DNA of 43,256 nt, from positions 1 through 43,256 of the forward strand of contig JAGBIC010000020.1 in the NCBI GenBank assembly GCA_017935185.1, given 5' to 3'. Below the pieces are notes generated by a model. The model was not told the DNA's origin and did not search any database. It worked only from the letters and a program-made list of their open reading frames with translations. This DNA is from Alistipes sp. GTDB lineage: Bacteria; Bacteroidota; Bacteroidia; Bacteroidales; Rikenellaceae. Below are positions 1 to 43,256 of this stretch, one piece after another. How positions within the stretch are numbered: the stretch's first letter is position 1; each line of letters opens with the position of its first letter. The translations under genes and the position numbers were made by a program.

Positions 1-956
1 CGAGGAGGAGTCAAACCACCGTCATACCATGTAACGGTAACCTCGGGCAACTTAACCTTATCCTTCTTACCGCGTGCAGGGAATACCATCTGTACCATCT
101 GTGCCTGAGGAGCGCAGTCGGTCAACAGAGCGGTTGAAGAACCCTGAACCTTTGTAGGATAGCCGAGCTGAAGAGCCTTGAATACGGGGTGGAGGATGTG
201 GCAAGCCATATCACCCAATGCACCTGTACCGAAGTCCCACCAACCACGCCAGTTCCAAGGCTGGTAGATGTTATTGTAAGGACGATACTTAGCCGGACCG
301 AGGAAGAGATCCCAGTTCAAAGTAGAAGGAATAGCGTGAACCTCCTTGGGAACCATCAAGCCCTGAGGCCAGATAGGACGATCGGTGAAAGCGTCTACGC
401 GAGTGATCTCACCAATCTCACCGTTCCAAATCCAGTTACATACCTGCTCTACACCCTCACCAGATGAACCCTGATTACCCATCTGGGTAGCAACACCGGT
501 CTTCGCAGCAAGCTTGGTCAACAAACGTGACTCATAAACTGAGTGAGTAAGGGGCTTCTGGCAATAGATGTGCTTACCGAGCTCCATAGCGTATGCAGAT
601 ACCAACGCGTGAGTGTGGTCGGGAGTTGCACAGATAACAGCATCGATCTCGTTTGATGCCTTATCATACATCTCACGCCAATCCCAGAAACGCTTTGCCT
701 TGGGGAAGGCGTTAAATACGTTCTTTGCATAGTTCCAGTCGGTATCACACAAAGCAACGATGTTCTCGGTCTTCTTAACTGCATTGATGTTAGAGTTACC
801 CATACCACCAATACCAACCGCTGCAATGTTCAATTTGTCAGACGGAGCTTTGTGTCCAAAAGCTGCACCCATTACATTGTTGGGGACAACTGTCATTGCT
901 GCCAGACCTGCACCTGAGGCCTTCAAAAAGTCAGCTCGAGAGATTTTTTTTGACAT
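1..956 (-). CDS. Gfo/Idh/MocA family oxidoreductase, exported, 3' end beyond window
   Basis: This is the N-terminal 318 codons of an NAD(P)-dependent oxidoreductase of the Gfo/Idh/MocA family. The start is ATG at 956 and the reading frame is open to the window edge. Residues 1-30 form a Tat-like signal (KISRADFLKASGAG). A Rossmann nucleotide-binding motif follows (AAVGIGGMGNSN), then the family's conserved CATPDHTHA and KHIYCQKPLTHS segments, which include the usual EKP-type lysine, here QKP. Such exported members usually act on sugars or glycans in the periplasm, but the substrate cannot be read from the sequence. It lies 53 bp downstream of the TIM-barrel gene and in line with tatC and tatA, so it is probably a Tat client. 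The usual second arginine of the Tat motif is alanine here. Confidence 0.92.
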   Translation of the reverse strand, partial: MSKKISRADFLKASGAGLAAMTVVPNNVMGAAFGHKAPSDKLNIAAVGIGGMGNSNINAVKKTENIVALCDTDWNYAKNVFNAFPKAKRFWDWREMYDKASNEIDAVICATPDHTHALVSAYAMELGKHIYCQKPLTHSVYESRLLTKLAAKTGVATQMGNQGSSGEGVEQVCNWIWNGEIGEITRVDAFTDRPIWPQGLMVPKEVHAIPSTLNWDLFLGPAKYRPYNNIYQPWNWRGWWDFGTGALGDMACHILHPVFKALQLGYPTKVQGSSTALLTDCAPQAQMVQMVFPARGKKDKVKLPEVTVTWYDGGLTPP

Positions 957-1009
957 GTTGTAATTTTTTAATAGGTTAATAGACAAATAATTATAAAATT
1001 ATTTATTTT

Positions 1010-2005
1010 TTAATATCTTATACTCGGAATAGTTTCAAGGTTAAACAAACTCCTCTCGGCACAATTCATTGGTGGGAGAGAAAATGTGTGGACCTCCACA
1101 ATCATATTCTCAATCTTTTGTTTGCCGGCCACGGTTGCGATAGCTTCAAAATCGATGTTTCCACTCTCACAGGCAATACCGTAGTCATGCAAATGCAACA
1201 GATATACCCTCTGACCCAATGCATTCAACAGTGTGCAAGTATCAACTTCGGCCTTGGCACACTCGTAGGTGTCGATTGCAAACCACACCTTTTCGGGGTC
1301 ACACTTCTCGACCAATATATCGAAAAGTGATTTTTCACCACCTTGAACTCGCGTTTTCAACATCCCGTCATTAGGATGAAAGCAAAACTTAAGTTCGCGC
1401 TCCAACGCCAAAGAGCCCACATGGTTAAAATATTCAGCCCACGCAACAATATCTTCTTCAGCAATATCCTGCGGGAATTCGCTCATCACCACATATTTGC
1501 ATCGCATAGCCTTATGGTCGTCCAGCGCTCTTTTCCACCAGATATCACTCGGAGATTCAGTAGCGTTAACAGTCTCGCCATAGGCGACCTCTCCCCGCTC
1601 ATCTGCAATTTTATCGGCAACAGGCCCGACGCCATCTTTAGACTCCGGCTTAAGGGTGGGCTCGTAAGCCCTATTAAGATGGCCACCAATAATGTTCAAA
1701 CCATGTTTCGATGCCAACTCACAAAACTCCCCACACTCTATATCGTGGACACGCCCCGTTGTGTAACGTCCACACTCTAAAGCGGTGTAGCCCATGGCTG
1801 CAAACTGCGAAAAGGCAAAATCAGCCCCCTCATATATAGCAGAATCAAACGACGAAGTAGAGAGTCCAATGCCGGCCGAAACCTCGCTCAACGCCTCATC
1901 CACAACATCTGTGAACGATTCTACCGCTTTTTTAAGTCCCACCAACGACGAAGCAGCATCGACAACCGACGATAATCCGTGTTTGAAAAATGCAAGCCTA
2001 TCCAT
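1010..2005 (-). CDS. Sugar phosphate isomerase/epimerase-like TIM-barrel protein
   Basis: The product has 331 residues and belongs to the AP-endonuclease-2/xylose-isomerase-like TIM-barrel family. Barrel-type segments are visible from about residue 60 on: GYTALECGRY, GLNIIGGHLN, KYVVMSEFP, KFCFHPNDG, WFAIDTYEC, VYLLHLHDYG and MIVEVHTF. These place the His, Asp and Glu residues that usually bind metal. I chose ATG at 2005; a TTG two codons earlier is also in frame. The first 25 residues (DRLAFFKHGLSSVVDAASSL) look like a Tat signal that has lost its second arginine and its clear hydrophobic core. It sits 37 bp after tatC and before an exported oxidoreductase. Such isomerase-oxidoreductase pairs are common in Bacteroidetes carbohydrate metabolism. 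The substrate is unknown. Confidence 0.8.
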   Translation of the reverse strand: MDRLAFFKHGLSSVVDAASSLVGLKKAVESFTDVVDEALSEVSAGIGLSTSSFDSAIYEGADFAFSQFAAMGYTALECGRYTTGRVHDIECGEFCELASKHGLNIIGGHLNRAYEPTLKPESKDGVGPVADKIADERGEVAYGETVNATESPSDIWWKRALDDHKAMRCKYVVMSEFPQDIAEEDIVAWAEYFNHVGSLALERELKFCFHPNDGMLKTRVQGGEKSLFDILVEKCDPEKVWFAIDTYECAKAEVDTCTLLNALGQRVYLLHLHDYGIACESGNIDFEAIATVAGKQKIENMIVEVHTFSLPPMNCAERSLFNLETIPSIRY

Positions 2006-2042
2006 AAGCAAAGGTTACTCGGTATTGGGCAAATTCAGGGCA

Positions 2043-3176
2043 CTAATCCTTCTGAATCGGCTCGCCCGTTGCATCATCACACTCCACGGCAATAATCTCA
2101 TACTCTACCTTACGACCCTCCACTTCAGTGGGAAGCTCATCCGGTGAAGCCATATCGCTATCATAAGAGTGCGCCGCGGGCTTGGGCTCGTCTACATTAT
2201 CAACCGACTCCTCTGTGCCAGCCTCATCCTGCGACTCCGAATCATCGGTCAACGAGTTGTCGTTGTTGTTATTTCCGCCTTGCTTCTCTTCATCTGAACC
2301 CTGCTCGGCAGCACTCTTCTCTGCCTCGGCTCTCTCGGCCGCCAATCTTGCCTGATATGCAGCCTCCTCCTTGGCTCGGCGAGCCTCAATACGTTCCGCT
2401 ATGCGTATACCATATTCATAAAGCGCATAACAAGGGATGAAAATCAACACCTGACTCACCACATCGGGAGGTGTAATAATAGCAGCAAAGATAAGCAACG
2501 CAGCTACCGCAATTTTGCGATACTGACGCATACCCTCCGAACTGACAATACCCATAGTGGCCAATAATCGAATGAGCAACGGCAACTGGAATGCAACCGC
2601 GGCCGCAAACGACACACTGATAACGGTAGTCATGAACGAGCTAACGTCGATAATGTTGCTGATCTGGTCGCTTACCTGATAGTTACCCAAAAAGTTGATG
2701 GCAAGCGGAGCGATGATGTAGTAACCAAAGAGCAATCCCATAATAAACCAAATGGGGGTCTCGATTGCATAGCGGATACTCTGACGACGCTGACGTGGCG
2801 GCAGAGCAGGCTTAACAAAGAGCCACAACTCCCAAATCAAATAGGGGAAAGCTACAATAAACGCACCTACGAACGAACTCTTGATATGCAACATGAACTG
2901 TCCAGCCATTTTATTGTTGAACAACTCGACGTTGTCGGGACGTATGCGCAAAACCTCCGAATTCATGAGCGTTGCCAACCAATTGAAGAAACGATTGGTG
3001 GGGAACGTCTCGCGGATGGGCGCAAATACAATATCAAGCACAATACCCTTCATAGCAAAAAGCACAATGAAGAGCAGCATAAAAACAAGGACTACTCGGA
3101 CCAAAATCTTTCGGAGCTCATCAAGATGTTCCCCGAAGGTCATTTCTGCTTCGTCGTGTGTGGTCTGGTTACTCAT
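2043..3176 (-). CDS. tatC: Sec-independent protein translocase TatC with long acidic C-terminal tail
   Basis: TatC is the multi-spanning receptor of the twin-arginine translocase and recognises folded precursors. The N-terminal FGEHLDELR segment, the conserved WELWLFVKPAL loop, the ITPPDVVSQ motif and about six hydrophobic helices identify it. The product is 377 residues against the usual 240-280. From about residue 260 a cytoplasmic tail follows. It is first an Ala/Glu/Arg-rich probable coiled coil (RIEARRAKEEAAYQARLAAE), then an Asn/Asp/Glu-rich low-complexity stretch ending at the stop. The gene starts 33 bp after tatA, and no tatB is present, as is usual in Bacteroidetes. Confidence 0.96.
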   Translation of the reverse strand: MSNQTTHDEAEMTFGEHLDELRKILVRVVLVFMLLFIVLFAMKGIVLDIVFAPIRETFPTNRFFNWLATLMNSEVLRIRPDNVELFNNKMAGQFMLHIKSSFVGAFIVAFPYLIWELWLFVKPALPPRQRRQSIRYAIETPIWFIMGLLFGYYIIAPLAINFLGNYQVSDQISNIIDVSSFMTTVISVSFAAAVAFQLPLLIRLLATMGIVSSEGMRQYRKIAVAALLIFAAIITPPDVVSQVLIFIPCYALYEYGIRIAERIEARRAKEEAAYQARLAAERAEAEKSAAEQGSDEEKQGGNNNNDNSLTDDSESQDEAGTEESVDNVDEPKPAAHSYDSDMASPDELPTEVEGRKVEYEIIAVECDDATGEPIQKD

Positions 3177-3209
3177 CTGTTAAAAAACCGTCTGTTATCG
3201 GAATAAAAA

Positions 3210-3419
3210 TTACTCGGTCTTCTCCTCCTTTGCAGCAGGCTTCTTCTCGTCGTCGATATCCTTTGATGCGGTATTTACAGCATCCTTGAACTCACGGATA
3301 CCACGACCTGCACCACGCATAAGCTCGGGCAGCTTTTTACCACCGAAAAGCAACAACAAAACAAGGGCGATGAGTATGAGCTCCTGTGCTCCGATACCAC
3401 CAATTAACAATAAATTCAT
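3210..3419 (-). CDS. tatA: Twin-arginine translocase subunit TatA
   Basis: This 69-residue protein has the TatA/E layout. A short N-terminal transmembrane helix (about residues 8-24, AQELILIALVLLLLFGG) is followed by the conserved KKLPELMRGAGRGIREFK hinge and amphipathic helix, then a charged tail. TatA polymerises to form the passage for folded proteins recruited by TatC. It is the first gene of the minus-strand tat unit and has a Bacteroidetes-type promoter 53-83 bp upstream. Confidence 0.96.
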   Translation of the reverse strand: MNLLLIGGIGAQELILIALVLLLLFGGKKLPELMRGAGRGIREFKDAVNTASKDIDDEKKPAAKEEKTE

Positions 3420-3471
3420 AACTTTTTATTTTTAAAATTCTTAAATAATTAAATTTACATATTTTCAACCC

Positions 3472-3502
3472 GAAAGATACAAACAATATTCGGTTTATAC
3501 AA
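3472..3502 (-). promoter_or_regulatory. Promoter of the tatA-tatC unit
   Basis: Read on the minus strand, TTG (3502-3500), a 20-nt spacer and TATCTTTC (3479-3472) match the Bacteroidetes consensus (TTG, 19-20 nt, TAnnTTTG) with one mismatch in the -7 box. The distance to the tatA ATG leaves a leader of about 50 nt. Confidence 0.5.
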
Positions 3503-3589
3503 CTTATAACTTGTATTTTTTAGCATAAAAGGAGTTTTATCAGCTATCCATAAAAGCTCTTTTTCAAGGATAACTCTTCTCCTGCAATA

Positions 3590-3626
3590 AAAAACGGAGC
3601 GTAATGTAAATTATTACAAACGCTCC
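3590..3626 (-). terminator. Rho-independent terminator of the S9 peptidase gene
   Basis: GGAGCGT (3596-3602) and ACGCTCC (3620-3626) form a stem. On the minus strand it is followed by TTTTTTA, 25 bp beyond the stop of the S9 peptidase gene. Confidence 0.8.
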
Positions 3627-3650
3627 GCAATACGTTATACTCAACACTTT

Positions 3651-5780
3651 TTAGAGATAATCCTCAAAATAGTTGGTTATCTTGGTGTAGAGATGAACAG
3701 CATCCTTGCCCTGAACATTGTGTGGCGCACGAGGATAAGGGAAGAAATCTACCTGAACATTATTTTTGATACACTCTCTGACAAAACTCAACGAGTGCTC
3801 CCATACCACAACATCGTCAAGCACACCCTGACAAATGAGCAGTTTACCCTTCAAATCCTTGGCTTTGTTAATAAGGCTGGTCTTGGCAAATCCCTCGGGG
3901 TTATTCTGGGTATTGTCCATATAACGCTCGCCATACATCACCTCATACCACTTCCAATCAATCACAGGGCCGCCGGCAACACCAACCTTAAAGACATCGG
4001 GGTAGTTCGTTATGAGCGAAATTGTCATAAAACCACCATAGCTCCAGCCATGCACCCCGATTCGGTCACGATCAACCCACTCATGCGACATAAGCCACTT
4101 CATACCCTCCATCTGGTCGGCCATCTCGGCCTGACCGCACTGACGGTTGATAGCCTTCTCGAACTCGGCTCCGCGATTCGAAGTACCACGGTTATCCATC
4201 ACAAATACCACATATCCGCGCTGTGCCATATACATCTCCCAGCGACGCAACTGACCGAGGAACGAGTTGGTAACCATCTGTGAGTGAGGGCCTCCATACA
4301 CATACAGAATCACAGGGTACTTCTTAGACGGGTCGAAATCAAGTGGCTTGATAAGGCGATAGTAATTATCAAATTTACCACAGGCACTTTTGACTGTACC
4401 CATCTCGATTTTTGCATAGTTATATGCTGTTGTGGGATTTTCGGCACGGAACAGTTCACGCGCAGGCTTGCCATCACAACGACCCAGTTCCACCACGCGG
4501 GGGACATCCAATGATGAGTAGCTGTCGAGGAAATAGCGGCCGCTCTTGCTCACGCTCACGCTATGCACACCTTCGGCCTTTGTCAGACGAGTCATACGGC
4601 CCGATGCGATATCAACTTTGAAAAGATGGGTTTCAACGGGCGAAACCTCGGCTGAAGTGTAATATACATTTTTATCATCCTGCGCTAAATACTGCACGCT
4701 GGCATCGGTAGCGGTCAAACGCTTGATTACACCATTATCATCACACAGATAGAGATTCCAATATCCGTCACGATTGTCGGTCGAATAGATAAATTTTGAG
4801 GGATCGCTCTTCAAGAATACCAGCGGATGCTGCGGCTCAACCCACTTTTCGTTATGCTCGGTCAAAATCTGCTTGAGCATTTCGCCCGTATTGGCGTCAT
4901 AAGAGTTGAGATGAACATTATGCTGCGCACGATCCAACACCTGAATGTAGATTCGCTTTGAATCGGGCGACCAGCTGATATTTGTAAGGTAACGCTCATC
5001 ATCAAAGTCAGTAACCTTCAAATATATGGTCTTCTCGGTGGCCATATCGTAAACACCCAGCGACACATGCTCGGAAGCCATGCCGTTCATCGGATATTTC
5101 ACATTATTTGTCGAGCCCGTACGTGTTGTGATATCGAAAAGCGGGAATTCCGTAACATTCGACTCATCCTTCTGATAAAACGCAATTTTCGAGGCATCGG
5201 GAGAAAAGAAGATACCGCCCGAAATACCGAACTCATTACGGCTGACGCTCTGGCCGCACACGATATTTTTATCCTCAAACGAGGTTATGGCTCGCTCACG
5301 CGTACCATCGAAACAATAGAGATTATTCTCACGAGTGTAGGCATACACACCGCCATCACCACTTTGACGAGTGAGGTTTGCCCCGACAGGCACCTTATGT
5401 GAAGCTACAATTTTTCCTATTTTAAGGTCGATAATATTACGCATGCCATGTGCTGCGACAATAAGCATCCCCTCATCATTGAACCCATAAGCAGGAAACG
5501 TTTTGAAATTTGTTGAGAGCAACGAGTTCAACTTATCGATTGTAATAAGGCTTCTGCGCTTGCCGGTGCGGGCATCGAAAGCCACAAGTTCAGCCCCATC
5601 AATAGCCGAATAGCTGTCGCTTGCGCCCACCCACTGTACGGGATAGCTCTTGGGGGTAAGTTCACGATTCAATACAATATCCTCCATCGAGAGGAGTTTG
5701 CGGTCGGCCTGCGCCGAAACAGGTTGTGTTGTCATAAGTGTTGCAGCAGCCAACATAGCTGCATAAAAGATAACTTTCAT
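3651..5780 (-). CDS. Exported S9 family prolyl oligopeptidase (dipeptidyl peptidase IV type)
   Basis: This serine peptidase of 709 residues would trim proline-containing peptides in the periplasm. Residues 1-23 are a Sec signal peptide ending in QPVSAQA. Residues of about 30-460 match the DPPIV N-terminal beta-propeller, with repeated SPDSKRIYI-like blades. The C-terminal alpha/beta-hydrolase domain has the nucleophile elbow GWSYGG (Ser580), Asp655 or Asp656 in GVLDDVV and His687 in APHNVQG, a complete catalytic triad. The length is normal for the family. It is a single-gene unit with its own promoter and terminator, divergent from the NamZ gene. Confidence 0.95.
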   Translation of the reverse strand: MKVIFYAAMLAAATLMTTQPVSAQADRKLLSMEDIVLNRELTPKSYPVQWVGASDSYSAIDGAELVAFDARTGKRRSLITIDKLNSLLSTNFKTFPAYGFNDEGMLIVAAHGMRNIIDLKIGKIVASHKVPVGANLTRQSGDGGVYAYTRENNLYCFDGTRERAITSFEDKNIVCGQSVSRNEFGISGGIFFSPDASKIAFYQKDESNVTEFPLFDITTRTGSTNNVKYPMNGMASEHVSLGVYDMATEKTIYLKVTDFDDERYLTNISWSPDSKRIYIQVLDRAQHNVHLNSYDANTGEMLKQILTEHNEKWVEPQHPLVFLKSDPSKFIYSTDNRDGYWNLYLCDDNGVIKRLTATDASVQYLAQDDKNVYYTSAEVSPVETHLFKVDIASGRMTRLTKAEGVHSVSVSKSGRYFLDSYSSLDVPRVVELGRCDGKPARELFRAENPTTAYNYAKIEMGTVKSACGKFDNYYRLIKPLDFDPSKKYPVILYVYGGPHSQMVTNSFLGQLRRWEMYMAQRGYVVFVMDNRGTSNRGAEFEKAINRQCGQAEMADQMEGMKWLMSHEWVDRDRIGVHGWSYGGFMTISLITNYPDVFKVGVAGGPVIDWKWYEVMYGERYMDNTQNNPEGFAKTSLINKAKDLKGKLLICQGVLDDVVVWEHSLSFVRECIKNNVQVDFFPYPRAPHNVQGKDAVHLYTKITNYFEDYL

Positions 5781-5812
5781 CGGTATATTTTATTTTTGTT
5801 TGTTTCTGCCGA

Positions 5813-5843
5813 CGAAAATACGCAATTTTAGCCATAAATACAA
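5813..5843 (-). promoter_or_regulatory. Promoter of the S9 peptidase gene
   Basis: On the minus strand TTG (5843-5841), a 20-nt spacer and TATTTTCG (5820-5813) fit the Bacteroidetes consensus with one mismatch. The leader would be about 30 nt. Confidence 0.45.
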
Positions 5844-5936
5844 CTTTTTGCATTTTTGACAGCCATTGAGACACAGATAACTACCCGCCAGCCCCGCCAC
5901 AGGCGACCGATATTCCCGACAAATTTTAATTCCGAG

Positions 5937-5967
5937 TTGCTTTTCTTGCAGCAAAGTTCTATCTTTA
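5937..5967 (+). promoter_or_regulatory. Promoter of the DUF1343/NamZ gene
   Basis: TTG (5937-5939), 20 nt and TATCTTTA (5960-5967) form a near-consensus Bacteroidetes promoter. It rules out the upstream in-frame starts at 5856 and 5967 and supports ATG 5988. Confidence 0.45.
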
Positions 5968-5987
5968 TGCATCAATATCTCAAAAAA

Positions 5988-7139
5988 ATGAAACGGATAC
6001 TTTTATTATGCATGTTACTACTGCCTATTGCATGCACAAAGGCAGCAGAGATAAAGGTCGGCGCAGAATCGACTTCACAATACCTACCCCAATTGGAGGG
6101 TAGGCGTGTGGCCGTATTGGCCAACCACACCGCAATGGTCGGCGACCAGCACCTTGTAGATATGCTTATAGCAAAAGGCATTAAGCTGGTAGGCATATTC
6201 TCTCCCGAACATGGATTCCGAGGCGGTGCCGACGCAGGCGAACATGTTGCCAACTCGGTGGATAAAAAAACGGGGGTGCCCATCTGGTCACTATATGACG
6301 GCAAAAGCACCCGCCCGTCAGATGAGAAGATGCGAGCCTTCGATGTTCTGCTGGTAGACATGCAGGATGTCGGCCTTCGTTTCTACACCTACTACATCTC
6401 GATGTTACGCATGATGGAGGCTTGTGCCGATTTCGGCTGCAAGGTTATTGTTCTTGACCGCCCCAATCCTAATGGAATGTATGTTGACGGGCCTATTCTC
6501 GACATGAAATACAAATCGGGCGTGGGGGCTTTGCCTATCCCCGTTGTGCATGGTCTTACGATGGGTGAAATCGCCAAGATGGCCATCGGCGAAGGGTGGT
6601 GCAAAGCCTGCGAATTGCAGGTAGTGCGCTGCGAATGTTACACACACCAGACCCGCTACACATTGCCTATTGCCCCATCTCCCAACCTGCCTAACCAGCA
6701 CTCCATCTATCTCTACCCATCCACCTGCCTATTTGAGGGCAGCGTATGCTCGTTGGGTCGAGGCACCGACACCCCATTTCAGGTTTATGGGCATCCATCA
6801 TATAAGGGGAGTGAGTTCAGTTTCACCCCACGCAGTGTCGCAGGAGCAAAGAATCCGCCATTGAAAGACCAAAAGTGTTATGGTGTGAATTTATGCGATA
6901 TTGACGATGAGCAGATTATTGCCGAAGGATTCAACCTCGAATATATTATCGACGCCTACCAAAATCTGAATATGGGCGAAAATTTTTTCACACGAATGTT
7001 CCTATTGCTCACGGGTGTAGATTATATAAAAGAGATGATTATCGAGGGTCACACGGCCGACGAGATACGCGCCCGCTGGCAGGCGGATGTCGAAAAATTC
7101 AAACTTCTGCGCCGAAAATACCTGCTCTACGAAGAGTAG
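5988..7139 (+). CDS. DUF1343 family exo-beta-N-acetylmuramidase (NamZ-like), exported
   Basis: The family (DUF1343, NamZ/YbbC type) releases N-acetylmuramic acid from non-reducing ends of peptidoglycan fragments. Visible family features are the N-terminal Rossmann-like block AVLANHTAMVG, SPEHGFRGGADAGEHV with the conserved EHG, the DMQDVGLRFYTYYISM block, DRPNPNG, and later SPNLPN and FEGSVCSLGRGTD. The chosen start gives 383 residues with a hydrophobic signal. The cysteine in LLLPIACTKA could be lipidated, but proline at -3 makes that uncertain, and ordinary cleavage near TKAAE is an alternative. It ends 5 bp from the convergent chromate transporter gene. Its role is probably cell-wall recycling or foraging. 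Confidence 0.93.
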   Translation: MKRILLLCMLLLPIACTKAAEIKVGAESTSQYLPQLEGRRVAVLANHTAMVGDQHLVDMLIAKGIKLVGIFSPEHGFRGGADAGEHVANSVDKKTGVPIWSLYDGKSTRPSDEKMRAFDVLLVDMQDVGLRFYTYYISMLRMMEACADFGCKVIVLDRPNPNGMYVDGPILDMKYKSGVGALPIPVVHGLTMGEIAKMAIGEGWCKACELQVVRCECYTHQTRYTLPIAPSPNLPNQHSIYLYPSTCLFEGSVCSLGRGTDTPFQVYGHPSYKGSEFSFTPRSVAGAKNPPLKDQKCYGVNLCDIDDEQIIAEGFNLEYIIDAYQNLNMGENFFTRMFLLLTGVDYIKEMIIEGHTADEIRARWQADVEKFKLLRRKYLLYEE

Positions 7140-7144
7140 AATAA

Positions 7145-7690
7145 TTACATCATCGTAGGCAGGTAATAGATTGCAATACCGGCTATGGCCGACAGGATTA
7201 TCAGTTTTATCGGATTAGCCTTTTTATACGATGCATACAGCGCCACAGCAAAAAGCAGCCAGCTCCATATATCGCCAAAACCGCCGCCATCGGAGGGAAA
7301 GAGCAACAGCAACACCGCCGCGCCAATCATACCTATAACAACGGGTTTCATCCCTGCAATTGCCCCCTTGACATAAATATTATTGTGGAGTCGCAAGAAA
7401 AATCGGGTAATAAGAATCATCAACGTCAGAGCCGGCAGACATACCGACGCGGTGGCCACCACCGAACCCCAAAAGCCCGCCACAGTATAGCCCACATAGG
7501 TTGCCGAGTTGATTGCAATCGGGCCGGGGGTCATCTGTGATATGGCGACAATGTCGGCAAATTCGGCGTTGGTCAGCCAACCGTTCTGCACAACGACCTC
7601 GTTTTGTATCAAAGAGAGCATTGCATATCCGCCACCAAAACCGAAAAAACCAATTTTAAGATAGCTTATAAAGAGTTTCAGGTATATCAT
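7145..7690 (-). CDS. Chromate transporter family, second half-size subunit
   Basis: This 181-residue membrane protein of the CHR family (short-chain type) repeats the layout of its upstream partner: FGFGGGYAMLSLIQNEVV, a ISQMTPGPIAINSATYVGY loop and several hydrophobic helices. The start ATG (7690) overlaps the partner's TGA as ATGA and has a strong Shine-Dalgarno-like AGGAGGTGA 5-6 nt upstream. That is rare in this window and suggests coupled translation. A longer in-frame extension rich in cysteine is an artefact of reading into the partner gene. Half-size CHR proteins work as pairs. Their substrate in gut anaerobes is not established and need not be chromate. Confidence 0.9.
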   Translation of the reverse strand: MIYLKLFISYLKIGFFGFGGGYAMLSLIQNEVVVQNGWLTNAEFADIVAISQMTPGPIAINSATYVGYTVAGFWGSVVATASVCLPALTLMILITRFFLRLHNNIYVKGAIAGMKPVVIGMIGAAVLLLLFPSDGGGFGDIWSWLLFAVALYASYKKANPIKLIILSAIAGIAIYYLPTMM

Positions 7691-8238
7691 CTGCTCACCT
7701 CCTTTCCTCGGTATGCTGCCCACGCAACACCCACAACAGCCCCCACAACAAGGGGATAGATAGGCGATACACCAAAATACCATATCACCAACGCCAAGGC
7801 CGCAGCCACAGCAGCAAGACTCCAATGCAATCCTTTGACAAACCCCATCACAGGAGCAAGCATTATAGCAACTACAATTGGCTGCATACCACGAAAGGCG
7901 GCATCTACGATGGGATTATGGCGAATCTGGGCAAAAAACATAGCTATCACCAGAAGTATCGTAAATGAAGGTATTACCACACCAAAAAGCGAAGTCAGAG
8001 CGCCTGCATATCCATACATCTTATATCCGACAAAAACCGCCGTATTAAGCGAAATAGGGCCCGGGGCCGACTGGGCCAGGGTGAGCAGGTCGAGAAAATC
8101 CTTCTCGGCGACCCAACCTTTTTCTCTCACAACCTCATTCTGAATTATGGATATCATGGCATACCCACCACCAAAGGTGAAGATACCAATCTTGAAGAAC
8201 GAGATAAAGAGTTCAAAATATTTACCCAATCCGACCAT
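7687..8238 (-). CDS. Chromate transporter family, first half-size subunit
   Basis: This CHR-family subunit of 183 residues has FTFGGGYAMISIIQNEVV near residue 25 and LTLAQSAPGPISLNTAVFVGYK near residue 55, the two family signatures, plus about five hydrophobic helices. It follows the methyltransferase gene by 13 bp and overlaps the second subunit by 4 bp, so the pair is probably made in equal amounts. Confidence 0.9.
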   Translation of the reverse strand: MVGLGKYFELFISFFKIGIFTFGGGYAMISIIQNEVVREKGWVAEKDFLDLLTLAQSAPGPISLNTAVFVGYKMYGYAGALTSLFGVVIPSFTILLVIAMFFAQIRHNPIVDAAFRGMQPIVVAIMLAPVMGFVKGLHWSLAAVAAALALVIWYFGVSPIYPLVVGAVVGVAWAAYRGKEVSR

Positions 8239-8251
8239 ACCGGCTCTCTAT

Positions 8252-9151
8252 TTATTTTACATTGCGTGAAAAGCGGCAGAAAGTTCCCAACGGTAGCTCT
8301 TTACCAAAGCGGTCGCTGAAATAGAGTTCTCCAAACTCCTCGTGCCCCGTAGCACCAAACGCCTGCCTCAACGCCGTGCGCGCCAACAAGGCCGATAGGC
8401 CCATAGAATACAAATTAAGCACCAAGAAGCCGTGATTACCATCGAGCAAAGCCGCACAACACTCCAGCATCTCACCGATATTCTCCTCCAACACCCACTT
8501 CTCGCCATTAGCTCCGCGGCCATAGGCGGGAGGATCAAGTATAATTCCGTCATAACGGTTGCCTCGCCTTACTTCACGACGCACAAATTTCATGGCATCC
8601 TCAACAATCCAGCGCACACCCTCCATGCCGCTATGCTCCATATTCTCACGCGACCATGTAACCACCTGCTTCACCGAATCCACATGCGTCACATCGCCTC
8701 CCGCCGACTTTGCAGCAAGAGTTGCACCGCCTGTATACGCAAAGAGATTCAGGATTTTCGGTTTAACTCCCTGCGAAATTAGCTCTATTGTTCGGTCATA
8801 GATAAAATTCCAATTAGCCGCCTGTTCGGGAAAGATTCCCACATGCTTAAATGATGTGAGCGCCAAACGCATCTTCAGATGCATCTGTTTGTAATCATAC
8901 TCAATACTCCACCTATCCGGCATTTTCGCTCGGATATGCCACTCCCCCCTCTCGTCATTTTTCGACGAAGAGCTACGCAAAAACGATGCATCGGCAAGCT
9001 CCTGCCACTGCTTTTCATCAAGAGATTTTTGCCATATAGCCTGTGGCTCGGGGCGACGGGTCACATAGGCTCCGAAACGCTCCAATTTTTCAAACTCACC
9101 CGAATCAATCAACTCATAATCGGGGAATGTGGGGGTTAATAACTGTGTCAT
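8252..9151 (-). CDS. Class I SAM-dependent methyltransferase, RlmI/K-like (RNA)
   Basis: The 299-residue product has the fold of SAM-dependent rRNA methyltransferases of the RlmI/RlmK group. Motif I is ILNLFAYTGGATLAA (about residue 135). The acidic end of the second strand is HVDSVKQ, and motif IV is DPPAYGRG, the DPPxY type used for RNA base methylation. No PUA domain is present at the N-terminus, unlike RlmI. It starts 3 bp after the stop of the U32 gene, so both are probably translated from one message. The exact target base cannot be told from the sequence. Confidence 0.87.
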   Translation of the reverse strand: MTQLLTPTFPDYELIDSGEFEKLERFGAYVTRRPEPQAIWQKSLDEKQWQELADASFLRSSSSKNDERGEWHIRAKMPDRWSIEYDYKQMHLKMRLALTSFKHVGIFPEQAANWNFIYDRTIELISQGVKPKILNLFAYTGGATLAAKSAGGDVTHVDSVKQVVTWSRENMEHSGMEGVRWIVEDAMKFVRREVRRGNRYDGIILDPPAYGRGANGEKWVLEENIGEMLECCAALLDGNHGFLVLNLYSMGLSALLARTALRQAFGATGHEEFGELYFSDRFGKELPLGTFCRFSRNVK

Positions 9152-9154
9152 ATC

Positions 9155-10981
9155 TTATCTCTTCTCTTTTACATTTTTTATAGAGTTATCCTCCAGCATC
9201 ATCAGACACCTGCCACAGTCAAAGCACAATTTATAGCGTGCTGCACCGTGCTCGATATAGAGATCTCCTTGCAGCGAAGGATTCTCTTTAAGGCATTGAC
9301 CAATCTCGCGCCTGATACAATAGCTCGATATCATCACTCGCTGGCCATGGGTTGACAATGCCTCCAACGGCTGCTCGATATTGCTCACACCATGCAGTCG
9401 ATAAAACTCCTCGGCGAGGTGATTGGTCACATTCTCGTAGCGGCTCACCATGGCAAAGGGATAACGTGCCGTACCGTCGTCGGGACGAATATTTTGTGGC
9501 AGTTTTTTATTCAGACGCGCCATACGCAACCCATCGAGAGCCTCGCGGCGCAACTCATTCAAAATCGAAACGGGAATAAAATAGTCGCTACCGACAATCT
9601 CAACCTCTTTTACCGAAAATATTGTGCCGCCACTTTTACGCATCTGGCGATTTATTGTCTCAGCCATCTTCACACTATCCTCTGCCGGCTGCAATACCAT
9701 AGAACGGGATATGCTCATCTCCACATCCTCTATATCACGCAAAGTTATCGCGCACCCGTCCTGCGAGAGTACAACCTGCGCCCGCACATCAATTTTGCGC
9801 TGTGTACGACTGCGGTCGAGTTGCAGGGTGAATTGATGATCATAATTACGGTAAACCTTGTCACCAACGGCAACACCATCCATGCGATTGAGCTGCACCA
9901 TACCTGACTCAACCCCATTGACATTGCTGCCAAGCAGTTCGCCACCACCCATAACACACACACCATCGCCTGCCGACAAAGAGTGATTGGAATCAAGATA
10001 GAAACCTTTGCGGGTAATACGGCTAATCTTCCCCACATATTCGCCCACAGCCTTTGGAGTATTGAACGAAGCCACACCCGATGCTCTGCCATGCAACATA
10101 TATTGCGAAGCTCCTCGGGTAAAACTCTTTGCAGGGTTAGGCTCAAATTCCACCACCGACTCCCCTACTGACGTACGCACCACATCATCACGGCGAGCAA
10201 TAATTCGGTCGATACACTTACGATAGTAGGCTACAATATTTTTGATATAACGCACATCTTTCAATCGGCCCTCGATTTTGAAGGATGATATTCCCGCATC
10301 TATCAACTGCTCCAAATCCTCTGACAGATCCAGATCCCGTACCGAGAGCAGATGCTTGCCCGACAATATTTTTCTTCCACCGCCATCCACCAAATCATAC
10401 GGCAAACGGCACGGTTGTGAACATTCACCCCTATTGCCACTGCGCGCCGAAGTAGTGCGCGACAGGAAACAGCGGCCACTATGGCCCACACATATTGCGC
10501 CATGCACAAAGCACTCCAGCTCGACATTTGTGGCTTGACGTATTAGACGTATCTCATCCAGCGACAAAGCCCTCTCCAGAATAACGCGCGAGAATCCGCA
10601 CTGCTCAAGAAACAGCACCCCCTCGGGAGTTGTGTTTCCCACCTGCGTGGATGCATGCAACTCGACGGGCAAATTCATCCTCCGCAATGCCATATCCTGC
10701 ACAATAAGCGCATCTGCTCCGGCCGCTATCAATTCGCGGGCGACACTTTCGGCTTCAGGGAGTTCATCATCGAAAAGTGTGGTATTCAATGTGGCATGAA
10801 GGCGAACGCCATATTGATGTGCATATTCGACGGCACGCATTATCTCATCAATGGAGTTTGCGGCAGCACGTCGAGCGCCAAAACGAGCCCCACCCATATA
10901 AACAGCATCGGCACCGTGGTCCACAGCGGCGCGTGCAGCATCAAAATCCTTTGCAGGAGAGAGGAGTTCTATTTTGCGCAT
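9155..10981 (-). CDS. U32 family protein, probable RNA hydroxylation enzyme (RlhA/TrhP type)
   Basis: The U32 family was named for collagenase-like peptidases, but E. coli members RlhA and TrhP hydroxylate cytidine or uridine in RNA. The N-terminal TIM-barrel region has the family start IELLSPAKDFDAARAAVDHGADAVYMGG and HASTQVGNTTPEG. Then comes the cysteine cluster: CFVHGAICVGHSGRC, and GECSQPCRLPY. A C-terminal pair CFDCGRC near residue 590 may add to metal binding. At 608 residues it is closer to RlhA than to the shorter TrhP. Its partner downstream is an RNA methyltransferase, which supports an RNA role over proteolysis. It reads first in a four-gene run with the chromate transporters. Confidence 0.88.
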   Translation of the reverse strand: MRKIELLSPAKDFDAARAAVDHGADAVYMGGARFGARRAAANSIDEIMRAVEYAHQYGVRLHATLNTTLFDDELPEAESVARELIAAGADALIVQDMALRRMNLPVELHASTQVGNTTPEGVLFLEQCGFSRVILERALSLDEIRLIRQATNVELECFVHGAICVGHSGRCFLSRTTSARSGNRGECSQPCRLPYDLVDGGGRKILSGKHLLSVRDLDLSEDLEQLIDAGISSFKIEGRLKDVRYIKNIVAYYRKCIDRIIARRDDVVRTSVGESVVEFEPNPAKSFTRGASQYMLHGRASGVASFNTPKAVGEYVGKISRITRKGFYLDSNHSLSAGDGVCVMGGGELLGSNVNGVESGMVQLNRMDGVAVGDKVYRNYDHQFTLQLDRSRTQRKIDVRAQVVLSQDGCAITLRDIEDVEMSISRSMVLQPAEDSVKMAETINRQMRKSGGTIFSVKEVEIVGSDYFIPVSILNELRREALDGLRMARLNKKLPQNIRPDDGTARYPFAMVSRYENVTNHLAEEFYRLHGVSNIEQPLEALSTHGQRVMISSYCIRREIGQCLKENPSLQGDLYIEHGAARYKLCFDCGRCLMMLEDNSIKNVKEKR

Positions 10982-11000
10982 ACCAATAAGTTGTATTGTG

Positions 11001-11008
11001 CAAAATTA
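11001..11008 (-). promoter_or_regulatory. Candidate -7 element of the U32 operon
   Basis: TAATTTTG on the minus strand (11008-11001) matches TAnnTTTG exactly, 20 bp upstream of the U32 start. I see no clear TTG at the expected distance, so this is only a partial promoter call. Confidence 0.35.
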
Positions 11009-11114
11009 GTAAAGAATGTGCAATTTACAGCCTAGAAGACAATATTTTATCATCCACATGGTATTTATTATCGAAAAAAGCTTGTGACATGGATTAACAA
11101 ACGGAGATTTTTTG

Positions 11115-11122
11115 TAACTTTG
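11115..11122 (+). promoter_or_regulatory. Candidate -7 element of serS
   Basis: TAACTTTG matches the Bacteroidetes -7 box exactly, 37 bp before the serS ATG. A good -33 element is not evident. It rules out the in-frame start at 11084. Confidence 0.4.
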
Positions 11123-11158
11123 TCGTTTGTAAACGTAAAAACTATAAATAAAAAGATT

Positions 11159-12430
11159 ATGCTGACACTCAAGCAACTTCGAGATGATAAAGAACTTGCC
11201 ATAGCCCGCCTCGCAAAAAAGGGCGTTGATGCAGCTCCCATCATCGCAAAAATAGAGGAACTCGACGATCGTCGCAAGTCAATTCAGGCCGATTTGGATA
11301 ACTGCCTTGCCGAGCAAAACAAGGCCGCAAAGCAGATTGGCGCACTGATGGGTCAGGGCAAAAAAGAGGAGGCCGAGGAGATGAAGCGTTTTGTGGCTTC
11401 TCTGAAGGCCCGTTCTACAGAGCTTTCAGCCGAACATCAGGCAGTGAGCGGCGAGCTTCAGTCACAAATAGTTCTGCTCCCCAACTTCCCTGCCGAGATT
11501 GTTCCCGAGGGTAAAACAGCAGAAGACAATGTTGTTGTAAAGCTCGTTGAGAACTACACCGAGTTGCCGGAGAATCCGCTACCCCACTGGGAGTTGGCCC
11601 GCAAGTACGACATCATCGACTTCGACCTCGGAGTTAAACTTACCGGCGCAGGATTCCCCGTATACAAGGGTCAGGGAGCTCGTCTTCAGCGTGCCTTGAT
11701 TAACTACTTCCTCGACTGCAACACCGCAGCAGGATATCAGGAGGTAGAGCCCCCCGTAATGGTAAACGAGGCTTCTGGTTTCGGCACAGGCCAGCTGCCC
11801 GACAAGGAGGGTCAGATGTATCATGCCACAGCCGACAACTTCTACCTTGTTCCCACAGCTGAAGTTCCCGTAACCAATATCTTCCGCGACGTAATTCTTG
11901 ATGAGAAGGATTTCCCCGTAAAGATGACTGCCTACACCCCCTGTTTCCGTCGTGAGGCCGGCTCTTACGGTAAGGATGTACGCGGCTTGAATCGTCTGCA
12001 CCAGTTCGACAAGGTCGAGATCGTACAATTGGCTCTGCCCGAGAACTCTTATCAGGCGCTTGATGGCATGGTTGCCCATGTTGAGAAGATTGTGGCATCG
12101 CTCGGTCTTCCATATCGTATTTTGCGACTCTGTGGTGGCGACATGTCGTTCACATCAGCCCTTACATATGATTTCGAGGTCTATTCAGAGGCGCAAAAGC
12201 GCTGGCTGGAGGTCTCTTCAGTATCGAATTTCGAGTCTTTCCAGGCAAATCGTCTGAAACTTCGCTACCGCGATGCCAACAAAAAGACCCAATTGGCACA
12301 TACCTTGAATGGTTCTTCACTGGCATTGCCCCGTATCGTAGCTGCATTGCTTGAGAACAATCAGACTGTAGAGGGTATTCGTATCCCCGAAGCACTTGTT
12401 CCCTACACAGGTTTTGATATTATCAAATAA
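11159..12430 (+). CDS. serS: Seryl-tRNA synthetase
   Basis: SerS charges tRNA-Ser with serine in the cytoplasm. The N-terminal 110 residues form the coiled-coil tRNA-binding arm (MLTLKQLRDDKELA through EMKRFVASLKARSTELS). The class II catalytic core follows: motif 2 around TPCFRREAGSYGKDVRGLNRLHQFDKVE and motif 3 at LNGSSLALPRIVAALLENNQ. The TAEVPVTN serine-binding segment is also present. At 423 residues it is full length. ATG 11159 is chosen because it begins at the conserved MLTLKQLR and lies downstream of the -7 element. Confidence 0.98.
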   Translation: MLTLKQLRDDKELAIARLAKKGVDAAPIIAKIEELDDRRKSIQADLDNCLAEQNKAAKQIGALMGQGKKEEAEEMKRFVASLKARSTELSAEHQAVSGELQSQIVLLPNFPAEIVPEGKTAEDNVVVKLVENYTELPENPLPHWELARKYDIIDFDLGVKLTGAGFPVYKGQGARLQRALINYFLDCNTAAGYQEVEPPVMVNEASGFGTGQLPDKEGQMYHATADNFYLVPTAEVPVTNIFRDVILDEKDFPVKMTAYTPCFRREAGSYGKDVRGLNRLHQFDKVEIVQLALPENSYQALDGMVAHVEKIVASLGLPYRILRLCGGDMSFTSALTYDFEVYSEAQKRWLEVSSVSNFESFQANRLKLRYRDANKKTQLAHTLNGSSLALPRIVAALLENNQTVEGIRIPEALVPYTGFDIIK

Positions 12431-12443
12431 AATATTATATTTG
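12414..12443 (+). promoter_or_regulatory. Strong promoter of the ferredoxin gene, inside the end of serS
   Basis: TTTTG (TTG at 12414-12416), a 19-nt spacer and TATATTTG (12436-12443) match the Bacteroidetes consensus fully. The -33 element lies in the last codons of serS, so the ferredoxin can be made independently of serS, probably at a high level. Confidence 0.65.
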
Positions 12444-12484
12444 CATTAGAACTTTTAACACTTAATCATAAAACAAACAAAATT

Positions 12485-12652
12485 ATGGCTTACAAAATTT
12501 CAGATGCATGCGTAGCATGTGGCACATGTATCAGCGAGTGCCCCGTAGAGGCTATTTCAGCTGGTGACATCTATGTTATTGATCCTGACAAGTGTATTGA
12601 CTGCGGTACTTGCGCAGGCGTATGCCCCAGCGAGGCTATCTCTGCAGAGTAA
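12485..12652 (+). CDS. Small 2[4Fe-4S] ferredoxin
   Basis: This 55-residue protein is a clostridial-type ferredoxin carrying electrons for anaerobic metabolism such as pyruvate:ferredoxin oxidoreductase. It has two CxxCxxCxxxCP clusters: CVACGTCISECP near residues 9-20 and CIDCGTCAGVCP near residues 38-49. All eight ligand cysteines are present. It has its own promoter and a strong terminator after the stop, so it is a self-contained unit. Confidence 0.96.
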   Translation: MAYKISDACVACGTCISECPVEAISAGDIYVIDPDKCIDCGTCAGVCPSEAISAE

Positions 12653-12671
12653 TCACATAAGAGAGAGCACA

Positions 12672-12711
12672 AACGACCCCGCCAAAATCAATGGCGGGGT
12701 CGTTATTTTTT
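12672..12711 (+). terminator. Rho-independent terminator of the ferredoxin gene
   Basis: A perfect 12-bp stem, AACGACCCCGCC (12672-12683) with GGCGGGGTCGTT (12693-12704), is followed by ATTTTTT. It is 19 bp beyond the ferredoxin stop. There is no T run in the other direction. Confidence 0.92.
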
Positions 12712-12728
12712 CAGCCATACAGCCTTCC

Positions 12729-13625
12729 CTATGGCAAAGGCTTACGCTCATAGGCATCAATCATAGAGTTCCTCGTACAATTTACTATGCTGACACCTTG
12801 CTCCCGAGCAAAATCCTGCAACACCTCATGACCTCGGAACAGCTCGGCAGTCTCGGCCAGATACTGATGCATGGTATAGGGTCGCGGAGGATTTGTAGCA
12901 TTATAATATATAGGTTCGGCCACAGCCTGCTCTGCATCGTAATAATGGCTTTTTATGCGACATAAGCGATTTTCGTCATCAACCTGCAAGCCATCGAGAA
13001 GGGTGTGATCCACACCATACAACTCTATGCTCTTATAGCCAAGAATCATTGCGATAAACTCACCATTCTGAACTACCGTTCCAAAATTTCCCGAGCCTAA
13101 GCCGCGGCGATAACACCAAAACTCCACGCTGCGAAAGCCATGAAACACCTCGGAATGGAAGCGCACAATTTTGATATTCGGATTACCGCCAACCGCTGTC
13201 TGATAATCAAATTTTTCGGGATTATAATATTGCACATACAATGTCATCGGCCAATCGACCTTCGCAGCCAGGGCAGCATACAACTGCTCCACCTTTGTAG
13301 AGCGACCCGCCTTTCGGAAAAACATAGGGTCGGAGATGACATAGTATTTCGGTTTGACAACCGCAAATTCATCACTCAAGGCAAAAAAATTTACCGCCAT
13401 AATATCGCTCCTCTCCCACTCCTTGCGTGCCATAAGCAGAGGCAGTTGTGCTGCAAGCGAAGGGCCGTTGCCAAGTATGGCCATACGTTTCGATGCAACC
13501 ATATTGTTTGCGCCAGCACGCGCCACATGGTTACAAAAATCCTCCTTCACCGCCATGATTGCGAAAAAGAGCATGGTGTCGAAGGTGTTTCGCAGAGCAG
13601 ATATTATCTTTTGAGTGATTTGCAT
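12729..13625 (-). CDS. GT42/DUF115-like Rossmann protein, possible glycosyltransferase
   Basis: The 298-residue product has MAILGNGPSL at about residues 48-57 and a later ALGYKSIELYGVD-type element (MILGYKSIELYGVDHTLLDG). This combination occurs in CST-I-like sialyltransferases (GT42) and in the DUF115/MptE-like superfamily. A YYVISDP segment at about residue 97 and RGLGSGNFGTVVQNGEF also fit a nucleotide-sugar fold. There is no signal peptide; the hydrophobic stretch near residue 18 is short. It is divergent from a GT2 gene with which it shares an interlocked promoter region, so both probably build the same surface glycan. Donor and acceptor are unknown. Confidence 0.65.
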   Translation of the reverse strand: MQITQKIISALRNTFDTMLFFAIMAVKEDFCNHVARAGANNMVASKRMAILGNGPSLAAQLPLLMARKEWERSDIMAVNFFALSDEFAVVKPKYYVISDPMFFRKAGRSTKVEQLYAALAAKVDWPMTLYVQYYNPEKFDYQTAVGGNPNIKIVRFHSEVFHGFRSVEFWCYRRGLGSGNFGTVVQNGEFIAMILGYKSIELYGVDHTLLDGLQVDDENRLCRIKSHYYDAEQAVAEPIYYNATNPPRPYTMHQYLAETAELFRGHEVLQDFAREQGVSIVNCTRNSMIDAYERKPLP

Positions 13626-13640
13626 GGCACTATTGTTCTA

Positions 13641-13671
13641 TTGCAAAAATAGGAAAATATAGTTACATTTG
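13641..13671 (+). promoter_or_regulatory. Promoter of the GT2 gene, interlocked with the opposing promoter
   Basis: TTG (13641-13643), a 20-nt spacer and TACATTTG (13664-13671) match the consensus. Transcription would begin about 3-4 nt before the ATG at 13679, giving an almost leaderless message. Confidence 0.6.
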
Positions 13672-13674
13672 CAA
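13644..13674 (-). promoter_or_regulatory. Promoter of the GT42-like gene, interlocked with the GT2 promoter
   Basis: On the minus strand TTG (13674-13672), a 20-nt spacer and TATTTTTG (13651-13644) match the consensus. Its -7 box touches the -33 element of the plus-strand promoter and the reverse is also true, so the two promoters occupy the same 34 bp. Confidence 0.6.
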
Positions 13675-13678
13675 TACT

Positions 13679-14617
13679 ATGGCAAATGTATCAGATAATT
13701 GTGACATATCGGTAGTCATTCCTCTCTACAACAAAGCCGCCGAAATTGAGCGCACATTGCGCTCGGTGTTATCGCAGAGCCTGCCACCACGAGAGATTAT
13801 CGTGGTTGACGACGGCTCTACAGATGGCAGTGCCGAGATTGTGGAGCGCATAGGCGACAACAGGGTGACCCTAATCCGCCAAGAGAACCGAGGCGTAAGC
13901 GCAGCGCGCAACCGAGCCATCGCCACAGCAAAAGGTCGATGGGTGGCCCTATTGGATGGCGATGACGTGTGGATGGAGGACTACCTAAAAACAGTCGCCG
14001 ATATGATTGCCCGATGGCCCGACTGCGGAGCCTACGGAGTGAGGGTACTCATCGATGATGGCAGAAATCAGACAGCTTCATCAGCCCCCGCCACAGATGG
14101 TATTGTTGATTTCTTCGCCGAATCAATGAAAGGATATGTACTCATAGCATCGGCAACTACCATAAATCGTGATGTTGTGCTTGAACTGGGTGGCTTCCCT
14201 GAAGGCATGCGCATGGGCGAAGACCAATACTTGTGGACAAAAATCGCCCGCAAAGCACCCATTGCATTTCACTCACAGCCCAAAGTCATCTACTCACGCG
14301 CAGCGACAAACCGTTCGGCCGCATCTTACACGCCAGAAAAGAGCAATTTTTCATTGGAGGATTTATACGACCCTGCGCAAAGCGATATAAGCAACGAATA
14401 TGTTGCTCGCGTAGCACTTGGCAAAGCCCTAATCGAATCGGCCAAAGGCGGAACAGGTGCAGCGAAACGGGCATTGAAGTTTTTCGCATATAACAAACTT
14501 TCACATCGCATCGCACGCAAGGTTCGCCTGCTCAACGCCCTGCCGGCGGCATGGCGTCCATCAATTTTGGCACTCTACAACCACATGGCATGGCTGATAG
14601 CCCGCAAAGGATTATAA
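13679..14617 (+). CDS. Family 2 glycosyltransferase
   Basis: This cytoplasmic GT-A enzyme of 312 residues transfers a sugar from a nucleotide donor. The N-terminal domain has ISVVIPLYNKAAEIERTL, IIVVDDGSTDGS, ENRGVSAARNRAI and the metal-binding DGDD (LLDGDDVWMEDYL, about residues 93-98). MGEDQYLW near residue 180 is the acceptor-side ED motif. The C-terminal 100 residues are basic and less typical. I see no transmembrane anchor. Its partner on the opposite strand is a GT42-like gene. Confidence 0.93.
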   Translation: MANVSDNCDISVVIPLYNKAAEIERTLRSVLSQSLPPREIIVVDDGSTDGSAEIVERIGDNRVTLIRQENRGVSAARNRAIATAKGRWVALLDGDDVWMEDYLKTVADMIARWPDCGAYGVRVLIDDGRNQTASSAPATDGIVDFFAESMKGYVLIASATTINRDVVLELGGFPEGMRMGEDQYLWTKIARKAPIAFHSQPKVIYSRAATNRSAASYTPEKSNFSLEDLYDPAQSDISNEYVARVALGKALIESAKGGTGAAKRALKFFAYNKLSHRIARKVRLLNALPAAWRPSILALYNHMAWLIARKGL

Positions 14618-14621
14618 AAAA

Positions 14622-14651
14622 ATAAGGCTCCCGACAATTCGAGAGCCTTAT
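14622..14651. terminator. Bidirectional terminator between the GT2 and beta-barrel genes
   Basis: ATAAGGCTC (14622-14630) pairs with GAGCCTTAT (14643-14651), with further pairing of CCGA and TCGA inside. The minus-strand side has a run of seven T; the plus side has only a weak T run. It serves two convergent genes 39 bp apart. Confidence 0.75.
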
Positions 14652-14656
14652 CTGTT

Positions 14657-15235
14657 TTAGAAGTAGTAGCCTAAACCGATTTGGAATGTAGAGATTTTAT
14701 TCTCGCCCGTAGAGTATCCCAAAATAGTACTCTTTTTGAATGTTCCGTTATAACGTGCCGATACGGCAATCTTCCATATTCTAGCCTCTGCACCAACGGC
14801 ATAACCTACCGTCGGACGTTTAAAATTCCACTCGGCACCGCCCGTTGTTCCATTGGTGTCGGTCATAACACTGAATGTGGGGCCTGCATGGATTGCCAAA
14901 ACCTTAAGGAAACGCACCTGCAACAACACAGGCACATCCAATTTATTAAGTATCAACTCACCCTCGGCACCCTTTATGCCAAACTTATTGTGAGAATATA
15001 CCACCTCGGGGCGAAGTCCGAAAGCGCCCCACGACAATTCGCCATGCACACCGGCAAACCAACCACTGTTCGACTCGATATCGAGCTCCGTGATAGAACT
15101 CTTAAAACTGTTACTCTGGTAATCCATACCCGCCTTGATACCAAAACGGAACTTGGGCAGCAATCCTGCCGAAGCCTGCGTCACCACCAAAAGGGCAACG
15201 ACTACAACCAACAATCTCTTCATAACTTTATTCAT
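14657..15235 (-). CDS. Outer-membrane beta-barrel protein (PorT-like)
   Basis: The 192-residue product has a signal peptide (KRLLVVVVALLVVTQASA) and then alternating hydrophobic strands typical of an eight-strand barrel: FRFGIKAGMDY, GWFAGVHGEL, FGLRPEVVYS, LDVPVLLQVRF, LAIHAGPTF, VGYAVGAEARIW and ISTFQIGLGYYF with the terminal phenylalanine. It resembles Bacteroidetes PorT/OMP_b-brl_2 proteins. An internal ATG at 15223 is an equally likely start. It is the last gene of the run that begins with the alpha/beta hydrolase. No specific function can be assigned. Confidence 0.85.
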   Translation of the reverse strand: MNKVMKRLLVVVVALLVVTQASAGLLPKFRFGIKAGMDYQSNSFKSSITELDIESNSGWFAGVHGELSWGAFGLRPEVVYSHNKFGIKGAEGELILNKLDVPVLLQVRFLKVLAIHAGPTFSVMTDTNGTTGGAEWNFKRPTVGYAVGAEARIWKIAVSARYNGTFKKSTILGYSTGENKISTFQIGLGYYF

Positions 15236-15251
15236 TATGGGTTACATATAT

Positions 15252-15878
15252 TTATCTGCCACGCGAGCCCTGCGAGCGATTGTTTGCAGCACGCCCCTTG
15301 TTGTTTGAGCTGCCACTGCGACTCGGTGGGTTACCATGCGTGATATTGTCGTTTCTCTGGCTATTACCACGCCTATACTGCGGATTTTGAGGATTTGTGT
15401 TTCGCGAATTACGGATTCTCTCCCGCTGCGCGCCCTGCCTCGGACTTACCTCGGGACAACGTTCCGGCATTCTGAACTCCCTGATATCACGCAAAGAAGG
15501 TTGTGTGTGAACACCCTTATAACGCTTGTATAACGAACGGTGCTGGCGATTATACACCCATGGATTATGCTGATTTATAACCACCTTGTAGAAGCGGTGC
15601 AAATCAACGGGATACTTACGTCCTCGCGGCAGGCGCTTGGCAGATACCCAACGGCCATAGTTCTTATAGTAGAATAGGGCTCGCTCGACATCGTAGTAGA
15701 AGTCAAAATCGGGAAAATAATAAAACATTGCATAGTCATATCCCAATGGACCCCACGACGGCTGCAGAGATATATTTACCCTGCCCGCAACATCTATTGT
15801 GCTGGTGTGATGATAGTAGCCCACACCGCACGAAGATAGCATCAATGCCATCACGACAGCTAAAACATAACGCTTCAT
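15252..15878 (-). CDS. Lipoprotein of unknown function with basic low-complexity tail
   Basis: I do not recognise this 208-residue protein. The N-terminus is a lipoprotein signal (lipobox LSSC at about residue 17). Residues 20-130 are rich in tyrosine and tryptophan (YYHHTSTIDVAG, YFPDFDFYYDVERALFYYKNYG). From about residue 140 to the end the sequence is basic and poor in hydrophobics, dominated by Arg, Asn, Gln, Ser and Gly. This would suit binding to an anionic wall or surface polymer. It follows ddl by 53 bp and precedes the beta-barrel gene by 16 bp, which suggests a shared envelope role. Confidence 0.75.
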   Translation of the reverse strand: MKRYVLAVVMALMLSSCGVGYYHHTSTIDVAGRVNISLQPSWGPLGYDYAMFYYFPDFDFYYDVERALFYYKNYGRWVSAKRLPRGRKYPVDLHRFYKVVINQHNPWVYNRQHRSLYKRYKGVHTQPSLRDIREFRMPERCPEVSPRQGAQRERIRNSRNTNPQNPQYRRGNSQRNDNITHGNPPSRSGSSNNKGRAANNRSQGSRGR

Positions 15879-15931
15879 ATCTACTCGGTTTTAGGTTAAT
15901 ACTAATAACTCTTATGCTCTGCCTGCAACGA

Positions 15932-17161
15932 CTAGCGCTTTGCACCCTTCGCACCCTTTGCTCCCGAGATGGTGTAGTTGAAGATATTCTCCTTATAGCT
16001 TGTGGTCTTGAAAGATGTATCACGCTTGCGCTGGAACGCTATCTCGATCAAGCGCTCGGTGAGTTGCTCGAACGACACTCCTGTAGCCTCCCATAAATAG
16101 AACGATAAAGAGCCCGGAATAGTATTTATCTCGTTGACATAAATCTTGCCATCGGCCTCGTCAATCATAAAATCGATGCGCGAAACACCATCGCAGTTCA
16201 ACGCCTTGAAGGTCTCTACGGCTGTTGCTCTGATAAAGTCGGTCTGCTCCTGCGGCAGCTGTGCGGGTATCTCTCTGACGGTGGAGTGCATACCGCGCGA
16301 CTCCTTTACGCCACACTTTGAGCCGCCTTTTGCACCACCTTTTGCACCGCCACCAAGATATTTATCGGCATAACTCAAAATCTCGCCACTGCGTATCGGT
16401 GCTTCACATACCGAGGCCTCACACTCGTAATAGTTGCCCAGCACCGAACAGTTAATCTCTTTGAGTTGCTCAACCAATTTCTCGACAATGATACGTTTCG
16501 AGTAGCCGACAGCATTTTCAATAGCCTCCTCCAACTCCTCACGGTTATGTACCGCACTGATTCCGACACTCGAACCCGAATCAGCCGGCTTGACAATCAT
16601 GGGATAGGCCAACGCCTTCTCAACCTTTGCCACCACCTGCTCACGAGCGTCAAACCACTCTTTATCAGAGAACCATGCATAATCGATTACGGGGATACCG
16701 CTTTGGGCAAGAATCATCTTCATGGTAATCTTATCCATACCATTTGCCGAGGCCAGCACATTACAACCGGCGTAAGGAATACCTGTCATTTCGATTGTCC
16801 CCTGAAACGAACCATCTTCACAGTTGGTTCCATGCAAGGCGGGAATGACCACATCAAGTGTAGCGACCACATCACTACCAAACAACGGCTTACGCACGCG
16901 GTATAGATTATTATCACCATATATCGGGCGCAGGTAAACCTGCTGACACGAAGCATAGAGCGACTCCATATTCTTGTAGTTCTTGCTATCACGTAATGGC
17001 GCACCTGTATACCATTTACCCTCCTTCGATATATAGATCGGGGTTATATCGTATTTCTGGGCATCGATAGCCTCCATGGTCTGGATTGCTGTCAGCACCG
17101 AGATCTCGTTCTCGACCGAACGACCACCAAAAATTACTCCTACGTTGATTTTGCTCTTCAT
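15932..17161 (-). CDS. ddl: D-alanine--D-alanine ligase with Gly-Ala-Lys repeat insertions
   Basis: Ddl joins two D-alanines for the peptidoglycan stem peptide. ATP-grasp features are complete: GGRSVENEISV at the N-terminus, PALHGTNCEDGSFQG, MIVKPADSGSSVG, SRIDFM and the metal-binding NEINTIPGS. The loop motif SYADKY (about residues 263-268) has the Tyr-x-x-Lys-Tyr form of D-Ala-specific rather than D-lactate ligases. At 409 residues it is longer than the usual 310-370. About 15 extra residues form a GGAKGGAKGGSK insertion at residues 270-285 in that loop, and the C-terminus ends in GAKGAKGAKR. It lies 24 bp after the MurF-like gene. Confidence 0.95.
   Translation of the reverse strand: MKSKINVGVIFGGRSVENEISVLTAIQTMEAIDAQKYDITPIYISKEGKWYTGAPLRDSKNYKNMESLYASCQQVYLRPIYGDNNLYRVRKPLFGSDVVATLDVVIPALHGTNCEDGSFQGTIEMTGIPYAGCNVLASANGMDKITMKMILAQSGIPVIDYAWFSDKEWFDAREQVVAKVEKALAYPMIVKPADSGSSVGISAVHNREELEEAIENAVGYSKRIIVEKLVEQLKEINCSVLGNYYECEASVCEAPIRSGEILSYADKYLGGGAKGGAKGGSKCGVKESRGMHSTVREIPAQLPQEQTDFIRATAVETFKALNCDGVSRIDFMIDEADGKIYVNEINTIPGSLSFYLWEATGVSFEQLTERLIEIAFQRKRDTSFKTTSYKENIFNYTISGAKGAKGAKR
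16292..16354 (-). repeat. Gly-Ala-Lys repeat insertion in the Ddl active-site loop
   Basis: Residues about 270-290 of Ddl contain two near-identical 12-nt units (GGTGCAAAAGGT or GGC) and a third decayed one. A related 9-nt unit (GGTGCAAAG) recurs three times at the 3' end of the same gene (15935-15964). Confidence 0.7.
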
Positions 17162-17185
17162 CTTATTGCTTGGTTTACGATTATT

Positions 17186-18745
17186 TTACTTGAATGAGTC
17201 GGGCAGGTCGTTCTCGTAGAGCACCACATCGCCCGCGCGCAACACCCCTGCCAGATAGGCCGAGGCCTCGGCAAATGAGTCGGTCTGAAGAATATTATCT
17301 TCACTGAAAGAGTTATCGCACAGACCCTGCACTATCGCTTGTCGATTTATGCGATTTACAACAACAACCAAATCGGCCGCTTGAGCTATATTCTGCCCCA
17401 ACTCCCTATTGTTACGGAACTGGCTATCGCCCATCTCGACAAATCCGGGCGTTACTACAATACGTTGCGCACCCTCCGCCAAAGCAAAATTGCGCAACAC
17501 CTCCAAAGCCATCTTTGCGCCCGACGGATTAGAGTTGTATGCATCGTCAATCACGGTCACACCGCCCGCGCTACGCCTCACGCTCAAACGATGCTCCACC
17601 TGCTCTATTTGGCGAATAGCTCGTCTCTGAGCCGCCTCGCTCACACCCAAAGTATCCGCCACAGCTATGGCCGCCAACAGATTCAATATATTACCGCTAC
17701 CCACCAAATGGGTTGTATATCCATCACGAACACCCTCGGGCGTCACCACCGAAAATGATGTTTGACTGGGCGTGTAGTCGATATTTTCAGCTCGATACGC
17801 CGCACGGCTATTATTTATGGCATAATCAATCAACTTGCAATCAAATGCCTTATCGGCGGCAGCCACAGGCTCTGAATCAAGGTTTATTATGCCTACGCCA
17901 CCTTTTGGAAGCGCATCTATCAGCTCAAATTTCGTCTTACAAACACTCTCCAACGAGCCGAATGTCTCGAGATGCATCTCGCCTACGGCGGTTACTACAC
18001 CCATCGAGGGTTGCACCAAATCGCATATCTCCTTTATATCGCCAACCTGCTTGGCACCCATCTCAACGATAAATACCTGATGATGCGGCTTGAGATGCTC
18101 ACGCACGGTACGCACAACGCCGAGTGTGGTATTGAAATTACCCGGAGTCATCAGCACATTGTATTTTTCAGAGAGGATACGATATAGATAGTGTTTTGTA
18201 GAGGTCTTGCCGAAACTACCCGTAACGCCGATGATTTTCAGGTCGGGCATCGAGCGCAAAATACGCTTGGCATCGTTGTAGTACCAACGCGAAATAGCCG
18301 CCTCCAAAGGTTTGTTCACGACATTGGCAACAAGCATGATAACGGGCAGAATCAACAAAGCCAAAGCCGCAACAGGGGCATACTTCGGAATGAAATACAC
18401 CGCTGCCCCGATGGCCAACAACGACAATAAAGCCGAGGTGGCAATCAGTCGCCACACACGCATGGTATAAACCAATGGCTTACGATACTCCGCGCGAAAC
18501 TCACGCCACGCCATAACCGCCATAAAGACTGCCGAGAAACCCCAAAACACAGGATTTGACAACACTCCTACGACCACCAAAGCTGCAATCAGCCCCGTAC
18601 GCAAAAATTTATGCCCCGAGCGATACCAACGGGCATAACGTGCCACGCGGTATGAGTTGTGCTGGAACATATGTATATCGTAGCGCACCACAGCACACCA
18701 CAATGCAACATAGAGAGGCCAAAATATAATATTCTCAATCAACAT
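17186..18745 (-). CDS. Membrane-anchored MurF-like Mur ligase
   Basis: The C-terminal two thirds match MurF-type ligases, which add D-Ala-D-Ala to the UDP-MurNAc-tripeptide. Seen are the P-loop GVTGSFGKTSTK (residues 173-184), the GNFNTTLGVV and VEMGAKQVGDI segments, the EHRLSVR and DDAYNSNPSGAKMAL motifs, and GFVEMGDSQFRNNRELG. Canonical MurF has a soluble uridine-binding domain first. Here residues 1-170 instead form about four to five membrane helices (near 4-20, 51-80, 100-118 and 122-143). The 519-residue chain ends in LYENDLPDSFK. It starts 3 bp after the hydrolase stop and precedes ddl. It could be a second MurF or a relative acting on a lipid-linked or modified precursor. Confidence 0.85.
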   Translation of the reverse strand: MLIENIIFWPLYVALWCAVVRYDIHMFQHNSYRVARYARWYRSGHKFLRTGLIAALVVVGVLSNPVFWGFSAVFMAVMAWREFRAEYRKPLVYTMRVWRLIATSALLSLLAIGAAVYFIPKYAPVAALALLILPVIMLVANVVNKPLEAAISRWYYNDAKRILRSMPDLKIIGVTGSFGKTSTKHYLYRILSEKYNVLMTPGNFNTTLGVVRTVREHLKPHHQVFIVEMGAKQVGDIKEICDLVQPSMGVVTAVGEMHLETFGSLESVCKTKFELIDALPKGGVGIINLDSEPVAAADKAFDCKLIDYAINNSRAAYRAENIDYTPSQTSFSVVTPEGVRDGYTTHLVGSGNILNLLAAIAVADTLGVSEAAQRRAIRQIEQVEHRLSVRRSAGGVTVIDDAYNSNPSGAKMALEVLRNFALAEGAQRIVVTPGFVEMGDSQFRNNRELGQNIAQAADLVVVVNRINRQAIVQGLCDNSFSEDNILQTDSFAEASAYLAGVLRAGDVVLYENDLPDSFK

Positions 18746-18748
18746 ACT

Positions 18749-19522
18749 CTACTTTTTCATCTCTTTACCCAAAAAGCTCTCCACCACACGCTGAAAAAGC
18801 GGCGTATTCTCCAAAAATGAGAAGTGCCCTGCACCTGCCACCGTAACCAGCCCCGCATCGGGAATCAGTTGCTCCATCTTTTTTGCATCGGCAAGAGGTG
18901 TGGCGGTGTCATTCTCGCCCCAGAAGAGCAGGGTCGGAGCCTTTATCAACGGCATTAAATGGCATAAATCCTCGTTCACACACTTCGACAATATGGCACG
19001 CATCATCGGCGTGGCATTGTTATAATCCGACGAGCCAGCCTTTGCTCGGCGACGCTCGATTATGGCAGCAGCTCGCTCTTTTCCCAACACAAGACGGGTA
19101 AGGCTCTTCATCAACTTGAAGCTATACACCTTGCGATAGTAGCTTAGTGACCGCTTTGGCTTCACACCCGCCGCATCGACCAAAATAACCTTGCAAGTTT
19201 TGTTGCGCGAGGCATACACAATCGACACCCTACCGCCAAATGAGTGTCCCACAAGCACAGGATGCTCAATTCCTTCATGCTCAGCCAACGCCTCAATCGA
19301 ACGGGTATACTCCTCGACACCCCACACTGCGTGGGGCTCTTCGCTCTTACCGAAACCGGCAAAATCGACAGTAATCACCCTCATCCGCTCCTCCAAAAAG
19401 GGTCGAATGGTGGAAAACGTCGCGGTATTGCAACCCCAACCATGAAGCAACAAAAGCGGATGCCCCTCACCGCAATCGGTGTAGTGCAGTTTTACGCCAT
19501 TGTATGTGAAAAATTTATCCAT
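18749..19522 (-). CDS. Alpha/beta-fold hydrolase
   Basis: This soluble 257-residue hydrolase has the oxyanion-hole motif LLLHGWGC, the nucleophile elbow GHSFGG (Ser94), Asp205 in GENDTAT and His233 in GAGHFSF, so the triad is complete. A helical lid lies at about residues 125-170. No signal peptide is visible. It is the first gene in front of the MurF-like ligase (3-bp gap) and ddl. The context suggests an ester or amide substrate linked to cell-wall precursors, but the sequence alone does not give the substrate. Confidence 0.9.
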   Translation of the reverse strand: MDKFFTYNGVKLHYTDCGEGHPLLLLHGWGCNTATFSTIRPFLEERMRVITVDFAGFGKSEEPHAVWGVEEYTRSIEALAEHEGIEHPVLVGHSFGGRVSIVYASRNKTCKVILVDAAGVKPKRSLSYYRKVYSFKLMKSLTRLVLGKERAAAIIERRRAKAGSSDYNNATPMMRAILSKCVNEDLCHLMPLIKAPTLLFWGENDTATPLADAKKMEQLIPDAGLVTVAGAGHFSFLENTPLFQRVVESFLGKEMKK

Positions 19523-19536
19523 AGCAATTCAAGATA

Positions 19537-19544
19537 CAAATTTA
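19537..19544 (-). promoter_or_regulatory. Candidate -7 element of the hydrolase-MurF-ddl operon
   Basis: TAAATTTG on the minus strand matches TAnnTTTG, 15 bp upstream of the hydrolase start. No clear -33 element is visible. Confidence 0.35.
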
Positions 19545-19582
19545 ACTCTTTTTTTGGCATTTGCGATAATTATCTCATGAAA

Positions 19583-19617
19583 TAGAAAAAGAGGTTACCT
19601 AATTATTATAGGTAACC
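19583..19617 (-). terminator. Terminator of the phenylalanine/tyrosine operon
   Basis: GGTTACCTA (19593-19601) and TAGGTAACC (19609-19617) form a 9-bp stem that on the minus strand is followed by TCTTTTTC. It lies 26 bp beyond the stop of the DAHP synthase-chorismate mutase gene and separates it from the hydrolase operon. Confidence 0.8.
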
Positions 19618-19643
19618 CCCTCTTGCCATGCTTGTTTTCGGAT

Positions 19644-20744
19644 TTATTGATGATTCATAATTTCATTCTGGCGACTGATACTCTCCATATGAATTGCCTC
19701 GAGAATTGTGCGGACAAAATCTTCACTCAAGCCCATGCCGCGAGTCATCGTAAGCATGCGGCGGCAGATATCCTCCCAACGATTACTCTGAAGGATTGCC
19801 ACATTGTTGGCCTTCTTGATTCGACCAATCTTATCGGCAGTCTTCATGCGCTGGCTCAACAAATCAAACAACTCGGAATCGATTTGGTCAATCTGCTGAC
19901 GGCATACATTCAGCTCGTCGGTAAATTCGGGATCGTTGGCGGTTTTGGCACGCCACATCACATTTTCAATCAAGGTAAGGCAATCCTGCGGTGTTACCTG
20001 CTGCGATGCATCACTCCACGCCTTATCGGGGCTGCAGTGGCTCTCGATCATCAGACCATCAAAACACAAGTCGGCCGCCTGCTGCGAAATACCATAGAGC
20101 AAAGGACGGCAACCGCAGATGTGTGACGGGTCACAAATCATCATCATCTCGGGGAAACGACTGCGCATATCGAAAATCATGTGCCACATGGGCGGATTAC
20201 GATACTGACTATGACCGAAATATGAAAAACCACGATGAATAAGGCCTATATTCTGTTGCGGAACTCCCTCGTTAATAAGACGATACACAGCTCCTGCCCA
20301 CAGCCCGATGTCGGGGGTCATAGGATTCTTGATAAGCACTGTAACATCTTTATTGTCATGCAACGTCTCGGCAATCTCCTGCACAGCAAAAGGCGAAACG
20401 GTGGTGCGCGCTCCAATCCACAGAATATCAACACCGTGCTTCAAGGCACACTCCACATGAGAGCGATTTGCCACCTCTACCGCTAGCGGTAGTCCCGTAG
20501 CAGCCTTCACCTCGTTAAGCCATGCCAACGCCGGCTCGCCAATACCCTCGAAAGTCCCGGGATTGGTGCGAGGTTTCCACACTCCTGCACGAATAACATC
20601 CACCTTACCCGAGCGCGCCAACTGCATGGTGGAATCTATGGTTTGCTCGCGTGTTTCAGCACTACACGGGCCCGCGATTATAAGGGGTCGCTTTGCCCCT
20701 AAAACAAATTTTCCCATATACCTAAACTTTGAGTCTTGCCACAT
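19644..20744 (-). CDS. Bifunctional DAHP synthase / chorismate mutase
   Basis: This fusion catalyses the first step of the shikimate pathway and the conversion of chorismate to prephenate. Residues of about 10-265 are a type I-beta (KDO8P-like) DAHP synthase with IIAGPCSAETREQ, RAGVWKPRTNPGTFEG, LWIGARTT, VLIKNPM, LIHRGFS and CDPSHICG. Residues of about 275-366 are an AroQ-type chorismate mutase (RQQIDQIDSELFDLLSQRM, KIGRIKK). A second ATG at 20717, giving MGKFVLGAKRPL, is an alternative start. It is the last gene of the attenuated operon, so it feeds the genes before it. The fusion is typical of Bacteroidetes. Confidence 0.96.
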   Translation of the reverse strand: MWQDSKFRYMGKFVLGAKRPLIIAGPCSAETREQTIDSTMQLARSGKVDVIRAGVWKPRTNPGTFEGIGEPALAWLNEVKAATGLPLAVEVANRSHVECALKHGVDILWIGARTTVSPFAVQEIAETLHDNKDVTVLIKNPMTPDIGLWAGAVYRLINEGVPQQNIGLIHRGFSYFGHSQYRNPPMWHMIFDMRSRFPEMMMICDPSHICGCRPLLYGISQQAADLCFDGLMIESHCSPDKAWSDASQQVTPQDCLTLIENVMWRAKTANDPEFTDELNVCRQQIDQIDSELFDLLSQRMKTADKIGRIKKANNVAILQSNRWEDICRRMLTMTRGMGLSEDFVRTILEAIHMESISRQNEIMNHQ

Positions 20745-20765
20745 TTTGCCAGAATGGCAAGGCTA

Positions 20766-21608
20766 CTATTTCAGAATTTCCCTAATCTTATTGGCTCTCT
20801 GCATTGCCTCGATAAGTCCATCACGGTCGTCACGTTCAATCATGCGGCGCAAAATCTGCAACTGATGGATATGCTCCCGCAATACATCAAGCACATTATA
20901 CTTATTACCCAAAAATATCGGAGCCCATGTCTGCGGCAAACTCTTGGCAAGACGCACAGTACTCTCGAAACCTCCACCAGCAAGGTCGAAAATATGCTCC
21001 TCCTCACGCTCCTTCTCCAACACAGTCAAAGCCAAAGCAAACGATGTGATATGAGAGATATGCGACACATAAGCACAGTGAGTATCCTGCTCCTCGGCCG
21101 ACATATAACGGATGGGCATACCCAACACAGAGTATATCTTCTCAACCTGCTCCAATGCATCGGCATCCGAGAGCTCCTTGTCACAAATAACCACCGAGCG
21201 ACCTCGGAACGCATCATGCACAGCCGCATCGGGACCGCTATTCTCGGTACCCCACATAGGATGGGTTGCAACAAGACGGCCGCGGTTGGGGTGCATCATT
21301 GTGACCTCACACAGTTCCTGCTTGGTTGAGCCCATATCCATCAATATCTGATTGGGAGATATGCGATTCAGAATTTTGGTAGCCATAACAGGCAAGGTAT
21401 CTACGGGTGTTGCAAGAACTATCAAATCGCTCTCAGCCAACGCCTCGTCAATATCCACAATTTTGTCGACCAAACCCAATTCAAGGGCCCGTCGAGCACT
21501 CTTCTCCGAGTGCTCGACACCCATAATGCAATCTGACAAGCCATTATCCTTAAGGCTCAATGCAAACGAGCCTCCGATAAGTCCCAATCCTATGATGGTT
21601 GTCTTCAT
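20766..21608 (-). CDS. tyrA: Prephenate dehydrogenase
   Basis: TyrA oxidatively decarboxylates prephenate to 4-hydroxyphenylpyruvate, the tyrosine branch. The N-terminal NAD site is IIGLGLIGGSFALSL. DLIVLATPVDTLP, ILMDMGSTKQEL and THPMWGTENSGPDAA (with the catalytic-type histidines) follow. The helical dimerisation domain includes HCAYVSHISHITSFAL. The product is 280 residues with no ACT domain, so feedback control by tyrosine is not evident in the protein. It is the third gene of the operon, with 12 bp to the aminotransferase before it. Confidence 0.95.
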   Translation of the reverse strand: MKTTIIGLGLIGGSFALSLKDNGLSDCIMGVEHSEKSARRALELGLVDKIVDIDEALAESDLIVLATPVDTLPVMATKILNRISPNQILMDMGSTKQELCEVTMMHPNRGRLVATHPMWGTENSGPDAAVHDAFRGRSVVICDKELSDADALEQVEKIYSVLGMPIRYMSAEEQDTHCAYVSHISHITSFALALTVLEKEREEEHIFDLAGGGFESTVRLAKSLPQTWAPIFLGNKYNVLDVLREHIHQLQILRRMIERDDRDGLIEAMQRANKIREILK

Positions 21609-21620
21609 TCAGTATAATTC

Positions 21621-22799
21621 TTACTTAACAAAACGACTCTTCACACGCTCGGCAGCCTCGGCCAGACGTGAGGCAGGCATACAGAGCGAGATGCGGATAT
21701 ATTTTGTACCCTCCGAACCGAATATTCCACCGGGGGTCACAAATACATCACACTCATTGAGGACCTTATCAGAGAAGGCAAAGCAATCACCATCGAAATC
21801 CTCAGGCATAGCGGCCCAAACAAACAGGCCTGCCTGACCCTTAACATAGTTACATCCAAGTGCATCGAGCAAGGCATAACCATGGGCCTCACGCTCGTAA
21901 TAGGTGGCGTTCAACTCGTCAAACCACTCATTACCCAGAGCCAAAGCCTCGGCAGCAGCAGCCTGCACGGGATAGAACATACCTGAATCCATATTGCTCT
22001 TGAAGCGCAAAATATCGCTGATAATATCGGCACGACCAGCCACAACACCGACACGCCAGCCGGCCATGCTGTGACCCTTACTTGTTGAGTTCATCTCGAT
22101 AGCAACATCCTTTGCGCCTGCAATAGAGAGAATGCTCAACTGAAGATTATTACGCACAAAGCTATATGGATTATCGTGCACAAGCAGAATATTGTGCTTA
22201 CCTGCAAATGCCACCAACTTCTCGAACAGCTCCACTGTGGGGTGGGTTCCTGTGGGCATATTGGGATAATTCACAAACATAAGCTTCACCTTGCTCAAGT
22301 CCTCTTTCTCTATCTCCTCAAAATCGGGATAGAAGCCATTTGCAGCATTCAGGCGGTACTCAACAACCTCACCACCGGCCAAAGTTACAGCTGCGCGGTA
22401 GGTGGGGTAACCCGGGTTGGGAACCAACACTTTATCTCCGGCATCGAGGAACGCCATGCAGATATGCATAATACCCTCCTTCGATCCCAACAGAGGCAAC
22501 ACTTCGCTCTTGGGGTCGAGAGTTACATTGTACCACTTCTGATACCAATCTGCATAGGCCTTACGCAACAATTCGCTACCATTGTAGGGCTGATATGCAT
22601 GCACATCGGGGCGCTTGGCCTCCTCACCCAAACGGTCGATAACCTTTTGTGCGGGCGGCATATCGGGACTACCTATACCAAGACTGATAATATCACGGCC
22701 TGCCTTACGCAACTCCGCAATTTCACGATTCTTCTTTGAAAAGTAATACTCCTTAATGCTATCCATACGATGAGAAGGAGCAATCTCTACCTTTGCCAT
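21621..22799 (-). CDS. Class I/II aminotransferase of the aromatic amino acid operon
   Basis: This PLP enzyme of 392 residues is expected to transaminate phenylpyruvate, 4-hydroxyphenylpyruvate or prephenate. Visible are IISLGIGSPDMPP, YQPYNGSELLRKA, NPGYPTY, FVNYPNMPTG, the PLP-binding DNPYSF and the Schiff-base lysine in NSTSKGHSMAGWRVG. I chose ATG 22799 (MAKVEIAPSHRM); an in-frame ATG at 22838 would add 13 residues. It sits between pheA and tyrA, which is the reason for the aromatic assignment. Aspartate or LL-DAP aminotransferases share these motifs. Confidence 0.92.
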   Translation of the reverse strand: MAKVEIAPSHRMDSIKEYYFSKKNREIAELRKAGRDIISLGIGSPDMPPAQKVIDRLGEEAKRPDVHAYQPYNGSELLRKAYADWYQKWYNVTLDPKSEVLPLLGSKEGIMHICMAFLDAGDKVLVPNPGYPTYRAAVTLAGGEVVEYRLNAANGFYPDFEEIEKEDLSKVKLMFVNYPNMPTGTHPTVELFEKLVAFAGKHNILLVHDNPYSFVRNNLQLSILSIAGAKDVAIEMNSTSKGHSMAGWRVGVVAGRADIISDILRFKSNMDSGMFYPVQAAAAEALALGNEWFDELNATYYEREAHGYALLDALGCNYVKGQAGLFVWAAMPEDFDGDCFAFSDKVLNECDVFVTPGGIFGSEGTKYIRISLCMPASRLAEAAERVKSRFVK

Positions 22800-22843
22800 A
22801 ATTCTTGCTTTAATGTTAATATTTTTTATCTGTATCATTCAAA

Positions 22844-23653
22844 TTATTTCCCACTACGATACACGCCATACACATGTATCTCTTTTGTTGCCTCCTGCAA
22901 ATTATTAAGGTTGCGAATGTAATCGTCAAGGCACTTAAACTCCAAATCAATATGGAACAGATAGTGCCACGGCTCACTCGGAATGGGATACGACTGCAAC
23001 TTCGACAGATTTATATCCTCCAATCGGCTCAAAGCCTTCAAAAGCGAACCCTCGCAATGATCGGTCTTAAAATAGAGTGACGCCTTGTTGGCATCCGGCT
23101 CGATATCGTGATCATAACGCTTAAGCACCATAAAACGGGTATAGTTACTCTTTATGGTATTTATCTCGGGAGCGATAATCTTAAGACCATACATCTCGGC
23201 AGCCAGCTCACTGGCGATTGCTGCCGTGTGGCGCAACCCCTGCTCGGCAATATGGCGGGCACTGGCAGCGGTATCTTCGCTCTCGATGAGTTTCCAATTA
23301 TGCTCATCAAGGTAATCCACACACTGCAAAAGAGCCATAGAATGTGATTCCACCTCCTCGATATCCTCCAACTCGACATCAGGCAAGACCATCAGATTCT
23401 GCTTAATAGGCAAATATACCTCACCTGCCACCTGCAAATTTTCATCCTGCAAAATACTGTAATTCGGGATAATAGAACCCGCAATAGAGTTCTCGATAGC
23501 CATCAGCCCCATATCAGCCCGACCCTGCTTTACCGCCGTAGCCACAGCTCGAAACGTATCACATGGAACAATCTCAATATCCTTTCCAAAATATTGTATC
23601 GCAGCAATATGGTGGAAACATCCCTCGTAACCCTGTATCGCTATTTTTTGCAT
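22844..23653 (-). CDS. pheA: Prephenate dehydratase
   Basis: PheA turns prephenate into phenylpyruvate. The two-lobed catalytic domain shows IAIQGYEGCFHHIAA, MGLMAIENSIAGSI, VESHSMALLQC, DTAASARHIAEQG and the catalytic NYTRFMVL. A C-terminal ACT domain begins near residue 200 (SLYFKTDHCEGSLLKALSRL). The usual phenylalanine-binding ESRP is QSYP here (KLQSYPIPSEPW), so feedback binding may differ. ATG 23653 is chosen; the in-frame start at 23689 lies inside the terminator hairpin. It is the first gene after the attenuator. Confidence 0.95.
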   Translation of the reverse strand: MQKIAIQGYEGCFHHIAAIQYFGKDIEIVPCDTFRAVATAVKQGRADMGLMAIENSIAGSIIPNYSILQDENLQVAGEVYLPIKQNLMVLPDVELEDIEEVESHSMALLQCVDYLDEHNWKLIESEDTAASARHIAEQGLRHTAAIASELAAEMYGLKIIAPEINTIKSNYTRFMVLKRYDHDIEPDANKASLYFKTDHCEGSLLKALSRLEDINLSKLQSYPIPSEPWHYLFHIDLEFKCLDDYIRNLNNLQEATKEIHVYGVYRSGK

Positions 23654-23668
23654 CTCTTTATGCTTTAT

Positions 23669-23703
23669 AAAAAATCCTGACCATGCCATGCACAGTCAGG
23701 ATT
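23669..23703 (-). terminator. Attenuator terminator before pheA
   Basis: On the minus strand AATCCTGACTGTGC (from 23703) pairs with the complementary arm ending GGTCAGGATT (23673), about 14 bp including two G-U pairs around an ATG loop. TTTTTT follows (23674-23669). It lies between the leader peptide and the pheA start, so it must be read through for the operon to be expressed. Confidence 0.85.
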
Positions 23704-23755
23704 GATGTAACTTATTCATGAAAAAAATCTTCATTTTAGCACACGACATCCTGAC
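23695..23755 (-). promoter_or_regulatory. Antiterminator competing with the pheA attenuator
   Basis: GTCAGGAT at 23755-23748 is identical to the 3' arm of the terminator and can pair with the same ATCCTGAC (23702-23695). Three wobble or GC pairs extend it. ACCG/CGGT within and after the Tyr codons can form a small 1:2 hairpin that would block it. This is the classical arrangement of mutually exclusive structures. Confidence 0.75.
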
Positions 23756-23807
23756 CGCTCAAACGGTAATAGTAAAATCGCTTATAAAAGAAGAAATTTG
23801 TGTTCAT
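23736..23807 (-). CDS. Phe/Tyr-rich leader peptide of the pheA operon
   Basis: This is a 23-residue ORF from ATG 23807 to TAA 23736. Residues 4-15 read NFFFYKRFYYYR, which is four Phe and four Tyr among twelve. It starts about 15 nt after the expected transcription start and ends 33 nt before the terminator hairpin. It is followed by the genes for both Phe and Tyr synthesis. The role inferred is to stall ribosomes when charged tRNA-Phe or tRNA-Tyr is scarce and so favour the antiterminator. Confidence 0.85.
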   Translation of the reverse strand: MNTNFFFYKRFYYYRLSGQDVVC

Positions 23808-23828
23808 AATCACTCTTGTTTTATGATG

Positions 23829-23859
23829 CAAATATATTTTAAAAAGAGCATATATCAAA
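23829..23859 (-). promoter_or_regulatory. Promoter of the Phe/Tyr operon
   Basis: On the minus strand TTTG (23859-23856), a 19-nt spacer and TATATTTG (23836-23829) match the Bacteroidetes consensus exactly. Transcription should begin near 23823. Confidence 0.75.
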
Positions 23860-23877
23860 ATATTGAGCCCAATATTT
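23858..23877. promoter_or_regulatory. 20-bp palindrome at the -33 element of the Phe/Tyr promoter
   Basis: AAATATTG (23877-23870) and CAATATTT (23865-23858) flank GGCT on the minus strand. The right arm overlaps the TTTG of the -33 element. It could be an operator, or a weak terminator for the upstream radical SAM gene that ends at 23888. Confidence 0.5.
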
Positions 23878-23887
23878 ATCTGTTTTT

Positions 23888-25129
23888 TTAATTATGGCCG
23901 CGTTTTGCCCACTCCATAACTCGTGCCGGCGCCTGCTTAAGCTGCAACATCTTTCGCATATAATCCATATAGGGTGCAGCATGGTCGAAAAAACGATAAT
24001 AACCTTTGCAAAGATAGTTCAGTCGCGGCTCGCCATCGGCCGTAGCGGCAAAACGGTTGCGCGGGCACTCTCCGTGACATGCAAATTCATATTCACAATC
24101 GAGGCACTGACGAGGCAGGGTTGTGTATTTAGCCGCCCCGAAACGACTCTGCTGTCGGCCATACATCATGGCTGACAACGATTTTTCGCACAAATTTCCC
24201 AAACGATATTCAGGAAAAACAAAGTGGTCACACGAATATACATCGCCATTATGCTCAACAACTGCCGCATGTCCACAATATTTCGACATTGTGCATACCC
24301 CCGGAGGATGTCCGACCCAATTGGCCAATGTGGAATCAAAAAGTTGAACAAACATTTTTCCCACATCATTGCACACCCACTCATCGAATATTGTGCATAA
24401 AAATTCGCCCCACTCCTCTGCTTTTACCGACTGAGGAGTAACTACCCCCGTCTGCTCACCGATGTGAGCAAGCAGAGTGCCATTAGCATGAAGGGCAGTA
24501 CGCTCCACTATAGGTGCAAATTGCAGGAACTTACACTCCAAATCATCTCTAAAAAAACGGTAAAACTCCATCGGATGACCAACATTCACCGAATTTACTG
24601 TGGCCATAGCATTCCACTCTACCCCATGCTTGGCAAGCAATCGAAGTCCCCGCATCACACTCCTGAAACACCCCTCGCCCTTTGTCGTGCGACGTAATGC
24701 GTCGTGAAGATGTTCCGGGCCATCTATCGAGATTCCTACCAAAAAATTGTTTGCCCGCAGAAATTCACACCACTCGTCGGTGAGCAGTGTTCCGTTGGTT
24801 TGAATTGAATTTGCGATTTTACGTTTACCCGCATAACGTTTTTGAAGTTCCAACACCCTCTCATAAAAGGATATCGGACGCAACAACGGCTCACCACCAT
24901 GCCAGACAAACAACACATCCAGCGTGGTCTGCGATTGGATATACTCACGGATGAACAACTCCAGCATTTCGTCGCTCATCAGTTGCGATGAAGAGTTGTG
25001 CAGTTTACTCTTTTCCAGATAGTAACAATACTCGCAAGAGAGGTTGCATGCCGAGCCTGTCGGCTTGGCCATAACATACATCACTTGCCCGAAAGGCATA
25101 TTGATGCTCTTCTCTTCTTCCGAGTGCAT
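23888..25129 (-). CDS. Anaerobic sulfatase-maturating radical SAM enzyme (anSME type)
   Basis: The family oxidises a Cys or Ser in sulfatases to formylglycine. Residues 22-40 hold KPTGSACNLSCEYCYYLEK with the radical SAM CxxxCxxC (Cys28, 32, 35). WHGGEP and ISIDGPEHLHD follow. The C-terminal SPASM-like part has GVCTMSKYCGHAAVVEHNGD, CDHFVFPEYRLGN, CLDCEYEFACHGECPRNRF and LNYLCKGYYRFF, enough cysteines for two auxiliary clusters. At 413 residues it is full length. No sulfatase lies in this window, so the client is elsewhere. A nine-base poly-C tract lies just upstream of the ATG. Confidence 0.92.
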   Translation of the reverse strand: MHSEEEKSINMPFGQVMYVMAKPTGSACNLSCEYCYYLEKSKLHNSSSQLMSDEMLELFIREYIQSQTTLDVLFVWHGGEPLLRPISFYERVLELQKRYAGKRKIANSIQTNGTLLTDEWCEFLRANNFLVGISIDGPEHLHDALRRTTKGEGCFRSVMRGLRLLAKHGVEWNAMATVNSVNVGHPMEFYRFFRDDLECKFLQFAPIVERTALHANGTLLAHIGEQTGVVTPQSVKAEEWGEFLCTIFDEWVCNDVGKMFVQLFDSTLANWVGHPPGVCTMSKYCGHAAVVEHNGDVYSCDHFVFPEYRLGNLCEKSLSAMMYGRQQSRFGAAKYTTLPRQCLDCEYEFACHGECPRNRFAATADGEPRLNYLCKGYYRFFDHAAPYMDYMRKMLQLKQAPARVMEWAKRGHN

Positions 25130-25136
25130 ACAATTA

Positions 25137-25145
25137 GGGGGGGGG
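25137..25145. repeat. Poly-G/C tract of nine bases upstream of the radical SAM gene
   Basis: Nine G on the plus strand (nine C in the direction of the gene) end 7 bp before the radical SAM ATG. It is the longest G/C homopolymer I noticed in the window. Confidence 0.8.
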
Positions 25146-25209
25146 TATTAAGGGCTACAAAATCTCATGACAATGCTTGTTCATGAAAGCCAAATCAACC
25201 CTTATCGAA

Positions 25210-25857
25210 CTACTCTACATATTTTATCACCTCTTTATTTCGAGGTTTAGCGGCAGGCTCCTCATCGGGATAACCGATTCCTATACAGAGCAGAGGCTCA
25301 AAGCCTTCGCTGAACTCCAACGATTCGAGGAAGGATGCGCCCACGGGCTGCTGAAGGAATGTTCTCACGGGGCTTGCCATGCAGACTGTACCCAAACCCA
25401 GCGATTTGGCCGCAAGCATCATATTGCCGGCCATAAGTCCGCAATCCACAGGGGTATATGCACTTGGCTTGTGACCTATAAATATTACGGCAGGTGCATT
25501 ACGGAAAATATTCTTGAACGAAGGGTCGTTATACTGCGCCTCGGCAGGCGTCCCCTTGGCAGCCGCTTTAGCCGCCTCGGTAGCCATATTTATCCACTCC
25601 TGCGACATAACCACACGCACCTCCCACTGCTGGGCATTTAGGGCATTGGCAGCATATATACCACACTCGACCACTTTATCAAGCAGCTCTTTTTCGATAG
25701 GAGTATCTTTGTAGGCACGCACGCTGCGGCGAGCCATAATGGTTTCAATCACCTGATTGCAATTATCGTCACAACACTTCTGCTGCGATGCGGGCTGGTT
25801 ATTGCAGCACCCCATTGATATAAGGCCTATAGCCATGGCGATAAACAGATTTTTCAT
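25210..25857 (-). CDS. Nitroreductase-family flavoprotein with lipoprotein signal
   Basis: This 215-residue protein joins a lipoprotein signal (FIAMAIGLISMGC, lipidation at Cys17) to a nitroreductase domain from about residue 36: TIMARRSVRAYKDTPIEKELL, NALNAQQWEVRVV, APAVIFIGHK, DCGLMAGNMMLAAKSLGLGTV and LLCIGIGYPDEEPAAKPR. These are the FMN-binding segments of the family. The linker is cysteine rich (GCCNNQPASQQKCCDDNC). Most nitroreductases are cytoplasmic, so an exported lipid-anchored form is notable. The gene is 19 bp downstream of the stop-to-start gap of the LuxR gene and probably follows it in a unit. Confidence 0.88.
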   Translation of the reverse strand: MKNLFIAMAIGLISMGCCNNQPASQQKCCDDNCNQVIETIMARRSVRAYKDTPIEKELLDKVVECGIYAANALNAQQWEVRVVMSQEWINMATEAAKAAAKGTPAEAQYNDPSFKNIFRNAPAVIFIGHKPSAYTPVDCGLMAGNMMLAAKSLGLGTVCMASPVRTFLQQPVGASFLESLEFSEGFEPLLCIGIGYPDEEPAAKPRNKEVIKYVE

Positions 25858-25875
25858 AACAATATGATTTTTGAA

Positions 25876-26475
25876 TTACAACTCCCTGAAGTCGACAATG
25901 CCGTTCATAACGGCATAGATAGTCTGGCGGCCCACCGATTTTGAGCCGATTTTTTCGCTGATATTACGACGATGGAAAATAACCGTTGCGGTTGAGATAT
26001 TTAATTTGTCGGCAATCTCTTTATTGATATACCCTTTGACAATCAGTGCCAGCACATCTTTTTCGCGTTGCGAGAGTTCCCCCTCTTTCTCTTTGGCAGT
26101 GGGCATACCATGCATTGAGTGTGCCGAGCCGTGCATCATCAAGAATGACTTAAGCAAATCTCTCTCGGGACGACGTATATCGATAGAACGAAACTCCTGC
26201 GGCAAATTTTGTGTATCATCTTCAACAAGCACAATACAACGACGGCTCTGCGGAGCAAAAAACGGCAAATTCTCCAAAAGCACATCCTTCGCCACGAAAT
26301 AGTGAATCACCATACCCTGCACACTCTCCTCATACTCCTGCATGGAGTTAAATGTCAGAATCTCCACATCACGGAACATACCTACAAACGGAGCAATATC
26401 CGTTAGTATGGTACGCATAGCCAACCCACACAGCGAATTGGGATGAATGACAACTATTTGAGGTTTATGATTCAT
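25876..26475 (-). CDS. LuxR-family transcriptional regulator with degenerate receiver-like domain
   Basis: The C-terminal 65 residues are a LuxR/GerE helix-turn-helix: LSQREKDVLALIVKGYINKEIADKLNISTATVIFHRRNISEKIG. Residues 1-120 look like a receiver fold (PQIVVIHPNSLCGLAMRTIL) but lack the normal acidic pocket and the phosphorylated aspartate. Control by phosphorylation is therefore doubtful. ATG 26475 (MNHKPQIVV) gives 199 residues; the upstream start at 26517 is inside an inverted repeat. It is divergent from a TonB-dependent receptor, with a palindrome on that promoter, so it probably controls the receptor. Confidence 0.88.
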   Translation of the reverse strand: MNHKPQIVVIHPNSLCGLAMRTILTDIAPFVGMFRDVEILTFNSMQEYEESVQGMVIHYFVAKDVLLENLPFFAPQSRRCIVLVEDDTQNLPQEFRSIDIRRPERDLLKSFLMMHGSAHSMHGMPTAKEKEGELSQREKDVLALIVKGYINKEIADKLNISTATVIFHRRNISEKIGSKSVGRQTIYAVMNGIVDFREL

Positions 26476-26508
26476 GTGACAAAGATAACACTTTTGCTCA
26501 AAATACAA

Positions 26509-26528
26509 AACTATCAATAATGATAGTT
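26509..26528. promoter_or_regulatory. Palindromic operator candidate between regulator and TonB receptor
   Basis: AACTATCA (26509-26516) and TGATAGTT (26521-26528) form perfect 8-bp arms around ATAA. The right arm overlaps the TTG -33 element of the receptor promoter. Confidence 0.55.
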
Positions 26529-26557
26529 GTTATATCTTCATATTAGCCATACCTTTG
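26527..26557 (+). promoter_or_regulatory. Promoter of the TonB-dependent receptor gene
   Basis: TTG (26527-26529), a 20-nt spacer and TACCTTTG (26550-26557) match the consensus. It excludes the in-frame start at 26527 and fits ATG 26596 with a leader of about 33 nt. Confidence 0.6.
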
Positions 26558-26595
26558 CCGACGCATTTACAAACCATGCTTTAACCCCAATTACG

Positions 26596-28905
26596 ATGAA
26601 GTTGAAATTTATACCTCTCTTAGTATCTCTATTTTTCTGTTCACAAGCTTTTGCCCAATCACAGCAGGACACTCTCTATGCCCATGAGCTGTCAATCGAA
26701 GAGCTCGATGTTAAGATAAAAGCCCCGAAACAACATTTCGGCCTTAAGCAACAGCCCATATCATCAAGCGTGGCGGGCATGTCGTTGCTAGCACAGGAGC
26801 GCGTACATTCGGTAAAAAATTTATCGGTACTTATGCCCAACTTCTACCAGCCCGACTACGGTTCAAAGATGACATCTTCGATTTATGTCAGAGGTTTTGG
26901 CGCACGCATCGACCAGCCCATCATCGGAATGAGTGTTGATGGAGTTCCATACCTTAATAAGAACAACTATGATTTCGATATGCTCGACGTTGCCCGAATA
27001 GAGTTGCTGCGTGGCCCGCAAGGCACTTTGTATGGCCGCAACACCATGGGTGGACAGATGAACATCTACACACTCTCACCCATGAATTATCAAGGCACAA
27101 GAGGTTCGTTGGAATATGGTTCGGGGAATACTTTTCGTGCCAAAGCCTCATATTATGGCCGTAGCGACAGCGGTAAGTTAGGCTTCTCCGTAGGCGGATT
27201 CTATAACCGTACAGACGGATTCTTCGAAAACGATTTCGATGGCAGCAACGTAGATTGGGCCGAGAGCAGCGGTGGCCGCCTGCGCCTTATAGGCGATTTG
27301 GGGCGTGGCTGGGAAATCGACAACAACGCCATGTTCGGATACAACTATGAGGGAGGATATGCCTATTCGCTATATGACGCCGAGAAAGATGTTGTAAACA
27401 ATGTAAACTACAACGACCCCAGCCGCTATATGCGTTACAGCTTCAGCGATGGTCTTACCCTCTCGCATGAAGGCGAAAAATATCTCTTCACCTCTACCAC
27501 AAGCTATCAATTCATGCACGACCGCATGCGCATGGATAACGACCTCACCCCTGCATCAATCTTCACCCTTGAGCAGGAGCAGCACGAGCACGCCTTTACC
27601 GAGGATATTATTCTGCGCACCAACGACAACTCACGCCGCTGGCAGTGGATTACAGGAGCTTACGGATTCTACAAGAACATCGACATGAGCGCGCCTGTGA
27701 ACATCCTGAAAGATGGCATCAACAACCTCATTCTAGGCAATATGCCCGCTGCAATAAAGAATCTGTTGCAATTCGACCGCGAGTCGTTGGAGGTTGCCAG
27801 CAATTTTGAGCTGCCGACCTACGGTTTTGCCATATATCACGAATCCACACTGCGAGCCGGCGAGCGCTGGAACTTCACCGCAGGTCTGCGACTCGACTAC
27901 GAGGCTGCGAAGATGCGTTACAACAATCTCTCGGAGATTGGTTACAAGATGGGGGCTATGCGCCCGGGTATGCCCGATATGATTCCCAACTTCCGCACCG
28001 TGAGTGTGCCATTCACAGGGGAGGAGAAACTCGACTACATCGAGTTACTTCCAAAATTTGCAGTAAACTTCACCACCGGAGCCGGCGACATCTATGCAAC
28101 AGCCACACGAGGTTACAAAGCGGGAGGTTTTAATACTCAGATTTTCTCTGATATTCTTCAGAACAAAATGAAGTCGGCGCTCATGAACGATGCCATGTCG
28201 GCAATGGGTCGCCCTGCAACCTCGCCCGAGGAGTCGCCATATGATGCCGCTTCGGTAACAACATACGACCCCGAATACAGTTGGAACTACGAGATTGGTG
28301 CCCACCTGAACTTTGCCGACAATCGACTTTTGATGGATGTCGCAGCCTTTTGGATTGAGTGCAATGACCAGCAGCTTACAGTATTCCCCGAGGGTCTTAC
28401 CACGGGCCGCATGATGTCTAATGCCGGAAAATCTCGCAGCCGAGGCGCAGAGCTATCGCTTGAGTGGCGTCGCCGCCTCCCGATGCGCGGGCTGTCACTC
28501 ACAGCCAACTACGGCTTTACAAATGCCAAATTTGTTGATTTCAGCGATGGCGTAAACGACTATGCAGGCAACCATCTGCCCTACGCGCCGGCCCATACTG
28601 TATCGTTGGGCGCCTCTTACCGATTCTTTGTGGGCGGAGGATTCCTCCACTATATCGACCTGAATGCATCATGGCAGGGTGCCGGCGAGATTTATTGGAA
28701 CGAGGCCAACACACTCAAGCAGGATTTCTACTCACAACTCAACGCCTCGGTAGCCTTGAAGTGCCAGCACTTCACTCTTGAACTTTGGGGCCGCAACCTG
28801 ACCGACACCGACTTCTACACATTCTATTTCAAGTCGATGAACAACAACTTCTACAACCACGGCAAACCATGCCGCATTGGAGCAACATTGAGTTTCGATT
28901 TTTAA
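26596..28905 (+). CDS. TonB-dependent outer-membrane receptor
   Basis: This is an active transporter of the outer membrane, 769 residues long. The signal peptide is KFIPLLVSLFFCSQAFAQ. A short N-terminal segment (HELSIEELDVKIK) may be the TonB box region; there is no SusC-type carboxypeptidase-like domain. The plug (about residues 50-160) has SVKNLSVLMPNFYQPDYG, IYVRGFGARIDQP, DGVPYL and ELLRGPQGTLYGRNTMGG. The remaining 600 residues form the beta-barrel, ending in GATLSFDF. No SusD partner follows, so it is more like a siderophore, cobalamin or haem receptor than a glycan importer. Its regulator is probably the divergent LuxR gene. Confidence 0.95.
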   Translation: MKLKFIPLLVSLFFCSQAFAQSQQDTLYAHELSIEELDVKIKAPKQHFGLKQQPISSSVAGMSLLAQERVHSVKNLSVLMPNFYQPDYGSKMTSSIYVRGFGARIDQPIIGMSVDGVPYLNKNNYDFDMLDVARIELLRGPQGTLYGRNTMGGQMNIYTLSPMNYQGTRGSLEYGSGNTFRAKASYYGRSDSGKLGFSVGGFYNRTDGFFENDFDGSNVDWAESSGGRLRLIGDLGRGWEIDNNAMFGYNYEGGYAYSLYDAEKDVVNNVNYNDPSRYMRYSFSDGLTLSHEGEKYLFTSTTSYQFMHDRMRMDNDLTPASIFTLEQEQHEHAFTEDIILRTNDNSRRWQWITGAYGFYKNIDMSAPVNILKDGINNLILGNMPAAIKNLLQFDRESLEVASNFELPTYGFAIYHESTLRAGERWNFTAGLRLDYEAAKMRYNNLSEIGYKMGAMRPGMPDMIPNFRTVSVPFTGEEKLDYIELLPKFAVNFTTGAGDIYATATRGYKAGGFNTQIFSDILQNKMKSALMNDAMSAMGRPATSPEESPYDAASVTTYDPEYSWNYEIGAHLNFADNRLLMDVAAFWIECNDQQLTVFPEGLTTGRMMSNAGKSRSRGAELSLEWRRRLPMRGLSLTANYGFTNAKFVDFSDGVNDYAGNHLPYAPAHTVSLGASYRFFVGGGFLHYIDLNASWQGAGEIYWNEANTLKQDFYSQLNASVALKCQHFTLELWGRNLTDTDFYTFYFKSMNNNFYNHGKPCRIGATLSFDF

Positions 28906-28924
28906 TCACATAGCATCCATCCGC

Positions 28925-28952
28925 AAGCCATGCCCGACAGCATGGCTTTTTT
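28925..28952 (+). terminator. Terminator of the TonB receptor gene
   Basis: AAGCCATGC (28925-28933) and GCATGGCTT (28940-28948) form a 9-bp stem followed by TTTTTT, 20 bp beyond the stop. Confidence 0.9.
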
Positions 28953-28964
28953 ATTTATTTTTTG

Positions 28965-28972
28965 TATTTTTG
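28965..28972 (+). promoter_or_regulatory. Candidate -7 element of the GDPD gene
   Basis: TATTTTTG matches TAnnTTTG, 16 bp before ATG 28989. The -33 position falls in the preceding terminator stem and is not a clear TTG. Confidence 0.4.
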
Positions 28973-28988
28973 TGAAAAAGATATCATC

Positions 28989-29891
28989 ATGAAACAATTT
29001 TTTACATTTATACTGCCAATACTCCTAATTACCCTGCACTCCTGCAAACCGACAGCACCCTCCGCCGAGCGTGTTCTGGCCGAGCAGAGCGACCCCAACT
29101 CAACCGAGGTGCTTGTAATTGCCCACAGAGGAGATTGGCGTGGTGCGCCGGAAAACTCTGTGCAGGCTTTCGAGAATGCCATAAAGATGGGGTGCGATAT
29201 TGTAGAGGTGGATGTTCGCCGCTCTGCCGATGGAGGGTTGGTTGTCATGCACGATGCAACCCTCGACCGCACCACCGAGGGTAGTGGCGAGGTGGCGGCT
29301 CTCACAGCCGAGCACATCACATCACTGCGACTGCGTAACGGTTGCCGAAGAGTGGTGGAAAACTCGTTTGTACCGACATTCGAGCAAGTGTTGCTGCTAT
29401 GCAAAGACAGAGCCGTGATACACCTGGACAAAGGCTACGAGCTTTTCCGCGAAGTCTACGAGTTGGCGAAAAAACATGATATGGTCGAGCAGATTATGTT
29501 CAAGACCTCCAACAACCCCGAACGCGTAAAGAGTGATTACGGCGATTTGATCAAACAGATACCCTATGTTCCCGTTATAAATTTGGGCGGCAGCAAGACA
29601 ATAGAGCATATCGATGGCCATATCGCACTCGGCGCAGTTGCTATTGAGTGTGTTATTCCGAAGGTGACAGATGCAGTACTCGAGCAGTTGGAACATATCC
29701 GCAAAGCGGGAGTAAAAATCTGCATCGGCAGCATGTGGCCATCAGCCTGCGGCGGTCATGACGACGATGCGGCAGTCGAAGCCCCCGATGATAATTGGGG
29801 ATGGATTCTTGAGCAGGGCGCCTCACAGATTATGACTGACCGCCCTCGCGAGTTATTGGAATACCTGCGCAATAAGGGGCGACATATTTAG
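28989..29891 (+). CDS. Glycerophosphodiester phosphodiesterase family lipoprotein
   Basis: The GDPD fold hydrolyses glycerophosphodiesters, and some members act on teichoic acids or other phosphodiesters. Residues 1-19 are a lipoprotein signal with Cys19 in ITLHSC. The active-site motifs follow: IAHRGDWRGAPENS (catalytic His), CDIVEVDVRRSADGGLVVMHDATLDRTTEG (metal-binding Glu/Asp and second His), VIHLDKGY and ITDR-like IMTDRPREL at the end. The product is 300 residues. It is a single gene between two terminators. I chose ATG 28989 because the in-frame 28962 start overlaps the promoter. Confidence 0.93.
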   Translation: MKQFFTFILPILLITLHSCKPTAPSAERVLAEQSDPNSTEVLVIAHRGDWRGAPENSVQAFENAIKMGCDIVEVDVRRSADGGLVVMHDATLDRTTEGSGEVAALTAEHITSLRLRNGCRRVVENSFVPTFEQVLLLCKDRAVIHLDKGYELFREVYELAKKHDMVEQIMFKTSNNPERVKSDYGDLIKQIPYVPVINLGGSKTIEHIDGHIALGAVAIECVIPKVTDAVLEQLEHIRKAGVKICIGSMWPSACGGHDDDAAVEAPDDNWGWILEQGASQIMTDRPRELLEYLRNKGRHI

Positions 29892-29920
29892 TGAACCCGA
29901 TCTATCTGCCGGAAAGAAAA

Positions 29921-29957
29921 AGAGTCCGCCATCTCTCTTTGGCGGACTCTGCTTTTT
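29921..29957. terminator. Bidirectional terminator between the GDPD gene and a small ORF
   Basis: AGAGTCCGCC (29921-29930) and GGCGGACTCT (29941-29950) form a 10-bp stem. GCTTTTT follows on the plus strand and TTTTTCTTT on the minus strand, so it fits units arriving from both sides. Confidence 0.85.
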
Positions 29958-30112
29958 CACATTTGGGATTCCAGTGACTCTTTGTTGAACATCTCTCGAA
30001 GATAACAATCGATATAAAACAAATCGACCTCCTCGCATATCACCTGGCTCATAAACAGCCTCTCCTCATCTGCAATAATTTCAATCTTAACATCATTGTC
30101 GACATTCTCCAT
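29957..30112 (-). CDS. Small acidic protein of unknown function (51 codons)
   Basis: This ORF, ATG 30112 to TGA 29957, encodes 51 residues with about 14 acidic and 4 basic side chains. Examples are MENVDNDVKIEIIADEERLF and EEVDLFYIDCYLREMF. There is no signal peptide or membrane helix, and two cysteines. I do not recognise a family. In favour of a real gene are a promoter-like sequence at 30208-30179 and a strong terminator just after its stop. The codon content is also coding-like, and it lies between two well-bounded genes. It lies downstream of the ECF sigma gene, but a terminator separates them. Confidence 0.55.
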   Translation of the reverse strand: MENVDNDVKIEIIADEERLFMSQVICEEVDLFYIDCYLREMFNKESLESQM

Positions 30113-30178
30113 AGGCACCTTGTTTTGACTTTATAACGCAGCAGGAATCGATTTTATTGCACAATTTCCAGAATTTTA

Positions 30179-30208
30179 CAAAGTTTTTGTCCTTTTTTGA
30201 ACAATCAA
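30179..30208 (-). promoter_or_regulatory. Candidate promoter of the 51-codon gene
   Basis: On the minus strand TTG (30208-30206), a 19-nt spacer and AAACTTTG (30186-30179) differ from the consensus at one base. The leader would be about 60-65 nt. Confidence 0.35.
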
Positions 30209-30237
30209 GTTAATAACACGCTATAAATCAGCCACGA

Positions 30238-30271
30238 ACAAAAAACGGTGCTGCAAATATTTACAGCACCG
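30238..30271 (-). terminator. Terminator of the ECF sigma factor gene
   Basis: CGGTGCTG (30246-30253) and CAGCACCG (30264-30271) pair, extended inside by AT pairs. On the minus strand TTTTTTG follows, 22 bp beyond the sigma factor stop. Confidence 0.88.
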
Positions 30272-30292
30272 CAATTCTTTTCCTAAAAGTCT

Positions 30293-30877
30293 TTAGCTCA
30301 AAATCACATTATTCTCCTTAATCATTCTGCGAAGATTTATCAAGGCATAGCGCATACGGCCTAAAGCGGTGTTTATGCTCACCTCGGTCTGGTCGGCAAT
30401 CTCCTGAAAGCTCATACCTGAATAGTAGCGCATCATAACCACCTCACGCTGCTCATCGGGTAACATATCCACCAAACGACGGACATCAGTCTCGATTTGC
30501 TGTGAAATCATGCGATCCTCAACCGTACTCTCGGCGAAACGCAATGTGCCCAGCATATTATATCCCGCATCCGACTCATTGACGGCCTTCGAGTTTTTAT
30601 TTGCTCTGAAATAATCTATCACCTGATTGTGGGCAATACGCAAAACCCACGACAGAAACTTGCCGTTATCGGCATAACGGCCGTCGTCGATTACACGGAC
30701 CACCTTGATAAAGGTCTCCTGCATGATGTCATCTGCGACATCACGATCCTTGACCATCATACGAATGTAGTCACGCACACGTGGAGTGTGTCTCTCTATG
30801 AGCTGGGAAATAGCCCTCTGGTCACCTGACAGATAGCGATTAAGCAATACACGGTCGCTCAACACTTGTGTGTTCAT
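30293..30877 (-). CDS. ECF-type RNA polymerase sigma factor
   Basis: The 194-residue protein has only sigma regions 2 and 4. Region 2 is about residues 25-95, with DRDVADDIMQETFIKVVRV and GKFLSWVLRIAHNQVIDYFR. Region 4 is about residues 135-190, with LPDEQREVVMMRYYSGMSFQEIADQ and INTALGRMRYAL. ECF factors usually respond to envelope signals through an anti-sigma factor. None is recognisable next to it; the downstream 51-codon ORF is separated by a terminator. A promoter-like TTG-N20-TATCTTGC lies at 31000-30970. Confidence 0.94.
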   Translation of the reverse strand: MNTQVLSDRVLLNRYLSGDQRAISQLIERHTPRVRDYIRMMVKDRDVADDIMQETFIKVVRVIDDGRYADNGKFLSWVLRIAHNQVIDYFRANKNSKAVNESDAGYNMLGTLRFAESTVEDRMISQQIETDVRRLVDMLPDEQREVVMMRYYSGMSFQEIADQTEVSINTALGRMRYALINLRRMIKENNVILS

Positions 30878-30969
30878 ACTCTTATCCTTTCTAAAATGTG
30901 TTATTCAAAGAGTAGAATTTTTTCAATAGGCAACAGGGTTTTATGAGTTAATTATTTTATTTCTTGGGT

Positions 30970-31000
30970 GCAAGATAAATACTTTTTTTGTAACAACCAA
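30970..31000 (-). promoter_or_regulatory. Candidate promoter of the ECF sigma gene
   Basis: On the minus strand TTG (31000-30998), 20 nt and TATCTTGC (30977-30970) match with one mismatch. The leader to ATG 30877 is about 88 nt. An imperfect hairpin GTTGCG/CGCAAC at 31023-31048 lies just upstream; its role is unclear. Confidence 0.4.
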
Positions 31001-31076
31001 ATAAATGTAACCTTTTTTTGTCGTTGCGCCGTTCTACGACGCCGCAACTACTGCAAAACAAATGCCAAAAACGGAT

Positions 31077-32576
31077 TTAGAATTGGAAATATATAAATGG
31101 TTGTATATCACTCGATTTGACCTGCATAACACACCACGCAGCAACAACAATCAATGCCACCTGCCACCAAAATGAAGCTCCGGCGACCTTATGTTCCATA
31201 TCGCGGCAGATAATCGAAGGCATAAAATGCATGCCATAACCAAGCACGATAAGTGCCATCACACCTTTATAGCCCTCTATGAATTGCGGAATTATCGAAG
31301 CATTGAAGCTGTTGGCTATCTGATACAGCATAAGATGCACGGTCTGCATATCCTCGGCTCGGAAGAGCAGCCAGCCCAAACATACAATATGGAAGGTAAG
31401 GATAATACCCAACAGGCGTGACACGGGATTCATCTCCTCGCCCCGAGCCTTTGCCCACGGCACAATCGACAGCCACATCTTATGCAGAGCCAAAGCCACA
31501 CCATGCAAAGCACCCCACAGCACAAAACGGACAGCTGCGCCATGCCATAAACCGCCCAACACCATAGTGAGCAATAGATTTATATAGGTACGCAACTTAC
31601 CTTTACGATTTCCTCCGAGCGAAATATATAGATAATCACGCAACCAACTCGACAACGAGATATGCCATCTGCGCCAAAACTCGGTAATGGTTGCCGACTT
31701 ATAGGGTGCATCGAAGTTTTTCGGGAAACGGAAGCCCAAAAGCAAAGCAATACCGATAGCCATATCGGAATAACCCGAGAAATCGCAATATATCTGCAAG
31801 GCGTAACCATACACACCCATCAGACACTCAAAGCCGGAATACAGAGCCGGTTCATCGAAAATTCTATCGACAAAATTTAGTGATATATAGTCTGAAATAA
31901 CCGCCTTCTTGATTAGACCAACGGCTATAAGAGCTATCGCCTTGCCAAACATTTCACGGCTGACGAACAAGGGTTGTCGGATTTGAGGAATAAAATCTCG
32001 GGCCCTGACAATAGGGCCTGCCACCAGCTGCGGAAAAAATGAGAGATAGAAGAGGTAATCTATCCATCTGTCCAGCGGCTTGATTTGACCACGATATACA
32101 TCAATCGTGTAGCTCATCGACTGGAAAACAAAGAACGATATACCGACAGGCAGAAATATATTCTGGAACTCCAAAAATCCGCTACCCGCCATATCATTGA
32201 TTATCTCGATAAAGAAGTCGGTATATTTGAAATACGCCAACATCCCGAGATTGATGACAACACTCAGAGCCACCAACTGTTTACGACCTCGCTTGTCGGC
32301 TGTACGAGCTATGGCATGCGCTATAATGTAATCGCATACAGAGACAAAGACAAGCAGCAGGAAATATATTCCGCTTGATTTATAATAGAAATATATTGAG
32401 AATGCTATAACATATAGTATACGCAGGGTTGCGGTACGTCTTAATGCAACATACCCGGCCAAAAAGCCTGCAAAGAGAAACAGGAACAGGCCACTATTGA
32501 ATATAAGCGGTGCCGAGGCGTCGTAGGTCAGCAGTTCACGCACCCGACTGAAAAATTCTTCCAACTGCACCTCCAT
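31077..32576 (-). CDS. MBOAT family O-acyltransferase (AlgI/PatA-like)
   Basis: This 499-residue polytopic membrane protein would carry acyl groups across the inner membrane for O-acetylation of a surface polymer. It has about ten to twelve hydrophobic helices, the family block QIYCDFSGYSDMAIGIALLLGF, and PYKSATITEFWRRWHISLSSWLRDYLYISLGG. The active-site histidine region GGLWHGAAVRFVLWGALHG is also present. Its ATG overlaps the stop of the SGNH gene by one base (TAATG), so translation is coupled. Together the two resemble PatA/PatB or AlgI/AlgX-type pairs. Confidence 0.94.
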   Translation of the reverse strand: MEVQLEEFFSRVRELLTYDASAPLIFNSGLFLFLFAGFLAGYVALRRTATLRILYVIAFSIYFYYKSSGIYFLLLVFVSVCDYIIAHAIARTADKRGRKQLVALSVVINLGMLAYFKYTDFFIEIINDMAGSGFLEFQNIFLPVGISFFVFQSMSYTIDVYRGQIKPLDRWIDYLFYLSFFPQLVAGPIVRARDFIPQIRQPLFVSREMFGKAIALIAVGLIKKAVISDYISLNFVDRIFDEPALYSGFECLMGVYGYALQIYCDFSGYSDMAIGIALLLGFRFPKNFDAPYKSATITEFWRRWHISLSSWLRDYLYISLGGNRKGKLRTYINLLLTMVLGGLWHGAAVRFVLWGALHGVALALHKMWLSIVPWAKARGEEMNPVSRLLGIILTFHIVCLGWLLFRAEDMQTVHLMLYQIANSFNASIIPQFIEGYKGVMALIVLGYGMHFMPSIICRDMEHKVAGASFWWQVALIVVAAWCVMQVKSSDIQPFIYFQF

Positions 32577-34267
32577 TACTCGGTTTCTATAATTTTATCA
32601 TCTGTCGACTGCGCCAAATCTATCGCAAGAGGCTTTATCTCCACCCCATTCTCCAACGGAGCAATCTCGACAGGGGTTGTTATCACGGGTTTACTACGTT
32701 CCATACGCTCACGCAGCTGCTCTCCATACTGCTGAACCCCCTGCAACAGTGCATGATATAGCGCACGAGCCACCTGCTTACCGCCGGCATAGTTGATGTG
32801 GGTGTAGTCTTTGCCGGCCCATCCGTTATCGACAAACTTTGACATGCCACCCAATTTCTGCATCGCATCATACGTATTCCAGAAGGCCGCACCACACTGC
32901 TCGGCAGCGTCTCTTTGCCACTTCGACAAATCTTTGGCCGACTCCACGGGGACAATGCCCTGCTCATTCTTCTGCGAGCGGTCGCTCACTCCCATCACAA
33001 GCACCGCAGCCCCGGGGAAACAGCTCTCGACAAAACGTATCATCTTCTCGACCTGCTGGGCATAGAGAGAGTAGTCATGGCGATCGGCCTGCATGATATT
33101 CAGACCATATTGGAGTATTACCAAATCATAGGCTCTCATGGTATTTATCTGGGCATTTATAGCTGGATTGCTCCAGAACATCGCCTGACCATTATTACTA
33201 CGAATAGAAAGGTTGTCTACCGAAACACCATCCACCGAGTCAAAATCGGCACCCAACGCAGTAAAGCCCTCAGCTCCACTGACCACCAGCAGCTCCAAAG
33301 ATGAGATTCTGTCATCCTCAACAACAATCTGGCGCACCGCGTCACCACCTTCAAAATTAAATATGCGCTCCTCGCCCTCGTTAAGCCTGATACGCAAATC
33401 GGCATCGGTACGGCAAACAAACATCAGGCGGGCTCTGCGACACTCCTGCAAATGGCGGCGCTTGTCGACCATATCCCAACGCACCGATGCCCCTGACGAG
33501 GCCTTTGCAACCCAACCCGAAACAAAATAGTCGTTCACATAGGGCTCGGGGGTACTTTTGCGTTGCATGATATTATAGGGAGTCCACCCCTTTGAGGTTG
33601 TCTTAACTGTCTGACGGAAACCGGTAAAAGGCGATGCCATAGGGGCGAAACCCACTCCTCCGCCACCGAAAGTATCCTGCATGAGCTCTCGTAAATCGGC
33701 CGTCAGAATATCACCCTCGACAAAAGAGTCACCCATAAAAGCCACACGAACACTCTGCTTGCCTGCAATCAGCTTCTCATACAAGCGATTCAGCGGAGCA
33801 GAAAAATCATCACCGCCAAACGACTCTATTGGAGTAATCTGCTCGGCAGTAGGAAGGATATCAGAATAGTCGGCAAAGGCAACTGAATCGGACAATGCCA
33901 CATCAAAATCTTCGACATCAAGAGTATTTACACTTTCACCTGTCGGCTGCTCCTCAAAGATTCCCTCCCACGATGCAGAGGTGGCTGCCGCCGTAGGAGA
34001 GGCCACAGCTGTGGTTTGAGCAACTTTATCGGCCACCTCTTCGAGGTCTATCTCAAACTCGGACACATCAATCTCGGGCTGCGCCTCGTTTTCGGGTGCA
34101 GCATCATTATCGGAATGTGAAATCAGTTCTGAGACAACACTGGCACGACGCAACGACACCCCTCCAGCCTCAAGAGGCGGGATGAAGCTGACAACAACAA
34201 GCACAATGAGAGTAGCCAGAGTTACCAGCAACCCCCGTAGCGTGTAATCTTCATTGGGGTTAGTCAT
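32576..34267 (-). CDS. Membrane-anchored periplasmic SGNH/GDSL hydrolase, acyltransferase partner
   Basis: The 563-residue product has an N-terminal transmembrane helix (GLLVTLATLIVLVVVSFIPP, about residues 12-31). An acidic, Ala/Thr/Ser-rich low-complexity linker follows (about residues 45-150), then an SGNH domain. The Ser is in AFMGDSFVEGD (near residue 180), with the oxyanion-type GLN in LQYGLNIMQ and the Asp-x-x-His in DYTHINYAGG near the C-terminus. Such proteins take acyl groups from an MBOAT partner and place them on a polymer, as PatB does. It overlaps the metallopeptidase gene by 8 bp and the MBOAT gene by one base. Confidence 0.88.
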   Translation of the reverse strand: MTNPNEDYTLRGLLVTLATLIVLVVVSFIPPLEAGGVSLRRASVVSELISHSDNDAAPENEAQPEIDVSEFEIDLEEVADKVAQTTAVASPTAAATSASWEGIFEEQPTGESVNTLDVEDFDVALSDSVAFADYSDILPTAEQITPIESFGGDDFSAPLNRLYEKLIAGKQSVRVAFMGDSFVEGDILTADLRELMQDTFGGGGVGFAPMASPFTGFRQTVKTTSKGWTPYNIMQRKSTPEPYVNDYFVSGWVAKASSGASVRWDMVDKRRHLQECRRARLMFVCRTDADLRIRLNEGEERIFNFEGGDAVRQIVVEDDRISSLELLVVSGAEGFTALGADFDSVDGVSVDNLSIRSNNGQAMFWSNPAINAQINTMRAYDLVILQYGLNIMQADRHDYSLYAQQVEKMIRFVESCFPGAAVLVMGVSDRSQKNEQGIVPVESAKDLSKWQRDAAEQCGAAFWNTYDAMQKLGGMSKFVDNGWAGKDYTHINYAGGKQVARALYHALLQGVQQYGEQLRERMERSKPVITTPVEIAPLENGVEIKPLAIDLAQSTDDKIIETE

Positions 34268-35015
34268 TTCGGCGAGATATCAACGAAACATAATATAGCA
34301 CTGTTGCAATGGCACTCAATGCTGCAACCAAATATGTGCGGGCAGCCCATCGCAACGATTCGCGCGCATACGACAGCTGTACACCCTGGAGTGTTCGGCT
34401 CGACTCCAGCCACTCCAAAGCACGCTCCGACGCATTATACTCGACAGGCAGAGTGACAATAGAGAAGAGCGCCGACATGGCAATAAGACCGATACCTATC
34501 CAGCATATCGTAGTACCGCCACCGGTAGCCATCAACGCTATACCGCCAATAATCACCCAGGTGGCAATCTTTGATGAGAAATTTACCACCGGAACCAATG
34601 CCGAACGCATCACCAGCGGAGCATACCCTCTCGCATGCTGAATAGCATGACCACACTCATGACACGCCACAGCCGCCGCCGCAATGCTGCGTGACGAGTA
34701 TACACTATCACTCAAATTAACAGTCATATTAGCAGGGTTGAAGTGATCGGTAAGCTGACCCGAAACATGGGTAATCTTCACATTATGGACGTTGTTGTCG
34801 CGCAACATCTTTGCAGCCACCTCAGCGCCTGTCATCCCCCCAGGAAACGGAACCTGTGAATATTTTGCAAATACCGACTGCAATCGGGCCTGAACAATAT
34901 ATCCCACAATAGCAATAACGGCCATCAATATAATTGAGCCCGTTGATGATATACCTGTGGCTATGCCACTGCTGTAGCCATAATAGGGGTCTGCAAGTTG
35001 TAATAAATCTAACAT
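34260..35015 (-). CDS. YugP-like zinc metallopeptidase of the membrane
   Basis: The 251-residue protein belongs to the neutral zinc metallopeptidase family PF04298 (YugP). An N-terminal membrane helix (SIILMAVIAIVGYIVQA) is followed by the family segment GGMTGAEVAAKMLRDNNV. The zinc motif is HECGHAIQHARGYAP (HExxH, about residue 117). Further helices at about 150-195 lead to EYNASERAL, which carries the probable third ligand Glu. The sequence ends with another membrane helix. It heads the unit with the SGNH and MBOAT genes, with overlapping ends, so it may process a protein of the same envelope pathway. Confidence 0.9.
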   Translation of the reverse strand: MLDLLQLADPYYGYSSGIATGISSTGSIILMAVIAIVGYIVQARLQSVFAKYSQVPFPGGMTGAEVAAKMLRDNNVHNVKITHVSGQLTDHFNPANMTVNLSDSVYSSRSIAAAAVACHECGHAIQHARGYAPLVMRSALVPVVNFSSKIATWVIIGGIALMATGGGTTICWIGIGLIAMSALFSIVTLPVEYNASERALEWLESSRTLQGVQLSYARESLRWAARTYLVAALSAIATVLYYVSLISRRND

Positions 35016-35055
35016 CTCAATAATTTTTATTAAACAAAATCCTCGCTATTCCGTA

Positions 35056-35084
35056 GTTTGACATTCCCGAAGGGAACTTCAAAC
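35056..35084 (-). promoter_or_regulatory. Stable stem-loop in the 5' leader of the metallopeptidase operon
   Basis: GTTTGA (35056-35061) pairs with TCAAAC (35079-35084), then a 2x2 internal loop, then TTCCC/GGGAA around GAA. It lies 41 bp upstream of the start codon. Confidence 0.5.
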
Positions 35085-35096
35085 AACATTTAAGCG

Positions 35097-35122
35097 AAAT
35101 AAAAAGCCTCAAATAAGAGGCT
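35097..35122 (-). terminator. Terminator-like hairpin in the leader of the metallopeptidase operon
   Basis: On the minus strand AGCCTC, a 6-nt loop and GAGGCT are followed by TTTTATTT. It is about 85 bp upstream of the metallopeptidase ATG and just after a -7-like TACTTTTG (35146-35139), so it could attenuate the operon. Confidence 0.45.
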
Positions 35123-35159
35123 CTTTGCATTATTAGTGCAAAAGTACGAAAATTTTGCG

Positions 35160-35167
35160 TAACTTTG
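35160..35167 (+). promoter_or_regulatory. Candidate -7 element of the FtsX-like permease gene
   Basis: TAACTTTG matches the -7 consensus. It is 13 bp from an opposing -7-like box (35139-35146, minus strand) for the metallopeptidase operon. The -33 element is not clear. Confidence 0.4.
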
Positions 35168-35248
35168 TAGAGATTTTTAACTAAAATAACACTAATAGCC
35201 ATGAAAGGGCGTATTACTTTATGGCATATAGAAACAATTGAATAAAAT

Positions 35249-36508
35249 ATGGGAAACTTGGAATTTGACATTGCGGCTCGCACAACGGCTTACGACAAAA
35301 ATTCGCGTGCATCGGTAATGATGCGCATTGCAGCCATAACAGTGGCTCTGGGCCTGGCAGTCATGATTATCACCCTTGCCGTATTCACAGGATTCCGCCG
35401 CCAGATATATTCTGATTTAAGAGGGTTAGTTGCAGATATACAGGTGTATGACGTTATGAGTAACACCAACGGCGAACCCTCTCCGATAATTGCCTCGTCC
35501 GACTTCAATGCCGTTTTGCATGAATGTGCCAACACCGAGTGGGCAGCGCCATATATCATCATCAACAGCATGGTTAAGAACGGCGACAACACCCACGGTC
35601 TGCAAATAAAGGGTATTGACTCCTCATATCACACCGAGTGGTGGCAGGAACATATCATCGAAGGTGAGTTGCCCAATTTCGCCTCACCGGAGCGTAGCAA
35701 GCATATTGTCATCTCTAAAGCCACAGCCCAAATATTGAATGCCAAAGTAGGTGACAAGATTGAGATACTACACATGGGAGAGAGTTCTTCTCCCCGTCGT
35801 GACAATTTCAAGATTTCGGGCATCTTCGAAACCGGCCTACAAGAGATGGACAACATGATTGCACTGGCTGATATGCGAGATATTCAACATGTGGCAGGAT
35901 GGGCTGACAATCAAGTTTCAGGCTACGATTTGATGCTCGACGATCCGAAATCAATAGAGTACGTACAAAAGGATATAACTGCCATTTTCGATCACAGCGA
36001 TAGCCATGGAAAGAATATCCCCTCATGGGGCTATGCGCTATCATTATCGGAACGTTACCCTGTGGTTTTCGATTGGCTTAAAGCTCATAATGTCATTGCA
36101 CAAGCTGTAATTATCATAATGATGATTGTGTTGCTCTTCAATATGGCTGCCGCGATGCTTATTATGGTATTCGACCGCATCGGAATGATTGGCACGCTCA
36201 AGACACAGGGCATGAACAATGCCGCTATTCGTCGCATATTTCTCTATCGCGCCGCAATACTCTTTGCAAAGGGCGCTTTGTGGGGAAATGCCATCGGACT
36301 CGGACTGGTTGCCATTCAAGCGATTTGGCACCCCATAAAACTCAACCCTGCAGGTTACATGCTCTCGGAACTCCCCGCACACATCGGATTAGGCTGGTGG
36401 TTGCTGCTTAATGCGGGCGTACTTGCCGTAACATTGTTGGTTATGATTCTGCCCTCGGCGGTTGTTGCACGAGTTAAGCCCGAGCAGTCGCTCAAATATA
36501 AACAGTAA
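35249..36508 (+). CDS. FtsX/LolCE-like ABC transporter permease
   Basis: The 419-residue protein has the MacB/FtsX layout. One N-terminal helix (RIAAITVALGLAVMIITLAVFTGF) is followed by a large periplasmic MacB-like domain (about residues 50-260) and three C-terminal helices. These include the FtsX block MIVLLFNMAAAMLIMVFDRIGMIGTLKTQGMNNAAIRRIF. LolC/LolE proteins extract lipoproteins from the inner membrane, and this is a plausible role. No ATP-binding subunit is next to it. A 14-codon ORF (35201-35245) ends 3 bp before its ATG. Confidence 0.9.
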   Translation: MGNLEFDIAARTTAYDKNSRASVMMRIAAITVALGLAVMIITLAVFTGFRRQIYSDLRGLVADIQVYDVMSNTNGEPSPIIASSDFNAVLHECANTEWAAPYIIINSMVKNGDNTHGLQIKGIDSSYHTEWWQEHIIEGELPNFASPERSKHIVISKATAQILNAKVGDKIEILHMGESSSPRRDNFKISGIFETGLQEMDNMIALADMRDIQHVAGWADNQVSGYDLMLDDPKSIEYVQKDITAIFDHSDSHGKNIPSWGYALSLSERYPVVFDWLKAHNVIAQAVIIIMMIVLLFNMAAAMLIMVFDRIGMIGTLKTQGMNNAAIRRIFLYRAAILFAKGALWGNAIGLGLVAIQAIWHPIKLNPAGYMLSELPAHIGLGWWLLLNAGVLAVTLLVMILPSAVVARVKPEQSLKYKQ

Positions 36509-36518
36509 AAAATCAGAC

Positions 36519-37238
36519 ATGAAACCATATAACTCCCAACAGAGCAAAAAAGAGCAGGTGCAGTTGATGTTTGACAACATCGCCTCTACATACGATAGGC
36601 TGAATCACCTTTTCTCGTTCTCGATCGATAAGATATGGCGTCAGAACGTAGTTCGCAAGGTACGTCGCATGAAGCCGGAGCGCATCCTCGACCTGGCAAC
36701 AGGCACAGGCGATTTGGCCATAAAAATGGCCAAACGTATACCCCAAGCCAAAATCATGGGTGTCGATTTATCGGAAAACATGCTTGCCATTGCGGCGGAA
36801 AAAGTACGTCGACAGGGTCTTGATGATCATATTGCGCTATATCATGGTGACGCCGAGGAACTGCATCTCACAGACGGTGTTGTAGATGTTGTTACCGTAG
36901 CCTTCGGCATTCGTAACTTTGCCGACATCGAGAAGGGTCTTTCGGAAATTATGCGTTCGCTGCGTTCGGGCGGTCATGTTGTTATTCTGGAGTTCTCTAC
37001 CCCTCGCAATTTTTTGGTGCGCAAGCTATACTCATTCTACTCAAACCATGTCCTAAAACCTGTTGGCGGACTTGTGTCGAAGGATAGAAAGGCATACGAT
37101 TATTTGCCCGACAGCATTGTGGAGTTCCCTGAGCCCGAAGAGTTTTTGGGCATGATGCGCCGAGCCGGATTCAAGGAGTGCCACCGTCGCAGTCAGAGCT
37201 TCGGCATAGCACAAATATACATTGGTGAAAAGCCATAA
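36519..37238 (+). CDS. ubiE: Demethylmenaquinone methyltransferase
   Basis: UbiE/MenG makes menaquinone from demethylmenaquinone with SAM. The start region VQLMFDNIASTYDRLNHLFSFSIDKIWR, the SAM motif ILDLATGTGDLAIKMA, GVDLSENML, GDAEELHL and VAFGIRNFADIEKGL are all family signatures. The length of 239 residues is normal. ATG 36519 lies 10 bp after the permease stop. An anaerobe with a menaquinone-based chain would use this; the peroxidase further along fits that. Confidence 0.96.
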   Translation: MKPYNSQQSKKEQVQLMFDNIASTYDRLNHLFSFSIDKIWRQNVVRKVRRMKPERILDLATGTGDLAIKMAKRIPQAKIMGVDLSENMLAIAAEKVRRQGLDDHIALYHGDAEELHLTDGVVDVVTVAFGIRNFADIEKGLSEIMRSLRSGGHVVILEFSTPRNFLVRKLYSFYSNHVLKPVGGLVSKDRKAYDYLPDSIVEFPEPEEFLGMMRRAGFKECHRRSQSFGIAQIYIGEKP

Positions 37239-37240
37239 CG

Positions 37241-37762
37241 ATGATACGTTTTACACAAAATCTGCTTATCGCCCTCGTCACCATTCTGCTTGCAGGATGT
37301 TCGAAAGGGCAACCGCAATTGCTCGATCTATCAGTCGCTGAAATTGAGTGGTCGGCCGATGATGCAGACAAGAAGATTCCCGAAAGGATTTTCATTCAAG
37401 CCCGGATAGACAATCCGTCTGCGGCGATAAAAATTCTCGAAGGACGCATAAGAATTTCGTATAAAGGCAGTCGGGTGATGGTTTTAACGTCCGAGGAGAG
37501 GGTTAAAATCCCTGCACGTACGCGGGTAGGCATTACCATGGCATTTAAGGTGACAGTTGCCCGCAACTCGCAAGCGCTATCACTCATAAACACCCTCAAG
37601 CACCATAATATTGAAGGTATTGAGGTCGATTGGAGTATCAAAGCACGTTCCCACGCTTTACGCGGAGATATTTCCGTAGCTTCCACCCCACTTAGGGAGC
37701 TACTAACGCCAGAGCAGCTCAACGAGCTATGGCAGGCCATAGATAAAATTGAAAAACAATAG
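37241..37762 (+). CDS. LEA14-like lipoprotein of unknown function
   Basis: The 173-residue product begins with a lipoprotein signal (LLIALVTILLAGC, Cys20). The remainder resembles an LEA type 2 / WHy-like beta-sandwich: RIFIQARIDNPSAAIKILEGRIRISYKG, VKIPARTRVGITMAFKVTV and EVDWSIKARSHALRGDISV. Proteins of this fold in Bacteroidetes have no settled function. It starts 2 bp after ubiE and precedes another envelope protein by 8 bp, so the three are probably cotranscribed. Confidence 0.82.
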   Translation: MIRFTQNLLIALVTILLAGCSKGQPQLLDLSVAEIEWSADDADKKIPERIFIQARIDNPSAAIKILEGRIRISYKGSRVMVLTSEERVKIPARTRVGITMAFKVTVARNSQALSLINTLKHHNIEGIEVDWSIKARSHALRGDISVASTPLRELLTPEQLNELWQAIDKIEKQ

Positions 37763-37770
37763 ATTACGAT

Positions 37771-38259
37771 ATGAATAAAATTACAATTGCAACCATTACA
37801 GTGCTACTCGCATTATTGGCAACCGATATCTCGGCACAAAATATTGCCGCCAAGAGAGGCTCTTTGGCCGTAGGACAAAATCCCGTAAGAATTATCGAGC
37901 AGAGCGATGTTCAACAATCGATACGCACCATCGAACAGCGTCCAAAGCGCAACAAGGTTAATGGTTACACCATACTAATTCTATCGGACAACTCTCACAC
38001 CGCCCGCGAGAATGCCAACAAAGCAAAAGAGACTTTCGAGGAGAATTTTCCCGAGACAGAGATAAAAATGTACTACGAGAGTCCTTCGTTTTACGTCACT
38101 GCAGGCAGCTATTTAACCAAAGAGGAGGCTATTATCGAAATGATGCGATTCCGTTCTGTTTTCCCAAAGGCCATCACCCAAAACCGCGAGATGGACATCG
38201 AGGAGTTCTTGAAGCGACCCGAAAAAGAGGGAGATAGTCAAACCGAAGAAAAAGAATAG
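37771..38259 (+). CDS. Exported SPOR-like domain protein
   Basis: The 162-residue protein has a signal peptide (ITVLLALLATDISAQ) and a C-terminal segment from about residue 65 resembling a SPOR domain: YTILILSDNSHTARENANKAKETFEENFPETEIKMYYESPSFYVTAGSYLTKEEAIIEM. The classic SPOR repeat binds glycan strands lacking stem peptides, so binding to peptidoglycan is a reasonable inference. The tail is acidic (EKEGDSQTEEKE). Confidence 0.78.
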   Translation: MNKITIATITVLLALLATDISAQNIAAKRGSLAVGQNPVRIIEQSDVQQSIRTIEQRPKRNKVNGYTILILSDNSHTARENANKAKETFEENFPETEIKMYYESPSFYVTAGSYLTKEEAIIEMMRFRSVFPKAITQNREMDIEEFLKRPEKEGDSQTEEKE

Positions 38260-38311
38260 CCCCCCCAACACCTTATTCACTCACAGATTACTACCAAAAT
38301 TTACATACAAA

Positions 38312-39178
38312 ATGTCACTTGATTCTTATCGTTCAATACATATCGATACCGAGCTAGTGGAGCGACTGAAAAAAATTCGTCATGTCGCACTCGATATGGA
38401 TGGCACGATTTACATGGGCATGTCATTATTTGACTTCACAAAGCCCTTTTTAGCCACACTTAAAGAGTTGGGTATAACCTACTCTTTTTTGACTAACAAC
38501 CCCTCAACCTCTATCAGCGACTACCTCAACAAACTCTCTGGCATGGGCATTGAGGCCACAAAAGATGAGATGTACACTACCGCATTGGCTACCATTGATT
38601 ATATCAAGAGCCATCTGCCTCAAGCAAAACGTCTATTCATACTCGGCACTCCGAGCATGACCGAGGAGTTTGTCAAGGCGGGATTTATTCCCACAGAGAA
38701 CTCCGCCGACGATAGGCCTGATGCTATGGTTGTGGCGTTTGACAAAACCCTTGATTACTCTCGATTGTGCCGCGCAGCGTGGTGGGCTTCGCAAGGAGTG
38801 CCCTACATTGCCACCAACCCCGACAAGGTTTGTCCCACCGACCAGCCCACAGTTCTGGTCGATTGCGGCTCGATATGCAAATGCATAGAACACGCCACCA
38901 ATCGTTGCCCCGATATTGTTTTGGGCAAACCCGACCCCAACATGCTCTCGGGAGTTCAAACCCGCTTTGGGGTCAAGCCGGAGGAGGTTGCCATGGTCGG
39001 CGACCGCATATATACCGACATTGAGATGGCACACAATGCCGGAGCTTTCGGTGTGCTGGTACTTTCCGGAGAAACTACTCTTGAGATTGCCGATGAGGCT
39101 CCCCGACAGCCAGACCTGATTGCCAAAGACATCTCGATTTTGGGGGATTTATTACGAAACGTGCATAAAACACAATAG
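38312..39178 (+). CDS. HAD-IIA family phosphatase (NagD/phosphoglycolate type)
   Basis: This cytoplasmic phosphatase of 288 residues has HAD motif I VALDMDGTIYMG, motif II FLTNNPST, the C2-cap segment and motif III/IV VLGKPDPNM and MVGDRIYTDIEMAHNAG. NagD-like enzymes dephosphorylate nucleotides or glycolytic side products. The substrate cannot be assigned. It lies 52 bp after the SPOR gene. Confidence 0.92.
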   Translation: MSLDSYRSIHIDTELVERLKKIRHVALDMDGTIYMGMSLFDFTKPFLATLKELGITYSFLTNNPSTSISDYLNKLSGMGIEATKDEMYTTALATIDYIKSHLPQAKRLFILGTPSMTEEFVKAGFIPTENSADDRPDAMVVAFDKTLDYSRLCRAAWWASQGVPYIATNPDKVCPTDQPTVLVDCGSICKCIEHATNRCPDIVLGKPDPNMLSGVQTRFGVKPEEVAMVGDRIYTDIEMAHNAGAFGVLVLSGETTLEIADEAPRQPDLIAKDISILGDLLRNVHKTQ

Positions 39179-39204
39179 ATTTACATTAAAGACAAGTTGT
39201 TTTC

Positions 39205-40164
39205 ATGGATTACATATTATTGATAATAGGATTGGCACTGCTTACTTTTTGTGCCGATATGCTTACACGTGGTTGCGTAGGAATGGCCGCCCGCTTCCGC
39301 GTTCCCGAATTTATCATCGGCCTTACCGTTATGGCTGTCGGCACATCTATGCCGGAGCTTACAGTAAGTGCCATGTCTGCCCTCAAGGGTAGTAGCGATA
39401 TGGCCGTAGGAAATGTAACAGGCTCAAATCTTTTTAATACACTGATTATCCTTGGAATATGTGCCATGATTAAACCCATGGCCTTCAGTTCTGAAAATAT
39501 TCGCCGAGATATACCTATATGTATTGGTGCATCATTACTTTTATGGATAGCTACCGCAGACCGTTTCTTCGGTATTTCCGAAGTAGACACCATCAATCGC
39601 ATCGAGGGCATTATTCTACTCCTACTTTATATCGCAGTTATAATCTATTCTATTCATTCCGCCCGCCGCGATATGCCCGATGGCAATGCCGCACCGGAAG
39701 ATAATTCAACCCCCGAAATGGGATGGGGCAAAGTTATTTTCTTCATCATTGCAGGTTTGGGTGGTCTTATCTATGGCGGCAACATGTGCCTTGAATCGGC
39801 CACAGCCATTGCTCGCGCTTGGGGTGTGAGCGAATCGATTATCGCCATCACAATTGTTGCCGCGGGAACATCGCTTCCAGAGCTGGCTTCAAGTTTGTCG
39901 GCCATAATCAGCAAAAAGCCTTCATTGGCATTGGGTAATATCATCGGCTCAAATGTGGCCAACATCCTTCTCATTTTAGGTTTGAGCGGCTCAATCATGC
40001 CCTTAACCATGGGTGACATCACCACATTCGACATTTCTGTTGTAGCAGGATCTGCCATTCTGCTGCTTATTTCAGCACTTGTTATTGGCAAAAAGCGTAT
40101 TACACGTTTTGAAGGTGTAGTATATATCGCAGCCTATGTTGCTTATGTCTTGGCAATCATGTAA
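39205..40164 (+). CDS. Calcium/sodium antiporter, CaCA family
   Basis: The 319-residue membrane protein has two alpha-repeats typical of YrbG-like K-independent Na/Ca exchangers: VGTSMPELTVSAMSALKGSSDMAVGNVTGSNLFN (about residues 45-80) and AGTSLPELASSLSAIISKKPSLALGNIIGSNVAN (about residues 215-250). About ten helices are predicted by eye. A hydrophilic loop lies near residues 155-175. It is the last gene before a bidirectional terminator. Confidence 0.94.
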   Translation: MDYILLIIGLALLTFCADMLTRGCVGMAARFRVPEFIIGLTVMAVGTSMPELTVSAMSALKGSSDMAVGNVTGSNLFNTLIILGICAMIKPMAFSSENIRRDIPICIGASLLLWIATADRFFGISEVDTINRIEGIILLLLYIAVIIYSIHSARRDMPDGNAAPEDNSTPEMGWGKVIFFIIAGLGGLIYGGNMCLESATAIARAWGVSESIIAITIVAAGTSLPELASSLSAIISKKPSLALGNIIGSNVANILLILGLSGSIMPLTMGDITTFDISVVAGSAILLLISALVIGKKRITRFEGVVYIAAYVAYVLAIM

Positions 40165-40185
40165 TAAACGCGCATAATAACAGAA

Positions 40186-40219
40186 AAGCCCCCGCCGGAA
40201 TATGCTCGGCGGGGTCTTT
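40186..40219. terminator. Bidirectional terminator between antiporter and cytochrome c peroxidase
   Basis: CCCCGCCG (40190-40197) and CGGCGGGG (40207-40214) form a GC-rich stem. TCTTT follows on the plus strand and a CTTTT run on the minus strand. Confidence 0.82.
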
Positions 40220-40236
40220 CTATTATAGAATAAAAC

Positions 40237-41610
40237 TTACTGCTTATTCTTATTTGTCAGCGGCACACCTTTGTACTCTCCTGTCAAAGTTTTGAGGAAT
40301 GATACTATCTTGGCGACCTCCTCATCGGTAAGTTCCGCATCCGACTGATATTTTGCCATATCTCGCACAGCCTCCTCCAATGTGGCGCGTGTTCCATCAT
40401 GATAGTAGGGCCATGTAAGTTCTATATTACGCAATCCGGGGACCTTGAAACGATGACGGTCGCGCTCCTGCTGGGTCTGCTTGAAGCGGCCATCATCCTC
40501 AACTGTAAGTTCCAAGCCGCGATCCTCGAAATAGTGGTGGCGCAAACCCATCAACTCGTAAGACTCGCCACCCAGATTGGGGCCTACATGACAAATTGCA
40601 CAATTATTCTTCTTGAAGAAGGCATAACCCTCTGCCTCCTCGGCTGTGATGGCAGAATCATCACCCAACAGATACTTGTCAAAACGTGAATTGGGAGTGA
40701 TAAGCGTCATCTCAAAGGCCTCGATTGCATCGGTGATATTCGCTTGGGTGATACCATCGGGATATATCTCCTTGAAAGCCTCCACATATGACTTCTCCTT
40801 CTCCAGCTTGGCAATAATCTCATCAAACGAAGTTGACGCCATCTCAACGGGATTCAACGGTGGGCCCGCAGCCTGCTCGGCGAGTGTTGCGGCACGGCCA
40901 TCCCAGAACTGCACAAAATTATATACAGCATTGAATACCGTTGGCGCATTTACTCCACCCTTTTGGCCCTCAACACCTTCGGAATATTGTTTGTTATCCA
41001 CTCCGGCAGTAGACAAATCGTGACACGATGCACATGAAACTGTATTATCCACCGACAGACGTGTATCGTGATACAACTGCTCACCCAATGCCACCTTGCG
41101 TGCATCCACGGGCAATGATTTGGCAATGGGACGAATAGGCTCGCCGACACGTTCACCCTTAAGGCCATCGTTGTAATGCGTCTTGCGGAAATCTACGGCC
41201 CACTTGGTGATAATATCACTCTTGGCACGAGTCATCTGGCTGCCCCAATGCACCAAATAATATTTGGCCATAGGCATACGCCTGTCGGCAGCCACTTTTT
41301 TGATTTTGGCCACATCAACAGGCATGGGTGACAAACCCTGCTCCAACGCAGAAATCAGAGGTGTGATGTCATAGGCACGATAACCCTCGTAGACATCCTT
41401 GCGAATGATATCGCCCGCCACAGGCAGATTCATGTAGAAGGGCAACTTCGGATCGGCCGAATGGCAACTCAGGCAACCTCCATCGCTCAAAATCTCAAGC
41501 ACCTGATCATTCAGGCTCAAATCGGCAGCAGGAGGCCGATTCAGGTAGCTGTAAACAACGCCCAATATGGCTGCAACTACCAGCACAACTAATGCGATTG
41601 TTCTTTTCAT
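40237..41610 (-). CDS. Tri-haem cytochrome c peroxidase
   Basis: The enzyme reduces hydrogen peroxide in the periplasm with electrons from the quinol chain. After an N-terminal anchor (IALVVLVVAAILGVVYSYL), it has three CxxCH haem sites: C46-H50 in GGCLSCHSADPK, C193-H197 in SCASCHDLS and C337-H341 in NCAICHVGP. Classical CcpA enzymes have two haems. The extra N-terminal haem resembles YhjA-type tri-haem enzymes and may take electrons directly from the membrane. I chose ATG 41610, giving 457 residues; the upstream in-frame start at 41679 has no signal-like start. A 12-bp inverted repeat (TGTTACATAACA, 41667-41678) lies upstream. Confidence 0.94.
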   Translation of the reverse strand: MKRTIALVVLVVAAILGVVYSYLNRPPAADLSLNDQVLEILSDGGCLSCHSADPKLPFYMNLPVAGDIIRKDVYEGYRAYDITPLISALEQGLSPMPVDVAKIKKVAADRRMPMAKYYLVHWGSQMTRAKSDIITKWAVDFRKTHYNDGLKGERVGEPIRPIAKSLPVDARKVALGEQLYHDTRLSVDNTVSCASCHDLSTAGVDNKQYSEGVEGQKGGVNAPTVFNAVYNFVQFWDGRAATLAEQAAGPPLNPVEMASTSFDEIIAKLEKEKSYVEAFKEIYPDGITQANITDAIEAFEMTLITPNSRFDKYLLGDDSAITAEEAEGYAFFKKNNCAICHVGPNLGGESYELMGLRHHYFEDRGLELTVEDDGRFKQTQQERDRHRFKVPGLRNIELTWPYYHDGTRATLEEAVRDMAKYQSDAELTDEEVAKIVSFLKTLTGEYKGVPLTNKNKQ

Positions 41611-41774
41611 AACCGTTATTGTTGTTAGTAAATAAAAACTTCCTGTGTGAAGATAATGAATTTTTTTGTTACATAACACATCAATCGTGCATATTTTTTT
41701 CGTTATGTTGAAAAAATAACTTTTTAATATGTCATATTTTTATCGCTAAAGATACCAAAACCACCCTTTTTATA

Positions 41775-41803
41775 TTGACAATCACATTTTTTTGTTATCT
41801 TTG
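41775..41803 (+). promoter_or_regulatory. Promoter of the coiled-coil membrane protein gene
   Basis: TTG (41775-41777), an 18-nt spacer and TATCTTTG (41796-41803) match the consensus with a spacer one base short. Confidence 0.5.
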
Positions 41804-41844
41804 CCCGAGGATATAACCGAAAACCAAACCAAAACTTTGAAGTT

Positions 41845-42777
41845 ATGAGAGAAGAATATAACGATTACGACGATGCTCGTTACGATGATGAGTATGATGA
41901 CTATGGTCAGGAGCATGTCGATAATAAAGCTGTTCGAGGCTATCGTATAGTAATTATCATTCTGGCGGTCATTTTGGTGGCTCTGTCGGTGGTATATTTC
42001 AATATGCACCGCCAGCAGCAGGCCGAGTATCAGCTTTTGGAGGAGGACCGCACCAAGATTCAGGGCGATTTGGATAGCCTTATCGTTTCGTTCGATGACC
42101 TTAAGATTCAGAACGACTCTATCGCCGCCAACCTTGAGGAGGCCAACAAACTTATGGAGCAACTCAAGAACGAGCGTCGCTTGAACTATGCCAAGATTCG
42201 TGCCTACGAGAAGGAGGTCGGCACTCTGCGTACCGTAATGCAGGGCTACATTCGCCAGATCGACTCGCTGAACAATATCAACCAAAAGCTCACCAAAGAG
42301 AATATCTCTTACAAGAAGGAGATCTCTACCGCCCAGCTTCGTGCCGAGATGGCCGAGGAGCGTGCCGAGGAGCTTAACAACAAGGTTCGCGTGGGTTCAG
42401 TTATCCGTGCCCGCAGCATAGGCATCCTGCCGCTTAACGCCAAGAGCAAGGAGGTTACTCGCGTGAAGAATGCCGCCCGCCTGCGTATCGACTTTGTGCT
42501 CGGCGCCAACGAACTGGCCGATCCGGGCAACAAGACCATCTATGCTTGCATCACATCGCCCGAGGGTTAGGTGCTTTCAAGCCCCGATGCGGCATCGTTC
42601 ACCTTCGAAGGCGAGCCGAAGATCTACTCTGAGAAGCGCGATATCGACTACGACAACACCAAGGATATTGGCGTGAGCATCTTCTTCGATGGCAGCGGCT
42701 TTACTGCCGGAACATACCACGTTGAACTCTATACCGACGGTCGCCTTATCGGCACAGCAGACGTTGCTTTGCGATAA
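41845..42777 (+). pseudogene. Coiled-coil single-pass membrane protein split by an in-frame TAG
   Basis: I do not recognise the protein. Reading through TAG at 42568-42570, the frame stays open for 310 residues. Residues 1-32 are acidic and Tyr-rich (EEYNDYDDARYDDEYDDYGQ). Residues 33-52 are a membrane helix (YRIVIIILAVILVALSVVYF), residues of about 57-190 a long coiled coil, and the rest a beta-rich domain. The TAG falls in CITSPEG*VLSSPDAAS. The part after it (VSIFFDGSGFTAGTYHVELYTDGRLIG) looks like the continuation of that domain and stops at TAA 42777. One C-to-T change (CAG to TAG) would explain it. Without readthrough the product is 241 residues lacking about 68. Confidence 0.75.
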
Positions 42778-42803
42778 AGAATTGCCACAGGCTAATCAAT
42801 ATT

Positions 42804-42830
42804 CTCCGCTCCAATGGGGCGGAGTTTTTT
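42804..42830 (+). terminator. Terminator after the coiled-coil membrane protein gene
   Basis: CTCCGCTCC and GGGGCGGAG pair (42804-42824) around AAT, followed by TTTTTT. It is placed 26 bp after TAA 42777, not after the internal TAG, which supports the longer gene as the original unit. Confidence 0.88.
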
Positions 42831-42873
42831 ATTCACCAACCCATAAAAGCGACTTTTCTGCTCAAAAATCAAC

Positions 42874-42985
42874 AAATTTTGAATTTTGAACCGACGCTAC
42901 GGAGCGAGAGCAGAGGGAGCTTGCCCACTTTGCCGAGCCGCGATGAGGAAACGACAAATAAATTGTCGAAATTTTGAATTTTGAA
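42874..42985. repeat. Pair of 17-bp direct repeats flanking 78 bp before rpsP
   Basis: AAATTTTGAATTTTGAA occurs at 42874-42890 and 42969-42985. The 78 bp between them are richer in GC (CGACGCTACGGAGCGAGAGC and onward) and show no ORF. The second copy supplies the -33 element of the rpsP promoter. The rest of the 290 bp between genes holds the terminator and the promoter. Confidence 0.6.
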
Positions 42986-43004
42986 TTATTTTTTCTTACC
43001 TTTG
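42973..43004 (+). promoter_or_regulatory. Promoter of rpsP
   Basis: TTTG (42973-42976), a 20-nt spacer and TACCTTTG (42997-43004) match the Bacteroidetes consensus. The leader to ATG 43068 is about 59 nt. Confidence 0.6.
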
Positions 43005-43067
43005 CGCCCGATAACCCCAAAAGTGTAGGGTTGCGTTTTAATATTAACTAACAAAATTTTATAGCAA

Positions 43068-43256
43068 ATGGCTGTTAAAATTCGTTTGGCACGTCATGGT
43101 AAGAAGGGTGCTCCCGTTTACCACATTGTTGCCGCAGATAGCAGAGCGCCACGAGATGGTAGATTTATCGAGAAGTTGGGTGTTTACAATCCCAACACCA
43201 ATCCTGCTACAATTGATCTGAAGTTCGACCGAGCTTTGGATTGGTTACTCAAAGGC
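43068..43256 (+). CDS. rpsP: 30S ribosomal protein S16, cut by the window end
   Basis: The first 63 codons of S16 are present: [38 protein letters not shown] and YNPNTNP are diagnostic. S16 binds 16S rRNA early in small-subunit assembly. The gene runs out of the window in frame. Confidence 0.97.

Follow-up and report, generated by a model that had tools for sequence, protein, structure and literature searches.

In the window, by which we mean the whole stretch of 43,256 nucleotides analysed here, the minus strand carries a promoter, a short leader ORF and a hairpin, followed in this order by pheA, an aminotransferase gene, tyrA and a DAHP synthase/chorismate mutase gene. The locus raises the question of what a hairpin with a run of T does between a promoter and a biosynthetic operon, and what a short ORF rich in Phe and Tyr codons contributes to it.

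The pheA operon and its leader in the window

The first gene, pheA (prephenate dehydratase, 22844..23653; PF00800, E 5e-59), is followed by genes for a class I/II aminotransferase (21621..22838; PF00155, E 6e-63), the prephenate dehydrogenase TyrA (20766..21608; PF02153 and PF20463, with NF006307 above its cut-off) and a DAHP synthase-chorismate mutase fusion (19644..20744; PF00793 and PF01817). All four lie on the minus strand, and the Pfam matches confirm the four-gene pheA operon that a sequence-only reading of this DNA had named. Translation of pheA likely starts at ATG 23653, 15 nt past the T run. Mechanical calling places the earliest start at 23689, an in-frame ATG inside the terminator loop; automatic annotation may therefore hide the terminator by setting the start too far upstream. 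Downstream of the operon, on the same strand, an alpha/beta hydrolase gene and a Mur-ligase-like gene occupy 17186-19522. The closest named relatives of the PheA protein belong to Alistipes and other MAGs of the Rikenellaceae, a family within the order Bacteroidales (identity up to 91%), and a search for PheA relatives on viral contigs returned two pattern matches, neither of them a relative. The genome carrying the window measures 1.8 Mb and is an estimated 75% complete.

Ahead of the operon, all on the minus strand, the motif TTTG-N19-TATATTTG (23829..23859) follows the Bacteroidetes -33/-7 pattern, and from the consensus we take it to be a promoter of that type. A leader ORF of 23 codons, MNTNFFFYKRFYYYRLSGQDVVC, extends from ATG 23807 to TAA 23736 (23736..23807) and is conserved in relatives. 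Eight Phe/Tyr residues fall within its codons 5-14; as judged from the sequence and from the composition of 137 leaders, the control codons are codons 5-8 (Phe Phe Phe Tyr, 23784..23795) and 11-14 (Phe Tyr Tyr Tyr, 23766..23777). The hairpin AATCCTGACTGTGC-ATG-GCATGGTCAGGATT forms 14 bp between 23703 and 23673, and with the six-T run ending at 23669 it constitutes an intrinsic terminator (23669..23703), as indicated by folding, a scan and the relatives. The sequence GTCAGGAT is present twice, in the leader at 23755-23748 and in the terminator 3′ arm, and its leader copy is able to pair with the terminator 5′ arm as an alternative. We refer to the 5′ side of the antiterminator, GCGGTCAGGAT (23748..23758), as strand A (classical strand 2); it overlaps codons Ser17-Asp20. 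Strand B (strand 3, 23690..23703) is common to terminator and antiterminator. The earlier description of promoter, 23-codon ORF, 14-bp hairpin with six T and terminator-arm copy proved exact, coordinates included.

The antiterminator side alone (23758-23690) folds at -25.0 kcal/mol (z -4.7), most of the terminator (23704-23675) at -17.6 kcal/mol (z -5.7), and in both cases none of 200 shuffles is equal; likewise, none of 200 shuffles reaches the A:B pairing of the window. A simple promoter scan is weaker, with four sigma-70-like sites against 2.6 in shuffles. Scanning the entire window for a short ORF with a residue run, then a strong hairpin and a T run, gave two matches, namely the pheA leader and 28837-28905 on the plus strand, which is the in-frame end of a long ORF (26527-28905).

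The leader is conserved before pheA

The DNA ahead of pheA, to a length of at most 450 nt, was taken from relatives, found by a PheA protein search (55 of 101 genomes matched) and by PF00800 over the order (126 of 295 genomes matched). As a leader we counted a short ATG ORF with at least 6 Phe/Tyr in 12 codons, and genomes needed at least 300 nt upstream; those with less, and genome G107, were dropped (G labels denote genomes, L labels loci). A leader precedes pheA in 137 of 151 such genomes, compared with 8 of 151 on the reverse complement and 217 of 7550 Markov resamples (2.9%), and 131 of the 137 contain at least two Phe plus at least two Tyr. The leader before pheA is not there by chance. 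For the order sample drawn by PF00800 only, it was detected in 105 of the 119 judgeable genomes out of 126; five of the seven left unjudged were cut off (G181, G066, G339, G107 and G214) and two were without sequence (G295 and G330). Among 35 named Rikenellaceae loci, 31 carry a leader and one is cut off; the three without it, out of 34 with enough sequence, are the Rikenella-type loci L061, L062 and L064. Fourteen of the 151 genomes, including G236, G132 and G328, have no leader at the threshold. Nine of these fourteen also have no tyrA within 6 kb downstream.

The promoter recurs as well. The 95 nt ahead of the leader ATG contain the pattern TTTG-N18-21-TAnnTTTG at 84 of 163 leaders (0.25 expected from shuffles) and the -7 box alone at 139 of 163 (10.7 expected), after 7 of 170 leaders with less than 95 nt upstream had been dropped. 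The totals of 163 and 170 contain duplicates, as some of L032-L066 are contigs of G genomes, and the counts by genome are free of them.

Terminator and antiterminator are mutually exclusive across the order

A terminator follows 132 of 139 leaders (median -16 kcal/mol). A:B pairing was scored between the stretch past the last Phe/Tyr codon and the terminator 5′ arm; at most 10 of 200 shuffles were as good in 117 of the 132, and at most 2 of 200 in 91. The conserved leader codons and competing stems for which the sequence-only reading had proposed to search in relatives are thus both present. The E. coli his leader, hisL, does not pass this test (rank 93 of 200), which means that the test misses some true attenuators and is unsuited to his; for the His leaders of the order it yielded 11 of 23 with a terminator.

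The median distance from the last Phe/Tyr codon to the start of strand A is 11 nt (middle half 8-12), and the distance in the window is 6 nt; measured with the identical script, it is 7 nt in E. coli pheL and 13 nt in trpL. Compared with the ribosome footprint, and on geometric grounds only, this is about where a ribosome stalled with the last Phe/Tyr codon in its A site ends.

In a swap test on 124 leaders, left after removal of 8 of the 132 whose hairpin lies more than 70 nt from the stop, the leader's own A region was in the best 10% of all leaders for its own terminator arm in 81 (about 12 expected) and in the best 5% in 58, a result that supports co-evolution of A and B. The two strands shift together between clades: GGTCAGGAT stands with ATCCTGACC in the window, GGAGCGG with CCGTTCC in G006 and AGGTGAGG with CCTCACC in G315. 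In an alignment of 26 sequences of the clade, 93.8% of the cells of the 8-bp A:B helix are paired. One of the eight pairs is altered on both sides, as many as in 126 of 500 shuffles, and the covariation score is matched by 2 of 500 shuffles; within-clade covariation is limited because strand A is nearly invariant and rows L056 and L057 are misaligned at B.

In all 111 leaders of the folding set, the minimum-energy structure of the RNA that still lacks strand C pairs A with B, a figure that arises partly by selection, as these leaders were chosen for an A:B rank of at most 10. When C is included in a ribosome-free fold, 82 of the 111 form at least four terminator pairs and 30 form at least four antiterminator pairs, one leader belonging to both groups, and the window's own minimum-energy fold with C retains the terminator. 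Since the ribosome-free fold with C mostly keeps the terminator, kinetics must determine which helix forms, as they do in classical attenuation.

A candidate protector hairpin (1:2) spans strand A in the window (23743..23781, minus strand) but is weak, folding there no better than shuffles (z 0.54). Over the order, 47 of 111 leaders rank at or under 5 of 100 in the protector folding test, in which the E. coli controls are insignificant (pheL rank 31, trpL rank 21 of 100); this weakly suggests a protector helix that masks A across the order. An initial conclusion that there is no protector helix, drawn from a strand-1 duplex test, was dropped, as that test missed E. coli pheL and trpL too.

Leader codons follow the content of the operon

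tyrA lies within 6 kb downstream of pheA on the same strand in 98 of the 126 order-sample genomes. Leaders linked to tyrA have at least two Tyr codons in 89 of 90 cases, and none has zero. By contrast, at most one Tyr is present in all 7 leaders of solitary pheA genes, which come from four families and have no window-like aminotransferase, tyrA or DAHP synthase within the 5-7 kb read; examples are MTRFFTHFFFFFTQQ and the FFFFFAFFF run of G088. The difference between linked and solitary leaders is significant on genomes (Fisher p 6e-10), although the genomes are related and amount to about four independent cases, and the comparison was made post hoc, after Phe-only leaders had been noticed. Two assignments were made by hand: G272, with a tyrA domain about 6.1 kb away, was counted as linked, and G344, with a sub-threshold leader score of 5, was added to the solitary set.

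Sixteen leader genomes have no tyrA within 6 kb, and downstream DNA was read for 11 of them. Left out were G342, G118, G299, G338, G320 and, owing to a short stretch, G229, and all six of these leaders have Tyr codons. G168 and G202, whose pheA genes are not preceded by a leader, stand outside the Tyr counts. In G060, examined for its Phe-only leader, pheA is accompanied by DAHP synthase and the leader is without Tyr. G200, G209 and G101 are counter-cases that keep Tyr codons, with DAHP synthase present and tyrA elsewhere.

Where tyrA is separated, a short Phe/Tyr ORF with 3 to 6 Tyr per ten codons was found upstream at 8 of 9 loci among the PF02153 matches listed, for example MNNTFGYYAFYYYFFYNN and MIKNISVFAYFYYYFYFSKK, both identified as ORFs only. 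The distant tyrA of G101 has no Phe/Tyr ORF upstream. Leaders of separated tyrA genes lie at L440-L447, and in G159 (L444) two Phe/Tyr ORFs are about 130 nt apart. Such tracking of the operon by the codons is to be expected of a codon-specific Phe-or-Tyr sensor and speaks against chance, base composition and a peptide of fixed sequence. The figures of 7 of 7 against 89 of 90 likewise lend support to the earlier suggestion of a Phe-or-Tyr sensor matched to a Phe and Tyr operon, which they make probable at the level of sequence.

Proposed mechanism and alternatives

On these grounds, we propose that the element is very probably a ribosome-mediated transcription attenuator of the leader-peptide type with Phe-or-Tyr logic. 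The locus combines an ORF with control codons, a terminator, a mutually exclusive antiterminator, a spacing that can leave strand A free and codons that match the product, and from this conserved anatomy we infer leader translation, stalling, termination and read-through. If charged tRNA-Phe and tRNA-Tyr are ample, the ribosome behind RNA polymerase would translate all 23 codons and cover strand A as strand B emerges, so that B pairs with C; B:C is the terminator, and transcription would end near 23669. If either Phe or Tyr is short, the ribosome would halt in the Phe/Tyr run, and A, just past the ribosome edge, would be free to pair with B, whereby the terminator would be blocked and all four genes of the operon transcribed. 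The scheme would require coupling of transcription and translation in Bacteroidales, which we likewise presume.

TnaC is a case of sequence-specific nascent-peptide arrest, and in a similar manner the leader peptide might be arrested by free Phe, Tyr or another metabolite instead of responding to uncharged tRNA. Conservation of the aromatic residues as a class is indeed strong, and they form a long run, but no specific peptide is maintained: with Trp included, the longest aromatic runs of the 139 leaders take 88 different forms, Phe and Tyr change places freely, and Tyr is almost missing where pheA is solitary. An arrest raised by the product would presumably also work in the wrong direction for a biosynthetic operon in such a layout. 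We consider this explanation very unlikely, and assign the same low probability to a second one, according to which leader translation acts by translational coupling, mRNA stability or Rho and the hairpin is secondary. Short leaders near genes have been proposed as reinitiation aids, to judge from the accessible portion of that report (PMC4833913); T-run terminators and the exclusivity of A, B and C, however, are conserved in our leaders and would be needless in such models.

Even less probable is that the hairpin is merely the 3′ terminator of the radical-SAM/SPASM gene located upstream and the Phe/Tyr ORF a chance frame in AT-rich sequence. This gene is on the same strand and its end, at 23888, is separated from the hairpin by about 185 nt, AT-rich sequence favours Phe/Tyr codons, and in a plain, weaker terminator scan the window does not stand out from shuffles (one terminator-like site against 0.6). 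Yet a promoter is located between the gene and the hairpin, the leader score is reached in only the small share of Markov resamples given above, and 29 regions upstream of pheS, taken as a control, never exceed 4 Phe in 9 codons, with a mean Phe score of 1.6 compared with 2.3 on the reverse complement. A chance frame is refuted by the association with pheA, ahead of which the leader recurs in most of the genomes examined together with its A strand and terminator, and by the match of A, B and C. Finally, a riboswitch or T-box that senses Phe, Tyr or tRNA directly would suit the 5′ leader location with a terminator, but is the least probable of all, as none of 4227 Rfam families, a set which we understand to include the E. 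coli-type Phe leader and the T-box, matches at gathering score across the whole window, and the span of about 160 nt from promoter to T run is mostly filled by the ORF and the A, B and C strands.

Probable tandem attenuators

Leader-peptide attenuation may also be stacked. Two Phe/Tyr leaders are present in 12 of the 18 genomes whose leader sits at least 170 nt from pheA (G341, G255, G257, G338, G148, G250, G332, G166, G227, G226, G266 and G120, from seven families); as only leaders at this distance were examined, the count is a lower bound. Each unit is followed by a terminator, and 23 of the 24 units have an A:B rank no higher than 10 of 200. The first unit is preceded by a -7 box in 10 of 12 cases, the second in 0 of 12. 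These features suggest that a single promoter serves two complete attenuators of distinct sequence, one after the other. T-boxes and riboswitches occur in tandem; to our knowledge, tandem leader-peptide attenuators have not been reported. If the tandem gate is real, it should multiply termination and sharpen the response, and the tandem copies would be a natural test of why cells stack two attenuators.

Leaders in other taxa and before other operons

Elsewhere in the class, outside the order, a leader was detected in 15 of the 26 best-scoring loci, compared with 2 on the reverse complement; all 15 are followed by a terminator, and 14 have an A:B rank of at most 10 of 200. Among 28 loci from other classes of the phylum, the best 28 of a larger list, no leader was detected.

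Leaders for other amino acids occur within the order. A leader with at least 3 His in 12 codons precedes hisG in 26 of 30 loci (L254-L283; reverse complement 2), one with at least 2 Trp precedes trpE in 23 of 26 (L284-L309; reverse complement 1), and one with at least 7 Ile/Leu/Val in 9 codons precedes ilvD in 20 of 28 (L317-L344; reverse complement 2). The genome of the window itself contains a His leader, MIIAINIHHHHHILRKIR, before hisG (L273), after which the terminator caller finds no terminator, and an Ile/Leu/Val leader, MYSGLFIIINLILVVLRR, with a strong terminator before ilvD (L336). For thrA, 20 upstream stretches, which may miss leaders, gave a mean Thr/Ile score of 3.4 compared with 3.7 on the reverse complement. 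Thr/Ile-rich short ORFs precede a fused aspartokinase-homoserine dehydrogenase at L409 and L425 and are insignificant overall.

Taken together, we lean towards a Bacteroidales-wide layer of attenuation that senses amino acids (Phe/Tyr, His, Trp and Ile/Leu/Val), whose codon sensors are modular and are divided anew as operons break up, and which in several families includes tandem gates. If so, the first ribosome would trail RNA polymerase by no more than a few tens of nucleotides. Bacteroidales start translation without classical Shine-Dalgarno pairing.

Comparison with known systems

Comparative predictions of leader peptides in Actinobacteria and bacilli likewise pair leader codons with a terminator and, in the text available from these studies, differ in concerning Trp, Leu, ilv, Cys or His (PMC1262725, PMC2965389). 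According to the accessible text of the latter, its own case from bacilli was in 2010 the first to be known beyond Proteobacteria and Actinobacteria, ermC-type leaders aside (PMC2965389). Closer to the window, the available text of a study on Flavobacterium psychrophilum reports 'strong clues' that leader peptides attenuate amino-acid operons, as well as a 5′ element of pheA that is conserved in Flavobacteriaceae and has no Rfam match (PMC9723704). These elements belong to the same phylum but to another order, and the main text names neither a peptide nor mixed Phe/Tyr sensing (PMC9723704). Short ORFs resembling leader peptides are described, in the portion available, for 5′ UTRs of B. thetaiotaomicron (PMC7366714), whereas attenuation, phenylalanine and prephenate are absent from the accessible text of a survey of structured RNAs from human microbiomes (PMC8040213). 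No mixed Phe/Tyr leader is described in the literature searched by title and the start of the abstract, a body of text that most subscription journals lie outside, but the Flavobacterium clues and a pheA 5′ element were already in print (PMC9723704, as available).

Attenuation is textbook knowledge in E. coli, and its spread through a major gut order, with mixed Phe-or-Tyr sensing that adapts to rearranged operons, is little documented in the literature searched. The element would provide a ready assay for transcription-translation coupling in Bacteroidota and predicts how gut commensals set Phe and Tyr synthesis.

The nearest counterpart in E. coli is pheL (NC_000913), which shares the short Phe-rich leader, the intrinsic terminator and the control of a prephenate dehydratase; it responds to Phe only, whereas the leader of the window is mixed Phe/Tyr, and the phyla differ. 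Moreover, pheA and tyrA-aroF are on opposite strands in E. coli, whereas the window has pheA, tyrA and the DAHP synthase gene together behind a single leader. Mixed specificity, which the sequence-only reading had called unusual, is not so in principle: E. coli thrL and ilvL are mixed leaders that each sense several amino acids made by their own operon. They resemble the window's leader in reading more than one amino acid and differ from it in the amino acids and operons concerned. The mechanism is of a known kind; what makes this variant deserve experiments is its mixed specificity tracking operon architecture, its wide use in the order and its tandem form.
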